Source of the DNA: Desulfuromonadaceae bacterium
GTDB lineage: Bacteria; Desulfobacterota; Desulfuromonadia; Geobacterales; Pseudopelobacteraceae
Length of the DNA stretch: 53,144 nucleotides
Direction: 5' to 3'
Assembly: GCA_028712665.1 (NCBI GenBank)
Contig: JAQTRC010000011.1
Location: 1 to 53,144, forward strand
Notes under the pieces: model-generated
The model's database searches: none
Seen by the model: the letters and a program-made list of their open reading frames with translations, nothing else
What the model was told of the DNA's origin: nothing
Shown: one piece after another, positions 1 through 53,144 of the stretch
How the letters are laid out: the number at the start of each line of letters is the position of its first letter
Numbering within the stretch: position 1 is the stretch's first letter
Made by a program: the position numbers and the translations under genes

Positions 1-1034
1 GAACACTCAGTCATGTTCCCTCCGACAGCCTGCTAAACGTTGACCGCGCATTTGCAACCTGGAGCAATATTGCCGATCAGCCCATCTGGTTCTCGGTTGG
101 ACGCCGCCCCGCTACGAACGGCGCCCCAAGCAACCTGAGGCTGAACAACGAACGCCCCGGCAATGGCGGAACTCCCGCTCTGCTGGTTGACTACGCCTTT
201 GACGGCATGACGGTCGGTTATGCTCCCGACATCGACATGCTGCCGGGTGCCTATGCCAAGGTCTGTTACGGTCGTGGCTTCGACAGCGGCATAAAAGTCT
301 CATCTAATAGCATTAAAGACACAGATATGCTTGGGATTGCCGTGATTCCGGTCGATACAGATCCTCTGCGTGTCTGGCTGCAATGGAACCGCGGATTTGA
401 TATTTTCGATTTCCCGGCCATGAACAACACGATATTCGGCAATACCGCCCCTGCAGTTAATCTCGGCAGTATCGACTGGTACGGCATTGGCGCCATGAGC
501 ACCCTCAAGAAAGTCGGCCCAGGCAACCTGAATATTTTCGCCGACGTCGGCTTGAGCATTACCCATCCTAACAACAATGTATCCAATAACGCCGGTTTCC
601 AGGGTTTGATGACAGGCGAATTCTTTGCGCAGGATTTTGCTCCAAAAAGCAAAACAGGTTGGGCGGTATACGCTGGTATCCGCTATGACCTCCCGTCGAA
701 AACCAAGATCGGTTTCGAATTTAATCATGGATCCAAAGACTGGATTACCTTTGCCCCGGCTGCAGACGATATGTGGACAAGCAAAGTCGGTACCCGTGGC
801 AATGTCTATGAACCTTACATAATCCAGGAACTTAACCTCAAGCCTATTTCGTCGTATCTTAGCAAGGCATTTTTCAAGATCGGCTACCAGTACTATGACT
901 TCGAGTACTCAGGTAGTAACAACTGGGTTGGCGCTTCGAAGAAGATATCTTCTATCCAACCTACCGACTTGATGCTGCTGGCCCCCTTGAAATCAGCCCA
1001 TGACGTCTATGGCACTTTCGAAGTGAAGTTCTAG
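1..1034 (+). CDS. Outer-membrane porin-like protein, 5' truncated (DUF3373/ExtI-like)
   Basis: The reading frame (first whole codon at position 3) is open from the window edge to a TAG at 1032, so about 344 C-terminal residues are seen and the start is missing. The sequence alternates polar and hydrophobic residues, is rich in Gly, Asn, Tyr and Trp, contains no transmembrane helices, and ends in a terminal Phe (FEVKF), all typical of a Gram-negative beta-barrel. It resembles the putative porins that Geobacter places next to rhodanese and cytochrome genes (DUF3373 or ExtI type), but I cannot run a profile to prove the family. Its likely role is passage of an anion, or hosting of an electron conduit, across the outer membrane for the respiratory genes downstream. 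A strong terminator follows. An internal ATG at 207 is not the real start, because the frame continues upstream with barrel-like sequence. Confidence 0.75.
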   Translation, partial: TLSHVPSDSLLNVDRAFATWSNIADQPIWFSVGRRPATNGAPSNLRLNNERPGNGGTPALLVDYAFDGMTVGYAPDIDMLPGAYAKVCYGRGFDSGIKVSSNSIKDTDMLGIAVIPVDTDPLRVWLQWNRGFDIFDFPAMNNTIFGNTAPAVNLGSIDWYGIGAMSTLKKVGPGNLNIFADVGLSITHPNNNVSNNAGFQGLMTGEFFAQDFAPKSKTGWAVYAGIRYDLPSKTKIGFEFNHGSKDWITFAPAADDMWTSKVGTRGNVYEPYIIQELNLKPISSYLSKAFFKIGYQYYDFEYSGSNNWVGASKKISSIQPTDLMLLAPLKSAHDVYGTFEVKF

Positions 1035-1043
1035 ACTGAGCTT

Positions 1044-1080
1044 TACCCGGGCAGGAGACCGCCTGCCCGGGTAATTCTTT
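1044..1080 (+). terminator. Rho-independent terminator after porin gene
   Basis: A perfect 12-bp stem (1044-1055 with 1062-1073, core CCCGGGCAGG/CCTGCCCGGG) with a 6-nt loop is followed by a T-rich stretch (attctttatttc). It lies 10 bases after the porin stop codon. Confidence 0.85.
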
Positions 1081-1167
1081 ATTTCAGTCGCATGCAGATT
1101 TACGGCACTCTGGTATACTTATTCAAATAATCAATAACAAGATATTAACGAGTAATAGGAGTAAAAC

Positions 1168-1491
1168 ATGAAAAAAATAGTCTCAGTTGTAATGCTGCTA
1201 GCCGTGATGGTTGTTTCGACAGTTGCATTTGTGCAGACCGCCAGCGCCGAAGAAGTGAAGATGGTCGGCACTATTTCGAAAATTGAGATGGCTGCCGATG
1301 GCAAATCTGCTACCGCTATTCTTAAAGACAGCAAAACCGAGGAAAGTGTGACAATTATCGTTTCCGATGAACTGACCCTCGACAAGTTCAAGGATAAGCG
1401 CATTGTTGAAGGTGATGAAATTCGCTGCAAGTTTGACAAAGCAGATGGCAAGAACAGCAGCAAGATGTTTAAAAAAACTGCCGGTTGTTAG
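1168..1491 (+). CDS. Small exported protein of unknown function
   Basis: 107 residues. An N-terminal signal peptide (MKKIVSVV..., hydrophobic core to about residue 24, likely cut after ASA near residue 27) precedes a charged domain of about 80 residues with alternating beta-like segments and two Cys, one near the middle of the C-terminal half and one as the very last residue (TAGC). The start is supported by AGGAG at 1157-1161, 6 bases before the ATG. It lies between a porin and a rhodanese/heme protein, so it probably acts in the periplasm with them; the position matches the small periplasmic protein of Geobacter ext-type clusters (inference). I do not recognise a named domain. The C-terminal Gly-Cys also occurs in the Lys-rich protein at 9222-9446. 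Confidence 0.8.
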   Translation: MKKIVSVVMLLAVMVVSTVAFVQTASAEEVKMVGTISKIEMAADGKSATAILKDSKTEESVTIIVSDELTLDKFKDKRIVEGDEIRCKFDKADGKNSSKMFKKTAGC

Positions 1492-1596
1492 CAAGTTAGA
1501 AAATATTTTCTCCGTTTTTGAACAGAAATGCTTTACTCAACGCAATTATTCTTTTTATCACTGTCAGGCCCCAATTTGTAGAAGAGGAGAAGATTC

Positions 1597-3000
1597 ATGA
1601 CCAAGAATACGCTTCTGTTTACTCTGGCTCTCTGTATATCAGCAACAACAGCATTTGCGGCTGGGCCGGCTGCATCGGCAGCTTCAGCTGCCAAACCTGC
1701 TATTGCAAAACAATGCGCCCTCTGTCACAAGGCCGAGCCTGGTGCAGTTCGCGGCAATTTTGATATTGTAACGTTCAAAGCCAAAACCATACAGGTGAAG
1801 ATCGACGATGCGGTTGAACTGCTCAAATTTGATGAAGATGATATCAAGGTCGTAGACGGTGCGGGCAAGACCGGTGATGGAGAGTTTTTGAAGGACAACC
1901 TGGTTAAAAGAGGGCATGAAATCAAGGTCGAATTCAGTGAAAAGGATGGCGTCAAGACAGCGGTGAAACTGATTGTGAAACCTCCTGTCAAGATCTCTGA
2001 CGACATGCTGCTGAAAACTGCCGATATCGAGAAGCTTGTTGCCAAAGGACCGGAAAAAGGGAAATATTTTCTCTATGACTCACGCCCTCTCCTCCGCTTC
2101 CAGGAAGGCGCCATACCTACCGCAATCAATCTGCCGTTCCCCTCCTTTGACAAGATGGCTGAAAAACTGCTGCCCAATGACAAGAACGCACTTATCATAT
2201 TTTACTGCTCAGGTCCCACCTGTAGCATGAGCCCAGGTTCGGCCGCCAAAGCCGGGAAACTCGGCTATACCAACATCAAGGTTTACAGGGACGGCATGCC
2301 GGGATGGCAAGAGAAAAACTATGGCGTTATCTCAAGCCTATTCCTGAAAGAGGCATGGATTGACAAAAATATCCCCCATGTTCTTTTTGACGCTCGCAGT
2401 TTGAGAGGAGCCGCCAAAGGCTTTATCAAGGGTGCTGTATCTTTTCCTGCAAAACAGGCAGCCAAGCTTGTCAAGGGAGTTGACGTCAAGAAGAATGCCC
2501 CGATCATAGTGTATGACCAGAAGGGGGGCAAAGATTCGGAGACGGTCACCAAGGAGCTGATCAAAGCCGGATTTAACAGGGTATCGCTGCTGTCCGGCGG
2601 ATTCGAAGCATGGCAGTCAGCCAAATATGATGTTGCGACCGGCAAGCTGACGTCTAAAGCAACCTATACTCCAAAACTCCGTCCGGGCGAGATCAATCTT
2701 GACGAGTTCAAAAAATACGCTGCAGAGCTCCCCTCTTCCGTAATGATCATCGATGCCCGTAGCACTAAAGAGGGGAATGCCGGCATGCTCAAGGGCGCCA
2801 AGCTGATCCCGGTCGATGAGATCAAGGATCGCCTAGCCGAGATTCCAAGGGAGAAACTGATTGTATTTTACTGTAATACCGGAGTGTTAGCGGAAATAGG
2901 CTATAACACGCTCAAGGAACTGGGTTACACCAACGTTAAATTTGTTAATGCCAGGATCAAATTCGAGAAGAACGGCACTTACGAGATATCACCAGGTTGA
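1597..3000 (+). CDS. Exported triple-rhodanese protein with one heme c motif
   Basis: 467 residues with a signal peptide (cut near residue 21, AFA/AG). A single heme-binding motif CALCH is at residues 40-44, followed by a beta-rich stretch to about residue 130 and then three rhodanese-like domains (about 135-240, 245-350, 360-465). Domain 1 has a Cys in the active loop (C204, FYCSGPTC), domain 2 has Asp-Gln-Lys where the Cys should be, and domain 3 again has a Cys (C426, FYCNTG). Rhodaneses carry persulfide or selenide sulfur on that Cys, so this protein could bind or hand over sulfane sulfur or selenium in the periplasm. The ribosome site is gaggag at 1584-1590. It lies between a porin-like gene and an octaheme cytochrome. 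The mix of a heme motif and tandem rhodaneses is unusual; substrate is unknown. Confidence 0.85.
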   Translation: MTKNTLLFTLALCISATTAFAAGPAASAASAAKPAIAKQCALCHKAEPGAVRGNFDIVTFKAKTIQVKIDDAVELLKFDEDDIKVVDGAGKTGDGEFLKDNLVKRGHEIKVEFSEKDGVKTAVKLIVKPPVKISDDMLLKTADIEKLVAKGPEKGKYFLYDSRPLLRFQEGAIPTAINLPFPSFDKMAEKLLPNDKNALIIFYCSGPTCSMSPGSAAKAGKLGYTNIKVYRDGMPGWQEKNYGVISSLFLKEAWIDKNIPHVLFDARSLRGAAKGFIKGAVSFPAKQAAKLVKGVDVKKNAPIIVYDQKGGKDSETVTKELIKAGFNRVSLLSGGFEAWQSAKYDVATGKLTSKATYTPKLRPGEINLDEFKKYAAELPSSVMIIDARSTKEGNAGMLKGAKLIPVDEIKDRLAEIPREKLIVFYCNTGVLAEIGYNTLKELGYTNVKFVNARIKFEKNGTYEISPG

Positions 3001-3002
3001 AG

Positions 3003-3049
3003 TAATTGCGTGTGCAATTTCCTTCGCATTGAGGAATTGCACACGTAAT
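3003..3049. repeat. Inverted repeat after the rhodanese gene
   Basis: Imperfect palindrome built on GTGTGCAATT / AATTGCACAC with a loop around 3024-3030, directly behind the stop codon. No clean T-run follows within 15 bases (the first poly-T is at about 3071-3078), so it may be a weak terminator or an mRNA-stabilising hairpin. The next gene starts 180 bases after the stop. Confidence 0.45.
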
Positions 3050-3180
3050 GCTTTCTCACGGTTAGCCCTCTTTTTTTTAGCTCCAACTATATATAAATCA
3101 ATATAATTGGAACATGCACTGCGTTGCTGGCATGTCATTTTTAAATGTATGAGTGTGCCTGAAATCGAAAGGAAGAAATT

Positions 3181-4548
3181 ATGTCTGGCAAAATTATAGC
3201 GATCTTAATGGGATGTACTTTGCTATCAACAGCCGTTCAGGCCAAGGAGCATCCAGGAAAAGAGAAGATACTCAAGGATGGTTACCAGGGTCCCAAAACG
3301 TGTGAAAAATGCCATCCCGGAAAAGCCGCTGAGTTTCTTAAAACGGTCCATTGGAAGCATGCCTCAAAAGTGGATCATGTTGACAACATCAACCCAAACG
3401 AAGAATACGGCATGAAAAACCGTATCTACACTATGTGCAACGGCAACGACATCGTCAATAATCTGAAAGAAGTGCCGCCGAACGCTCTCGGAAAGACCAA
3501 GTTTACCGGTTGCAATACCTGCCATCCGGGTGATCACACCAGTGATGTCGGTAGCACCGGACCCCAGGCCGAACAAGCCATAGACTGCCTGATATGCCAT
3601 TCTACGAAGTATGATTTCAGCAAAAGAAAGCCGGTCAAGGACAGTAACGGCAAGGTCGTGATGACACAGGATCGGAGCACCGAGGCAGCCGCCAACGTTG
3701 GGAGGCCTACCATAAAAAATTGCATGGTCTGTCACGAGGCGGCCGGTGGCGGGGCCATGATCAAACGTGGATTTTCAATGGCCAAGGATGCCGAGGTTCA
3801 CGTTACAAAGGGTATAATTTGCATTGACTGTCATCAGGTAAAAAACCATAAATTCCCAACTGGTCGTGATCCCAACAACTGGGCTCATGACGGTATCTAC
3901 ATGACCTGTGTTGGTGAATGCCACAGTGTCAAACCACATAGTGATGCCGATTACAACAGGCATACAGCAAAAATTGCCTGCCAAACCTGCCATATCCCGA
4001 AAACTGGCGGGGCATTTTCGAAAGACTTCACCAAATGGGAGAAGCAATCTAACGGTTTTTATGAGCCTTCCACGTTGAAGCGCGAAGTTAATGAAACTGC
4101 TCCCGTGTACGCTTGGTACAACCTGACCGTCAGCAATACGCCAAAGTTTATCGGCCCTAAAGGGAGCAGAACCGATGGTAAAAGCAAGATTTACCCGTTC
4201 AAAATTTTCCAGGGTAAAGCCTATTTCAACAAGAAGAACGGTCAGCTGCTTTCAATGGATTTTGCTCCGCCCATAGCAAATGGTGATTCACTTGCCGGAG
4301 TTGCGTCTGCCGCCAAAATACTTGGCATAAAGGATTATGAACCGGTTCCTGGATGGCAGACAATATACTTTGGAAGCAACCATCAGGTTGCACCCAAGAA
4401 CAAGGCGCTGATCTGTGCCAACTGCCATGCGCTAAATGGAGTGCTTAATTTTAAAGAGCTGGGATACAGCCCCAAGGAAGCGGAGAAACTTACCAATCCA
4501 GAACTATATTTTGAAAAATTGCTCAAACTGCAGCAGGAGAATGAATAG
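3181..4548 (+). CDS. Octaheme c-type cytochrome, tetrathionate-reductase (OTR) type
   Basis: 455 residues with a signal peptide ending about QA/K at residue 21-22. Eight heme motifs are seen: CEKCH (C41), CNTCH (111), CLICH (136), CMVCH (181), CIDCH (214), CVGECH (243, a three-residue spacer instead of two), CQTCH (267) and CANCH (412). The long heme-free stretch between hemes 7 and 8, and the length, fit the periplasmic octaheme family typified by Shewanella OTR, whose members reduce tetrathionate and also nitrite or hydroxylamine in vitro. Family assignment is from layout and is moderately sure; the true substrate is not visible. The start follows gaaaggaag (about 3168-3176). It is separated from the molybdenum enzyme genes by a terminator but points the same way, and the rhodanese gene upstream suggests sulfur or selenium chemistry. 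Confidence 0.82.
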   Translation: MSGKIIAILMGCTLLSTAVQAKEHPGKEKILKDGYQGPKTCEKCHPGKAAEFLKTVHWKHASKVDHVDNINPNEEYGMKNRIYTMCNGNDIVNNLKEVPPNALGKTKFTGCNTCHPGDHTSDVGSTGPQAEQAIDCLICHSTKYDFSKRKPVKDSNGKVVMTQDRSTEAAANVGRPTIKNCMVCHEAAGGGAMIKRGFSMAKDAEVHVTKGIICIDCHQVKNHKFPTGRDPNNWAHDGIYMTCVGECHSVKPHSDADYNRHTAKIACQTCHIPKTGGAFSKDFTKWEKQSNGFYEPSTLKREVNETAPVYAWYNLTVSNTPKFIGPKGSRTDGKSKIYPFKIFQGKAYFNKKNGQLLSMDFAPPIANGDSLAGVASAAKILGIKDYEPVPGWQTIYFGSNHQVAPKNKALICANCHALNGVLNFKELGYSPKEAEKLTNPELYFEKLLKLQQENE

Positions 4549-4560
4549 TGACCTGACCCG

Positions 4561-4590
4561 AAGGGGCGTGCCTGAATCACGCCCTTTTAT
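4561..4590 (+). terminator. Terminator after the octaheme cytochrome
   Basis: Stem AAGGGGCGTG (4561-4570) pairs with CACGCCCTTT (4578-4587) across a 7-nt loop and runs into TTTTATT. One G-T pair is needed. It is 12 bases after the stop codon and separates this gene from the molybdenum enzyme operon at 4666. Confidence 0.8.
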
Positions 4591-4665
4591 TCATGAAATA
4601 GAGCCGCACAAGCTTCAACCTTTAACAAATATCATCATACACCAAAACAATATCAGGAGGTAAAT

Positions 4666-6864
4666 GTGTCGCTAAAATTTTCACGCAGGACATTCCTCAA
4701 GGCTACAGGTGCGGCCACAGCAGGTATAACTGTCGCCGCAACATTGCCGAAGGTCTTAAAATCATGGGCAGAAGAGGAGGGGCAGAAGGAGCTGAAACAG
4801 ATCCCGACCTTCTGCGAACTCTGTTTCTGGAACTGCGGCTTGATCGCCAAGGTCGAGAACAACAAGGTCGTCAAAATCGACGGCAACCCGTTGAGCCTTC
4901 GTGGACGGGGCCGTCTCTGCGGTCGCGGCAACTCGGCGCTGGGGGCGCTCTATGACCCGGACCGCCTCAAATTTCCGATGATTAACGTAGGCAAGCGAGG
5001 TGAACCGGTCTGGAAAAGGGCAACCTGGGATGAAGCACTCGCTCTGATCGCGCAGAAGATGAAAGGGATCAAGGAGAAACATGGTGCAGAGTCCATGGCG
5101 CTGTTCTCGCATGGAACCGGTGGAGCTTTCTGGAAGCACCTGCTCAAGGCATACGGTTGCAGCAACTACACTGCCCCCTCGTTTGCCCAATGCAGGGGTC
5201 CTCGTGATATAGGGTTTTACCTGACCTACGGGGCAGATGTCGGTTCACCCGAATACTACGATTTCAGCAAAAGCAAGTACATTGTTCTGCTCGGCTCGCA
5301 CCTCGGAGAGAATGCACATAACAGCCAGGTGCAGGACATCATGGGTGGGCTGGCCGATGGTGCAAAGCTGACAGTGGTCGATCCACGCCTCTCCAATATC
5401 GCCTCCAAGGCCGACCGTTGGCTGCCGATCAAACCTGCTACCGATATGGCGCTACTATTGGCCTGGATCAGGATTATCATTGAAGAGGGTTTGTACGACA
5501 AGGAGTATATTGAAAAATATGCTTCCGGATTCAGCGAACTGCGCGCGGCTGTGCAGCAGTATACCCCGCAATGGGCCGAGGCCGAGACAACCATCCCGAG
5601 CGACACCATCGTCAAGGTCGCCCGCGAGATGGGTAAGAACGCTCCGCATGTCTGCGTCGGCGCCGGTCGCTACTCAGTCTGGTATGGTGACGATACCCAA
5701 CGCAGCCGGGCCATCGCCATACTCAATGCCCTGCTCGGCACCTGGGGGCGCGAGGGTGGGTATTTCTTGCCTGCCAAGGGTGGTGTGCCCGAATATCCGG
5801 GCCTCCCGGCATATCCGCCCCACGAAGATGTCCCCAAGCTGGATGCCGCCTATCCGTTTGCCGCACTCCAGACGACTACCTCCATCAAGCAGGCCTCTAT
5901 CACCGGGAAGCCGCACCCGATCAAGGGGTGGTTCATCTACGGCTGCAACCTGATGAAGACCATGCCGGACAAGCAGGAAACCATCAAGGCCCTCCAGAAC
6001 CTCGATCTTGTCGTTGCCATTGATGTGCTGCCGGTCGACATCATCGCCTGGGCCGATGTAGTTCTGCCGGAATGCACCTATATGGAGCGCTACGACAACC
6101 TCAATATCGGCAAGTTCAAGGATCTGGAGATATCCCTGCGGCAGCCGGCGGTTGATCCGCTCTGGGAGTCCAAACCATCCTGGTGGATCACCAAGGAACT
6201 TGCCGGCAAGCTTGGCCTGGCCTCCTACTTTCCATGGAAGGATGGCGAGGAGTATCTGGCCAAACGTTGTGAGGCGGGTGGCATTGATTTTGCCGAACTA
6301 AAGAAAAAAGGGGTCCTCGTAAAGACGGACAAGTCGGCCCCTTACATCACCGCCGACAGTCAGCCGGAATTTGGCACCCCTTCCGGTAAGATAGAGCTGT
6401 ACTCCAAACAGCTGGAGGAGAAGGGGTTTGATCCAGTACCGAAATACACCAAACACCCTCAGCCCCCTGCCGGCCATTTCCGTCTGCTGTTCGGTCGTTC
6501 ACCGCTGCACAGCTTCTCACGCACCACCAACAACTTTATGCTGACCGATCTGCAGAAAGAAAACGCACTCTGGATCAACGCAAAAAAGGGGAAAGAGCTG
6601 GGATTGGCAAACGGGGAATATGTCTTACTCGTAAATCAGGATGGGATTGCTGCACCAGGCAAGATCAAAGTCAAACTGACCCAGCGTATGCGCGATGACG
6701 CCGTCTATATGTACCACGGCTTCGGCGTTCATTCAAAAGGAATGACCCGGGCCAATAATCAGGGAATAGCGGATGATGATCTGATCTCGAAATATGTAAT
6801 TGACCCGATCATGGGCGGTACCGCCATGCGCGGCATTTTTGTCAAGATTGTGAAGGGGGCCTAG
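4666..6864 (+). CDS. Tat-exported molybdopterin oxidoreductase, catalytic subunit (PsrA/PhsA-like)
   Basis: 732 residues. Start is GTG at 4666 behind AGGAGG (4655-4660); the overlapping ATG at 4664 leads to a stop after two codons. The N-terminus has a twin-arginine motif (SRRTFLK) and hydrophobic segment, so the folded enzyme goes to the periplasm through Tat (tatC is at 43651-44496). A [4Fe-4S] site follows, C50-x2-C53-x3-C57-x27-C85, then the molybdopterin-guanine-dinucleotide domains. C176 (AQCRG) sits where this branch of the DMSO-reductase family places the Mo ligand, and Cys there is typical of polysulfide, thiosulfate and tetrathionate/selenite-type enzymes. Followed 2 bases later by an NrfD-like subunit and a ferredoxin subunit, giving a standard quinone-coupled three-part reductase (or oxidase). 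The substrate cannot be read from the sequence; neighbours favour sulfur or selenium compounds. Confidence 0.88.
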   Translation: MSLKFSRRTFLKATGAATAGITVAATLPKVLKSWAEEEGQKELKQIPTFCELCFWNCGLIAKVENNKVVKIDGNPLSLRGRGRLCGRGNSALGALYDPDRLKFPMINVGKRGEPVWKRATWDEALALIAQKMKGIKEKHGAESMALFSHGTGGAFWKHLLKAYGCSNYTAPSFAQCRGPRDIGFYLTYGADVGSPEYYDFSKSKYIVLLGSHLGENAHNSQVQDIMGGLADGAKLTVVDPRLSNIASKADRWLPIKPATDMALLLAWIRIIIEEGLYDKEYIEKYASGFSELRAAVQQYTPQWAEAETTIPSDTIVKVAREMGKNAPHVCVGAGRYSVWYGDDTQRSRAIAILNALLGTWGREGGYFLPAKGGVPEYPGLPAYPPHEDVPKLDAAYPFAALQTTTSIKQASITGKPHPIKGWFIYGCNLMKTMPDKQETIKALQNLDLVVAIDVLPVDIIAWADVVLPECTYMERYDNLNIGKFKDLEISLRQPAVDPLWESKPSWWITKELAGKLGLASYFPWKDGEEYLAKRCEAGGIDFAELKKKGVLVKTDKSAPYITADSQPEFGTPSGKIELYSKQLEEKGFDPVPKYTKHPQPPAGHFRLLFGRSPLHSFSRTTNNFMLTDLQKENALWINAKKGKELGLANGEYVLLVNQDGIAAPGKIKVKLTQRMRDDAVYMYHGFGVHSKGMTRANNQGIADDDLISKYVIDPIMGGTAMRGIFVKIVKGA

Positions 6865-6866
6865 AC

Positions 6867-8024
6867 ATGCAACTATTTGGAGTTCTTATTCCTGAAAAGG
6901 CACAGTTAATGTCTACAGTGAACGATGTGGCCAAAGGAAGAGCCGGCATCTCACTGTACGCATCACTCTTTGGCCTGCTGATCGGATTCTACGCTATCGC
7001 GGCCATCTTCATCCAGGGGCACGCCCATACCATCAACACCTCCAACCTGGTTCCATGGGGATTGCAGATATCGACATATATCTATTTTGCGCTACTCAGC
7101 ACAGGCTGTACCTTCGTCAATTTCTTCGGGCACCTATTTTTTGAAAAGCAGTACAAGCCATTCGCGTCCCGGATCATTTTTGTCGGTATTATTACAGCCT
7201 TGGCAGCATTCTTCTCTCTGGCAACCGAGATGGGACGCATAGACCGGATGTACAATTTCATACTTTCTCCCAACCCGAAGTCTCCCATGTTCTGGATGGG
7301 CATCTGGTATACCTGTTACCTGATTATTATTACCTGGGAGTACATCAATATCCAGACCAACAAACATTCCAGCAGGATCATGTGGGGCGCTTTTTTCATC
7401 GCCGTATTCACCCACAGTACGCTGGGAAGCCTGCTGGGATCGGTCAGTTCACGTGTCTACTACTACAGCGCACTGATGCCGATTTACTTCCTTTTCATCG
7501 CCTTCCTGACCGGTTGCTCGCTGACTACGATCATCGCCGCCATAACAGTCAAGCAGAAAAAACTGGACGAGAACTTTCATCTTCATCCGTTTATAACATT
7601 GCTGAAGGTTGGATTGGGCCTGGCGCTTGTGATCTCCTTCTGGCGAACCATGATCGGTCTCTCGGCTCATCTGGAGGGATCCGAGGTGTTCTCTCTGACG
7701 TTGATTAATAGCGTACTGTTCGGTATCGTGGTCGTCATCATAATCCCATATATTCTGCTCAAAATAGGCAAAAGCGCAAACTGGCTGCTTTTTGTCGGAC
7801 TCTTCATCATGGGAACCCAGCTTAAAGCCCGTAACGATCTGGTTGTAGGCGCGTTCAAGGTTCCGGTCTTCAGGGTCTATGATATGCCTGAAGTAGTCCA
7901 CTACACACCATCTATTTACGAGAATCTCGTAGTTGTGGCATCCGCTTCGCTCGTTATGGTGCTGTATATTGTATTTGAGCGCTCAGGCGTTTTTGATGCC
8001 CGGAACATCAAGGAGGACCACTGA
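6867..8024 (+). CDS. NrfD/PsrC-like membrane quinol subunit
   Basis: 385 residues with about ten hydrophobic helices across the whole length and short loops, matching the NrfD/PsrC family that exchanges electrons with the quinone pool and anchors the Mo and Fe-S subunits. The start at 6867 follows GGGGG four bases upstream of the previous gene's stop; a second in-frame ATG at 6909 (MSTVND) is also possible and removes only 14 residues. It is 2 bases from the catalytic subunit and 2 bases before the ferredoxin subunit, so the three are surely one operon. In this family the subunit has no heme and quinone binding is near the periplasmic face. Confidence 0.88.
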   Translation: MQLFGVLIPEKAQLMSTVNDVAKGRAGISLYASLFGLLIGFYAIAAIFIQGHAHTINTSNLVPWGLQISTYIYFALLSTGCTFVNFFGHLFFEKQYKPFASRIIFVGIITALAAFFSLATEMGRIDRMYNFILSPNPKSPMFWMGIWYTCYLIIITWEYINIQTNKHSSRIMWGAFFIAVFTHSTLGSLLGSVSSRVYYYSALMPIYFLFIAFLTGCSLTTIIAAITVKQKKLDENFHLHPFITLLKVGLGLALVISFWRTMIGLSAHLEGSEVFSLTLINSVLFGIVVVIIIPYILLKIGKSANWLLFVGLFIMGTQLKARNDLVVGAFKVPVFRVYDMPEVVHYTPSIYENLVVVASASLVMVLYIVFERSGVFDARNIKEDH

Positions 8025-8026
8025 AA

Positions 8027-8743
8027 ATGGAACAGTTTGAAGGTAAAGATATTTTGGAAATCATGCAGACTGATCTGCAGCGCGCCCTGAAAAAACCGCG
8101 CAAGGAGCGGCGCTGGGCCATGGCAATTGATTTGAAGAAATGTATCGGTTGCCACGCCTGCACCACTGGTTGCATGTCTGAAAACCTGACTCCGCCCGAT
8201 ATACACTACCGCCCGGTCAAGGAAGAGGAGATCGGCGAATACCCCAACACCAGCATGCGCTTTCTACCCCGCCCCTGCATGCAGTGTGATTCCCCGACCT
8301 GCACCCCGGTATGTCCGGTTACGGCCACCTATAAACGGGATGACGGCCTGGTGGTCATCGACTATAATAAGTGCATCGGCTGCCGTTACTGCATTGTAGC
8401 CTGTCCCTACGGAGCCCGTTCGGCTGATTCAGGACATTACTACACCGGCGATTTTCACGACAAGACATACGAGGTGGAGAACTCCGGCGAATATGGCAAG
8501 AGCTTCAAACGGAAGAGCCACTGGCATTCGCCCATAGGCAATGCCCGTAAATGTCACTTCTGCATCCACCGTGTTGAAAAGGGTGAATTGACCCGCTGCA
8601 CCACGACCTGCCTTGGTGGGGCTACCTTCTTTGGCGATATCAATGATCCGGAGGCTTTAATCACCAAGCTGATATCCAAGCTTAATGTGTTCAGATATCG
8701 GGAAGAACTGGGAACTAAACCTATGGTGTATTATATAACGTAA
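8027..8743 (+). CDS. Four-cluster ferredoxin subunit (PsrB/NrfC-like)
   Basis: 238 residues, no signal peptide. Sixteen cluster ligands appear in four groups: CIGCHACTTGC, CMQCDSPTCTPVC, CIGCRYCIVAC, and CHFC...RCTTTC. Together these give four [4Fe-4S] clusters wired as in PsrB, PhsB, DmsB and TtrB, carrying electrons between the NrfD-like quinol subunit and the Mo subunit. Lack of its own signal fits hitch-hiking export with the Tat-signal-bearing catalytic subunit. The N-terminal 30 residues before the first cluster are somewhat longer than usual and basic (KKPRKERR). Starts 2 bases after the NrfD gene with AAGGAGG at about 8009-8015. Confidence 0.9.
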   Translation: MEQFEGKDILEIMQTDLQRALKKPRKERRWAMAIDLKKCIGCHACTTGCMSENLTPPDIHYRPVKEEEIGEYPNTSMRFLPRPCMQCDSPTCTPVCPVTATYKRDDGLVVIDYNKCIGCRYCIVACPYGARSADSGHYYTGDFHDKTYEVENSGEYGKSFKRKSHWHSPIGNARKCHFCIHRVEKGELTRCTTTCLGGATFFGDINDPEALITKLISKLNVFRYREELGTKPMVYYIT

Positions 8744-8776
8744 TTCATTACTGAAAATCCTGTCGAGGGGGGAATC

Positions 8777-9121
8777 ATGAGATTCAAATTTATCTGGTTA
8801 TTGATAGTATTGACTGTAGCGGTCTGCGGGCTTGCTTACGGGGCCGCCATGCAGGATATCATCTATCAGGGCGATAAGGCTTCGGACGAGGTAATATTCC
8901 ATGGAGACAAGCATCTGAAGAGAGGTTTCAAATGCGAGGCCTGCCACAATAAGGAGATGTTCCCGATAAAGAAAAAAGGGGCGACGGTAATAACCATGAA
9001 GGCTATCCAGCAGGGTAAACTCTGCGGGAAATGCCATAACGGCAAGACAGCTTTCGGCATTGACCATAACTGCAACAGATGTCACCCAAAAAAGGGACCT
9101 GATACAATCATTTATGACTAA
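8777..9121 (+). CDS. Triheme c7-type periplasmic cytochrome
   Basis: 114 residues with a signal peptide cut near residue 23 (YG/AA). Three heme motifs, CEACH, CGKCH and CNRCH, and extra histidines (FHGDKH, FGIDH) suited to bis-His ligation give a cytochrome c3/c7 fold. It starts 33 bases after the ferredoxin subunit behind GAGGGGGG (8765-8772) and so belongs to the same operon. It most likely shuttles electrons in the periplasm between the molybdenum complex and other multiheme cytochromes. The spacing of the first and second motif is wider than in the PpcA family, so it is c7-like rather than a PpcA orthologue. Confidence 0.87.
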   Translation: MRFKFIWLLIVLTVAVCGLAYGAAMQDIIYQGDKASDEVIFHGDKHLKRGFKCEACHNKEMFPIKKKGATVITMKAIQQGKLCGKCHNGKTAFGIDHNCNRCHPKKGPDTIIYD

Positions 9122-9221
9122 TTGCAGTCAATTACGTCGGTTGGACATTTTAGATAAATCTGTTAAAACTTACTGTAATGCTTAAACCGGTTCGCCGGAA
9201 AACAAAAAAAGGAGAATTAGC

Positions 9222-9446
9222 ATGAAAAAAATCGTAACGATGATTGTAGCAGCAATGATGGCCCTGAGTTTCTCGATGGTTGCCGTGGCAGCAGAGGAAA
9301 AAGCAGCTGATAAATCTGAAATGAAGGACGCCAAGAAGGTGAAAAAAGACGCGAAAAAGGATAAGAAAGACGCCAAGAAAGTCGAGAAGAAAAAAGATGA
9401 GGCCAAGCCTGCCGCCAAAGGCAAGAAGGAACTCTCCGGCTGCTAA
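9222..9446 (+). CDS. Small Lys-rich exported protein with C-terminal Cys
   Basis: 74 residues. A signal peptide (MKKIVTMIV..., cut about VAVA/AEE at residue 23-24) is followed by a mature chain of about 50 residues that is almost half Lys, with an alternating KK/DAKK pattern and many Glu/Asp/Ala, then a C-terminal LSGC. A good ribosome site (AAAGGAG, 9208-9214) and a strong terminator support expression. No domain is recognised. The single terminal Cys after a highly basic tail, and the same Gly-Cys ending in the small protein at 1168-1491, suggest a shared modification or metal/heme-related role, but this is speculation. Confidence 0.72.
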   Translation: MKKIVTMIVAAMMALSFSMVAVAAEEKAADKSEMKDAKKVKKDAKKDKKDAKKVEKKKDEAKPAAKGKKELSGC

Positions 9447-9464
9447 CTGCGGCTCTTCGGCAGT

Positions 9465-9498
9465 AAAGAGGCACGTGATTCACGTGCCTCTTTTTTCT
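9465..9498 (+). terminator. Strong rho-independent terminator
   Basis: A 13-bp stem (9465-9477 with 9481-9493, core GAGGCACGTG/CACGTGCCTC) and a tiny loop run into TTTTTT (9491-9496). It ends the Lys-rich protein gene. Confidence 0.88.
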
Positions 9499-9518
9499 GA
9501 TTGAGAGGAGACACAAAA

Positions 9519-9917
9519 ATGAACTACTCACCACGGTTGAACATGCTCTGTGTTACTCTGTCGCTGCTCCTCTTGCCGGCATTCACGACCTGGAGCCGGG
9601 CAGCTTCGCAGGGCGACATCATGGAAAGGATCAGGCTGCTGGAAATACAGATCCAACAGCTGAAGACGCTCAAGGAACAGCAGAAGCTCTCCGTGGATAA
9701 GGAGCAGGAGTGCCTTAAGCCGGTCGGAAACGCGAAGTTCTGCAACTGCATCGCCGAAACGCTGCCAAGGGAGCTAAGCTTCGAGCAGTACGTCCACTTC
9801 CTCGTTACGAGCAAAGAAGTATTGAAATATGACGCGATGCAGCCTGAATCGCGGCAGGCTGTCGATGCTGCAATCGCAGCCCGCGAGAAATGTGTCGACA
9901 AAGGATGGATAAAGTAG
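9519..9917 (+). CDS. Exported coiled-coil protein of unknown function
   Basis: 132 residues. Start is ATG at 9519, 8 bases after GAGGAG (9505-9510); a TTG at 9501 in the same frame lies before the ribosome site and is rejected. A signal peptide to about residue 28 (SRA/AS) is followed by a short heptad-like coiled coil (IRLLEIQIQQLKTLKEQQKL) and a C-terminal region with four Cys, including CNC, that could form disulfides or bind metal. It does not match a family I can name. It sits between the respiratory module and the candidate selenoprotein. Confidence 0.7.
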   Translation: MNYSPRLNMLCVTLSLLLLPAFTTWSRAASQGDIMERIRLLEIQIQQLKTLKEQQKLSVDKEQECLKPVGNAKFCNCIAETLPRELSFEQYVHFLVTSKEVLKYDAMQPESRQAVDAAIAAREKCVDKGWIK

Positions 9918-10056
9918 GAATCGGATACTTGCAGCCGTGGGTCCTGTATGCCGATTGCTCTTCTCAAGAAAGACGATCCCATTAAGCCGGATGGGTGTAT
10001 TATGTTACAAGAGCCTCCGGCATGAGAATATATTTGTTCCATTATGAGGTAACCTG

Positions 10057-10236
10057 ATGAAAGATCTGCTGTTGATAATCGGCTTTTTTGCAATCTGGAT
10101 CGTTTTGCAAAAATTCATTCTCCCCCGCCTCGGGGTACCCACCTGAATGTCCAACTCCTGTGACCTCGGGGACCGAGGTACAAAAAACATAGAACAGTCG
10201 ACAGAGAAGAAAGAGCCAAACATTCCTCAACCTTGA
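10057..10236 (+). CDS. Candidate small membrane selenoprotein (UGA = Sec at residue 30)
   Basis: The frame from ATG 10057 reads 29 codons to a TGA at 10144-10146, then continues open for 29 codons to a TGA at 10234-10236, giving 59 residues if the first UGA is selenocysteine. The N-terminal part is one hydrophobic helix (about residues 3-20), then LPRLGVPT-U-MSNSC, a U-x4-C redox-like pair, and a charged tail. GAGGT at 10046-10050 gives a good ribosome site 6 bases before the ATG. A stem-loop at 10159-10182 fits the position and shape of a bacterial SECIS. The conserved-looking motif straddles the UGA, which argues against a simple 29-residue peptide. Function is unknown; a membrane-anchored thiol/selenol redox role is inference. 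No selA, selB or selC gene is in the window. Confidence 0.62.
10159..10182 (+). promoter_or_regulatory. Candidate bacterial SECIS element
   Basis: Within the coding RNA, ACCTCGG (10163-10169) pairs with CCGAGGT (10173-10179) around loop GGA, and TGT (10159-10161) pairs with ACA (10180-10182) with one bulged G at 10162. The loop begins 23 nt after the UGA and starts with G, which fits the published bacterial SECIS rules (apical G, loop about 16-37 nt downstream). Confidence 0.6.
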
Positions 10237-10262
10237 TGAATGCGGCGCGCTAATTATCGTTG

Positions 10263-12167
10263 ATGTTTAAGCCACTATCAAGAAACCAAAGGTCTTCTCC
10301 GGAAATGCTGATCCGTACCGCCTGGCAAGGCAAAATCCATTTCACAATTCTCCTTTTGTTCTCTCTTCAAACATTCCTGTCAGGATGCCAGATAGGAATG
10401 AAAGAGTCCTCATGCGTCCGTTGTCATAAGGGTCTTGAGCATGTTTCGAAAACCCATGGTGACTGTGTTTCATGTCACGGCGGCAAGCCGCTGGAAGAGG
10501 CGAAGGAAAAGGCGCACCAGGGTATTTTCGGCATCGCCAATCCTGAATATATCGGACGATGGGAGAATGGGTGCGCTACCTGCCACAGGTATCAGTTCGA
10601 GAGGATGAAGAGCAACCTGATGTACACTGCAGCAGGAATGATCCGGAATATCCAGCTGACTTGGGAGGGGGAGGATGGCAACAGTTATACCACCCATGGC
10701 GAAAAGCAGTTCGATGCTGCCGGCAAGCCGTTTTCGCCCAAACCGGTGGCTGAACTGGATAACCTTTCCGGCGAGCTGTACCGCAAATTTTGCGCCCGCT
10801 GCCATGTCGGAGCTGAAACTACAGGAGTCTATAGCGCCAGTCATGCCTCCGGATGTGCCGCCTGTCATTTCCCATGGAACGATACCGGCACCTATCAGGG
10901 AACCGACCAAACCATGAGGGGGAAGGCGGGGCACTCAGCAAGCCACATCATGACCCCACTACCGGATATTCAGGTCTGTTCCCGCTGCCACAACCGCAGC
11001 GGACGTATCGCTCTCTCCTATCAAGGGCTGTATGACGGCAACAATGGAATGGTGCCGACCAGTAACGGCGAAGCCGGACCGGTCATGGTCAGCGGCGCCA
11101 GAAACCTGACCCACATTACGGCTGATGTCCATTTTGCTGCCGGTATGGAGTGCATCGATTGTCACACTTCGCGCGATCTGATGGGTGACGGTTTCGCCTA
11201 TCTCAACATGTACCTGCAGACAGAAATATCCTGTGAAGATTGCCACGGCAGTGCTGCGGAGATTCCGCGCTACCGCGAAATTATCCGCGAAAATGATGAG
11301 GCAGCGCGCGAATCGCGTTCATACAAACTGCCAATGCAGTCCGGAATGCGTATGATTCAGACTTCGAAAGGGCGCAGCTATTCAAATGTTTTTTACAGTC
11401 AGGGCACGATCTGGCTGCAGGGGAAGCGAAGCGGCAAACTTCATAAAAGCAAGGTTATAACAGCCACTCCGGAACATACTGTCGCCGGTCACGAACGCCT
11501 TGAATGCTACAGCTGCCATTCACGAGCTGTTCCGCAATGCTATGGCTGCCATACCACCTATGACACGCAGCAGGACGGGCATGATTTCATCAAGGGGGAC
11601 TATACCCCAGGTTCGTTCAGCGAAACTGAGGATTACCGGATGCTCTACCCTTTTCCGCTGGCGCTAAACCAGCGTGGTCGCATCTCTCCGGTTACCCCCG
11701 GTTGCCAGACGTTTATAACCGTGATAGAGCCGGATGGTAACCACTCTAAAACGGAGTATGTCTCAAAATTCAAGGGGAAACAACAACTCCGCTTTGCCCC
11801 GTTTTATTCCCATAACACAAGCAAAAAGGCTTTAGGATGCGCCGAATGCCACAGCAACCCTGCATTCCTCGGTTTCGGCCAGCATATCGTTGAGGGAAAC
11901 AGCATAAAGGGGACTCTGATCTGCGAACGCTCGGATAATAAACCGCTGGATGGCTTTCTTACGATGAGAAACGGGCGGGTAAAATCCTATTCCGCGATAA
12001 CCCGCGAAAATTCCCGCCCCTTAAGCGGAGCCGAAGTGAAGCGAACGTTGGCTGTCAATCTCTGTCTCCCCTGCCATGACAAACCGAAAGACCCGATCTA
12101 CCGGAAAGGAGTCGATTATCGTGCGCTTGACGATGCTCTTCATCGCCGCCTTCTGTCTGGGCCTTAG
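10263..12167 (+). CDS. Dodecaheme lipoprotein cytochrome c of a Cbc-like complex
   Basis: 634 residues from ATG 10263 (a TTG at 10260 abuts it). A second in-frame ATG at 10305 gives a tidier lipoprotein signal (hydrophobic core then lipobox LSGC); neither has a strong ribosome site. Twelve heme motifs are visible: CVRCH, CVSCH, CATCH, CARCH, CAACH, CSRCH, CIDCH, CEDCH, CYSCH, CYGCH, CAECH and CLPCH. It leads an overlapping operon with a Rieske protein and split cytochrome b, so it likely receives electrons from menaquinol oxidation (or the reverse) in the periplasm. The C-terminal half (LECYSCH... to CAECHSNPAFL) resembles the same region of the next gene, so the two arose by duplication. The layout resembles the cbc clusters of Geobacter sulfurreducens such as cbcMNOPQR; orthology is not tested. 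Confidence 0.85.
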   Translation: MFKPLSRNQRSSPEMLIRTAWQGKIHFTILLLFSLQTFLSGCQIGMKESSCVRCHKGLEHVSKTHGDCVSCHGGKPLEEAKEKAHQGIFGIANPEYIGRWENGCATCHRYQFERMKSNLMYTAAGMIRNIQLTWEGEDGNSYTTHGEKQFDAAGKPFSPKPVAELDNLSGELYRKFCARCHVGAETTGVYSASHASGCAACHFPWNDTGTYQGTDQTMRGKAGHSASHIMTPLPDIQVCSRCHNRSGRIALSYQGLYDGNNGMVPTSNGEAGPVMVSGARNLTHITADVHFAAGMECIDCHTSRDLMGDGFAYLNMYLQTEISCEDCHGSAAEIPRYREIIRENDEAARESRSYKLPMQSGMRMIQTSKGRSYSNVFYSQGTIWLQGKRSGKLHKSKVITATPEHTVAGHERLECYSCHSRAVPQCYGCHTTYDTQQDGHDFIKGDYTPGSFSETEDYRMLYPFPLALNQRGRISPVTPGCQTFITVIEPDGNHSKTEYVSKFKGKQQLRFAPFYSHNTSKKALGCAECHSNPAFLGFGQHIVEGNSIKGTLICERSDNKPLDGFLTMRNGRVKSYSAITRENSRPLSGAEVKRTLAVNLCLPCHDKPKDPIYRKGVDYRALDDALHRRLLSGP

Positions 12168-13323
12168 CTCGGAATCCGCGGCTCTCCACAAGGGGCTGGC
12201 ATGCGGTTCCTGCCATGTTCAGGGTGGGGCTGCCAGCGATCCGGCTGCCGCTTCCGGCAGGGCAGCCGGATGTATCGGCTGTCACTCCGGCCATGATCGG
12301 ATCTTCGATCACGCCATGACGACCCGTAGCGGAGAAAAAACTTTTGTAGAGCGGAGTTACGCCAAAGTCGATTCGGGTTTCTGGGAGAAAAACTGCACCT
12401 CCTGTCACGTAGGAGGATGCCTTGATTGCCACGGCACGCGTGACGGTATTGCAAAACCGTCGGTTGCGGTATGTCAGAGGTGTCACAAAGGATATTTTAC
12501 CGGCTGGGACTACTCAGGACGTGCGCCACGCGAAGACAACATGCGCTACCAGCGGGGGATCGCTGTCAATGGCGAAACCTTTCTGAAGATGCTTCCCGAT
12601 GTACATTACAGCTCCGGCATGACCTGCGGAACCTGCCACTCGATGAACAGTTTGGCAGAAGGGAAAACATCATCCAAAACTTGCCGCGATTGCCATAAAC
12701 CGGATCGGAAGGTGATCGAGCATCGTATTACGGCACATATGGAACGGCTGGAATGCTATGCCTGCCACTCGGCCTGGGGAGCACAGGAATACGGCACCTT
12801 CTTCCTCCGCTTTCGCGACCAGCGTATGAAAGAGGATTTCGACCTTAAGCCGGGGAGCAGCGCTGAATACCTCCGAAGCGCCTATCTGAAAAAACAGGAT
12901 GCGCCGCCGCTCGGGATCAACTCCCGTGCCAGGGTCAGCCCGATCCGGCCGATGTTCATTGCCTATTATACCGATATCATGACCGCCAGAAATAACGGCC
13001 CTGAAAATATACTGCTGACTGCCGAGTGGCGGGCATACTTTCCGCACACTGTTCAACGGGGGAGCGTTACCTGCGAAGGGTGTCACGACAACCCGGCCCG
13101 CTTTCTGCTGGAACCGGAATCCATGCGGGTATACAATCTCAAGAAGGATGGCATGGGGCTGGAATCGTTCTGGCTTCAGAAAGGTCAACGGGTAATCAAT
13201 GGCAGTTTCATGGAGTTGGCTCGCTATCAACGCATGAGCGGCAAAAGCCCGACTTATAAAAAGGCGTACCTGGAAAAATGGAAAATATTCCTCAATCGCG
13301 TCGAAGATTCATCACGTCATTAG
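12121..13323 (+). CDS. Nonaheme periplasmic cytochrome c of a Cbc-like complex
   Basis: 400 residues. I choose the GTG at 12121, which has AAAGGAG 9 bases upstream (12105-12111) and leads straight into a signal peptide; an ATG at 12076 in the same frame would put a polar extension before the signal. It overlaps the preceding gene by 47 bases. Nine heme motifs: CGSCH, CIGCH, CTSCH, CLDCH, CQRCH, CGTCH, CRDCH, CYACH, CEGCH. The region from RLECYACH to [13 protein letters not shown] parallels the C-terminal half of the dodecaheme protein. It is an electron-transfer partner of the Rieske/cytochrome b pair encoded just downstream. Confidence 0.85.
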
Positions 13324-13676
13324 CTCTGCTGATTGTATCTGCTGGAGCCCTGGTGCGCTACCTTACCCCTCGCCTTTCCAGGAAAAGAGAGGTATTGGTC
13401 AGCGTTGCCAGCGCGGACGTACCGATTAACGGAGCTCTGCTCTTTCGCAGTGAACGCCTGGCCCTGCTCCGGGATGAGAACGGTTTCAACGCCCTGAGTC
13501 TGATCTGTACCCACCTGGGGTGTACGGTCACCGTCACCGAAGAGACACTTTCATGCCCCTGCCATGGCAGTCTGTTCGATCGGCGGGGCAGCGTGCTGAA
13601 GGGGCCGGCCGACAAACCTCTCGAAAAATTGGAGCTGATTGAGCATAATGGCATGATAAAGGTCTACGGCAGATGA
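13278..13676 (+). CDS. Rieske [2Fe-2S] protein
   Basis: 132 residues. Twin-arginine-type N-terminus (SRRRFIT) with one membrane anchor, then the two Rieske cluster boxes CTHLGC (from C77) and CPCHGS (from C93). It is the high-potential electron acceptor of a quinol:cytochrome c oxidoreductase. It begins 46 bases inside the nonaheme gene and its end overlaps the cytochrome b gene by 4 bases (ATGA), so translation of the set is coupled. Short compared with mitochondrial or b6f Rieske proteins, as is usual in bacterial Cbc-like complexes. Confidence 0.93.
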
Positions 13677-14293
13677 TACAGGATTTCCTTAAACATCTAT
13701 TTCCTCACGTGGTGCTGGAAAAAAACCTGCGCATAAGCTACACCTTCTGTCTGGGAGGCCTCGCGTTCACCGCCTTCCTGATCATGCTAGCCAGCGGCAT
13801 GCTGTTGATTGTATACTACCAGCCAACGCCCGAAAGGGCGTTCAATTCCATCCTATTCCTGGAATCATCAGTCTGGGGGGGAAAATACATCCGGAGTCTG
13901 CATCGCTTGACTTCCCATCTGCTACTGCTGTTGATCTTCCTGCATACCCTGCGGGTGATCCTGACCGGTGCCTGGCAGCGTCCCCGGCAACTTAACTGGA
14001 TTATAGGCTGCATGCTGCTCTTCCTGGCCCTGTTTGAGGCGTATACCGGCTACCTGCTTCCGAGCGATCAGCTGGCTTACTGGGCTACCCAGACCGGCAT
14101 GGAGCTACTGGCTGTTGTCCCGCTTGGAAGCTTTCTGCGCTCATTGCTCGTACCGGACGGAGTCGGACAAGGTTTGTCCCTGCTCCGGTTTTATGCCCTC
14201 CACATAGTCATAATCCCATTGCTTCTACTGTCATTATCCTTCCTGCACTTCCATAGGGTCAGAAAAAACAAGGGAGTCCTACCATACCTATGA
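13673..14293 (+). CDS. Cytochrome b, N-terminal (b6-like) subunit
   Basis: 206 residues with four hydrophobic helices. Paired histidines for two b hemes are visible in helix 2 ([17 protein letters not shown]) and helix 4 (YALH ... LHFHR). This is the heme-bearing, quinol-oxidising part of a split cytochrome b, as in cytochrome b6. Overlaps the Rieske gene by 4 bases and the next gene by 4 bases. Confidence 0.92.
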
Positions 14294-14700
14294 AAAATGG
14301 ATTCATAAAAAGTTCTCCGCATTTTTTCAAACTCATAACCCGTTCAATGTACGGGTTTGTTGTTATTCTCCTATTACTTGCAACATTTATCACCGCACCG
14401 CTACAGATGCAGGCGAATCCTGCAGTTACGCCAAACCCTGCCAAGTCGGCCTGGTTTTTGCTCTGGATTCAGGAAGTGGTCAGCTGGTCTCGCCTGATGA
14501 TTTATCCGGTAATGCTGCTGGGTTGTCTTTTTCTGTTTCTCCCCTGGTTGCCAGGCTCCGTTCGCATCCATCGGGCGAGCTGGTTTCCACGTGGGCAGAG
14601 GATTGTTTCAGCGGCCACAATCTTTTTGGCAGGCGCCATCCTGATACTTACCGTCATAGCTCTGTTCTTCAGGGGATCCAATTGGTCTTTGGCATTCTAG
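14290..14700 (+). CDS. Cytochrome b, C-terminal (subunit IV-like) subunit
   Basis: 136 residues with three hydrophobic helices. A segment NPAKSAWFLLWIQE resembles the PEWY region of cytochrome b6f subunit IV, although the exact PEWY is not kept. This subunit completes the quinol site with the b6-like protein. It starts with an ATGA overlap on that gene, and the next cytochrome starts 19 bases before its stop. Confidence 0.85.
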   Translation: MKNGFIKSSPHFFKLITRSMYGFVVILLLLATFITAPLQMQANPAVTPNPAKSAWFLLWIQEVVSWSRLMIYPVMLLGCLFLFLPWLPGSVRIHRASWFPRGQRIVSAATIFLAGAILILTVIALFFRGSNWSLAF

Positions 14701-15482
14701 TCATCGCAATGCTTCTTATCCATAACCATGTATGGGGGGGAGAGCCCCCTCAGACCTGCCTGTCGTGCCATCCAGTTCACTATATGGAGCAGGGCAGATG
14801 TCCTGACTGCCATCGTGGAAATCCGTATTCAGAGCGCAAAAATATTGCTCACGCAGGGTTGATCTCTGCAAAATATGCGTTTTTTTCACTAAATGACCAG
14901 CCGCATGTCAAAAACGGCAATCGCCTTATCGATCAGTACTCCTGCCGGCGCTGTCATGTAATTGATGGGCGCGGGAACCGTCTTGCCATAACTCTGGACG
15001 GTGCAGCAGCCGGTAAAACAGCCGAAGAGCTGGCAGAGTCCATTCGGCGGTCGGTTGATAATATGCCGAATTTTGGCATGGATGAAGTGCGGATAACGTA
15101 CCTGGTTAATTCCATCCTTGCCGGTTCGCAGAGGCGTAATACACATGAAGGCGCTCCTGTCACCGTGCACTTCAAGATTGCGAATAAAAAGGGGGGGGAT
15201 GTCTTCTCAATCAAGTGCGGTTCCTGTCACCGTTTACTCAGTGAAAAACGAGGAGCACTCGGCATTGGCAAGATCGGCCCAAACCTGTCCGGGCTTCTTT
15301 CAACCTATTACCCTAAGACCTTCAGGAACGGCGAGGCCTGGACATTTCGGAACCTCGAATCATGGTTGACAAATCCACGTGAAATCCGTCCCTGGGCAAG
15401 AATGATTCCGATCAAACTTACAAGGGAAGAAACAGAGGGGCTTGAATCGATTATACAACTCTCTCCGAATCCGGAAAAGTGA
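14682..15482 (+). CDS. Tetraheme cytochrome c closing the Cbc-like operon
   Basis: 266 residues from a TTG at 14682, which has AGGGGAT (14671-14677) at good distance and gives a signal peptide at once; earlier ATG codons in the frame (14523) would add a polar extension that is only a shadow of the cytochrome b gene. Four heme motifs: CLSCH and CPDCH close together, then CRRCH with a later Met-rich stretch (MPNFGM), then CGSCH with a distal Met (RMIPIKL). The last two look like class I cytochrome c domains of the kind that accept electrons from Rieske proteins. Likely the terminal carrier of this complex. Confidence 0.82.
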   Translation: MVFGILVIAMLLIHNHVWGGEPPQTCLSCHPVHYMEQGRCPDCHRGNPYSERKNIAHAGLISAKYAFFSLNDQPHVKNGNRLIDQYSCRRCHVIDGRGNRLAITLDGAAAGKTAEELAESIRRSVDNMPNFGMDEVRITYLVNSILAGSQRRNTHEGAPVTVHFKIANKKGGDVFSIKCGSCHRLLSEKRGALGIGKIGPNLSGLLSTYYPKTFRNGEAWTFRNLESWLTNPREIRPWARMIPIKLTREETEGLESIIQLSPNPEK

Positions 15483-15603
15483 AGTCTAAACTTTCACGTG
15501 GCCCGGCAGATGGAGCGCCGTAAGCTCATCGAACTGCTGTTTGTCAACAAGAATTGGATAAATGAGTACTATTTAGTTTCGATCCGGGAACTCCGGATGG
15601 AAA

Positions 15604-17694
15604 CTATTTCAATCCGTACAACTGCCGGTAGGTCGCAGCGGAAGCATAAACTTTTTTTACATAATCGCGGGTTTCCTGATAGGGGATGCTCTCTATGAAT
15701 TCGTCTTTTTTAAGCCCGTTAAAGCTTTTTCTCCAGCGCTCTACCGCTGCCGCCCCGGCATTATAGGCCGCCGCCACATATACCACATCGCCGTCGTACT
15801 GCTTCATCAGGTCATGCAGATGTCGTGTGCCCAACCTGATGTTGTACTCAGGGACAGTGAGGCGTTGCGGGTTGAAGGTTCCTTTCACTCGTGCGGTCTG
15901 CTTTGCCGTGGCCGGCATCATCTGCATCAGGCCGATTGCTCCGGCATGCGATTTTATCGCCGGCGAAAAACCGCTCTCGGCACGTATCAGGGCATAAACA
16001 AGTCCTTCTGAAAGCGAGTTGGCAGCTGCATTCTGGGCCACAAGATCGCTATATGCCAACGGATAACCGGCCGTCCAAAGCGGCAGAGTGCTCTTTTCCC
16101 ATGCAATCGGACGATTTTGCATAAATAGCGAGATGGCCGACATATAGTCCCCCATCTCCAGGTATATTCTCGATAGAGCCGGGAAAAGCCCCTTCTTGTC
16201 GCCGTTTTTTTTGCGCGCCACCGTCATTTCGCTGCGTGCCTCTTCAAGCATCCCAAGTGACGCCAGAAGACGCGGCTTCTCAAAACCGGCTGTTACCGGC
16301 AGTTCCGTCAATGCATTCCGCTGTCCGAGTGATTCACGGGTATCTTTCACCCCTTTACGCTCACGATACCAGGACGCATAGAAACCGGCCGGGTATTCTT
16401 CGAGAAGCTTTCTATAATAATGTCCCGCGTCGGGATTTTCGGAGTTTTCCAGGGCTCTCCCGGACCAGTACAGAACCTTCTCCCGCTGGCTTTCATCCTT
16501 CAAAAGAGTTTTGAATAAGTTGACAGCCGCGTTATATTCGCCTGCAAGATAGCGGCACCACCCGGCTTCCCATATCGCTCTGGGCAGAAACTTTGACCCC
16601 GGATGGAGTGTGACAACCTGCTCCAAAAGAAGAGCCGAATCGGCATAAAGTCCCATTATACGGCGCAGGCCTGCAGCCTCCATCAGTGAATCGTCTGCAA
16701 ATTCCTGTTGTTTGCCCTCTGCCGCCAGCTCCATATAGAGGGTCAGGGCACGTTCATTCTGATTCTGGCGTTCAACGGACTTGGCCATCCAGAAACGTGC
16801 TTCGGAACTGACGCCCGGCAGAGGAGTCAGGGCGGCCCTGGCAAGAAATTTTTCAGCCAGCTTGTACTGCCGCAGCCGATAATGGGCCATTCCTTCCCTA
16901 AGCTCTACACGGCCGGCAACAGCAGGCGACTGGACATCGGCTGTAAGCATTCCCAGCGTTTTCAGAGATGCGCTGAACTCGTTCTGCGAGTAGAGGTATG
17001 ATGCCCGCTTCAACAATTCTTCAGGCGAATATGCGCCGTTCTTTAAACCGCTTTTTTCAAGCTCTTTAAGACGATCCTGAGACTTTTTTGCCTGGACGGA
17101 TGCCGGATTATTAATCCAGATATTTCGATAGGTCTGTACAGCTCCAGTTTTGTCACCAATCTCTTCACGGCAACGGGCCGTATGGAATAAAGAATCAACA
17201 GAATCTGCGCCGGCTGGGTATTTCTCGACAAAAGCCTGGAACGCGCTGAAAGCCCCCTTGAAGTCACCCGCCTGAAATAAAATATCCGCATACAACTTTT
17301 CAGAGCGGCGCAGCAACGAGGAAAGTGGATATAACCTGGCAAAAGATAGACCCCTGGCTGCCGCCTCCGGGTATTTTTTAAGCTTCAGCAGGGCCTCCAC
17401 CTGATACAATACTGCATAGTCAGCCAGGAGCGGCAGCTTCCGTTCTGCTTCCGCCAAAAAAATCAGCGAATCTTCGGGCTTTCCAAGGCGAAGCGCGGAA
17501 ACACCAAGTAAAAAAGAGCGTTGAGGGGATTCTTCTGATTTTCCTGCAAGAAGATATGCTTCCCCAAAATCTTTATCGCGGAACTGGGCGGCAGCCCTTG
17601 ACAACAGGGCATCGGCGCCTGCCGACAGGATGGAGAGGGAGAGATAAGACAATCCGGCAAGAATGATCAGAAGCGACTTGAAGTGATACGGCAT
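15604..17694 (-). CDS. Slt-type soluble lytic murein transglycosylase with TPR-like repeats
   Basis: 696 residues. Signal peptide, then about 500 residues of helical TPR-like repeats, then a C-terminal lytic transglycosylase domain with the catalytic Glu in IRAESGF, and the GLMQMMPATA and AYNAG motifs. It cleaves peptidoglycan glycan strands with formation of 1,6-anhydro ends in the periplasm. Start follows AAAGG (minus strand, just above 17700). Layout equals Escherichia coli Slt70 in general plan. It converges on the cytochrome operon and is followed upstream by DUF507 genes in the same direction. Confidence 0.9.
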   Translation of the reverse strand: MPYHFKSLLIILAGLSYLSLSILSAGADALLSRAAAQFRDKDFGEAYLLAGKSEESPQRSFLLGVSALRLGKPEDSLIFLAEAERKLPLLADYAVLYQVEALLKLKKYPEAAARGLSFARLYPLSSLLRRSEKLYADILFQAGDFKGAFSAFQAFVEKYPAGADSVDSLFHTARCREEIGDKTGAVQTYRNIWINNPASVQAKKSQDRLKELEKSGLKNGAYSPEELLKRASYLYSQNEFSASLKTLGMLTADVQSPAVAGRVELREGMAHYRLRQYKLAEKFLARAALTPLPGVSSEARFWMAKSVERQNQNERALTLYMELAAEGKQQEFADDSLMEAAGLRRIMGLYADSALLLEQVVTLHPGSKFLPRAIWEAGWCRYLAGEYNAAVNLFKTLLKDESQREKVLYWSGRALENSENPDAGHYYRKLLEEYPAGFYASWYRERKGVKDTRESLGQRNALTELPVTAGFEKPRLLASLGMLEEARSEMTVARKKNGDKKGLFPALSRIYLEMGDYMSAISLFMQNRPIAWEKSTLPLWTAGYPLAYSDLVAQNAAANSLSEGLVYALIRAESGFSPAIKSHAGAIGLMQMMPATAKQTARVKGTFNPQRLTVPEYNIRLGTRHLHDLMKQYDGDVVYVAAAYNAGAAAVERWRKSFNGLKKDEFIESIPYQETRDYVKKVYASAATYRQLYGLK

Positions 17695-17799
17695 TCAATT
17701 GCCTTTCGTGAAAAAAGGCCGTGAGCGCCTGCCCATGGCCAAGAGGATTAATTGAATCAACTACGACTTTATTAATATAGGTACTCAGAATTCCGTATA

Positions 17800-18060
17800 T
17801 CACAACTTCCTTCTGGCCATTTCGTCCTGGTAAAATTTCTGATACAGAGCCTCCCAGTCACGGCTGCCGGGCGCCTTGTTGCGCAGTTTTGCACGGACCG
17901 CTTCCTCAATCTCCTCCACCGCGCCAAAGAACGCCTCCAGAGATTGCTTTACGCAGCTCAAAGCCCTTCTCTCGTCGGTCACGTCTGCCAGATCATCCCG
18001 CCAGATCCGCTCGGTGATCTCATGGGCAATTGTTGATATACGGTCTTCCGATAACGACAT
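17800..18060 (-). CDS. DUF507 family protein (second copy)
   Basis: 86 residues, acidic and helical, ending in a WEALYQKFYQDEMARRKL segment characteristic of DUF507. Function unknown. It is 11 bases downstream of the other DUF507 gene, so the two are co-transcribed and may form a pair. No signal peptide; cytoplasmic. Confidence 0.8.
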   Translation of the reverse strand: MSLSEDRISTIAHEITERIWRDDLADVTDERRALSCVKQSLEAFFGAVEEIEEAVRAKLRNKAPGSRDWEALYQKFYQDEMARRKL

Positions 18061-18071
18061 ACTCAGCGCCT

Positions 18072-18359
18072 TTAAAGAACTATCTTCCGTTCTTTTGCCA
18101 GTTTCTCCTTGATCATCTTCAGCATTCTGCGCCGGTCAATATCTGCAGCGCCACGCCCCATACCTGCAATAGTCTCATCCAACAGCCGTTCGGCGTCTCT
18201 TTCCAGACTCTGTTCAGCGGCAAAATTGCGCGCAATAACGCTCGAGATAGCATCCACGACCACTCCTCGCTCACCGCGCAGTGTGATCAGACCATTTTTG
18301 GAGAGATCATTATACACTTTTCCAGCCAAGCGCTGAATCTGCTCCTGTCTAAGCTTCAT
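18072..18359 (-). CDS. DUF507 family protein (first copy)
   Basis: 95 residues, starting MKLRQEQIQRLA and ending MLKMIKEKLAKERKIVL, typical of DUF507, which is common in Geobacter and relatives and has no proven role. It pairs with the similar-length gene at 17800-18060. No membrane segment. Confidence 0.85.
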   Translation of the reverse strand: MKLRQEQIQRLAGKVYNDLSKNGLITLRGERGVVVDAISSVIARNFAAEQSLERDAERLLDETIAGMGRGAADIDRRRMLKMIKEKLAKERKIVL

Positions 18360-18418
18360 GAAAACCTCATATGAAAATGACCCCGCCTTTCAGCAGGCCC
18401 GATCCCGTTTAGCAGAAA

Positions 18419-18727
18419 TTATTTCAAGGTTTTCAGATATCCAATCAGCGCATCCAAATCGGCCTTGGGCAGAGTATTAAATGAAGGCATAGGGGTGGAC
18501 GGATTCCGTTTTTTAGGGTTTTCCAACTGCATCCTGATGTTCTTTTCCTTCATACTGGAAGCTATTTTAGTTAATTCCGGACCTATTTTGCCACCTTTGC
18601 CGTTTACAACATGGCACATGGCACACTTCTGCTTGAATATCTGCTCACCCTTGACTTCCGCCTGTGCGACAACCGTCATCATTGCCACGAATATAAAAGC
18701 CACAGCGCCCACAATCGTTCTTTTCAT
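18419..18727 (-). CDS. Monoheme class I cytochrome c
   Basis: 102 residues from the ATG at 18727; an ATG at 18742 in frame overlaps the ribosome site (GAGGAGAT) and is rejected. Signal peptide to about residue 23 (AQA/E), heme motif CAMCH, and a distal Met in TPMPSFN. The compact C-terminal helix (LDALIGYLKTLK) completes a class I fold. A soluble periplasmic electron carrier. Stands alone on its strand upstream of the DUF507 pair. Confidence 0.9.
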   Translation of the reverse strand: MKRTIVGAVAFIFVAMMTVVAQAEVKGEQIFKQKCAMCHVVNGKGGKIGPELTKIASSMKEKNIRMQLENPKKRNPSTPMPSFNTLPKADLDALIGYLKTLK

Positions 18728-19069
18728 CTGATATCTCCTCATATGGGATATATAATATTCCGTTACTCTACCCTATACGTCCAAAATTGCAATCCTGAAT
18801 CTAGTTAAGAGAAAAAATGTGTATCCAAATACGTTTTTATGTTATTAGAGAACTACAAAATAAACAGCCCTGCAGGGGGCTGCGGGGCATCACATCAGCA
18901 TTTGTTTTCTCTCATAGACTCAGGTTGCCGGGGATTACATCAGGAGAGATTAAATCACTGTTTTATTGGCTAATATCAGTATGTTATTATAGCAATAATC
19001 TATAAGAGACAATAACGATATTTTCCGTTATCGCTCCCAAAAGGGGCATGACCAGATTAGGACGGAGCC
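18728..19069. other. Intergenic region between divergent genes
   Basis: 342 bases between the cytochrome c gene (-) and the chemoreceptor gene (+). Visible structure: a hairpin CAGCCC...GGGCTG at about 18866-18883 and a small dyad around 19009-19028 (ATAACG/CGTTAT). A possible promoter for the chemoreceptor gene (TTGGCT about 18968, TATAG about 18990) is weak. No small gene or known riboswitch motif was seen. Confidence 0.5.
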
Positions 19070-20248
19070 ATGGACTTTCTGTTTAAACTCTACAGGAAAT
19101 TGACAATTCGTACTCGGATTTATCTTCTCAGTGCCTGCTACAGTCTCTGCATCATCATTGCCGTCGTCGCGGGGCGTACGTTCTCGACCCCTTTAGCGGT
19201 TGCCTCTACCACCGTTTTCGTCCTTCTAGGCATGTTTTTCAGCGGGCTGGTTTTTTGGACCCTAAACGATGCCCTCAAACGCATCATCGGTTATCTGGGC
19301 AAAATGACAGCTGGAGACCTGACCCAGACGATTGCGGCCAGAAACAATAACGAAATCAGCGCCATAATTCGCTCAATCGACAGTCTTCAGACAACCATGC
19401 GAGACGTTATTTCACAGATATCGAGGACATCTGAAGAAGTGGCCATGGCGTCCAGGCAGCTACACGCCAACGCAAATCAGATCGCCGCCGGGACAGAGGA
19501 TATAGCCGGCCAGACCAATACGGTCGCTGTTGCCAGCGAACAGATGGCCTCCACCTCCGGCAGCATTGCCCATAATTGTCTGAGCGCTGCTGAAAACTCG
19601 AATCGTGCCAGTGACGCCGCACGTTCCGGGGCCGAAGTGGTCCGGCAGACCACGGACGGAATGGAGCGCATCGCCAACCGTGTGAAGAATGCAGCAAATA
19701 CTGTTGAGGAATTGGGCTCGCGGTCTGACCAGATTGGTCAGATCATCGGCACTATTGAGGATATCGCCGACCAGACCAATCTGTTGGCCCTTAACGCCGC
19801 CATTGAGGCCGCCAGGGCCGGCGAACAGGGACGTGGTTTTGCAGTGGTAGCCGACGAGGTTCGCGCATTGGCCGAGCGTACTACACGTGCCACACGCGAG
19901 ATCGGCGAAATGATCAAGGCCATTCAGAGAGACACCAAGGGCGCTGTGGCTGCAATGGAAGAGGGTGTGGCCGAAGTCGAGAAGGGGACAGAATCCTCAT
20001 TGAAATCCGGCGAAGCTTTGGAGTTGATCTTGGCCCAGATCAATGATGTCACCATGCAGGTCAACCAGATCGCTACAGCCGCCGAAGAACAGACGGCCAC
20101 TACCAATGAGATTACCTCCAACATCCAACGGATCACTAACGTAGTTAAGCAGACTGCACAAGGGACCACTGAAACAAGTTCGGCCGCGGCGACGCTTTCG
20201 GCGCAGTCAGAGGCGCTCCAGCGTCTGGTTGGCCGGTTTAAACTGTAA
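19070..20248 (+). CDS. Methyl-accepting chemotaxis protein lacking a periplasmic sensor
   Basis: 392 residues. Two membrane helices (about residues 17-36 and 45-67) are separated by only a few residues, so there is no periplasmic ligand domain. A HAMP domain (about 70-120) and a long signalling coiled coil follow, with the conserved tip [18 protein letters not shown] and [15 protein letters not shown]. No CheR/CheB docking pentapeptide at the C-terminus (ends VGRFKL). Such receptors may sense membrane or internal state through HAMP. Ribosome site GGACGGAG (19059-19066). Confidence 0.93.
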
Positions 20249-20447
20249 TCCGTCACTTGTGACAACGACGCGGCTGTTTTTTATAATTTGAGAAGGGGGC
20301 CGGATTCATCCAGCCCTTTCTTTTTTCGCCACCGGTTATCCTTAACAGATTTGCCAGAGCATAAACATTTAGCTGGACAGTTATGCAGCATTTGTAAAAT
20401 CAATCTATTTATACGGCAAGTTGTTAAAATTGCGATATTGAACTTAA

Positions 20448-21596
20448 ATGATGTTTACACGATTATATCTCCATATTCCATTCTGTCTGCGTAAATGCGG
20501 GTACTGCGCCTTTAACTCTCAGGAAATGCTGGTTAATGATCTAAATAGCTACGTTCCGCTTCTGCTGGAGGAGATGCGGCTGTTGGCGGCAGACGCTAAT
20601 CCGCGGCAACAGCTCGATTCAATCTATTTCGGCGGCGGCACTCCTTCACTTCTGGACGCGGAACAGGTGAACAGCCTGATAGTTAAGGCAACAGAACATT
20701 TCGGCCTGGACCCCTGCAGCGAGATCACGCTGGAGGCAAATCCGGGAACAATAAACCAGAGAACTCTGACAGCCTTCCGTACCGCTGGCATCAACCGCCT
20801 CTCACTGGGAATTCAATCTTTCGACGACAACTTTCTGGAGTGCCTTGGGCGCGTCCACAACGCAGATCAAGCCCGCAAGGCCATCTTGGAGGCTAGAAAT
20901 GCCGGTTTCGAAAACATCGGCATCGATCTTATGAACTCCCTCCCCTCACAAAACCTCGCACAATGGCAAACTGATCTGAAACAGGGCATCGAGCTTTCAC
21001 CAGAGCATTTTTCGATCTACGGCCTGACGATTGAGGAAGGAACCCCTTTCTCTCATCGCTACCCTTATGGAAGCACTGAAATGCCGGATGAAGACCTGTC
21101 GGCCGACATGTTCGAGATGGCTGATGATCTTCTGACTGCGGCGGGCTACGAACATTACGAGATTGCCAACTATGCACGCCCCGGACACCGTTCACGCCAC
21201 AACAGCGGTTACTGGCAGAGGGATGGCTGCCTGGGACTTGGCGTAGGAGCACATTCCTTCTTTAAAGATGAGAATGGAGTACGTTTGAGTAATGTGAGCA
21301 CTCTTAAGGAGTACAAAGAGGCGCTCAATGCCGGTCGTCTGCCCCATCTTGACAACCAACGCCTCTCAAGGGATGAGGCTATGCAGGAATATATGTTCCT
21401 TGGTCTACGACTGGCTGACGGTGTTTCAATGGATAAATTTGAACTGGAGTTCGGTTGCTCCTGTCTTGGCGTGTACGGCAAGGTTATAGATGAACTCGTC
21501 TTGCTCGGCCTGCTGTTGTGCGACAAAACTAATCTTCGCCTGACCCGCCGCGGAATGCTGCTCTCCAATCAGGTTTTCGCAAGTTTCCTACCTTGA
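20448..21596 (+). CDS. hemW: HemW-like radical SAM heme chaperone
   Basis: 382 residues. Radical SAM cluster motif CLRKCGYCAF: three Cys in C-x3-C-x2-C with Phe two places after the last Cys, the pattern of HemW; true coproporphyrinogen dehydrogenase HemN has an extra Cys there. GGGTPS and the length (about 380) also fit HemW, which inserts heme into target proteins. A Geobacter with many cytochromes and other heme enzymes would use it, although c-type hemes are attached by a separate system. The start at 20448 is followed by a second ATG at 20451; no clear ribosome site, so the exact start is uncertain. Confidence 0.85.
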   Translation: MMFTRLYLHIPFCLRKCGYCAFNSQEMLVNDLNSYVPLLLEEMRLLAADANPRQQLDSIYFGGGTPSLLDAEQVNSLIVKATEHFGLDPCSEITLEANPGTINQRTLTAFRTAGINRLSLGIQSFDDNFLECLGRVHNADQARKAILEARNAGFENIGIDLMNSLPSQNLAQWQTDLKQGIELSPEHFSIYGLTIEEGTPFSHRYPYGSTEMPDEDLSADMFEMADDLLTAAGYEHYEIANYARPGHRSRHNSGYWQRDGCLGLGVGAHSFFKDENGVRLSNVSTLKEYKEALNAGRLPHLDNQRLSRDEAMQEYMFLGLRLADGVSMDKFELEFGCSCLGVYGKVIDELVLLGLLLCDKTNLRLTRRGMLLSNQVFASFLP

Positions 21597-21680
21597 TTCC
21601 AAATGTTTTCCTCTTGCCTCGCGGAGCAAAGCATCTATAATGCCGCTCCATACAAATTCAGTTGAAGGATTCATAAAAAC

Positions 21681-22064
21681 ATGAAAACAGCTATTCTGAT
21701 AATGGCCCACGGCAGCCGGATTGCCGAGGCCAATGATGTTGCCCTCGAAGTTGCGGCAATTGTAAAAGAGATGACCGGCTTCGTGATCGTCGAGGTTGCT
21801 TTCCGTGAACTTCACAAACCTAACATCCAGCAGGGCATCGACGTCTGCGTCGCCCAGGGAGCGGAGCGCATCCTGTTGATGCCCTACTTCCTCTTCATGG
21901 GGGCTCATGTCCAGCATGATCTTCCAGAAGAGATCGAAACGGCACAACAGAGGCATCCCGGCTTGATCATGCAGATGGGTTCACACCTGGGTGTACACCG
22001 CAAGCTGGCCGAGGTGGAAACCGAACGCATCGGTGAGGCGCTGGAAAGATTGGGATGGCACTGA
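21681..22064 (+). CDS. cbiX: Sirohydrochlorin cobaltochelatase, short form
   Basis: 127 residues, the size of the small homodimeric CbiX(S) rather than the two-domain form. MAHGSR with the metal-binding His near residue 10 and PYFLFMGAHVQHD with the second His are both kept. It inserts cobalt into sirohydrochlorin, the first committed step of anaerobic cobalamin synthesis. AAGGA lies 9-13 bases before the ATG. Its stop overlaps the following cbiC gene. Confidence 0.88.
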   Translation: MKTAILIMAHGSRIAEANDVALEVAAIVKEMTGFVIVEVAFRELHKPNIQQGIDVCVAQGAERILLMPYFLFMGAHVQHDLPEEIETAQQRHPGLIMQMGSHLGVHRKLAEVETERIGEALERLGWH

Positions 22065-22699
22065 TGGATTCACTGACCATGAAACCAGAGGAGATAGAGA
22101 CCGAATCATTCCGCATCATAGATGCCGAGGTCGGCGGGCATGAATGGCCCGGAGCAGAATGGCAGGTGGTGCGTCGCGTTATCCACACCAGCGCAGACTA
22201 CGAGTATGCCGGTTCGATGTTGTTTTCCGACGGAGTGGTCGAAAAGGCGATTGAGGCGCTGAAGAGCGGTGCCGGCATCGTCACCGACACTAAAATGGCA
22301 CTCTCGGGCATCAGCAAACCGCGCCTGATTCCCTTCGGCTGCAGGTTGACCTGTCATGTGGCCGATCCCGACGTGGCCGAACTGGCTTCCAGAGAGGGGA
22401 TCACCCGCTCAATCGCTGCAATGAGAAAGGCTGCCTCAGATCCGGTCAACCGTATCTTCGTAATCGGCAACGCCCCGACCGCTCTGTTCGAACTGCTGCG
22501 TCTCATTCAATCCGGACAGGTTGAGCCGGCCCTGATAATCGGCTTGCCGGTCGGCTTTGTCGGAGCAGAGGAGAGCAAAAACTCTCTGGCCACCTCTGGA
22601 CATGGCATCCCGTTCATAACCAACATCGGCCGCAAGGGTGGCTCAAATGTAGCTGCCGCCGTGGTTAATGCACTCGCAATTTTGGCAGGAAGGCGCTGA
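22055..22699 (+). CDS. cbiC: Cobalt-precorrin-8 methylmutase
   Basis: 214 residues from ATG 22055; an ATG at 22064 (one-base overlap with the cbiX stop) is an equally good start and drops three residues. RVIHTSADYEY carries the catalytic His of CbiC/CobH, and GNAPTALFEL and GLPVGFVGAEESK are family signatures. It moves a methyl from C11 to C12 of the corrin ring, giving cobyrinate. Follows cbiX directly; the next gene begins 9 bases after its stop. Confidence 0.92.
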   Translation: MALMDSLTMKPEEIETESFRIIDAEVGGHEWPGAEWQVVRRVIHTSADYEYAGSMLFSDGVVEKAIEALKSGAGIVTDTKMALSGISKPRLIPFGCRLTCHVADPDVAELASREGITRSIAAMRKAASDPVNRIFVIGNAPTALFELLRLIQSGQVEPALIIGLPVGFVGAEESKNSLATSGHGIPFITNIGRKGGSNVAAAVVNALAILAGRR

Positions 22700-22708
22700 T
22701 AATTCATT

Positions 22709-23617
22709 ATGTCCAATATCATCCTTCTGGCGGTCTGTCTTATGGCAGGCACCGGACTCAGAAAAACCGGGCGCTTCCCAAACAACACACCTGCTGCGCT
22801 GAACGGCTTCATCATCCACATCTCACTGCCGGCCCTGACAATCCTGCATATCCACAGCCTGAACATTGATAGTTCACTGCTTCTAACGGCCGGCATGGCC
22901 TGGCTGCTGTTCGGCTCTGCCTGGTTGATCTTCGGGGCTGCCGGAAAAATATTCAAACTCGACCGGGAGACAATCGGCGCACTGGTACTGGTGGCCGGAC
23001 TGGGCAATACATCCTTCGTCGGTCTGCCGATGATTGAAGCCTATTACGGCAAGGAACAACTGGGCATCGGCATTATCGCCGATCAACTGGGCTCTTTCAT
23101 GGTGCTCTCAACAGTTGGCATTTTGGCTGCTACGCTCTATTCGTCCGGCAATGTAACCCCACGCCGGATGGCCCGCAAGATACTTATGTTCCCGCCATTT
23201 CAGGCATTGATTCTAGCTTTTATACTGAGACCTTTCTCCTTTCCCGAGTGGACAGTACCGCTCCTGGAGAAACTTGGCAGCACTCTGACGCCGCTGGCGC
23301 TCGTCTCGGTAGGATTTCAACTCCAGTTCGGCGGTCTGAGGCAGGTACTGAAGCCGCTCTCAGCCGGGCTGGTTTATAAACTCCTCCTCGGTCCGGCCAT
23401 TATATTCGTCTTGTACAGTCTGTTACTGGGAGCCTCCGGGACCGTGATTCAGGTAACAATCTTCGAGGCTGCGATGGCGCCGATGATCACTGCCGGTATC
23501 ATCGCCATAGACCATGAATTGAGGCCACAACTGGTCGGTATGCTGGTAGGAATCGGGATTCCGCTTTCCTTTGTAACACTCCATATATGGCACATGTTTC
23601 TGACGAGGATGGTATGA
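22709..23617 (+). CDS. AEC (auxin efflux carrier) family permease
   Basis: 302 residues with eight to ten hydrophobic helices and two similar halves, as in AEC permeases (malonate, auxin and other organic anion carriers). It is wedged between cbiC (9-base gap) and cbiD (4-base overlap), so it is translated with cobalamin enzymes. AEC proteins are not part of the standard cobalamin pathway; it might move a pathway precursor, an organic acid or dimethylbenzimidazole-type ligand, or simply be carried along. Substrate is unknown. Confidence 0.82.
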   Translation: MSNIILLAVCLMAGTGLRKTGRFPNNTPAALNGFIIHISLPALTILHIHSLNIDSSLLLTAGMAWLLFGSAWLIFGAAGKIFKLDRETIGALVLVAGLGNTSFVGLPMIEAYYGKEQLGIGIIADQLGSFMVLSTVGILAATLYSSGNVTPRRMARKILMFPPFQALILAFILRPFSFPEWTVPLLEKLGSTLTPLALVSVGFQLQFGGLRQVLKPLSAGLVYKLLLGPAIIFVLYSLLLGASGTVIQVTIFEAAMAPMITAGIIAIDHELRPQLVGMLVGIGIPLSFVTLHIWHMFLTRMV

Positions 23618-24708
23618 AAAAGCCGCTGCGTTCCGGATACACGACCGGAGCCTGTGCCGCCGCTGCCGCCAAAGGTGCGGCCCAGATGCTGGCCAATCAG
23701 GCAGTTGTCAGCGAGGTAGCTATCAAGCTGCCCGCAGGTGTCGAAGCAACCTTTCAGATGCATGGCCAGTCGTTTTCGGCGCAAAAGGCTAGCTGTTTCG
23801 TGGTTAAGGATGCCGGTGACGACCCGGATGTGACCAACGGTGCAGAGGTGTGGGCAACGGTGTCTGTTACTCCTCCTCCCTTGACGGGAGGGGATATTGT
23901 TATATCCGGCGGGACCGGTATAGGCAGGGTAACCAAACCGGGACTGGCGGTACCCCCCGGCGAATGGGCCATAAATCCCGTTCCGCGTCGGATGATCGAG
24001 GAATCTGTCGGCGATCTGCTGGCAACCTTCAACCTTCAACCATCAACCTTCAACATTGTCATCTCTATTCCCGACGGCGAAGAACGGGCCAAAAAAACAC
24101 TCAACCAGCGCCTGGGGATAATTGGAGGGCTTTCGATCCTTGGCACCACCGGCATCGTCCGTCCGATATCGGTCAAAGCCTGGACAGACACTATCGATTC
24201 GGCCCTGGATGTGGCCAGGGCCTGCGACTGTGAAACGGTGGTGCTCTCGACCGGGAGAACGAGCGAGATGGCGGCGCAAGAGTTTTTCACCCTTCGCCCT
24301 TTACCCTTCACCCTTCCCGAAGAAGCCTTCATCATGATGGGTGACCATGTGGCCTATGCCCTGCGGGCATGCGCTCTACGCGGCTTCGAGCAACCGATAA
24401 TCGCCTGCCAGTTTGCCAAGCTGCTCAAGATCGCCTGCGGATATCAGAATACCCATGCCGCCGCTTCGGAACTGGATCTGGCAATATTCAGGGGATGGGC
24501 CGAGGAAGCGGGCCTTCCTTCCGGCATCATATCCATTATCGCCAACGCCAACACCGCCCGTGAAATTGCTATCGCCAGTGGCTTTGATACGAAACTTATG
24601 GAACTTGTCGCCGACCGCACCAAACAAGCCGCCACACTGCATGCGCCCGGCATCGCGGCACAGCCTCTGCTATGTGGCTACGACGGCACTATCGCCATGT
24701 CACTATAA
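23614..24708 (+). CDS. cbiD: Cobalt-precorrin-5B C1-methyltransferase
   Basis: 364 residues from ATG 23614 (ATGA overlap with the permease; GAGGATGG upstream); ATG 23587 in the same frame lies within the permease and has no ribosome site. SGYTTGACAAAAAKGA is the CbiD signature, and GGTGIGRVTKPGL and ILGTTGIVRP follow. It methylates C1 in the anaerobic pathway. Two degenerate 7-bp repeat arrays lie inside the gene (24023-24057 and 24286-24313), producing ATFNLQPSTFN and FFTLRPLPFTLP, segments not expected in other CbiD proteins. Frame is kept, so the enzyme is likely active. Confidence 0.92.
   Translation: MKKPLRSGYTTGACAAAAAKGAAQMLANQAVVSEVAIKLPAGVEATFQMHGQSFSAQKASCFVVKDAGDDPDVTNGAEVWATVSVTPPPLTGGDIVISGGTGIGRVTKPGLAVPPGEWAINPVPRRMIEESVGDLLATFNLQPSTFNIVISIPDGEERAKKTLNQRLGIIGGLSILGTTGIVRPISVKAWTDTIDSALDVARACDCETVVLSTGRTSEMAAQEFFTLRPLPFTLPEEAFIMMGDHVAYALRACALRGFEQPIIACQFAKLLKIACGYQNTHAAASELDLAIFRGWAEEAGLPSGIISIIANANTAREIAIASGFDTKLMELVADRTKQAATLHAPGIAAQPLLCGYDGTIAMSL
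24023..24057 (+). repeat. Heptamer repeat array A (in cbiD)
   Basis: Five tandem copies of a 7-bp unit, CAACCTT, CAACCTT, CAACCAT, CAACCTT, CAACATT, inside the coding frame of cbiD. Confidence 0.85.
24286..24313 (+). repeat. Heptamer repeat array B (in cbiD)
   Basis: Four tandem 7-bp units, TTCACCC, TTCGCCC, TTTACCC, TTCACCC, followed by a decayed fifth, again within cbiD. Confidence 0.82.
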
Positions 24709-24716
24709 AAGTTGCT

Positions 24717-25214
24717 TCACATTGAACCCTTTTCGCCGTTCCTGACCAGTACAAGCAGCAGATAGAGCACGACGCCAAGGTTAACGACGAGTACAGCGAC
24801 TCTCGGCCAGGTTGCACTACTGGCAACTTCAAATATCTCGATCGGGATATACATGCCGCCGGTCAGGACGGCAAACCACTCTGCCCATGATTTTTTAAGC
24901 CAAAGCCCGACGGCTTCTACCATTCGCACGACAGAGTATAGAGCCGCCGCTACCGCAATGCCCCAGAGTTGAGTGTCATGCATCCGTTCCGAAAGGTCGA
25001 GGAATATTCGCGGGTAATGGCTGGCCGGGTTTAAGTGAAAGTGTTCAACCAGCCTTATGGCTGCTTCATGGATATCTTTGTGGATGAATGACAACAGGCC
25101 AAAGCCTGCTACGAGGACCAGCAGACCTTTTGCCCCTTCAAAGAGCGCGACGATGTGCAATCCTCGCGCATGAGAATTTCTGGTAAAATGTTTGTGGCTA
25201 CGGGAGCGGCTCAT
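24717..25214 (-). CDS. DUF2127 family membrane protein
   Basis: 165 residues with about four hydrophobic helices, starting after a basic N-terminus (MSRSRSHKHF). The pattern GLHIVALFEGAKGLLVL and WAEWFAVLTGGMYIPIEIFE is typical of DUF2127. No known function. It converges on cbiD with only 8 bases between stops. Confidence 0.82.
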   Translation of the reverse strand: MSRSRSHKHFTRNSHARGLHIVALFEGAKGLLVLVAGFGLLSFIHKDIHEAAIRLVEHFHLNPASHYPRIFLDLSERMHDTQLWGIAVAAALYSVVRMVEAVGLWLKKSWAEWFAVLTGGMYIPIEIFEVASSATWPRVAVLVVNLGVVLYLLLVLVRNGEKGSM

Positions 25215-25539
25215 TCCGATATCTCTGCTTGAGCTAAATTTTATTACCGTCTCCAGAATTGATTGTCCATATCAGACTTTGGAGAAAATAGCCACCGAAA
25301 CCTCTTCATTAAAACTGTTTTGGCATGATTTTCAGGATGATGGAGTTGATCTCGTTTCATGGATATTTTTTTTACCCAGGCGTAAAAAATATGCTAGTAT
25401 TGCGATTTTTTACGCGACATCCTGATTAAATAGGATAAGTGCGTCAACGAAGTTATTTTCTGCCAGCCTCGATAAAAAGGGATAAGTGCGTAAAAATGCA
25501 GAAAGAAACTTCTAACTTACTAATATCCGGGAGGTAGTC
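25215..25539. other. Intergenic region upstream of ribH
   Basis: 325 bases between DUF2127 (-) and ribH (+). It holds an 11-bp perfect inverted repeat GCGTAAAAAAT (25380-25390) / ATTTTTTACGC (25405-25415), a further nested TTTTTTTAC copy at about 25368-25375, and a 12-bp direct repeat GGATAAGTGCGT at 25433-25444 and 25480-25491. The FMN riboswitch (RFN) conserved core is absent. ribH is preceded by GGGAGG at 25531-25536. Confidence 0.6.
25380..25415. promoter_or_regulatory. Operator-like inverted repeat upstream of ribH
   Basis: Two perfect 11-bp arms (GCGTAAAAAAT and its complement) 14 bases apart, around an AT-rich centre with a possible -10 (TATGCTAGTAT). The spacing and the absence of a following T-tract suggest a protein-binding site more than a terminator. 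Regulator unknown. Confidence 0.5.
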
Positions 25540-26007
25540 ATGCCACAGTTCTATGAAGGTAAGCTTGAGGCCAAAGGGCTGAAGTTCGGTATTGTTGTCA
25601 GCCGCTTCAACAGTTTCATCTGCGAGCGCCTGCTGGAGGGTGCTGTCGATGCGCTTATCCGTCACGGCGCTGATGACAAAAACATCCATGTTGCACGTGT
25701 GCCTGGTGCTTTTGAGATCCCGCTCTTTGCTAAAAAAATGGCTGAAGGTGGAAAGTATGACGCCCTGATCTGCCTGGGCGCCGTCATCCGCGGTTCCACC
25801 CCCCATTTTGACTACGTTGCCTCGGAGGTCTCAAAGGGTGTTGCAAGCGTTTCCCTGGAGAGCGGGGTGCCGATCTCGTTTGGCGTACTGACGACCGACA
25901 CCATAGAGCAGGCCGTGGAACGTGCCGGTACCAAGGCCGGCAACAAAGGCTTCGAGGCTGCAGTTACCGCAATTGAATCAAGCAACCTTCTGAAGGCGTT
26001 AATATAA
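25540..26007 (+). CDS. ribH: 6,7-dimethyl-8-ribityllumazine synthase
   Basis: 155 residues, normal length. SRFN, PGAFEIP and [14 protein letters not shown] (with the catalytic His) are the lumazine synthase signatures. It condenses 5-amino-6-ribitylamino-uracil with 3,4-dihydroxy-2-butanone 4-phosphate in riboflavin synthesis. In many relatives ribD, ribE and ribBA stand before ribH; here they are missing and an unrelated gene is upstream. One base overlaps nusB. Confidence 0.96.
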
Positions 26008-26441
26008 TGGGTCTTCGCCGCGAAGCGCGTGAACTGGCGCTGCAGATACTGTACGCTCTGGATTCAAACACTTCGGTCGGGTTAAGGGAAACCCTGCAGA
26101 CCTTCCGTGATGAACAGACCGAAGTGACTGGCCGGGTGCGGGAGTTTGCAGAAGAATTGGTTCTAGGAGTGCAGACTCAACGTGAGGTTATTGATGAGGC
26201 CATAAAGGCTCGATCAAAAAATTGGTCTTTATCCCGGATGCCGCGGGTTGATCTTAACGTCATGCGCATGGCAACCTATGAACTGATGTTCCGCTCCGAC
26301 ATTCCCAAAAAAGTGAGTATAAACGAAGCGATTGAGATTGTCCGCCGCTATGGGGACAAAGAATCACCATCCTTTGTGAACGGCATTCTCGACGAGATAG
26401 CAGAGTGCGTAAAAACCGAGACAGCAAGTGAGGAACAATGA
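26007..26441 (+). CDS. nusB: Transcription antitermination factor NusB
   Basis: 144 residues, standard length, starting [19 protein letters not shown] and with [17 protein letters not shown] and [16 protein letters not shown], all NusB signatures. It binds boxA RNA with NusE for rRNA antitermination. The ribH stop and nusB start overlap by one base, and the nusB stop overlaps the hom start by 4 bases. Confidence 0.96.
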
Positions 26442-27754
26442 ACGATATTCAGGTTGGGCTTATAGGTTTCGGCAACATCGGCGCGGGAGTGGTCAGGATG
26501 TTGCGCGAGAATGCGGAAGTGATCCGAGGGAAGGTCGGAGCCGGGATTGTACTGAAGCGCATTGCCGATCTGGACATAACCGGTGATCGTGGGGTAGCCG
26601 TTGATCCGGCTGTTCTGACAACATCTGTTGATGACATTTTTAATGACCCCGAAATCTCGGTTGTGATCGAATTGATTGGTGGTTATGAACCGGCCAAGAG
26701 TTTTGTACTGAAGGCCATTGAAAAAGGAAAGCATATCGTTACCGCCAACAAGGCGCTTCTGGCTCTGCATGGTCACGAAATTTACTCAGCCGCCGCCCGG
26801 AAAGGGGTCGAGGTTCAGTTCGAGGCATCGGTGGGAGGGGGCATCCCCGTGCTTACCGCCATCAAGAGCAACCTGGCCGGCAACCGCTTCGGCAGCGTAT
26901 TCGGGATCATGAACGGCACCTGCAACTACATCCTGACACGCATGACACAGGAGGGGGCAGACTTTGCCGAAGTACTCAAAGCCGCACAGGAACTTGGCTA
27001 CGCAGAACCTGATCCAACCTTTGACATCGAAGGGGTCGATACAGCCCACAAACTGGCCATCCTGGCCTCGCTCTGTTTCGGAACCCGTATCGACTTCAAG
27101 GATATACACACCGAGGGGATTTCAGGAATAAGCGGTGAAGATGTAAAATTTGCGGGGGAATTCGGGTACCGCATAAAACTGCTTGCCATCGGCAAATTAA
27201 CCGACGGGAAGGTTGAAGCCCGCGTCCACCCCACCATGATTCCGCTCCACAATCCTCTGGCCGACGTAAACAGCGTCTTTAACGCCATCCGCCTGACCGG
27301 TGATTTCGTCGGGCCTGTCATGTTTTATGGCCGCGGCGCCGGGCAGAACCCCACTGCCAGTGCGATTGTCGGCGACCTGATCGGCCTCTCACGCACAATG
27401 AAGGCCGGCGCGGGACGCCGGATGTCGCCACTTGGATTTTTGGATGACAAAGTAGTTACCATCCCTGTCAAACCTATGTCCGAGATAGTCAGCAAGTACA
27501 TGCTCCGTTTCAGCGCACTGGATAAACCGGGTGTGCTGGGAGCCATTGCAGGTGCGCTGGGGTCACATGGCATCAGTATTGAATCGATGGTGCAGACCGC
27601 CCATGAGGCGAACGACGCGGCTCCAGTACCGATCGTCATCATGACCCATGAGGCCCGCGAAGGTTCTGTTCAGCAGGCTCTGGCGGAGATCGATCAGCTT
27701 GATATTATCTGTCAGAAGACCAGTTTTATTCGTATAGAAGACAATCTGGAGTAA
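26438..27754 (+). CDS. hom: Homoserine dehydrogenase with ACT domain
   Basis: 438 residues. NAD(P)-binding [13 protein letters not shown], catalytic-domain stretch [17 protein letters not shown] and [11 protein letters not shown], and a C-terminal ACT domain (about 355-438: [20 protein letters not shown]). It reduces aspartate semialdehyde to homoserine for threonine and methionine, and ACT domains confer threonine feedback. Coupled to nusB by an ATGA overlap. Confidence 0.96.
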
Positions 27755-27768
27755 AATAACCACCCCCC

Positions 27769-27799
27769 ACCCTCTCCTTAATTAAGGAGGGTATCTATT
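27769..27799 (+). terminator. Hairpin after hom (possible terminator)
   Basis: Palindrome CTCCTTAATTAAGGAG (27774-27789) flanked by CCC and GGG, followed by TATCTATTTT. Only 22 bases from the next start, so it may be a leaky terminator between hom and trpB2. Confidence 0.5.
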
Positions 27800-27811
27800 T
27801 TAGGAGGAGTC

Positions 27812-29167
27812 ATGAACACAAAAATTCTCTTGCCTGAAGAGCAGATCCCGCGTCAGTGGTACAATATCATCCCCGATATGCCAGGCCCGCTGGCGCCGGT
27901 CATCAGCCCCAGAACCATGCAGCCGGTCACTCCGGACGACATGCTTGCCATCTTTCCGATGGCTTTGATCGAGCAGGAAATGTCGCCACAACGCTGGATC
28001 GATATACCGGATGAAGTCCGGGAAATCTACAAACTTTGGCGCCCTTCACCGCTGTTCCGCGCCCACCGTCTGGAAAAAGCGCTCGGTACACCGGCCAAGA
28101 TATATTACAAATACGAAGGGGTCTCACCCGCCGGTTCGCATAAGCCGAACTCAGCGATTCCTCAGGCCTATTACAACAAACAGGCAGGTATCCGGCGTCT
28201 TGCAACCGAGACCGGCGCTGGTCAGTGGGGCAGCGCCCTCTCTCTGGCCTGCTCGATGTTCGGACTGGAGTGTACTATTTACATGGTCAAGGTTTCCTGC
28301 ACCCAGAAACCATACCGCAAGAGCATGATGCAGTTATGGGGGGCCCAGGTGATCCCTTCGCCGTCAGAGTTTACGAACTCGGGCCGCTCCATCCTGGCGC
28401 ACGATCCGGACTGTCTCGGGAGTCTGGGTATCGCCATATCGGAAGCGGTCGAGGATGCCGCAACTCATGCCGACACAAATTACGCCCTGGGTAGCGTTTT
28501 AAACCATGTCTGCCTCCATCAGACCATCATCGGCCAGGAGGCCCAGGCACAGCTGAAGATCGCAGGCGATTATCCGGATGTAGTAATTGCCTGTTGCGGT
28601 GGCGGTTCCAACTTTGCCGGTCTGGCGTTTCCATTCATCGCCGACCGGGCCAACGGTAAAAACGTCCGTTGTCTGGCGGTGGAACCGGCCTCATGTCCGA
28701 CACTCACCAAGGGGGTATACGCCTTCGACTACGGTGACACCGCCAAGGTGGCGCCGATCGCCATGATGTACACACTTGGACATGACTTCATGCCGCCCGG
28801 CATCCACGCCGGAGGGCTGCGCTATCACGGCGAATCACCTCTGGTTTCTCAGCTCTACAACGCCGGTCAGATTGAAGCCAAGTCCTATAAACAGAATTCC
28901 TGTTTCGAGGGTGCGCTCCTCTTTGCCCGCAGTGAAGGTGTGATCCCGGCGCCGGAATCGTCACATGCGGTACGCGCAGCCATCGACGAAGCGGTTCTCG
29001 CAAAGGAAGAGGGAAAAGAGAAAACCATTCTTTTTGGCCTTTCAGGGCACGGTCAACTGGACATGGGCGCCTACGACTCCTATCTCTCCGGCAATCTCGA
29101 AGACTACGAATACCCGAGTGAAATGGTGCGTCAGGCGCTTGAACGTCTGCCGAAAATCAACCTGTAG
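27812..29167 (+). CDS. trpB2: Tryptophan synthase beta-like protein, TrpB2 type
   Basis: 451 residues, longer than classic TrpB (about 395) and with the N-terminal extension of TrpB2. PLP lysine lies in the GSHKPN motif (classic TrpB has GAHKIN), and [10 protein letters not shown] binds the phosphate of PLP. TrpB2 proteins make tryptophan from indole and serine but do not need TrpA; some act on O-phosphoserine. A second, ordinary TrpB follows at 29924. Start behind AGGAGGAG (27802-27809). A long GC-rich hairpin overlaps its stop codon. Confidence 0.92.
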
Positions 29168-29226
29168 GGGCGGCGCTTGCTCCGCCCGGATCTGTTATGG
29201 CTGGGCGCGGCAAGCAACGCCCCTAC
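29164..29226. repeat. Long palindromic element between trpB2 and trpF
   Basis: Arms of about 24 bases (29164-29187 and 29203-29226), matching at about 20 positions with outer GTAGGGGCG / CGCCCCTAC, around a 15-base loop. It begins on the last base of the final trpB2 sense codon and ends 9 bases before trpF. No T-run follows. Confidence 0.75.
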
Positions 29227-29235
29227 GAGAGCATT

Positions 29236-29841
29236 ATGGTCAAAGTAAAAATCTGCGGCATAACCAATCTGGAAGATGCGCTGATGGCGGTCGAAGCCGG
29301 AGCCGACGCTCTCGGCTTCGTTTTTTACCGGGACTCCCCGCGACATATTTACCCCGAGCAGGCCGCACTCATAATTAACAAACTACCCCCCTTCGTGCAG
29401 ACCGTCGGTCTTTTTGTCAACGAGGATTTTACAACTGTCAACGAAACTGCCGACCTCTGCGGCCTTGACCTTTTGCAGCTTCATGGAAACGAAACTCCGG
29501 AATATTGCCAGGCTGTCAACCGGCGGGTCATCAAGGCCTTCCGCGTAAAAGAGATAAGCAGCCTGAATGTAATTCATAAATATAATGTAGCTGCCTTCCT
29601 TCTGGATGCCTGGTCTCCTTCCGCTCCCGGTGGCACCGGAAAAACCTTCAACTGGGAAATTGCTGCCGCAGCAGCTACAGAGCGCATCATTCTTGCGGGT
29701 GGATTGACGCCTGAGAATGTTGCCGAGGCTGTCCGAATAGTCAAACCTTATGCAGTCGACGTATCAAGCGGCGTGGAATGCGCGCCTGGGAAAAAGGATG
29801 CCGGACGGCTCCAACTGTTCTTCAGATCTCTAACCCTGTAA
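29236..29841 (+). CDS. trpF: Phosphoribosylanthranilate isomerase
   Basis: 201 residues from ATG 29236; an in-frame ATG at 29197 lies inside the palindrome and is rejected. [30 protein letters not shown] and SSGVE are the TrpF motifs of the beta-alpha barrel. It opens the Amadori product CdRP from PRA in tryptophan synthesis. Followed by trpB 82 bases later. Confidence 0.95.
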
Positions 29842-29923
29842 CCAGGATACTTTTGTTAACCGGACTGTATTCTGCCGGATACATGCAAAAAAACAATTCG
29901 TAACTTACCAAGGAGTCAGAATA

Positions 29924-31114
29924 TTGAAGCTTCCTGATAAAAATGGCCACTTTGGCGTTTACGGCGGACGCTATGTTCCGGAAACCCTCATGCCTGCCCT
30001 GTTGGAGCTGGAAAAAGCTTACGAGCATTACAGGCATGACCGGGAATTCAGACAGGAGTTCGCGTACTATCTACGGCAGTATGTAGGCCGCCCCAACCCG
30101 CTCTATTTCGCCGAAAAACTTACAAAGAAATTCGGCGGCGCTCGAATATACTTGAAGCGCGAGGACTTGAACCATACCGGCGCACATAAAATAAACAACA
30201 CCATCGGCCAGGGGCTATTGGCACGGCGAATGGGGAAAAAGCGGGTCATTGCCGAGACCGGCGCCGGTATGCATGGCGTTGCAACTGCCACTGTCGCCGC
30301 CCTATTCGGGATGCAATGTGAAGTTTTCATGGGAGAAGAGGATACCCATCGTCAGGCGCAGAATGTTTTCCGTATGAAGCTGCTTGGGGCTACCGTGACG
30401 CCGGTCACGGCCGGCACCGCTACTCTTAAAGATGCGATGAACGAGGCGATGCGCAACTGGGTCACCACAATCCATGAAACCTTTTATGTGATCGGCACCG
30501 TTGCAGGACCACACCCTTATCCGAAGATGGTCCGTGACTTCCAGTCCGTGATTGGCAAAGAGGTCAAGAGGCAGCATAAAAAGGTCGAGGGACGTCTGCC
30601 GGACATTCTGGTAGCCTGCGTCGGCGGCGGAAGCAATGCACTGGGACTTTTCTACCCATTCCTGAAGAACCGCAAAGTAAGGTTGCTCGGGGTCGAAGCT
30701 TCCGGGCACGGTATCGAGACCGGCAAGCACGCTGCCCCACTATGCGCCGGATCGCCCGGCATCCTTCATGGCAACAAGACCTATCTTCTGCAGGACCAGC
30801 ATGGCCAGATCAACCACGCCCACTCAATCTCTGCCGGACTGGACTACCCCGGAGTCGGGCCGGAACACTCCTGGCTGAAGGATTCCGGTCGGGCCGAATA
30901 TGTTTCTATTACCGATGCCGAAGCTCTGGAAGGTTTCAGCACGCTCACCCGAGAAGAGGGAATTATTCCGGCTTTGGAATCATCGCACGCCATAGCACAC
31001 GCCATGAAACTGGCTCCCACTTTGAGCAAAGATACAACAATAGTGATCTGCCTGTCTGGACGAGGCGACAAGGATATGCATACAGTTGCCGAGGCGTCGG
31101 GTGTAAAATTTTAA
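29924..31114 (+). CDS. trpB: Tryptophan synthase beta subunit, TrpB1 type
   Basis: 396 residues from a TTG start at 29924 behind AAGGAGT (29909-29915). Standard Trp[17 protein letters not shown] with the PLP lysine, [10 protein letters not shown], and [14 protein letters not shown]. It joins indole to serine with TrpA. trpA is not next to it but on the other strand at 38745-39533. A terminator follows. Confidence 0.96.
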
Positions 31115-31141
31115 CTTGGATGTAAGTTGTTAAGCACCGCT

Positions 31142-31168
31142 AAAAGCCTGAGAAATCAGGCTTTTTTT
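31142..31168 (+). terminator. Terminator after trpB
   Basis: Stem AAAAGCCTGA (31142-31151) and TCAGGCTTTT (31156-31165) with GAAA tetraloop, then more T. A textbook intrinsic terminator. Confidence 0.92.
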
Positions 31169-31234
31169 ATTGACCGGGCAGGCCGGTTTCGATTATAAGC
31201 AGATACATGTAAATTTTTTCGAAGGAGGGATGAA

Positions 31235-32239
31235 ATGCATCTTGTCGATCAGATCAAAGAGAAGGCCAGAAAAAACCTGCAAACGGTCGTATTGCCGGAA
31301 AGCTATGATGAGCGAATGTTATACGCTGCTGAGAAAATAGTCACGGAAGGGCTGGCCAAGATTGTAATTCTGGGTGATCCGGCCAAGATCCAGGCCGAGG
31401 CGACCGCCAAGGGGATTAACCTGGCAGGTGTAGAGTTGCTTAACCCGGCTTCATCCCCCAAACTTGAGCAGTACGTGGCGGACCTGGTTGAACTGCGCAA
31501 GAGCAAAGGGCTCACCCCCGACGAAGCAAAAAAACTTCTCGTTGCCGACGACAACTTGTATTACGCCGGCATGATGGTCCGTAACGGCGATGCGGGAGGC
31601 GAAGTGGCAGGCGCCACCGGCACGACCGGCAACGTCCTCAAGGCCGCTTTTCAGACAGTCGGACCGGCTAAAGGCATCAAGACCGTCTCTTCCTTCTTCC
31701 TGATGGTCACCAAGACACCCAGCTTCGGTGAAAACGGCATTATCCTTTTTGCAGATTGCGCCGTAAACCCCAATCCGGACGCACAGGCTCTGGCGGAAAT
31801 CGCAGTAGCCACTGCCGGTAATTGCAAAGCGTTTCTGGATGTTGAAGCCCGCGTTGCCATGCTCTCCTTCTCTACCAAGGGGAGCGCCAGTCACGCTGAC
31901 TGCGACAAGGTGCTAAAGGCGTTGGAGATTGCCAGGCGGATCAAGCCGGACATGCAGGTTGACGGCGAGTTGCAGGCAGATGCGGCCCTGCTCCCCAAGG
32001 TGGGTGAGAAAAAAGCACCCGGCAGCACAGTCGCCGGCAAAGCCAACGTCCTGATTTTCCCCGATCTCGATGCCGGCAACATCGCATATAAACTGGTGGA
32101 AAGAGTAGCTGGCGCTGAAGCTGTCGGCCCGATAATCCAGGGTCTGGCCAAACCGGTCAACGACCTTTCACGCGGCTGCTCGGTCGACGACATCGTCAAC
32201 GTCACCGCCATCACGGCTGTGCAGGCGGCACAGGGGTAG
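31235..32239 (+). CDS. pta: Phosphate acetyltransferase
   Basis: 334 residues, a single PTA_PTB catalytic domain. VVLPESYDERML, GATGTTGNVLKAAFQ and CAVNPNPDAQALAEIA are Pta signatures. It interconverts acetyl-CoA and acetyl phosphate and, with acetate kinase (not in the window), handles acetate activation in acetate-oxidising Geobacter. Ribosome site GAAGGAGGG (31220-31228). The short form lacks the N-terminal regulatory domains of enterobacterial Pta. Confidence 0.95.
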   Translation: MHLVDQIKEKARKNLQTVVLPESYDERMLYAAEKIVTEGLAKIVILGDPAKIQAEATAKGINLAGVELLNPASSPKLEQYVADLVELRKSKGLTPDEAKKLLVADDNLYYAGMMVRNGDAGGEVAGATGTTGNVLKAAFQTVGPAKGIKTVSSFFLMVTKTPSFGENGIILFADCAVNPNPDAQALAEIAVATAGNCKAFLDVEARVAMLSFSTKGSASHADCDKVLKALEIARRIKPDMQVDGELQADAALLPKVGEKKAPGSTVAGKANVLIFPDLDAGNIAYKLVERVAGAEAVGPIIQGLAKPVNDLSRGCSVDDIVNVTAITAVQAAQG

Positions 32240-32269
32240 TATCCCAATTATTGCTGCATTTGTGTTCAA

Positions 32270-32305
32270 AGGGCGCGCCATATCAAAGGCGCGCCTTAAC
32301 TTTTT
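32270..32305. terminator. Terminator between convergent pta and queC
   Basis: GGCGCGCC (32272-32279) and its identical inverted copy (32288-32295) flank an 8-base loop, followed by TTAACTTTTT on the plus side. Suited to ending pta. Confidence 0.65.
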
Positions 32306-32327
32306 AACGTTTATGATTGGTTCCAAA

Positions 32328-33005
32328 CTACTCCGCATATCTTAGCGGATCGATCAGCCCCGCCTCTGCAAACCCCTTCAACCGCAATCGGCACGAGTCG
32401 CATTGTCCGCAGGAGAGTCCTTCTGCGGTCGGATCGTAGCAGGAGTGCGTCAGGGAATAATCGACTCCCAATTCAAGACCGCGCCGGATGATCTCCCCCT
32501 TGCTCATACTGATCAGCGGAGTGTGGATTTTGAAACTCGTGGTTCCTTCCACGCCCGCCTTGGTCGCTAGGTTGGCCATCCGTTCATAAGCTTCGATATA
32601 CTCGGGCCGGCAATCAGGATAACCGGAATAATCGAGTGCGTTGACACCGATAAAAATGTCGGAGGCGCCAAGCACTTCGGCCCATCCCAAGGCAAAAGAG
32701 AGAAAGATGGTATTTCTTGCCGGGACGTACGTAACCGGAATATCCTGTCCCACCCCACCCTTTGGAACATCTATTGCTGCAGTCAGGGCGCTCCCTCCCA
32801 TCAGGCGCAGATCAAATTCCACCACCAGATGTTCTGAAGCCCCCAGTTTTTTCGCATTCTGCCTTGCAACCGTCAGTTCATGGTTGTGACGCTGACCATA
32901 GGAGAAACTGATCGCAAAAATCTCGAAACAATCCTCCCGCGCCAATGCCATGCAGGTACTGGAATCAAGGCCACCGCTATAAAGAACAACCGCTTTTCGT
33001 TGCAT
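32328..33005 (-). CDS. queC: 7-cyano-7-deazaguanine synthase
   Basis: 225 residues from the ATG at 33005 with GGGAGAT on the minus strand just before it; an in-frame upstream start at 33068 adds 21 unrelated residues. ATP-pyrophosphatase motif [10 protein letters not shown] and a zinc site HSCYDP...CGQCDSC. It converts CDG to preQ0 on the way to queuosine in tRNA. Stands alone; other que genes are not in the window. Confidence 0.95.
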
Positions 33006-33158
33006 ACTTATATCTCCCTGTAATTGGGCAATTGCCCGGCATATCTTCAAATTTGTAATAGAGTCCACACTCCCCTCGCGGACCCAAAGGGCCTAAGGGA
33101 GGTGAGGCAAAAAGCATGCTATAGTTGAAAGAGTGATTACATCCTGTTACATTATGGC

Positions 33159-34244
33159 ATGTCCAACCTTGTACGAAAGCACTATCAATGCTATCCATAT
33201 CCGCAGTATCCGCTGATTGCCTCAGTACGGCGCTGCGATACTTATGCCCTCAATCTGAACGCACTATGGTGCCATTTTAAAGGCAATCTTCCTCCGGTCA
33301 GCGCAAAAAAAATCCTCATCGCCGGCTGCGGAACCTTTGCACCCTACCCCTGTTCTGTTGCCAATCCGGACTCAAAGATTACAGCGCTTGACCTTTCTGA
33401 ACGCAGCCTGCGAAGGGCCAGACTCCACTCTTTTCTGCACGGGTGTAGAAATGTAGTTTATCAATGTGGCGATTTGCTTGATAGCAGTGCAGCCTCGGGC
33501 GAGTTCGGCCTGATCGATTGCTTTGGCGTTCTGCATCACCTTGACGACCCACTGTCCGGCCTTAAGTCGCTTGAGGCAAGGCTCCTGGACGGTGGAATTC
33601 TCAGGATCATGGTTTACAGCCGCTATGCGCGGAAAGAGGAGGAGTCGATCCGCCGCGCCCTGCGACTGCTGGGAATCAGTAAACTGTCGCAGGCCAGAAA
33701 GCTCCTGGCTAAAGCCGCGGCTGGATCCCGGCTGGCCCGTTATATCGCTGCATCTTACGAAACTGACTCCGGCGCAGGTATTGCCGACGCGCTGCTACAT
33801 CCACAGGTACACACCTTTCGGATTGACGGACTGTTGGATATGATCAGACAAACAGGCATGGAACCGCTTCTGTTCGCGCATCATGGCGCCCTTGAAGATC
33901 TGCAGGAGGAAATCCGGAGGCTTCGTGCATTTGAGAAAGATCGCCTCTCTCCCGGAAACTTCATTCTTTATCTCGGCAAGAATGTTGTGCGCCCCAGCGA
34001 AAGCCATAAAGAGAGTATGATTATGCTCAACCCCTGTCTGGCAACCGCAGTCAGTCGATTCGCACTGGGCACCCTGCATATTCCGGCGAGAACAGGGATC
34101 AGCAACCCGGCTCTCGGACAGAGTGAACGGAGGTTCTTAAGAAGATTCATCACGCCGGTTCGTAGGAGTGAGCTGGCTAACGATTTAACGGAAACGGTTG
34201 ATGTTTACAAACGCGCCCTTTTTCTTCTGGAATACGCAACATGA
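33159..34244 (+). CDS. Class I SAM-dependent methyltransferase
   Basis: 361 residues. AdoMet-binding motif I ILIAGCGTFAPYP (about 51-63), then TALDLSERSL (motif II acidic residue) and IDCFGVLHHLDDP (motif IV). The C-terminal 200 residues are an extra helical region of unknown role. The substrate cannot be told; similar stand-alone methyltransferases are often annotated by domain only. Start lacks a strong ribosome site. Its stop is 15 bases from the end of lptD on the other strand. Confidence 0.8.
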   Translation: MSNLVRKHYQCYPYPQYPLIASVRRCDTYALNLNALWCHFKGNLPPVSAKKILIAGCGTFAPYPCSVANPDSKITALDLSERSLRRARLHSFLHGCRNVVYQCGDLLDSSAASGEFGLIDCFGVLHHLDDPLSGLKSLEARLLDGGILRIMVYSRYARKEEESIRRALRLLGISKLSQARKLLAKAAAGSRLARYIAASYETDSGAGIADALLHPQVHTFRIDGLLDMIRQTGMEPLLFAHHGALEDLQEEIRRLRAFEKDRLSPGNFILYLGKNVVRPSESHKESMIMLNPCLATAVSRFALGTLHIPARTGISNPALGQSERRFLRRFITPVRRSELANDLTETVDVYKRALFLLEYAT

Positions 34245-34259
34245 GTTACTTCCACCAGT

Positions 34260-36341
34260 TTATTTACCTGTTAGCCCTGCCAGGCTAAAACTAACGGTAA
34301 ACGACTCGCTTCCGGGACGCTCATGGAAAGAGATGATTATGCTCCAGCATTTTTGCCGATATTCCGCAGAGTACACCGATTCCAGAAAATTTCCACGGTC
34401 GAATGAGTAGCGGGCTGTATAGGAAAGCGCCATCGGCTTTATCAACTTGGTTGACAGTCGGCCTTCGAAGTATTCCAACTCGTTGCGGGCCATTCTGTAA
34501 CCGGCTCCAATCAGATTCCCCTGTTTGTCGTCAAATTCGATACCTGCGGCAGTGCTGTCGATACGTCTGTCGTAAATGTTGTAGCGAGCATCAAAGGTCA
34601 AACGCGCCAATCTATGCACCCACGTGTCCGATTCCAGTATGAGATCGGTCCATGCACGCCTTGAATCTACAAGCGTCAGCAGATCCCGTCTCGTTCCCTC
34701 AAAACTGTATCCCAGCAAGAGCTTGATTCGGGAGATATCCCTGTACTCGCTGGTCTCGCCATTTACGAATTTCCCATTCAGCAGGTTTGTAACCGACAGA
34801 TAGGTCATATTCTGCCACACCAGCCGATCTGTGTAATCAAAGAATGGCAGGCGTTGCTGACCTATATCCGGCACATAACTGTAGGTTATTTCAGGTATAA
34901 TCTCATGGCGCAGCTTATTAAGCGCTCCGGTTTCAAGCTGGTATACCCGACTTAATGAGGTCGATAAGCGGGCGCCGGCTTCAGGTGCCATAATCCCGTC
35001 GTTTTGCTGAACTCCGCCACCGGCTTTTCCGCCGTCGGTATGGTACCCGGTTACGCGCGCCCCGGCAAAAAAAGATGCGTTGATATAACCATTGTGAGAT
35101 TGGAGCAATGTCACACGAGGGAAAACAGTGAGGCGCTGACCGCTCGGTAAAGCTTCGCGGGAGAGGTTTGCAATGCCGGCATCGATATCAAAATAGAGAG
35201 GCGTGTCAAAAACAGGTTGCCGAACCCCGGCCACTCCGATTTCCGGGAGTGTCTGAAGTGTGCGACTGTTATCTGCAGCGTACAAATCTTCAACAAATAG
35301 GAGGTGGGTTGTCAAGGCATAATGTTGCCAGGTTTTAAGAGCGTTAATCGTTGTATCAATGCTTTGCCGGTTATATTCGCCGCTCTTTTCGCCGAAATCG
35401 CCTGGGAATGCTCGATCACTGATAAGATTGACATCCAGACGAAGATTCATATCCGGCGAAAAGATTTCCTTATGGCTCTGTCCTATCTGCCATCGCCAGC
35501 GGTCCTGCAACAGATCGTATATCTGATATCCGCCAAAATGACCTTCGCTGCCACGAGCCCGAATGTATCGGTAATCCAGAGTTGTGCCTACGCCCCTCTT
35601 GGATAACAGATCAAGATCGAAAAGTATGTCCTGACTTGGAGATATTACCCAGTAAACCGGGATGCCCAACTGAACTCCCCTGGTATTGGAATAACCAAAG
35701 CGCGGAAAGAGAAGACCGGATTTTTTTTCGCGCACTGCCGGAAAAGCAATCCAGGGGAGATAAAGTACCGGGACATCCTTTATATAGAAGACTATGTGCC
35801 TTCCCGTAGCGTATCCCAGCAAATTTACCTTGAGTTTATCAGCCCCTAATTTCCAGCTTGGATCAGGCAGTTCACAAGTCGTCATCTCAGCATTACTGAT
35901 CTCAAACTCCGTGTCGCTTATACGTATTATTTTTTCGCCGGTTAAGTTCAGACTTGCAGTAGGGGGAGAGATTGCACCAGGAGCAGAGATTGCACCAGGG
36001 GCTGAAAGAGTCGCCTTGTCCATCTCGCCTCGACCGTTCTCAAGGTCGAATGTTATCGATTCACCCTTTATGACATCGTTGTTTTTTGTAATGACCACAT
36101 TACCGGTTGCATTCAGCAACCTTGTACCGCTGTCGTAAGTGGCCCTGTCAGAGACAAGGTAAAGCCCTTGCCAGGTTATCAGAACGTTGCCGATTGCCTT
36201 AAATACGCCCTCTGCCTGTCCATGATTTATTGAATCTGCCTTGATATGGATATTATCGTCCGGAAATGTTGAGTCGGCGGACCACGCATAAGAAGCGCAC
36301 AGACAAAATATAAACAACAGCGTGTTGGAGAGCATTTTCAT
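34260..36341 (-). CDS. lptD: LPS-assembly outer membrane protein LptD
   Basis: 693 residues. Signal peptide (cut about WSA/DS at residue 22), an OstA/LptA-like N-terminal beta-jellyroll (about 28-110, DRATYDSGTRLLNATGNVVI), and a large beta-barrel to the C-terminus. It inserts lipopolysaccharide into the outer leaflet with LptE. Two Cys (in TTCELPDP and near the end, KCWSI) could form the disulfide that links the domains. A 6-residue tandem repeat APGAIS/APGAIS lies in the loop after the jellyroll (DNA about 35968-36005). Last gene of a trpA-accD-folC-lptD minus-strand run. Confidence 0.93.
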   Translation of the reverse strand: MKMLSNTLLFIFCLCASYAWSADSTFPDDNIHIKADSINHGQAEGVFKAIGNVLITWQGLYLVSDRATYDSGTRLLNATGNVVITKNNDVIKGESITFDLENGRGEMDKATLSAPGAISAPGAISPPTASLNLTGEKIIRISDTEFEISNAEMTTCELPDPSWKLGADKLKVNLLGYATGRHIVFYIKDVPVLYLPWIAFPAVREKKSGLLFPRFGYSNTRGVQLGIPVYWVISPSQDILFDLDLLSKRGVGTTLDYRYIRARGSEGHFGGYQIYDLLQDRWRWQIGQSHKEIFSPDMNLRLDVNLISDRAFPGDFGEKSGEYNRQSIDTTINALKTWQHYALTTHLLFVEDLYAADNSRTLQTLPEIGVAGVRQPVFDTPLYFDIDAGIANLSREALPSGQRLTVFPRVTLLQSHNGYINASFFAGARVTGYHTDGGKAGGGVQQNDGIMAPEAGARLSTSLSRVYQLETGALNKLRHEIIPEITYSYVPDIGQQRLPFFDYTDRLVWQNMTYLSVTNLLNGKFVNGETSEYRDISRIKLLLGYSFEGTRRDLLTLVDSRRAWTDLILESDTWVHRLARLTFDARYNIYDRRIDSTAAGIEFDDKQGNLIGAGYRMARNELEYFEGRLSTKLIKPMALSYTARYSFDRGNFLESVYSAEYRQKCWSIIISFHERPGSESFTVSFSLAGLTGK

Positions 36342-36350
36342 ATCGGAAAG

Positions 36351-37628
36351 TCAGCCTCGAATGCCTGAATAGTTTGAGTTATCAAGCCATGCTTTTGTTT
36401 CGCCCACAATAAAGAGGGAACCGCAGACCAGTATCATATCCCCTTTGACAGATTCGCTCCTGGCCTTTTGGATGCCGTCGGCCAGAGTAGCAAATGGCCT
36501 GGAGTTAACTCCCATATCGGTAAAAAACTGCGAGAGCAGTTCTGCTCCCATAGCGCGATCAACCGATGGAGTAACCGTATATATCCGTTCAACCAGTGGT
36601 ATCAGGGGAGCATATATCTCATCTACATCCTTGTCCGAACAGACACCGGTCACCAGCAGGATGCGTTTGCAGGGATAGTCCACCAACGCAGCGGCCAGGG
36701 CTTTGGCTCCGGCGGGGTTGTGGGCGCCGTCCATAAGAAGTGGAGGATTGCCCGGCACCAGTTCCATGCGGCCCGGCCAGTAGGCGCTCGTAATACCCTT
36801 CGATAGAGCATCAGGCGCGACTGTCATTCCGGCGGCATCAAGCAGCTCGGCAGCGGCAAGGGCCAGGGCGGCGTTCTGGGCCTGATACCGGCCCGGTATA
36901 CCTGGAACAAGCTTCATCAGCGATGTATGAATACCCTGGTAATCAAGGGTTCCTCCATTATTCCATACAGCTGAAAAATCTCTGCTCATATACGCAAGAG
37001 AGCTATTGGCTGCCTTGGACTTCTTCTCGATCACCGCAAGTACTGCGCCTTGCTGCTCGGCAGAGATAACTTTTGTAAATGGTTCTATTATGCCTGCTTT
37101 TTCGTCCGCAATCTCAGACAGCGTTGAGCCAAGATATTCGGCATGGTCGATATCAATGGATGTAATGATCGTCATATCGCCATAAATTGCAGCCGTGGCA
37201 TCGGAACGCCCACCCATACCGGCTTCAATAACAGCAAGCTGAACATTCTCTCTGCTAAAAACAAGGGCGGCCAGAGCCGTTGTAATTTCAAAGAATGTGG
37301 CTTCTTCAGGGGCGGCATCCAGAACTGCTTTCAGGTTGTCGGCAAGTTTGTCTGGCGGGCACTCAACTCCATCCACTCTGAATCGCTCGCTGAAACGTAC
37401 CAGATGGGGAGAACTGAACTGGGCTGTGCGATGACCGGCACGCGTCAATATAGAGGAGAGGAATGCGGATGTGGAGCCCTTGCCGTTTGTACCAACAACG
37501 TGAATGCTCCGGAACTGTTTTTCGGGGTTACCAAGCCTTGCAAGCAGCGTGCTCACCCTGTCGACACCAGGCTTTATGCCAAAGCGCCGACGGGCGTAAA
37601 GCTTCTCCAGCAAAGCTGTCAGAGGCAT
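36351..37628 (-). CDS. folC: Folylpolyglutamate synthase / dihydrofolate synthase
   Basis: 425 residues. ATP loop VVGTNGKGSTSAF, then GMGGRSDATA and LLMDGAHNPAGAKA, the FolC signatures of the Mur-ligase family. It adds glutamate to dihydropteroate and to folates. Starts immediately after accD (stop and start one base apart), a linkage common in bacteria. Confidence 0.95.
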   Translation of the reverse strand: MPLTALLEKLYARRRFGIKPGVDRVSTLLARLGNPEKQFRSIHVVGTNGKGSTSAFLSSILTRAGHRTAQFSSPHLVRFSERFRVDGVECPPDKLADNLKAVLDAAPEEATFFEITTALAALVFSRENVQLAVIEAGMGGRSDATAAIYGDMTIITSIDIDHAEYLGSTLSEIADEKAGIIEPFTKVISAEQQGAVLAVIEKKSKAANSSLAYMSRDFSAVWNNGGTLDYQGIHTSLMKLVPGIPGRYQAQNAALALAAAELLDAAGMTVAPDALSKGITSAYWPGRMELVPGNPPLLMDGAHNPAGAKALAAALVDYPCKRILLVTGVCSDKDVDEIYAPLIPLVERIYTVTPSVDRAMGAELLSQFFTDMGVNSRPFATLADGIQKARSESVKGDMILVCGSLFIVGETKAWLDNSNYSGIRG

Positions 37629-37629
37629 G

Positions 37630-38484
37630 TCAGGCGGTTGGACGATGCAGCATCTTTAAAATTGAAGCGATCTTTTGGCGCATCTCCGTGCGAGGAATGA
37701 TGGCATCTACCATGCCATGATCCAGAAGATACTCCGCCCTTTGGAAACCTTCCGGCAGCTTTTGGCGGATAGTCTGCTCGATTACGCGCGGGCCGGCAAA
37801 CCCTATCAGTGCCTTCGGCTCGGCAATATTGACATCACCCAGCATTGCAAAACTTGCAGTGACGCCACCGGTAGTTGGATCGGTCATCAGCGAAATAAAA
37901 GGGATTCCGGCCTTTTTAAGCTTTGCCAAAGCAGCGGACGTCTTCGCCATCTGCATCAGAGACAGGATACTCTCCTGCATGCGTGCGCCGCCGGAAGCGG
38001 ATATTACTATGACCGGCTGGTTGTTTTTGAGGCCTCGCTCGATCGAACGGGTGATCTTTTCACCCACTACGCTCCCCATGCTGCCGCCCATAAAGGAAAA
38101 ATCGAAACAGGATACCTGAACGCCAAGCTTTTCTATGGCTCCCTCGACACAGATGACCGCGTCTTTCGAGCCTCCCTTCGAAACTGCAACGTCAATGCGC
38201 TCCTTGTAGCTCTTGGCATCCTTGAAATCAAGGAAATCTATTGAAGTCATACCGGCGTCAAACTCTTGCCAGGTACCTCCGTCAAGCAGAGCCTCAAGAC
38301 GTTTCCGCGCAGATATGCGGTAGTGATAACCGCACATGGGACAAACCTGAAGGTTTGCCTCGATATCCTTGCCAAGAATAGTTTCCGAACACCCTTGACA
38401 TTTCACCCACATCCCCTCAGGAACCTTGCTCTTCTTCACGTCAGATTTTTCTATCCCGGCTTTTTCTTTACTAAACCAGCCCAT
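37630..38484 (-). CDS. accD: Acetyl-CoA carboxylase carboxyltransferase subunit beta
   Basis: 284 residues from ATG 38484; an in-frame GTG at 38496 overlaps the ribosome site GAGGGG. N-terminal zinc ribbon CQGC...CPMCGY and the crotonase-fold FMGGSMGSVVGEK and SASGGARMQES motifs. Carboxyltransferase half of ACC for malonyl-CoA and fatty acids. Between trpA and folC, as in many bacteria. Confidence 0.96.
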   Translation of the reverse strand: MGWFSKEKAGIEKSDVKKSKVPEGMWVKCQGCSETILGKDIEANLQVCPMCGYHYRISARKRLEALLDGGTWQEFDAGMTSIDFLDFKDAKSYKERIDVAVSKGGSKDAVICVEGAIEKLGVQVSCFDFSFMGGSMGSVVGEKITRSIERGLKNNQPVIVISASGGARMQESILSLMQMAKTSAALAKLKKAGIPFISLMTDPTTGGVTASFAMLGDVNIAEPKALIGFAGPRVIEQTIRQKLPEGFQRAEYLLDHGMVDAIIPRTEMRQKIASILKMLHRPTA

Positions 38485-38532
38485 GGCACCCCTCACACCT
38501 TTCAGAACCTTTTGGATTTACGTTGCTTTTTC

Positions 38533-38559
38533 CCTCCCCTCCCTTGACGTGAGGGGAGG
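38533..38559. repeat. Dyad upstream of accD
   Basis: CCTCCCCTC (38533-38541) and GAGGGGAGG (38551-38559) form a 9-bp hairpin with 9-base loop in the trpA-accD gap. No T-run on either strand, so not a clear terminator. Confidence 0.5.
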
Positions 38560-38605
38560 AGTTTAAGATGAGAACCGGTACCCTGTAACAGATATTTTTT
38601 CGCGG

Positions 38606-38703
38606 CTAACCCCTCTAAATCTCCCTTTAGGCCCCAGAGGGTCCTTATCCAAGGGGAGATTTCAAAGCTTCCCCCTTAGGTAAGGGGGGAGGAGGGGGGT
38701 TAG
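38606..38703. repeat. Three-way palindromic intergenic element
   Basis: About 98 bases bounded by CTAACCCC and GGGGTTAG. Inside are two further hairpins: AAATCTCCC/GGGGAGATTT and CCCCCTTA/TAAGGGGG. The outer stem enclosing two hairpins is the plan of non-coding miniature elements. It is in the 260-base gap between trpA and accD. Confidence 0.75.
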
Positions 38704-38744
38704 TTTTGGATGTTCCATGGTACTAGTGCTGTATTGTAAAGAAA

Positions 38745-39533
38745 CTAAATCGCCTGTTTCATTCCGTTGACAAATTTTTTGAGCTCTTTTCCAAGCCTCT
38801 GACCCGAATATTGCTCAAACAACTTCACAATGGCGCTCCCTACCACCACCCCGTCTGCCAATGCTGCCACCTTCGCAGCCTGCTCCGGAGTCGATATGCC
38901 AAAGCCGGCCATTACCGGCAGCTTGACTTTTTTCATCAACCTTCCGAGTTCGTGAGGCAATGAATCCGAGACATTTTGACGCGCACCGGTAACACCGGTC
39001 ACTGTCACATAGTAGATAAAACCGCTCCCCAATCTTCGAACCGAATTGATACGGGCTTCGTCAGAAGTCGGGGTCAGCAGAAAAATGATATTCAGGCCGG
39101 TAGCCCGTGCATAAACGAGCAACTCATCTGATTCTTCAGGCGGCATATCAACAAGCAAAAGACCGTCTACCCCGGCATCGACGGCATCCCTGCAAAAGCG
39201 CTCGTATCCGTAGGCATGTACTGGATTTAGATAACCCATCAGGATAATTGGAATCCTGGAGCGGAGACGCACTTTTATAACCGTTGCGAGAATCCCTTCC
39301 AGAGTGGTGCCGACGGCCAGCGCCCGCTCGGATGAAAGTTGGATCGTCGGTCCATCCGCCATCGGGTCGGAAAAAGGAACACCCAGCTCGATTATATCGG
39401 CACCTGCGCTTTCAAGCAGGTAGATCATCTCCTCTGTAACAGAAAGTTGAGGGTCTCCGGCTGTTATAAACGTAACCAGTGCCTTGGCGTGCTGCTTTTT
39501 CAAGTCTGAAAAACATTTTGCTAGTCTATCCAT
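38745..39533 (-). CDS. trpA: Tryptophan synthase alpha subunit
   Basis: 262 residues from ATG 39533 (GGGAATATTT upstream); an earlier in-frame GTG at 39557 would add eight residues before the ribosome site. [14 protein letters not shown] carries the catalytic Glu and Asp. It releases indole from indole-glycerol phosphate for TrpB. Its partner trpB is at 29924-31114 on the other strand, separated by pta, queC, a methyltransferase and lptD-folC-accD. Confidence 0.96.
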
Positions 39534-39573
39534 AAATATTCCCGGCAATTCAGTCACTCTATGTAACTACTGA

Positions 39574-39723
39574 GGAGTCAGGAGTTAGAATTCAGGAGTC
39601 AGAATAAAGCAGGAAGTTACAGCTGAAATTTCATGAAAACCCGGGAGGAACAGAGATAACTATCCGAGTGTCGCAGAACCTGACCGCTCTCCTACTGAAT
39701 TCTGACTCCTGTAATCTGACTGC
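39574..39723. repeat. Heptamer repeat arrays C, inverted pair
   Basis: Left array 39574-39608: GGAGTCA, GGAGTTA, GAATTCA, GGAGTCA, GAATAAA. Right array 39696-39723: TGAATTC, TGACTCC, TGTAATC, TGACTGC, the reverse complement of the left type. They flank about 87 bases of unique sequence in the gap upstream of trpA and downstream of the chemoreceptor gene at 39737-41926. Confidence 0.8.
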
Positions 39724-39736
39724 TGCGTAGTAAACA

Positions 39737-41926
39737 TCAAATCTTGAAGCCGGTCATCTCCTTCTTTAGCAGATCGATCTGATGCGACAGTTCAGAGACT
39801 GATGAATCCATGACCGCGGTTGTATGGCTGCTGGCCGCAGTGGAATTCTTGATGTTGTCGACAGAGTTGGAAATCATTTCGCTGTTCTCGACCTGTGATC
39901 GGCATGCGTCGCGAATTTGGTCTACCAGTGAGCTCACATCTTCGGTTGAACGGGCTATCAGGGAACTGGCGCTACTTTGCTCCCGTGTCGAGGTTCTCAG
40001 CTGGATGGTAAGATCCTTCATACGCTCAACCGCCGAAGTAATCAAATCGGTACCACGTGAGTGTTCCCGCGCAGAGATGGCAATATGCCCGACCATCTCC
40101 TCGACACTCTCCATCGCCTCTCTGATACAATGACTGCCACGCGCCTGCTCTACCGTTGCCTTGGCGATCTCTCCAACCTGAATACTGGATCGATTGACAC
40201 CAGTCACTATCTTCTGCAATGCTGCACCTGAGCGCTGGGAAAGCTTTTCACCTTCGGCTATGCTCTCTTCCGCCTGGTTGATGGTTTCTACAGCCCGGGT
40301 GGTTTCTTCCTGGACCCCCTTTATTACCGCTGCAATTTCACGGGTAGAACTGCTGGTACGTTCGGCGAGCTCTCTGATCTCATCCGCTACCACCGCAAAA
40401 CCTTTGCCATGCTCTCCAGCCTGTGCCGCAATAATAGCCGCATTAAGCGCAAGCAGGTTTGTCTGCTCCGCCACTTCGTCAATGACTGAAAGGATCGCGC
40501 CAATATCGGTGGCCCTCAGAGACAAGTTCGCAATTACATCAGCCGTTATCTGTGACGAAATACGGATCGCCTGCATACCGGCAATAGCCTCTTCTACAGC
40601 TTTTTTCCCTGTCTCGGCATCATTTTTGACCGACTCGGAAATAGCTGCAGAATCCATGGCATTTTTTTCGACCTGCTTGATGGTGGCATCCATCTGCGCA
40701 ATGGACGATGCGGTAGTGCTTGAGGCATCCAGCAAATTTACTATATTGCTGCCGATCTCTTTAATGGACGTGGACATTTGAATGATCGATGAACTGACCT
40801 CTTCCACAACCCCCTCCAGCTTTTCGGCGCTTATGGCGACCGCTTCGATGCTGGAGGACATCTCATGAGCAGATGATGACGTTTCTGCAGTCGCGGTGGA
40901 GAGCATATCGATGCCATCGAAAACTTCTCTGACGGACTCGTTAATATGGGCAACAGCCTGAGAAGTCTCCAATACCGCCTTTTCCTGCAACTTAGCTGAG
41001 TTAACGACCTGCCTTGATGCCTTTTCTATGTTATTGTCTATTGAGGTAAGCACTACTGAAGCGGAATTGACACGCGAAACCATGCTGTGCAGGCTCGCGG
41101 CCATCTTATTCATTGCAGCGGCCAGCGCAGCAGCTTCACGTCCGCCATTGACCTCAAGACGCTCATCCAGTCGGCCATTGGCAACTGTCTGAGCAAAAAC
41201 CAGGCAGGCGTCAAGTGGACCGGTAATCGATTTTGTCACAAAATACGAAAAAAGGGCTATGATGAATATGGTGCCTGCCGCGACTAGTGCTGCTATGGTG
41301 ATTTTACCCACAACCATCCCGGTCACAGCCTGTTCCTCCAAAAGAACATCACTTCTGATAGCGTTGATCATTGTTGCCACTATTTTAATGAATGCGTCGA
41401 AGCGCTGGGACTGCACCCCGACCAGCAGATAACTTGCTTTAAGCGAATCCCCCTGATTGACCGCCGGCAATATATCGTCCAGCAGCGTTTTTTTATAATC
41501 CTTCCAAATTATTATGGCCTTGCCAAGTGAATTCTTGTGATGCTCTGACGTCATCAGCTTCAAACTGATGTCAAATCTCTGATCCATATCCTTTGTGAGT
41601 ATTTTTATGTTTGCTACTGTTTTACTGATAATCGCACTGTCAGTTTCCCCAATTACGCTCTGTACATTATTGCTGATCTGGAAAAGATCTGAATTTATCA
41701 GCGCCATGTTCTCGTGTGCATCCTTATCGTTACTGATATGCATGTACGCCTTGCCGCCGATGCGGATTTCGTTCATCAAATAGAGAGCGATCGCCGTCAC
41801 CAGCAGAATGCCGACAAAAGCCGACGCGGTAATAAGGAACATTTTGGAGCGAAGCGTAATACCGCCGGTGCCGCTGGAAGAAGTTGTTTTCTCCACTAAA
41901 TTGCTCCCCGCCAAATGATGTGTCAT
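39737..41926 (-). CDS. Methyl-accepting chemotaxis protein with periplasmic four-helix domain
   Basis: 729 residues. First helix at about 29-50, a helical periplasmic region of about 155 residues (4HB_MCP-like), a second helix at about 205-232, HAMP, then a long coiled coil with tip [18 protein letters not shown] and [15 protein letters not shown]. No terminal pentapeptide for CheR. Ligand unknown. The upstream transglycosylase gene is cut off from it by a terminator, so it has its own promoter. Confidence 0.93.
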
Positions 41927-41932
41927 ACGTAT

Positions 41933-41963
41933 AAAAAAGCCGCTCGACTATATCAGAGCGGCT
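41933..41963 (-). terminator. Terminator after the small transglycosylase gene
   Basis: On the minus strand AGCCGCTC and GAGCGGCT (41956-41963 and 41938-41945) form an 8-bp stem with 10-base loop followed by TTTTTT. It ends transcription from the gene at 42172-42801. Confidence 0.85.
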
Positions 41964-42171
41964 GCTTTCATATCAAGCAAAAAACCCCGGCCAGGGTGTA
42001 AAACGGACGGCCTTCAAGTGGTTAATAAAGCAGATGAAAAAGTATAAGGACAACACTCCTCCGGCGTCTGACCGGGATAAACCTGATAAAACACGTTAAC
42101 GAAAACCTGTTTTTGCCAAAATCCGCAGAAAATATTCCTGGCTTGTCAAACTATCTGCAGGCAGCGAATTT

Positions 42172-42801
42172 TCAACGGTCCATCTGCTCAGCATCAGCCA
42201 TGGCAAGTTTTTCGGCCTGGCGTTTGAATTCGGACAGCATTTCCAGTCGTACACGACGAATTTTTTTAATGTAGGCGTCAGCTTGGGGGCCCTGGCCACA
42301 GTATAATTTCTTTGCCCGTTCCATGTTTCCCTGCGCCATTTCAAGCTTGGTGTGCAGTTCCAGAACCGCAGCTTGAGCACACTTTGCATCGTCATTCATG
42401 TCTTTGGAGGAATAACCGTGGCTCTTTGCACGGCTAGGCATCAATTGCCATACTCCAAGGGCTCCTCTGGATGAGACTGCATGCGCCGAGAGTCTATGTC
42501 CACCCGTTTCAGCAAGCGCAATCTCGGCCAGATCAAAAGGCATAAATACGGTGCCTGCTGTTTTGTTAAAACAGAGAGCGGCAAGCTTTTGTGCCCGCTC
42601 GGGGTTAGTCCTCCGTGCAAAGGCCGCTTCGATAACAATCTGTTGTTTTTTCCGCTGGATTAAGGAGATGCTTTCGTTGTCAGGCAGGGATGATTCGGTA
42701 GACAACGAAGCTGCAGACTGGACTTCTGTCATTTTAAACGGGGCATTTTCGCATGCCGTCAATAACAAAAGGCATAAAATGTAGATAATTTTTTTTCTCA
42801 T
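42172..42801 (-). CDS. Lipoprotein with lytic transglycosylase (SLT) domain
   Basis: 209 residues. Lipoprotein signal with lipobox LLTAC (Cys about residue 17). The SLT fold is indicated by IALAETGGH with the catalytic Glu, SSRGALGVWQLMPSRAKSHGY, and a following helical part; the domain is short and the Tyr-Asn-Ala motif is changed to LYCGQG. It probably acts on peptidoglycan from the outer membrane or inner membrane face. The start has no visible Shine-Dalgarno and lies behind a long, structured leader (42802-43045). Confidence 0.8.
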   Translation of the reverse strand: MRKKIIYILCLLLLTACENAPFKMTEVQSAASLSTESSLPDNESISLIQRKKQQIVIEAAFARRTNPERAQKLAALCFNKTAGTVFMPFDLAEIALAETGGHRLSAHAVSSRGALGVWQLMPSRAKSHGYSSKDMNDDAKCAQAAVLELHTKLEMAQGNMERAKKLYCGQGPQADAYIKKIRRVRLEMLSEFKRQAEKLAMADAEQMDR

Positions 42802-43133
42802 AATAGAATAGTTGGAGGTGGTATCGGCTTTGCCGGAGCGGCGTCGTTGCCCATATTGATATCAGGCGTATCTCCGGCTGGATGCTCCTTTCATGTTTAT
42901 TTTACCCGTAACCCTTTATAGAGAGGATTAAGCGCGTTCACGAACTTGATATCTGCGAAAAAACGGAAATAAAATCTTCGCTAACTTCTAAAACGCCAAA
43001 ATCCCGGTTTACGGGACTTTGCGGGCGTCTGATCCAGACTGCGTATCTATACTTCACATATAAGCTTTTGTCAACACAATTGGTAAAACATTCAATGATA
43101 TTATTAAGTTAGCACATATAAACGCCCGGACGC
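42802..43133. other. Leader and promoter region of the small transglycosylase gene
   Basis: 332 bases after the rrf2-type gene. On the minus strand it holds a strong sigma-70 promoter, a hairpin at 42998-43020 (TCCCG/CGGGA, 5-base loop), and an elaborate hairpin next to the start codon (42814-42888: GCCGGAG at 42872-42878 pairs with CTCCGGC at 42832-42838 and GGAG with CTCC outside it). No protein-coding ORF of note. Confidence 0.55.
43046..43074 (-). promoter_or_regulatory. Sigma-70 promoter, minus strand
   Basis: -35 TTGACA (complement of 43069-43074), exactly 17 bases, -10 TATAGA (complement of 43046-43051). Reads toward the lipoprotein transglycosylase gene and implies a leader of about 240 bases. 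Confidence 0.7.
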
Positions 43134-43538
43134 CTATGCCCCGGAGAGATCTTTTAAGGTAACTCCTTCGAGGACATCCCGGACCTGTATCTGGACACGC
43201 TTCCAGACGGGATGCACTTTGCAGAAAACATCCCTGGAACATTCACTAGGAGTTACAACACACCTGTTTGGAATGATCTGCCCTTCGACCGCTTCAACTA
43301 CTTCCAGCAAAGTTATCTTATCTGAAGCCCGCCCAAGAACAAAGCCCCCTCCGGTACCACGATACGACTTCACCAGCCCGATTTTGCTGAACTGCTGAAA
43401 TATCTTGGCAAGAAACGTAGGCGGCACATCAACGGCAGCAGCTATGTCACTCAACAGACAGACCCTGTCTTCCGGCTGAGCGGCCAGATAAACAATGCCA
43501 CGGATTGCATATTCACCTTTTCTAGTAAGTTCCATCAT
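43134..43538 (-). CDS. Rrf2 family regulator with Fe-S-type cysteines
   Basis: 134 residues from ATG 43538 (then a second ATG) behind GAGAGGGG; longer starts up to 43601 have no ribosome site. Winged-helix MELTRKGEYAIRGIVYLA is the Rrf2 start, and CVVTPSECSRDVFC gives three Cys (C-x7-C-x5-C) as in IscR-like iron-sulfur sensors. It likely represses genes according to iron-sulfur or redox state. No isc gene is beside it, so its targets are unknown. Confidence 0.9.
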   Translation of the reverse strand: MMELTRKGEYAIRGIVYLAAQPEDRVCLLSDIAAAVDVPPTFLAKIFQQFSKIGLVKSYRGTGGGFVLGRASDKITLLEVVEAVEGQIIPNRCVVTPSECSRDVFCKVHPVWKRVQIQVRDVLEGVTLKDLSGA

Positions 43539-43650
43539 AGAGAAACCCCTCTCTAAAAAGACAATTTTTATCTTTTTATTGAGTTTCAATAAGATTGTCA
43601 ACTTAAATCTATTGGGTCGTATCTAAACCAAATATGACGTCAATCGGAAA

Positions 43651-44496
43651 TTACGTGGCAGGGAGTTCGTCCTCGATCTTGACCTTTTTTTTGCCGAATA
43701 TGAACGCCACCCACACACTTACCTCATACATCAGGTAAAGAGGAATCATGATCACGAACATGGTTATCAGATCAGCGTGGAAGGCAGCTACGATGGAACT
43801 GGCAAGGAGAGCATATTTGCGCTTGGGGGCGAGAAACGCGTAGCTGACAACCCCTAAACGAGCCAGCAGCAACGTCAGTACCGGCAGTTCAAAAATCAGT
43901 CCGAACAGGAGGACAAGGCGGAGGCAGAAATTGACGTAGGCGCTGATATTAAACCAGCTTTGCAGCCCTTCGGCTTCATACGAGAGTGAAAAGTTGATGA
44001 TGACCGGCCAGATTATGACCAGAAAAAACATGGCTCCGATGCAGAAGGTAATCGTGGCGGCAGTGACGAACGGTATCACCAGTTTACGCTCCTGGCGGGT
44101 AAGTCCTGGGGCGATAAACAGCCAGACCTGGAAAAAGACGATGGGGAGCACCAGGATAAACCCTGCCAGCATGGATATTTTGCACTGGATGAAGAACGGC
44201 TCCAGAGGCGCGCTGTAGTTGAGGGGGCGTTTCTTCTCGGGAGCGTTAACCTCCTGCTCCAGTTTGTAGCGGGTGTAGAGTGCGGGAGACCACTCCTTGA
44301 CCTTGCTGTACGCCTTTTTCTTGATATCAGTCAGGTAGGTCTTGCCGGTCAGCGGTTTTTCAATGAAGTTGAGGATATCGGTGGAAAAGTTCCAGGCCAC
44401 GCCCATGCCGACGACCACGGCGATGACTATGACGACCAGCCTTTTCCGCAGTTCAACCAGATGTTCAATAAAGGGGACAACTCGCTCTTCGCTCAT
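43651..44496 (-). CDS. tatC: Twin-arginine translocase subunit TatC
   Basis: 281 residues with six hydrophobic helices. The conserved N-terminal FIEHLVELRKRL, and a longer than usual first periplasmic loop (about 45-100) with many Lys. TatC binds the twin-arginine signal; in this window the Mo enzyme and the Rieske protein are clients. No tatA or tatB gene is adjacent. Confidence 0.95.
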   Translation of the reverse strand: MSEERVVPFIEHLVELRKRLVVIVIAVVVGMGVAWNFSTDILNFIEKPLTGKTYLTDIKKKAYSKVKEWSPALYTRYKLEQEVNAPEKKRPLNYSAPLEPFFIQCKISMLAGFILVLPIVFFQVWLFIAPGLTRQERKLVIPFVTAATITFCIGAMFFLVIIWPVIINFSLSYEAEGLQSWFNISAYVNFCLRLVLLFGLIFELPVLTLLLARLGVVSYAFLAPKRKYALLASSIVAAFHADLITMFVIMIPLYLMYEVSVWVAFIFGKKKVKIEDELPAT

Positions 44497-44572
44497 GCCA
44501 CATTCCTATCACAGCGGTACACATTCACGCAACACTGATTTGCCGAAATATTGTTGATGCATGGCGGCCAAT

Positions 44573-45001
44573 TCATATCCCGACCGTCAACACAGCAAAG
44601 CCTTCCGCTTTCGCGGCTTCATTCAGCTTTTTGTCAAACGACGAAAAAACAACTTCAATGGTCTGATCATTAGTTGTCAACTGGAATGCAGATGCCAGAT
44701 GTATTGCGTCAAAACCTCGTATTCCGTGCTTTCTGGCCAGTTCTCCGGCATGAATTTCTTTGATGTCTAGGCTTACGTAACGTCCCCATTCGGTTGTGAA
44801 CCTGCTTACGAGCGATTCAAATTCCACCTTATCGAAGTCGCCTGTATTATAGCGCCGGGTCAATGCCGAGAGCAGTTCAGGATACGCTACACGGCTGGTG
44901 GCAATAATATGGGCCTCGGCGCAGCATTCCCGCACATCCTGTGAAAACGCCTCTTCAACGTAGAGTTTTGCCAAACTGCTGGTGTCCAGATACAAGATCA
45001 C
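44573..45001 (-). CDS. vapC: PIN-domain toxin VapC
   Basis: 142 residues, typical length. The acidic active-site residues of PIN RNases are seen at D6 (YLDTSS), E42 (YPELLSAL), D98 (GFDAIHLA) and D116 area (SSFDKKLN). VapC toxins cut tRNA or rRNA unless bound by antitoxin. Overlaps the antitoxin gene by 4 bases. Chromosomal pair near tatC. Confidence 0.9.
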   Translation of the reverse strand: MILYLDTSSLAKLYVEEAFSQDVRECCAEAHIIATSRVAYPELLSALTRRYNTGDFDKVEFESLVSRFTTEWGRYVSLDIKEIHAGELARKHGIRGFDAIHLASAFQLTTNDQTIEVVFSSFDKKLNEAAKAEGFAVLTVGI

Positions 45002-45258
45002 GCGCGTTCCTCAAGAATGGTCTCGGAAATGCTGCCTCCACGAACATGGATACCGGTTATGCCTTCGGGCTTGCCTCCTGACCAGGTTGCTTTTCCGCTC
45101 TTCATCAGTTTGCTCACCAGGCGGCGTTCCAGCGAAAAAGGAATTACAATGGCAACTTCCTTCCCGCGTTCGGTAACAACAATCTCATCGCCATTTTGCA
45201 CCATGTCTACGTAACTGCTCAATTTGGCTTTTAATTCCTTGATTCCGACGCTTATCAT
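44998..45258 (-). CDS. vapB: Phd/YefM-type antitoxin (VapB)
   Basis: 86 residues. N-terminal DNA-binding Phd fold MISVGIKELKAKLSSYVDMVQNGDEIVVTERGKEVAIV and a C-terminal toxin-binding tail. Translated just before VapC with 4-base overlap. An inverted repeat that covers its promoter (45282-45312) suggests autoregulation. Confidence 0.88.
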   Translation of the reverse strand: MISVGIKELKAKLSSYVDMVQNGDEIVVTERGKEVAIVIPFSLERRLVSKLMKSGKATWSGGKPEGITGIHVRGGSISETILEERA

Positions 45259-45581
45259 GATTAAATAACCTCCGGTTCAATGTAACTACCATATTATATT
45301 ATAGGTGGTTACTTTACAATATCATTTTTTCATCAATGTCGTTTCTTCCGGCCAGTTGAAGAAGGTGCATATTTCGGTCGGCGGGAGTTGGCCTTGACAA
45401 AAAATTTGCTTGGTAACTAGGAGAAGATGCGGAAGTCGATTGGGTAAGGTCAATGGCAATTCAGTATGATGTCACCGGAATTTTCGAAAACTTCCCAAGA
45501 CCGTTAAAGCAAATTAAACAGCAAAACCTTGCAAACGCTCTCGCCGCCGCTTCACGCTTCCTGCTTTTTGCCCTATGAGGG
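45259..45581. other. Intergenic region between rnr and vapBC
   Basis: 323 bases. Apart from the vapBC control region nothing firm is seen. A 41-codon ORF at 45453-45578 (+) has no ribosome site of quality and no recognisable content. Confidence 0.6.
45282..45319 (-). promoter_or_regulatory. vapBC promoter with overlapping operator
   Basis: On the minus strand -35 TTGTAA (45314-45319) and -10 TAATAT (45291-45296) are 17 bases apart. The inverted repeat GTAACTACC (45282-45290) / GGTGGTTAC (45304-45312), 8 of 9 matching, surrounds the -10, a good place for VapB-VapC repression. Confidence 0.7.
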
Positions 45582-47957
45582 TCAACGCCGTTTCCTGCCG
45601 CCGGTATTGCACCTGCCAGAACTTTCACCCTTTCCCGGTTTGCCTGGCTGTTCGCGGACACCTGTGTGCGGCTCCACTCCCGCCAGACGCTTGCCGCGTA
45701 AAGGGATACGCGGATATTCCTCAGATCCTGCCGCCAGAGCAGAAGGATGAGACTGCGGGGTTGACGATGCGTGATCGACCAGCACAAATTCAATCCGCCG
45801 AGTGGCGGGAGATACCGATGCCACATTAACCCTCGCCTTATCACCGATACGGTAGACCCTGGCTGTACGCCTCCCTATCAACGAATGCTGTTTCTCGGCA
45901 AAATTGTAAATGTCGTCAGTCAATGTCGAGATATGCACCAACCCCTCAACGAAAAGTTCTTCAAGTTCGACAAAAAAACCGAAAGCGGTCACCCCTGCGA
46001 TATAACCATTAAAATCGTCCCCCACATGCTGCTGCATGTACTGGAGCTTCTTCATCTCCACCACATCCCGTTCGGCCTCCATGGCCACCCGTTCGCGCTT
46101 GCTGGTATGTTCGGCAACCTCGGCCAGCCGTTCGGTGGCAATGGCAAGCTGTTTGGCGGCACGCTTTCCCCCCTCCCGGCCTCCCCCCGCTGGGGGAAGG
46201 AGGTTGACTCCCTCCCCAGGAGGGGGAGGGTTGTGGAGGGGGAACGCCAGCGCAGCCTTCAATATGCGGTGTACTACCAGGTCGGGATAGCGCCGGATCG
46301 GGGAGGTGAAATGGCAGTAGCAGTCTGACGCCAGGCCGAAATGTCCGACATTCAGGGCGGCGTAGCGGGCCTGCTTCATACAGCGGAGCAGAGCGTAGTT
46401 GATCATCCTCTCTTCAGGACGGCCATCAGCCTGATTCAAAAGTCGCTGCAGTTCGGATGGATTGACCTTGTCTTCCACCAGGGCAAATTCGTAACCGAAA
46501 CCGTAGACAAACTCCTGGAAGGTGCGCAGTTTGGCCGGATCGGGGTTTTCATGGACACGGTACAAAAACGGGATATCATGAGAGGTTATGAAGCGGGCGA
46601 CCGCTTCGTTGGCGGCCAGCATGAACTCCTCTATCAGCTGGTGGGCCAGGTTGCGCTCGGCTCGGATGATCCCTTCGGTCAGCCCGGTCAGACCGATGAT
46701 GATCTCCGGTTCGGGCAGGTCGAAATCGATACTGCCACGCTTTTTCCTCATCCCCATCAGGATCAGCGCCAGCTCTTTCATTTCGAGCAGCATCGCAGCG
46801 ACCGGCCGGTTTTTGTCTGCAACCTCGCGCTCATCATCCACGATGATCCGCTTTACAATTGTATAGGTCAGACGGGAAGCGCTCTTGATAACGCTGGGGT
46901 AGAAGTGGGATTCCAGCATCCCCCCTGAGCGGTCAAAGAGCATCTCGGCCGTCATCGTCAGGCGATCGGCCTGCGGATTGAGTGAGCAGATGCCGTTAGA
47001 GAGACGCTCGGGGAGCATCGGTATGCATCGATCCGGAAAATAGACCGAAGTGCCGCGCAGATAAGCCTCACGGTCCAGTGGGCTCTCCTTCTTTACGTAG
47101 TGGGAAACATCTGCGATCGAGACCCAGAGCCGGAAGTTCTCTCCTTCCCGTTTTAGCGACACGGCATCGTCAAAATCGCGTGCCGTCTCTCCGTCGATGG
47201 TCACGGTAAGCAATTTTCTGAGATCCACCCTACCCGCCAGATCCCCTTTGGCTACCGTTTCAGAAATTCGTTCAGCTTCGTCCAGTACATCCTTGCCGAA
47301 GATGTGCGGCAGGTCGAAGCGACGGATAACCGACTGAACCTCCACCTCCGGATCATCCGGCCACCCCAGCACCTCCACCACCCTCCCCTCGGCCGGACGG
47401 TCTCCGACGGGGTAGGAAGTCAGTTCGGCCACCACCTGATGACCGTCCTCGGCTCTACCTCGACCTTTGACCGGAATCGACACCACAAGGTTAAGGCGCT
47501 GATCCTCGGAGATGACGATTGCCCCGCGTCTGGTCTCCTCAAAGCGCCCTACGATGCGGCTGGTTGCATGTTCAAGCACCGCTGCAACACGACCATCCAG
47601 TTTGCCGCCGCCCATTCGGCTTGGCGAAGAGGTGGCCTCCACCAGATCGCCATGCAAGGCGCCCTTCAGATACTTGGAAGGGATAAAGATATCCTCGCCC
47701 CCCCCATCAGGGGTTACAAAGCCATAGCCGTCGCGATGTACTGAAATCCTCCCCCGCAGCGTCCTGCTCTTACCCGGCAGAGCATAACTGTTCCCCTTAA
47801 ATCGGACCACTTCGCCGTCATCAGCCATATCATCCAGCATGTTTTTCAACTCGCGCTTTACGTGCCGCCCCCCGAATTCACGCAGTAATGCGGCGAAATG
47901 GGTCGAACCCTCCCGCTGTTTGAGGAACGCCAGGATCTGTTTTTTGCTGAGTAGCAT
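45582..47957 (-). CDS. rnr: Ribonuclease R with palindromic insert
   Basis: 791 residues from ATG 47957 (GGTGG before it; a GTG 12 bases upstream is possible). N-terminal helix-turn-helix, cold-shock domain (RGRISVHRDGYGFV), RNB catalytic domain with the metal-binding Asp cluster DGETARDFDDAVSL, S1 domain (FNGYIAGVTAFGFFVELEELF) and a basic tail. It digests structured RNA 3'-5'. In the RNB linker the segment FPLHNPPPPGEGVNLLPPAGGGREGG is coded by a palindromic element (46165-46244); E. coli RNase R has ordinary sequence at this place. The frame is kept. Confidence 0.93.
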   Translation of the reverse strand: MLLSKKQILAFLKQREGSTHFAALLREFGGRHVKRELKNMLDDMADDGEVVRFKGNSYALPGKSRTLRGRISVHRDGYGFVTPDGGGEDIFIPSKYLKGALHGDLVEATSSPSRMGGGKLDGRVAAVLEHATSRIVGRFEETRRGAIVISEDQRLNLVVSIPVKGRGRAEDGHQVVAELTSYPVGDRPAEGRVVEVLGWPDDPEVEVQSVIRRFDLPHIFGKDVLDEAERISETVAKGDLAGRVDLRKLLTVTIDGETARDFDDAVSLKREGENFRLWVSIADVSHYVKKESPLDREAYLRGTSVYFPDRCIPMLPERLSNGICSLNPQADRLTMTAEMLFDRSGGMLESHFYPSVIKSASRLTYTIVKRIIVDDEREVADKNRPVAAMLLEMKELALILMGMRKKRGSIDFDLPEPEIIIGLTGLTEGIIRAERNLAHQLIEEFMLAANEAVARFITSHDIPFLYRVHENPDPAKLRTFQEFVYGFGYEFALVEDKVNPSELQRLLNQADGRPEERMINYALLRCMKQARYAALNVGHFGLASDCYCHFTSPIRRYPDLVVHRILKAALAFPLHNPPPPGEGVNLLPPAGGGREGGKRAAKQLAIATERLAEVAEHTSKRERVAMEAERDVVEMKKLQYMQQHVGDDFNGYIAGVTAFGFFVELEELFVEGLVHISTLTDDIYNFAEKQHSLIGRRTARVYRIGDKARVNVASVSPATRRIEFVLVDHASSTPQSHPSALAAGSEEYPRIPLRGKRLAGVEPHTGVREQPGKPGKGESSGRCNTGGRKRR
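46165..46244. repeat. In-frame palindromic element inside rnr
   Basis: About 80 bases in which outer arms (TTCCCCCTCC and GGGAGGGGGGAA, minus strand) enclose two hairpins, CCCTCCCC/GGGGAGGG and TCCCCC/GGGGGGA. The structural plan matches the intergenic element at 38606-38703 though the sequence differs. It yields a Pro/Gly-rich stretch in RNase R. Confidence 0.72.
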
Positions 47958-48286
47958 GATAGTTTCCACCCTTTTGAATTTTGGTCGGTCCGTTTCGGAA
48001 TAATTAATACAGATGTACGTTAAACGAAGATTGGTTTCAATGCTTTTTCAGGATCACAAATCCAGCGGACTCTTTGGTTCTTTTATACTCCTGACCGGGA
48101 CGCTAAAGACGCAGCTTTCATATATTCACGGCTGCATGGTCAGCAATTCTGAATCGAGCAAATATCGTAACCTGGGGACGACTGCTCCTATCCTGTCTGT
48201 TCGATAAACAGAGATCAGCAAAATACAACACCCACGTATATTTTTTTCAAAATAATTCAAAAAATAATACCCTGTAAAATCTGATA

Positions 48287-48324
48287 GTTATGCAATGTGT
48301 AAAGAAACTTTACAGTTGCATAAC
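48287..48324. promoter_or_regulatory. Operator-like palindrome 1
   Basis: Core TGTAAAGAAACTTTACA (48298-48314) nested inside GTTATGCAA / TTGCATAAC, a 38-base palindrome. Binding protein unknown. Confidence 0.65.
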
Positions 48325-48353
48325 ATGCTGAAATCGTTGTTTATTTTATGCAG

Positions 48354-48372
48354 GTGTAAAGAAACTTTACAC
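48354..48372. promoter_or_regulatory. Operator-like palindrome 2
   Basis: Perfect 19-base palindrome GTGTAAAGAAACTTTACAC with the same core as palindrome 1, centred 57 bases away and about 83 bases before the predicted start of transcription. Confidence 0.7.
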
Positions 48373-48410
48373 TTTATTAAAGATGTAAGATGCTGAATTT
48401 ATATTGATTA

Positions 48411-48439
48411 TTGTTGTATGAAGAGTTAGAGAGTAATAT
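48411..48439 (+). promoter_or_regulatory. Sigma-70 promoter upstream of the giant kinase
   Basis: -35 TTGTTG (48411-48416), 17-base spacer, -10 TAATAT (48434-48439). Leader to the TTG start at 48630 would be about 185 bases. Confidence 0.55.
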
Positions 48440-48629
48440 AGTTTGGCAGATGAAGTGGCAAGAATTATGTGAGACAGCAAGGAATCAAAAAACAGCCTCA
48501 ATTATTGCCCCTCAAATCACCAGATGCAAAGTCTGACTCCACTGACCTTACACGCTACAAAACAGACGCAACCCCTTTGTTAAGCGGGGTTTATCAAGTG
48601 TAACTGAAACAGTTCCCTGAGGGTTCAAC

Positions 48630-51600
48630 TTGATCGACTTACCGGGGTACAGCATATCTCAGCTCATCTACCACGGCAGCCGTACGATCGTCTACCAAGG
48701 ATGCCGTTCCCGCGACTCACTGCCGGTCGTCATCAAGGCCCTGCAGCCCGAACAGTCGACATCCGAGAGCATCGGTCGGCTTAGACACGAGTATGAGATA
48801 ACCAGAAACCTTCATCTGACCGGAGTAGTAAAGGCCTACGCTTTAGAAATAACCGGTGGGATATCCGCTCTGATACTGGAGGATTTTGGCGGCGTATCTC
48901 TGAAAAGCGAGATTTCAACCGGCCGGATGGAACCCTCGGCCTTTCTCAAAATTGCTATCGAAGTCGCTAAGACACTCGCCGAATTGCATGCACACCAGAT
49001 CATCCACAAGGATATCAAACCCTCCAACATCATAGTAAATCCATCCAGCGGTCTGACCAAGATCACCGACTTCGGTATTTCATCGCGCCTGCAGCAGCAA
49101 TATTACACAACAGTGATCTCAGACTCTTTCGAAGGCAGCGTCATCTACATGTCCCCGGAACAGACCGGACGCATGAACCGCGCAGTAGACTATCGCACCG
49201 ACTTTTATTCCGCCGGGGTCTCTTTTTACGAATTGCTGACCGGCCAGCTTCCGTTCCAGGCCAAAGATCAGCTGGGATGGGTTCACTGCCATATCGCCCG
49301 GCCTCCGCCCCATCCCCACCTTGTTGATCCGGAGATTCCAGAAGCGCTATCCGCCATAATAGTAAAACTGATGGCCAAGACGGCCGAGGAACGCTACCAA
49401 AGTGCACATGGCCTGGTCGCTGATCTTCAAAAGTGCCTTGAGCAGCTTGAATCCAGCGGTAAAATCGCTTTTTTTGCTCCAGGCGGTCATGATGTTTCAG
49501 AGCGGTTTCAGATTTCCCAGAAACTCTACGGAAGAGATAACGAGATAAAAACTCTGCTGGACGCTTTCAATCGCGTCTGCGAAGGCAGCACCGAGCTGCT
49601 GCTTGTGACCGGTTATTCCGGTATCGGCAAATCAAGCATTGTCAGGGAGATTCACAAGCCGGTCGTAAAGCACCACGGCTATTTCATCAGCGGTAAATTT
49701 GACCAGTTCCAACGAGACATCCCTTATGCCTGCCTGATCCAGGCTTTCCGCGATCTGGTTCAACAAATTCTGACCGAAAGCGATGAAGCGATCGCACGAT
49801 GGAAGAAACAACTGACGAAGGCTCTCAACCGTAATGGGCAGGTAATCATCGACGTGATCCCTGAGGTACAGCTGATCATTGGCGATCAGCCGCCGCTGCC
49901 CGAACTTCCTTCTGCAGAATCCCAAAACCGCTTCAACATGGTTTTCCGTAACTTTGTCGGAGTCTTTGCCAGGAAAAAACACCCGCTGGTTATCTTCGCC
50001 GACGACCTCCAGTGGGCCGACACGGCCTCCCTGAAGTTGGCCCGGCAGATCATCAACGACCCTGACTCCAGACACGCCCTTCTCATTGGAGCGTACCGCG
50101 ACAACGAAGTAGATAATACCCATCCGCTGGTGCAAGTACTGGAAAACGCAGACAAAGTCGGGGCAATGCTCCAGACGATCTCACTTGGGCCACTGGACGC
50201 TGACGATATAACTCAGCTGATTTGCGATTCCCTGGCCTGCTCCTGCGATGAGTCACGCCCTCTGGCAAAGCTGCTGCTCTCAAAAACCGGAGGAAACCCT
50301 TATTTTGTCATTGAACTCCTGAAAACACTCCACGACGACGGCCTGTTGGAATTTGAGTCCTCTCAGGGAAGATGGCGCTGGGATTTAAAGCGGATCGAAA
50401 AGATTTGCATTGCGGATAACATGGCAGAATTGATAGTGAGCAAGATTCGCGGCCTGCCGGGTGCAACCCAGCGCACTTTGAGTTTCGGCGCATGCATTGG
50501 CAATCAGTTCACTCTTGCAAGCCTCTCCCTCGTAATGGCGCGTTCGCAGGAAGAAACAGTCACTGACCTATGGCCGGCTATAAGTGGCGGGTTGATTATT
50601 ACCGACGGCGGCTTCCGTATCAAAGAATCGAATGAAACAGAAACTTCTGTAATTTTTTCCTTCATACACGACGGTGTCCAACAGGCCTCCTACTCGCTCA
50701 TGGAGAAGCATGTAAGGTGCGAGACCCAGATAAAAATCGGACGGCAACTTTTGGAAAATGCCTCTCCGGAGGAGCGCGAAGCCCGCCTGTTCGATATTGT
50801 AAACCATCTGGATGACACTTTGGCGATGCTAAGCGATCCTGCCGAGCGGAAGCTGGTGGCCGGACTCAATCTAAAGGCGGGAGAGAAGGCTCTGGCTTCC
50901 AACGCCTACGAAGCTGCTCTCAAGTATCTCTGTACAGGCATGGAACTTCTGGCGGAGAACCCCTGGATTTCAGATTATGATCTGACCAGCGCCCTTCACG
51001 TCAAACGACTTGAGTGTGAACTGCTCTGCAACAATTTTGCGCAGGCTGAGCGACTCTTCGACGAAAACCTTCGAAACCTTCGCACTCCGGCAGAAAAGGC
51101 TGAGGTCTACAACTTAAAAATTGTCCTCTGTGCCAACCTCGGTCGATTCAGTGAGGCCATAGAACTGGGGGCGGATGCGCTCAGGATGTTCGGGGTGACG
51201 CTGCCTTTCACCCCCGGCAAACCGGCCATACTGCTGCAATATCTAATATCCCGCCGGCTTCGGGCAAGAAAGCGGCGGGAGGGGCATACAACAATTGAGG
51301 AACTCATCCGTCTTCCGGAAATGTTTGATCCGGACAGACTGGCTGTCATGAGTATCCTGTCAAACATTGGAGCGCCATCCTACCTGCATGACAAAAACTT
51401 GTTCGCCCTTATCTCCATTATGATGGTTAATCTTTCGCTGGAACATGGCAACAACGCACTGTCACCGGTCGCATACGCACTCTACGGAATGATGATTACC
51501 GCAGCCTTTGGTGAATTCGATGCCGGGTATGATTTCGGAACCTTGTCGCTCAGGCTGGATGAACATTACGGGGATACCCTTGCCAAAGGGAAGAGCGCTT

Positions 51601-53144
51601 TTGTATTCCATAATTTCATAGCCCACCGCAAGCAACCGATTTCGCAAGGGGCTGATGCCCTCAAAGATGTTTTCCTGGAGTGTCTTCGCTGCGGCGACCT
51701 CATGTATGCCGGATATTCTCTGTTGGCTCGGGAACTGCACTTGTCTACGGCAGGCGCCTCTCTGGACACCATCCTGACAGAGGGAGACCGGAATCTGGAG
51801 TTCCTGAATCGGGTTCAAAACGAAGATGCCCTGTTATTTGTCAAAGTTGTGCAGCAGACCGCCCTCTGCCTGAAGGGCAAGACCTACGGATTCTCCTGTT
51901 TCTCTGACGGAGTGTATGACGAAGATCAGCAACTCTCTTTGATGAAGGAAAAGAAAACCTTGGTCCCTTTGCAGGGGTTTTATCTTTTCAAATCAAAGGC
52001 CCTATACATTATGGGTGACTATGAAAACTCCTTTAAAATGGCCGTCGAATCTGAAAAGTATTCCGAGGAGGCGCTCTGTCAGTCGTATCATGCCGACCAC
52101 TATCTATATTTTTCCCTGGCTATTGCTGCAGAATGGCCAAAGTTGCCGTGGAACAGGAAGAGGCTGTATAAATCACTCCTGAAGAGAAACCTGAAAAAGC
52201 TTGCCGAGTGGGCCAGACACTGCCCGGAGAACTTCCGTCACAAGGAGTTGCTCGTAGCCGGAGAAATCGCACGAATTACCGGGGATGCATCACAGGCTAT
52301 CAGACTGTTTGAGATGGCGGCTGCTTCCGCAGGAGAAAACGGCTTCATCCAGTGCGAAGCGATCGCCTCCGAACTGACCGCCGGAATGTATCTGGCACAG
52401 GGAGCCGGCACTGCGGCGCGAATCTGTTTTATGAGGGCTCGTGACTGCTTCTCAGCCTGGGGGGCGACCGCCAAGGTGAAGTTGCTTGAAAAGAGTCGCT
52501 CCGACTGGTTAGCCACACAGAAGGAAATGGCGCAGACGCGTGAGGAGACAACTCATACGGCAAACACTGCGTCTTCCACGGCTGGCAGCGGAGCATTGGA
52601 CATGATGACCGTTATCAAGGTATCGCAGGCTATTTCAGGGGAGGTCTACCTGGACCGCTTGCTGCAACGTTTGCTCGGTTTCGTGATTGAAAATGCCGGT
52701 GCGAACCGTGGTTTACTGATACTAAAACGGGAAAACAAGCTATTCATCGAGGCGGAAGGCAGAACCGAAACCAGCAGCACGGTTCTGCTCCAGTCGCTGC
52801 CGGTTGACGGCTGCAGCAACATCCCCGAATCAATCGTCAACTATGTGGCGCGGACCAATAAACATGTTGTTCTGGACGATGCAGCCAAAAGCGGCAAGTT
52901 CACTCACGATCCATACATTCTGGATAGAGGGTCTAAATCCATCCTCTGCACGCCTATCACGAATCAGGGAAGGATGACCGGTGTCCTTTTCCTGGAAAAT
53001 AGCCTGGCAACCGGCGCCTTCACAAAGGAGAGACTCAAGGTACTTGATCTTCTATCGTCACAGGTCGCCATCTCAATAGAAAACGCACGATTATACGAAG
53101 GTCTGAAAGTAGCCACCGGCGAATTGGAGGAGTACAGTCGCACC
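48630..53144 (+). CDS. Giant Ser/Thr kinase-ATPase-GAF signalling protein, 3' truncated
   Basis: At least 1505 codons, open to the window edge. Start is TTG 48630 behind GAGGG (48619-48623); a stop at 48618 in frame rules out anything earlier. Order: protein kinase (about 1-270) with the ATP Lys near 34 (VVIKAL), HKDIKPSN (126) and DFG (147), SPEQ in place of APE; an AAA-type ATPase (about 300-560) with Walker A GYSGIGKSS (327) and Walker B IFADDLQWAD (about 454); a long helical TPR-like region (about 700-1290); then a GAF domain (about 1330-1490). Family members usually go on to a PAS and histidine kinase part, which would be beyond the edge. It integrates a signal through the GAF and ATPase parts and phosphorylates unknown targets. 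Confidence 0.88.
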   Translation, partial: MIDLPGYSISQLIYHGSRTIVYQGCRSRDSLPVVIKALQPEQSTSESIGRLRHEYEITRNLHLTGVVKAYALEITGGISALILEDFGGVSLKSEISTGRMEPSAFLKIAIEVAKTLAELHAHQIIHKDIKPSNIIVNPSSGLTKITDFGISSRLQQQYYTTVISDSFEGSVIYMSPEQTGRMNRAVDYRTDFYSAGVSFYELLTGQLPFQAKDQLGWVHCHIARPPPHPHLVDPEIPEALSAIIVKLMAKTAEERYQSAHGLVADLQKCLEQLESSGKIAFFAPGGHDVSERFQISQKLYGRDNEIKTLLDAFNRVCEGSTELLLVTGYSGIGKSSIVREIHKPVVKHHGYFISGKFDQFQRDIPYACLIQAFRDLVQQILTESDEAIARWKKQLTKALNRNGQVIIDVIPEVQLIIGDQPPLPELPSAESQNRFNMVFRNFVGVFARKKHPLVIFADDLQWADTASLKLARQIINDPDSRHALLIGAYRDNEVDNTHPLVQVLENADKVGAMLQTISLGPLDADDITQLICDSLACSCDESRPLAKLLLSKTGGNPYFVIELLKTLHDDGLLEFESSQGRWRWDLKRIEKICIADNMAELIVSKIRGLPGATQRTLSFGACIGNQFTLASLSLVMARSQEETVTDLWPAISGGLIITDGGFRIKESNETETSVIFSFIHDGVQQASYSLMEKHVRCETQIKIGRQLLENASPEEREARLFDIVNHLDDTLAMLSDPAERKLVAGLNLKAGEKALASNAYEAALKYLCTGMELLAENPWISDYDLTSALHVKRLECELLCNNFAQAERLFDENLRNLRTPAEKAEVYNLKIVLCANLGRFSEAIELGADALRMFGVTLPFTPGKPAILLQYLISRRLRARKRREGHTTIEELIRLPEMFDPDRLAVMSILSNIGAPSYLHDKNLFALISIMMVNLSLEHGNNALSPVAYALYGMMITAAFGEFDAGYDFGTLSLRLDEHYGDTLAKGKSAFVFHNFIAHRKQPISQGADALKDVFLECLRCGDLMYAGYSLLARELHLSTAGASLDTILTEGDRNLEFLNRVQNEDALLFVKVVQQTALCLKGKTYGFSCFSDGVYDEDQQLSLMKEKKTLVPLQGFYLFKSKALYIMGDYENSFKMAVESEKYSEEALCQSYHADHYLYFSLAIAAEWPKLPWNRKRLYKSLLKRNLKKLAEWARHCPENFRHKELLVAGEIARITGDASQAIRLFEMAAASAGENGFIQCEAIASELTAGMYLAQGAGTAARICFMRARDCFSAWGATAKVKLLEKSRSDWLATQKEMAQTREETTHTANTASSTAGSGALDMMTVIKVSQAISGEVYLDRLLQRLLGFVIENAGANRGLLILKRENKLFIEAEGRTETSSTVLLQSLPVDGCSNIPESIVNYVARTNKHVVLDDAAKSGKFTHDPYILDRGSKSILCTPITNQGRMTGVLFLENSLATGAFTKERLKVLDLLSSQVAISIENARLYEGLKVATGELEEYSRT

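Follow-up and report, generated by a model that had tools for sequence, protein, structure and literature searches.

The probable selenoprotein gene and its surroundings

The window, i.e., the whole stretch of 53,144 nucleotides that was analysed, carries on its + strand a small gene at 10057..10236, in which 29 codons from an ATG are followed by a UGA and then by 29 more open codons. When TGA is translated as U, the product begins MKDLLLIIGFFAIWIVLQKFILPRLGVPT-U-MSNSCDLGDRGTK... and its entire sequence is MKDLLLIIGFFAIWIVLQKFILPRLGVPT-U-MSNSCDLGDRGTKNIEQSTEKKEPNIPQP, that is, 59 amino acids with selenocysteine (Sec) at residue 30. The ribosome-binding site GAGGT (10046..10050, +) is located 6 nt 5' of the ATG. 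The UGA read as Sec occupies 10144..10146 (+), and codon 35 (10159..10161, +), a conserved Cys at position +5 relative to Sec, completes a U-x4-C pair. This codon sits within the basal part of a SECIS-like hairpin (10159..10182, +). The elements named in the original prediction for 10057-10236 (+), namely the 59-codon frame, the GAGGT site, the UGA at codon 30 and the hairpin, were all found in place.

Respiratory genes lie on both sides, as had been predicted, and the sulfur/selenium-type module and quinol oxidoreductase operon proposed for the two flanks can be refined to a PhsA/NrfD-type molybdoenzyme and a set of ext selenite/tellurite-reduction genes. Upstream, at 4666..9121 (+), are found a PhsA-like molybdoenzyme (below the model cut-off), NrfD, a 4Fe-4S protein and a triheme cytochrome c7. 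The next gene downstream is extM (10305..12167, +; NF040943, 1038 bits for a cut-off of 800), a 12-heme cytochrome of the selenite/tellurite reduction operon with 12 CXXCH motifs, the frame of which is open from a TTG at 10260. It is followed at 12076..14700 (+) by genes for an extN/extO-type cytochrome c, a Rieske protein, cytochrome b and extQ, assigned by profile matches (cytochrome b by Pfam only).

Three other frames of this region can be mentioned. A 467-aa protein at 1597-2997, in which several rhodanese stretches and one CXXCH are seen, is similar to the selenium-related rhodaneses (NF041203, TsoB) at scores below their cut-offs. At 3181-4545 is found a multiheme cytochrome similar to the tetrathionate-reductase-family octaheme type (TIGR04315, 157 bits; cut-off 375), a family that is listed with a Sec form in a 2026 inventory (PMC13188914). 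A 74-aa Lys/Ala-rich protein at 9222-9443 has, by eye, a signal-peptide-like start.

The position of the small gene recalls that of ExtKL, for which a UGA-coded Sec was proposed in silico in Geobacter (PMC1914089) and which is encoded 5' of extM in G. sulfurreducens (PMC5877670). ExtKL was not seen adjoining extM in the window, where 10305-14700 comprises the extM to extQ genes, and the small gene occupies its slot. However, ExtKL (NF040886) is a 49.5-kDa cytochrome with 5 hemes, whereas the window protein has 59 aa and no CXXCH, and gave no match in NCBIfam at E up to 10, NF040886 included.

Distribution of the family

A protein search with read-through of the UGA in the 117 genomes of the window's order returned 106 matches (weakest E 1.1e-5) in 97 genomes, the window's own genome being counted. 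The latter harbors a second copy (L039, G000:C111:6288-6446) with its own UGA, located in an operon with a pump, a C_GCAxxG_C_C protein and a YgaP-like protein. Copies aligning from residue 1 (97 in the order) are 46-67 residues long, with a median of 52.

In the window's phylum, 168/395 sampled genomes match at E up to 0.01, at least two of them only at E near 0.009; TGA was present in every match among the matches listed, and the 40 loci picked from the phylum matches all read ...GVxTU... or nearly so. Two Sec-free peptide patterns, applied to one genome per species, yielded 74 loci. Fifty-five of these (54 plus L183) were read and all have TGA at the Sec position, including loci labelled Planctomycetota, KSB1, Acidobacteriota, Myxococcales, Nitrospirota, UBP1 and Alphaproteobacteria; the other 19 are apparent duplicates of loci from the order search. 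Cultured relatives of Geobacter such as Citrifermentans bremense and Geomonas silvestris are among the carriers of the gene. Within the Acidobacteriota, 87/347 genomes are positive at E up to 0.01. At a limit of 3e-7 there are 80 matches, distributed over 79/347 genomes; 79 of these matches have TGA and one is without a stop. Nine rows with weak matches in this phylum (E 1e-4 to 0.01), among which G808 and G760 were read, were discarded as chance matches. Only 2/378 genomes of Pseudomonadota match at E up to 0.001, one being the seed genome, the sole good match in these 378 genomes, and the other a weak match (E 2.8e-4). Phage records gave zero matches, and plasmid records no good relative, their sole match (E 0.9) lying inside trbE. 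By sequence comparison, the gene is thus a member of a widespread family and is not peculiar to Geobacter.

Comparisons across the family were made on 211 loci: 104 from the order search, 49 from the pattern scan, 18 from the Acidobacteriota search (4 of them Cys forms, leaving 207 Sec loci) and the 40 picked from the phylum. Five apparent duplicates among the 54 pattern-scan loci, plus L183, were left out of this set. Two degenerate second-type copies, L142 (G083:C11:681787) and L143 (G076:C1:614255), found in two genomes of one genus, were likewise omitted from the codon, covariation and 211-locus counts; they retain the UGA and the hairpin, with both Cys+5 and G-4 changed to Arg. One more row, short on upstream sequence, was omitted from the codon-level analysis.

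Conservation on both sides of the UGA

In all 106 copies of the window's order, TGA is the first in-frame stop and falls at the same residue. T-1 and P-7 are present in 106/106, and W-16 and C+5 in 104/106. Over the 207 Sec loci, P-7 and G-4 occur in 207, T-1 in 206, Cys+5 in 185 and a Cys in the tail in 203; the exceptions are the 22 loci with no Cys at exactly +5 and the 4 with none in the tail. Since 49 of the 211 loci were found via conserved residues and since, outside the order search, the first TGA was taken to define the Sec register, these 207-locus counts are partly selected, which does not apply to the 106/106 TGA. In an alignment of 25 sequences, Trp14 is invariant. An in-frame UGA at a conserved residue together with conserved coding sequence 3' of it, as expected of a selenoprotein gene, is present in 106/106 copies, and homologs do not stop at this UGA.

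At the codon level (103 copies), the Cys codon at +5 differs in 49% of pairs, all differences being synonymous (TGC/TGT); for codon +2, 77% of pairs differ, and synonymous differences make up three quarters of these. Such synonymous variation argues for selection on the protein after the UGA. The third positions of codons +7 and +8, which lie in the stem of the hairpin, are nearly fixed (0.15 and 0.20) and synonymous change is rare there, which points to selection on the RNA.

It could be proposed that the UGA is an ordinary stop after which translation restarts at an adjoining AUG (UGA-AUG), yielding two peptides of 29 residues each, the first in the membrane and the second soluble, with the hairpin acting as a regulatory element or terminator. 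A restart codon is usually present, residue +1 being Met (ATG) in 155/207 Sec loci, but in 29/207 the +1 codon is outside ATG, GTG, TTG, CTG and ATH. Moreover, the true stops of the family are mixed (83 TAA, 78 TGA and 46 TAG in the 207 Sec loci), so that the presence of TGA in 106/106 copies at the Sec residue does not match the behavior of an ordinary stop: TAA and TAG are used freely where the gene truly ends and never as the first in-frame stop of these copies.

The SECIS-like hairpin

The minimum-energy fold of 10159-10182 has 10 pairs and a bulge. Its core stem comprises seven pairs (10163-10179, +) and its apical loop is GGA (10170-10172, +). The predicted 10-bp stem and apical G were thus recovered, the stem with a bulge, while the loop begins 24 nt after the UGA instead of the 23 nt first given. 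Taken by itself, the window hairpin is unremarkable (z = -1.43; 15/200 shuffles equally stable), a weakness that would suit two separate peptides, and the case for a SECIS element therefore rests on covariation among relatives.

In a set of 99 distinct sequences, standard pairing is seen in 87% of the cells of the seven stem pairs, as compared with 33-53% when the stem is slid by 1-3 bases and with a shuffle mean of 74%. Two-sided changes amount to 108 in register vs. 37.9 +/- 4.5 in shuffles (0/500 as high) and 13-28 in the slid versions. The number of pair types over the same 99 sequences shows no excess over shuffles (186/500 as high). The GGA apical loop is found 24 nt after the UGA in 60/99 of them. 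The 38-nt stretch after the UGA has a mean z of -1.97 over the 207 Sec loci vs. simple shuffles; in the four Cys forms, z values are 0.39, -0.36, -0.69 and -1.65. Stretches taken at other offsets had values of 0.25, -0.45, -1.11 and -0.20, the Sec position being 3-6 nt off in some rows. One Cys form retains fairly good folding in the SECIS stretch (z -1.65), which counts against the proposed reading. A search of Rfam at E up to 0.1 returned nothing relevant. In the proposed mechanism, SelB carrying Sec-tRNA-Sec would bind the hairpin just 3' of codon 30 and would thereby insert selenocysteine at the UGA.

Cysteine forms and the selenocysteine machinery

An early reading held that Cys forms of the family do not exist. 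It was overturned by the Acidobacteriota match without a stop, which is a Cys form (...GIGTC-MSGAC...). In the order to which this form belongs, 99/257 genomes match at E up to 0.001 and four matches have no stop, with Cys at the Sec position in 4/4: GIGTCMSGAC (G701), GIPTCMSNSC (G1240), GVPTCMSNSC (G1262) and GVPTCLSNSC (G1307). The Cys that had been suggested as a check at the position of residue 30 was accordingly found in four relatives.

SelB is encoded in one of these four genomes (G1262), and no SelB match was obtained in the other three. Homologs with Cys at the Sec position, mainly in genomes lacking the machinery (3/4 with no SelB match), are a further mark of a selenoprotein. In the same order, SelB was searched for in 20 of the 95 genomes with a Sec form, chosen mostly among those with the highest scores, and in 20 of the 158 gene-negative genomes: it scored over the cut-off in 18/20 Sec-form genomes, with one 231-bit fragment and none in G1290, and was found in 14/20 negatives. 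G1290, a Sec form with no SelB match, and G1262, a Cys form with SelB, both count against the reading. The difference between Cys and Sec forms has a Fisher p of 0.008 when the fragment is counted as SelB.

As regards the window's own genome, the absence of selA, selB or selC would have told against Sec insertion; SelA (603.3 bits), SelB (357.9 bits) and tRNA-Sec (77.5 bits) are all present over the cut-off. In the window's order, 12 of the 97 family-positive genomes and all 20 negatives were tested, and SelB was found in 12/12 and 10/20, respectively (p = 0.004). With 26 further positives and 20 negatives from the phylum, the figures become 35/38 and 28/40 over the cut-off (p = 0.02). The three positives lacking SelB comprise one 85%-complete assembly and two genomes with congeners having both genes. 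SelB is also over the cut-off in 12/12 tested genomes of loci from other groups, the search for which did not require Sec.

The four homologs that continue through the position with Cys, three of them in genomes with no SelB match, are difficult to reconcile with a stop and restart, and two separate peptides appear highly improbable. The comparison between genomes indicates instead that 10057-10236 is almost certainly a genuine gene for a selenoprotein of the SelB type. The reading as a small membrane selenoprotein passed all the computational tests run; a redox role is proposed for it.

Comparison with known families

Pfam gave two matches for the window protein, both under the cut-off. For 25 diverse members, the best E-values were 0.0029 in Pfam (PF04602, mycobacterial arabinan synthesis) and 0.028 in NCBIfam, and no family in these libraries fits. 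Among the 119 selenoprotein families of the 2026 inventory, none of those in its Table 1 fits by name or motif (PMC13188914). The family was not found among the papers listed by text searches of the literature (main texts, mostly from open journals), and searches with its sequence strings returned unrelated words among the matches listed. The family was thus not found in the libraries, inventory and literature searched here.

Thioredoxin-like selenoproteins with CxxU or UxxC motifs are described as likewise relying on SelB and SECIS and as having Sec with a nearby Cys and a presumed redox role (PMC13188914). By contrast, the present family displays U-x4-C in 185/207 Sec loci, and prediction gives it a single membrane helix and not a thioredoxin fold, the modest-confidence model consisting of a helix at residues 2-21.

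Gene neighbourhood

Neighbours were counted as loci having a given gene within 1.5 kb on the same/opposite strand (n = 211), using profiles built here; the families were chosen post hoc from the neighbours themselves, and a single representative of each was compared with Pfam to check its name. Eight families recur: YgaP-like transmembrane protein (33/0), AcrB-type permease (31/2), FmdB (30/2), C_GCAxxG_C_C (16/0), rhodanese (16/2), ArsR (16/2), metallo-beta-lactamase (10/0) and DUF302 (8/0). At 1.5-3 kb all are near zero except ArsR (8/22), and at 3-4.5 kb rhodanese reaches 7/0 and metallo-beta-lactamase 4/0. At least one of the eight is found on the same strand within 1.5 kb in 66/211 loci and none in 145/211; no universal operon partner was found across the 211 loci. 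The loci are not independent, the window's order supplying 21/33 of the YgaP-like, 21/31 of the pump and 16/16 of the C_GCAxxG neighbours. Outside this order (107/211 loci), same-strand counts are 26 for FmdB, 12 for YgaP-like, 10 for the pump, 8 for ArsR, 8 for DUF302, 4 for rhodanese and 0 for both C_GCAxxG and metallo-beta-lactamase.

Three further neighbours within 1.5 kb were rejected as partners: CcdA (3 same, 30 opposite) and TlpA (9 same, 29 opposite), which are mostly on the other strand, and Fur (0 same, 9 opposite), which is always so. The same-strand TlpA loci, 9 in all, come exclusively from other orders than that of the window. A PII-like neighbour (3 on the same strand) had no Pfam match. 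In one Acidobacteriota genome (L293, G757), the copy lies, by eye, between a rubrerythrin-like-looking protein and an apparent cytochrome bd subunit I.

Given the setting of the window copy, the selenoprotein might be regarded as a small structural subunit of an ExtM-Q or PhsA/NrfD-type complex, in which Sec would coordinate a heme or a metal instead of serving as a free thiol/selenol relay. In three loci (the window and two others), the distance from the UGA to the opening of the extM frame is 84-110 nt, and NrfD homologs are encoded ~0.7-1.7 kb upstream on the same strand in G046, G144, G214 and G437. Against this, there is no general respiratory partner, ExtM homologs being found in 4 and PhsA homologs in 8 of the 211 loci; the genes that recur nearby concern transport, sulfur and regulation, and the second copy of the same genome is in an efflux-type operon. 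A structural subunit of this kind is therefore considered improbable.

The recurrent neighbour genes suggest sulfane-sulfur, selenium or metalloid stress, and a role in such stress is proposed on that account. In E. coli ygaVP, the ArsR regulator YgaV controls ygaP and responds to sulfide (PMC9774250). Two neighbour types are shared with this system, the ArsR regulator and the YgaP transmembrane domain (PF11127), but the likeness concerns the gene neighbourhood only, the text consulted naming no selenoprotein (PMC9774250). The sulfide response of ygaVP would fit the neighbour set of the family, by analogy only.

A different use of the same neighbours can be envisaged, in which the protein would bind a soft metal or metalloid (arsenite, copper, mercury or similar) for an ArsR-controlled RND pump, redox chemistry being secondary. 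The AcrB-type permeases (31/211 loci) and ArsR proteins (16) encoded on the same strand within 1.5 kb lend themselves to this, as do the Cys residues of many neighbour ArsR proteins (10/16 at the best column). Nevertheless, sulfur chemistry would account at least equally well for the YgaP-like, DUF302 and rhodanese neighbours, and the same ArsR/YgaP pairing in E. coli answers to sulfide (PMC9774250). Metal binding as the main role seems unlikely, if somewhat less so than a structural one.

Protein anatomy and proposed function

A single membrane helix is predicted at codons 2-21 (10060..10119, +), on the basis of the alignment and of AlphaFold2 modelling with 12 sequences, which gave one helix at residues 2-21 (pLDDT about 85) and a low-confidence tail (mean pLDDT 65 overall). 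The U-x4-C pair beside one membrane helix that had originally been proposed is upheld by these data, at moderate confidence as regards the helix. The latter is followed by the segment ILPRLGVPT-U-MSNSC, which would place Sec30 and Cys35 at the membrane surface. Lys and Arg residues average 0.4 on the N-side of the helix, 1.8 in the 12 residues before Sec and 3.0 in the 15 after. The topology of membrane proteins follows the positive-inside rule. Applied here, the excess of Lys/Arg C-terminal of the helix suggests an N-out, C-in orientation, and charge alone thus suggests that the membrane surface bearing Sec30 and Cys35 is the cytoplasmic one.

Small single-pass membrane selenoproteins are known in eukaryotes, namely SELENOK and SELENOS, with Sec in the cytosolic tail near the C-terminus and, as in eukaryotes generally, a SECIS in the 3' UTR. 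In the present family, by contrast, Sec comes soon after the helix, and homology is not claimed.

At the membrane surface, Sec30 and Cys35 are probably joined by a reversible Se-S bond. The selenol together with Cys35 would act there as a chalcogen/thiol relay or as a ligand for soft metalloids, and the window copy would serve the adjoining ext selenite/tellurite-reduction genes. It is a weaker proposition, to be held tentatively, that the protein serves in the handling of sulfane sulfur, selenium or metalloids across the family. Taken as a whole, the window gene is very likely, as judged from sequence comparisons, to be a member of a widespread family of single-pass membrane selenoproteins, for which a redox or ligand role at the membrane surface is proposed.

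Significance

Ordinary gene callers would end this gene at the UGA. Published screening rules would also tend to miss the family, as far as can be judged from two accounts. In one screen, frames of at least 90 residues were required, or 80 for two SelW genes (PMC1242214); in another, a candidate with no known Sec homolog was kept only when Cys homologs accounted for two or more of its ten best hits, and the authors state that apparently every known selenoprotein has Cys homologs (PMC12013277). A protein of such small size, the Cys forms of which are very few, suits both rules poorly, and further such genes may therefore be hidden.

The reach of the family, by comparison, is considerable: it is found in about four of ten sampled genomes of the window's phylum (168/395) and in over one in five Acidobacteriota (79/347). 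More speculatively, and with some doubt, it may be one of the most widespread bacterial selenoprotein families, in which Sec is the default and Cys is rare and derived. The family would then be the selenium-bearing component of an undescribed inner-membrane module (ArsR, RND pump, YgaP-like, DUF302, FmdB, rhodanese) for reactive sulfur, selenium or metalloids, from which a copy would have been recruited into the ext operon in Geobacter relatives. With a conserved U-x4-C at the predicted membrane surface and neighbours that recur, the function of the family is testable.
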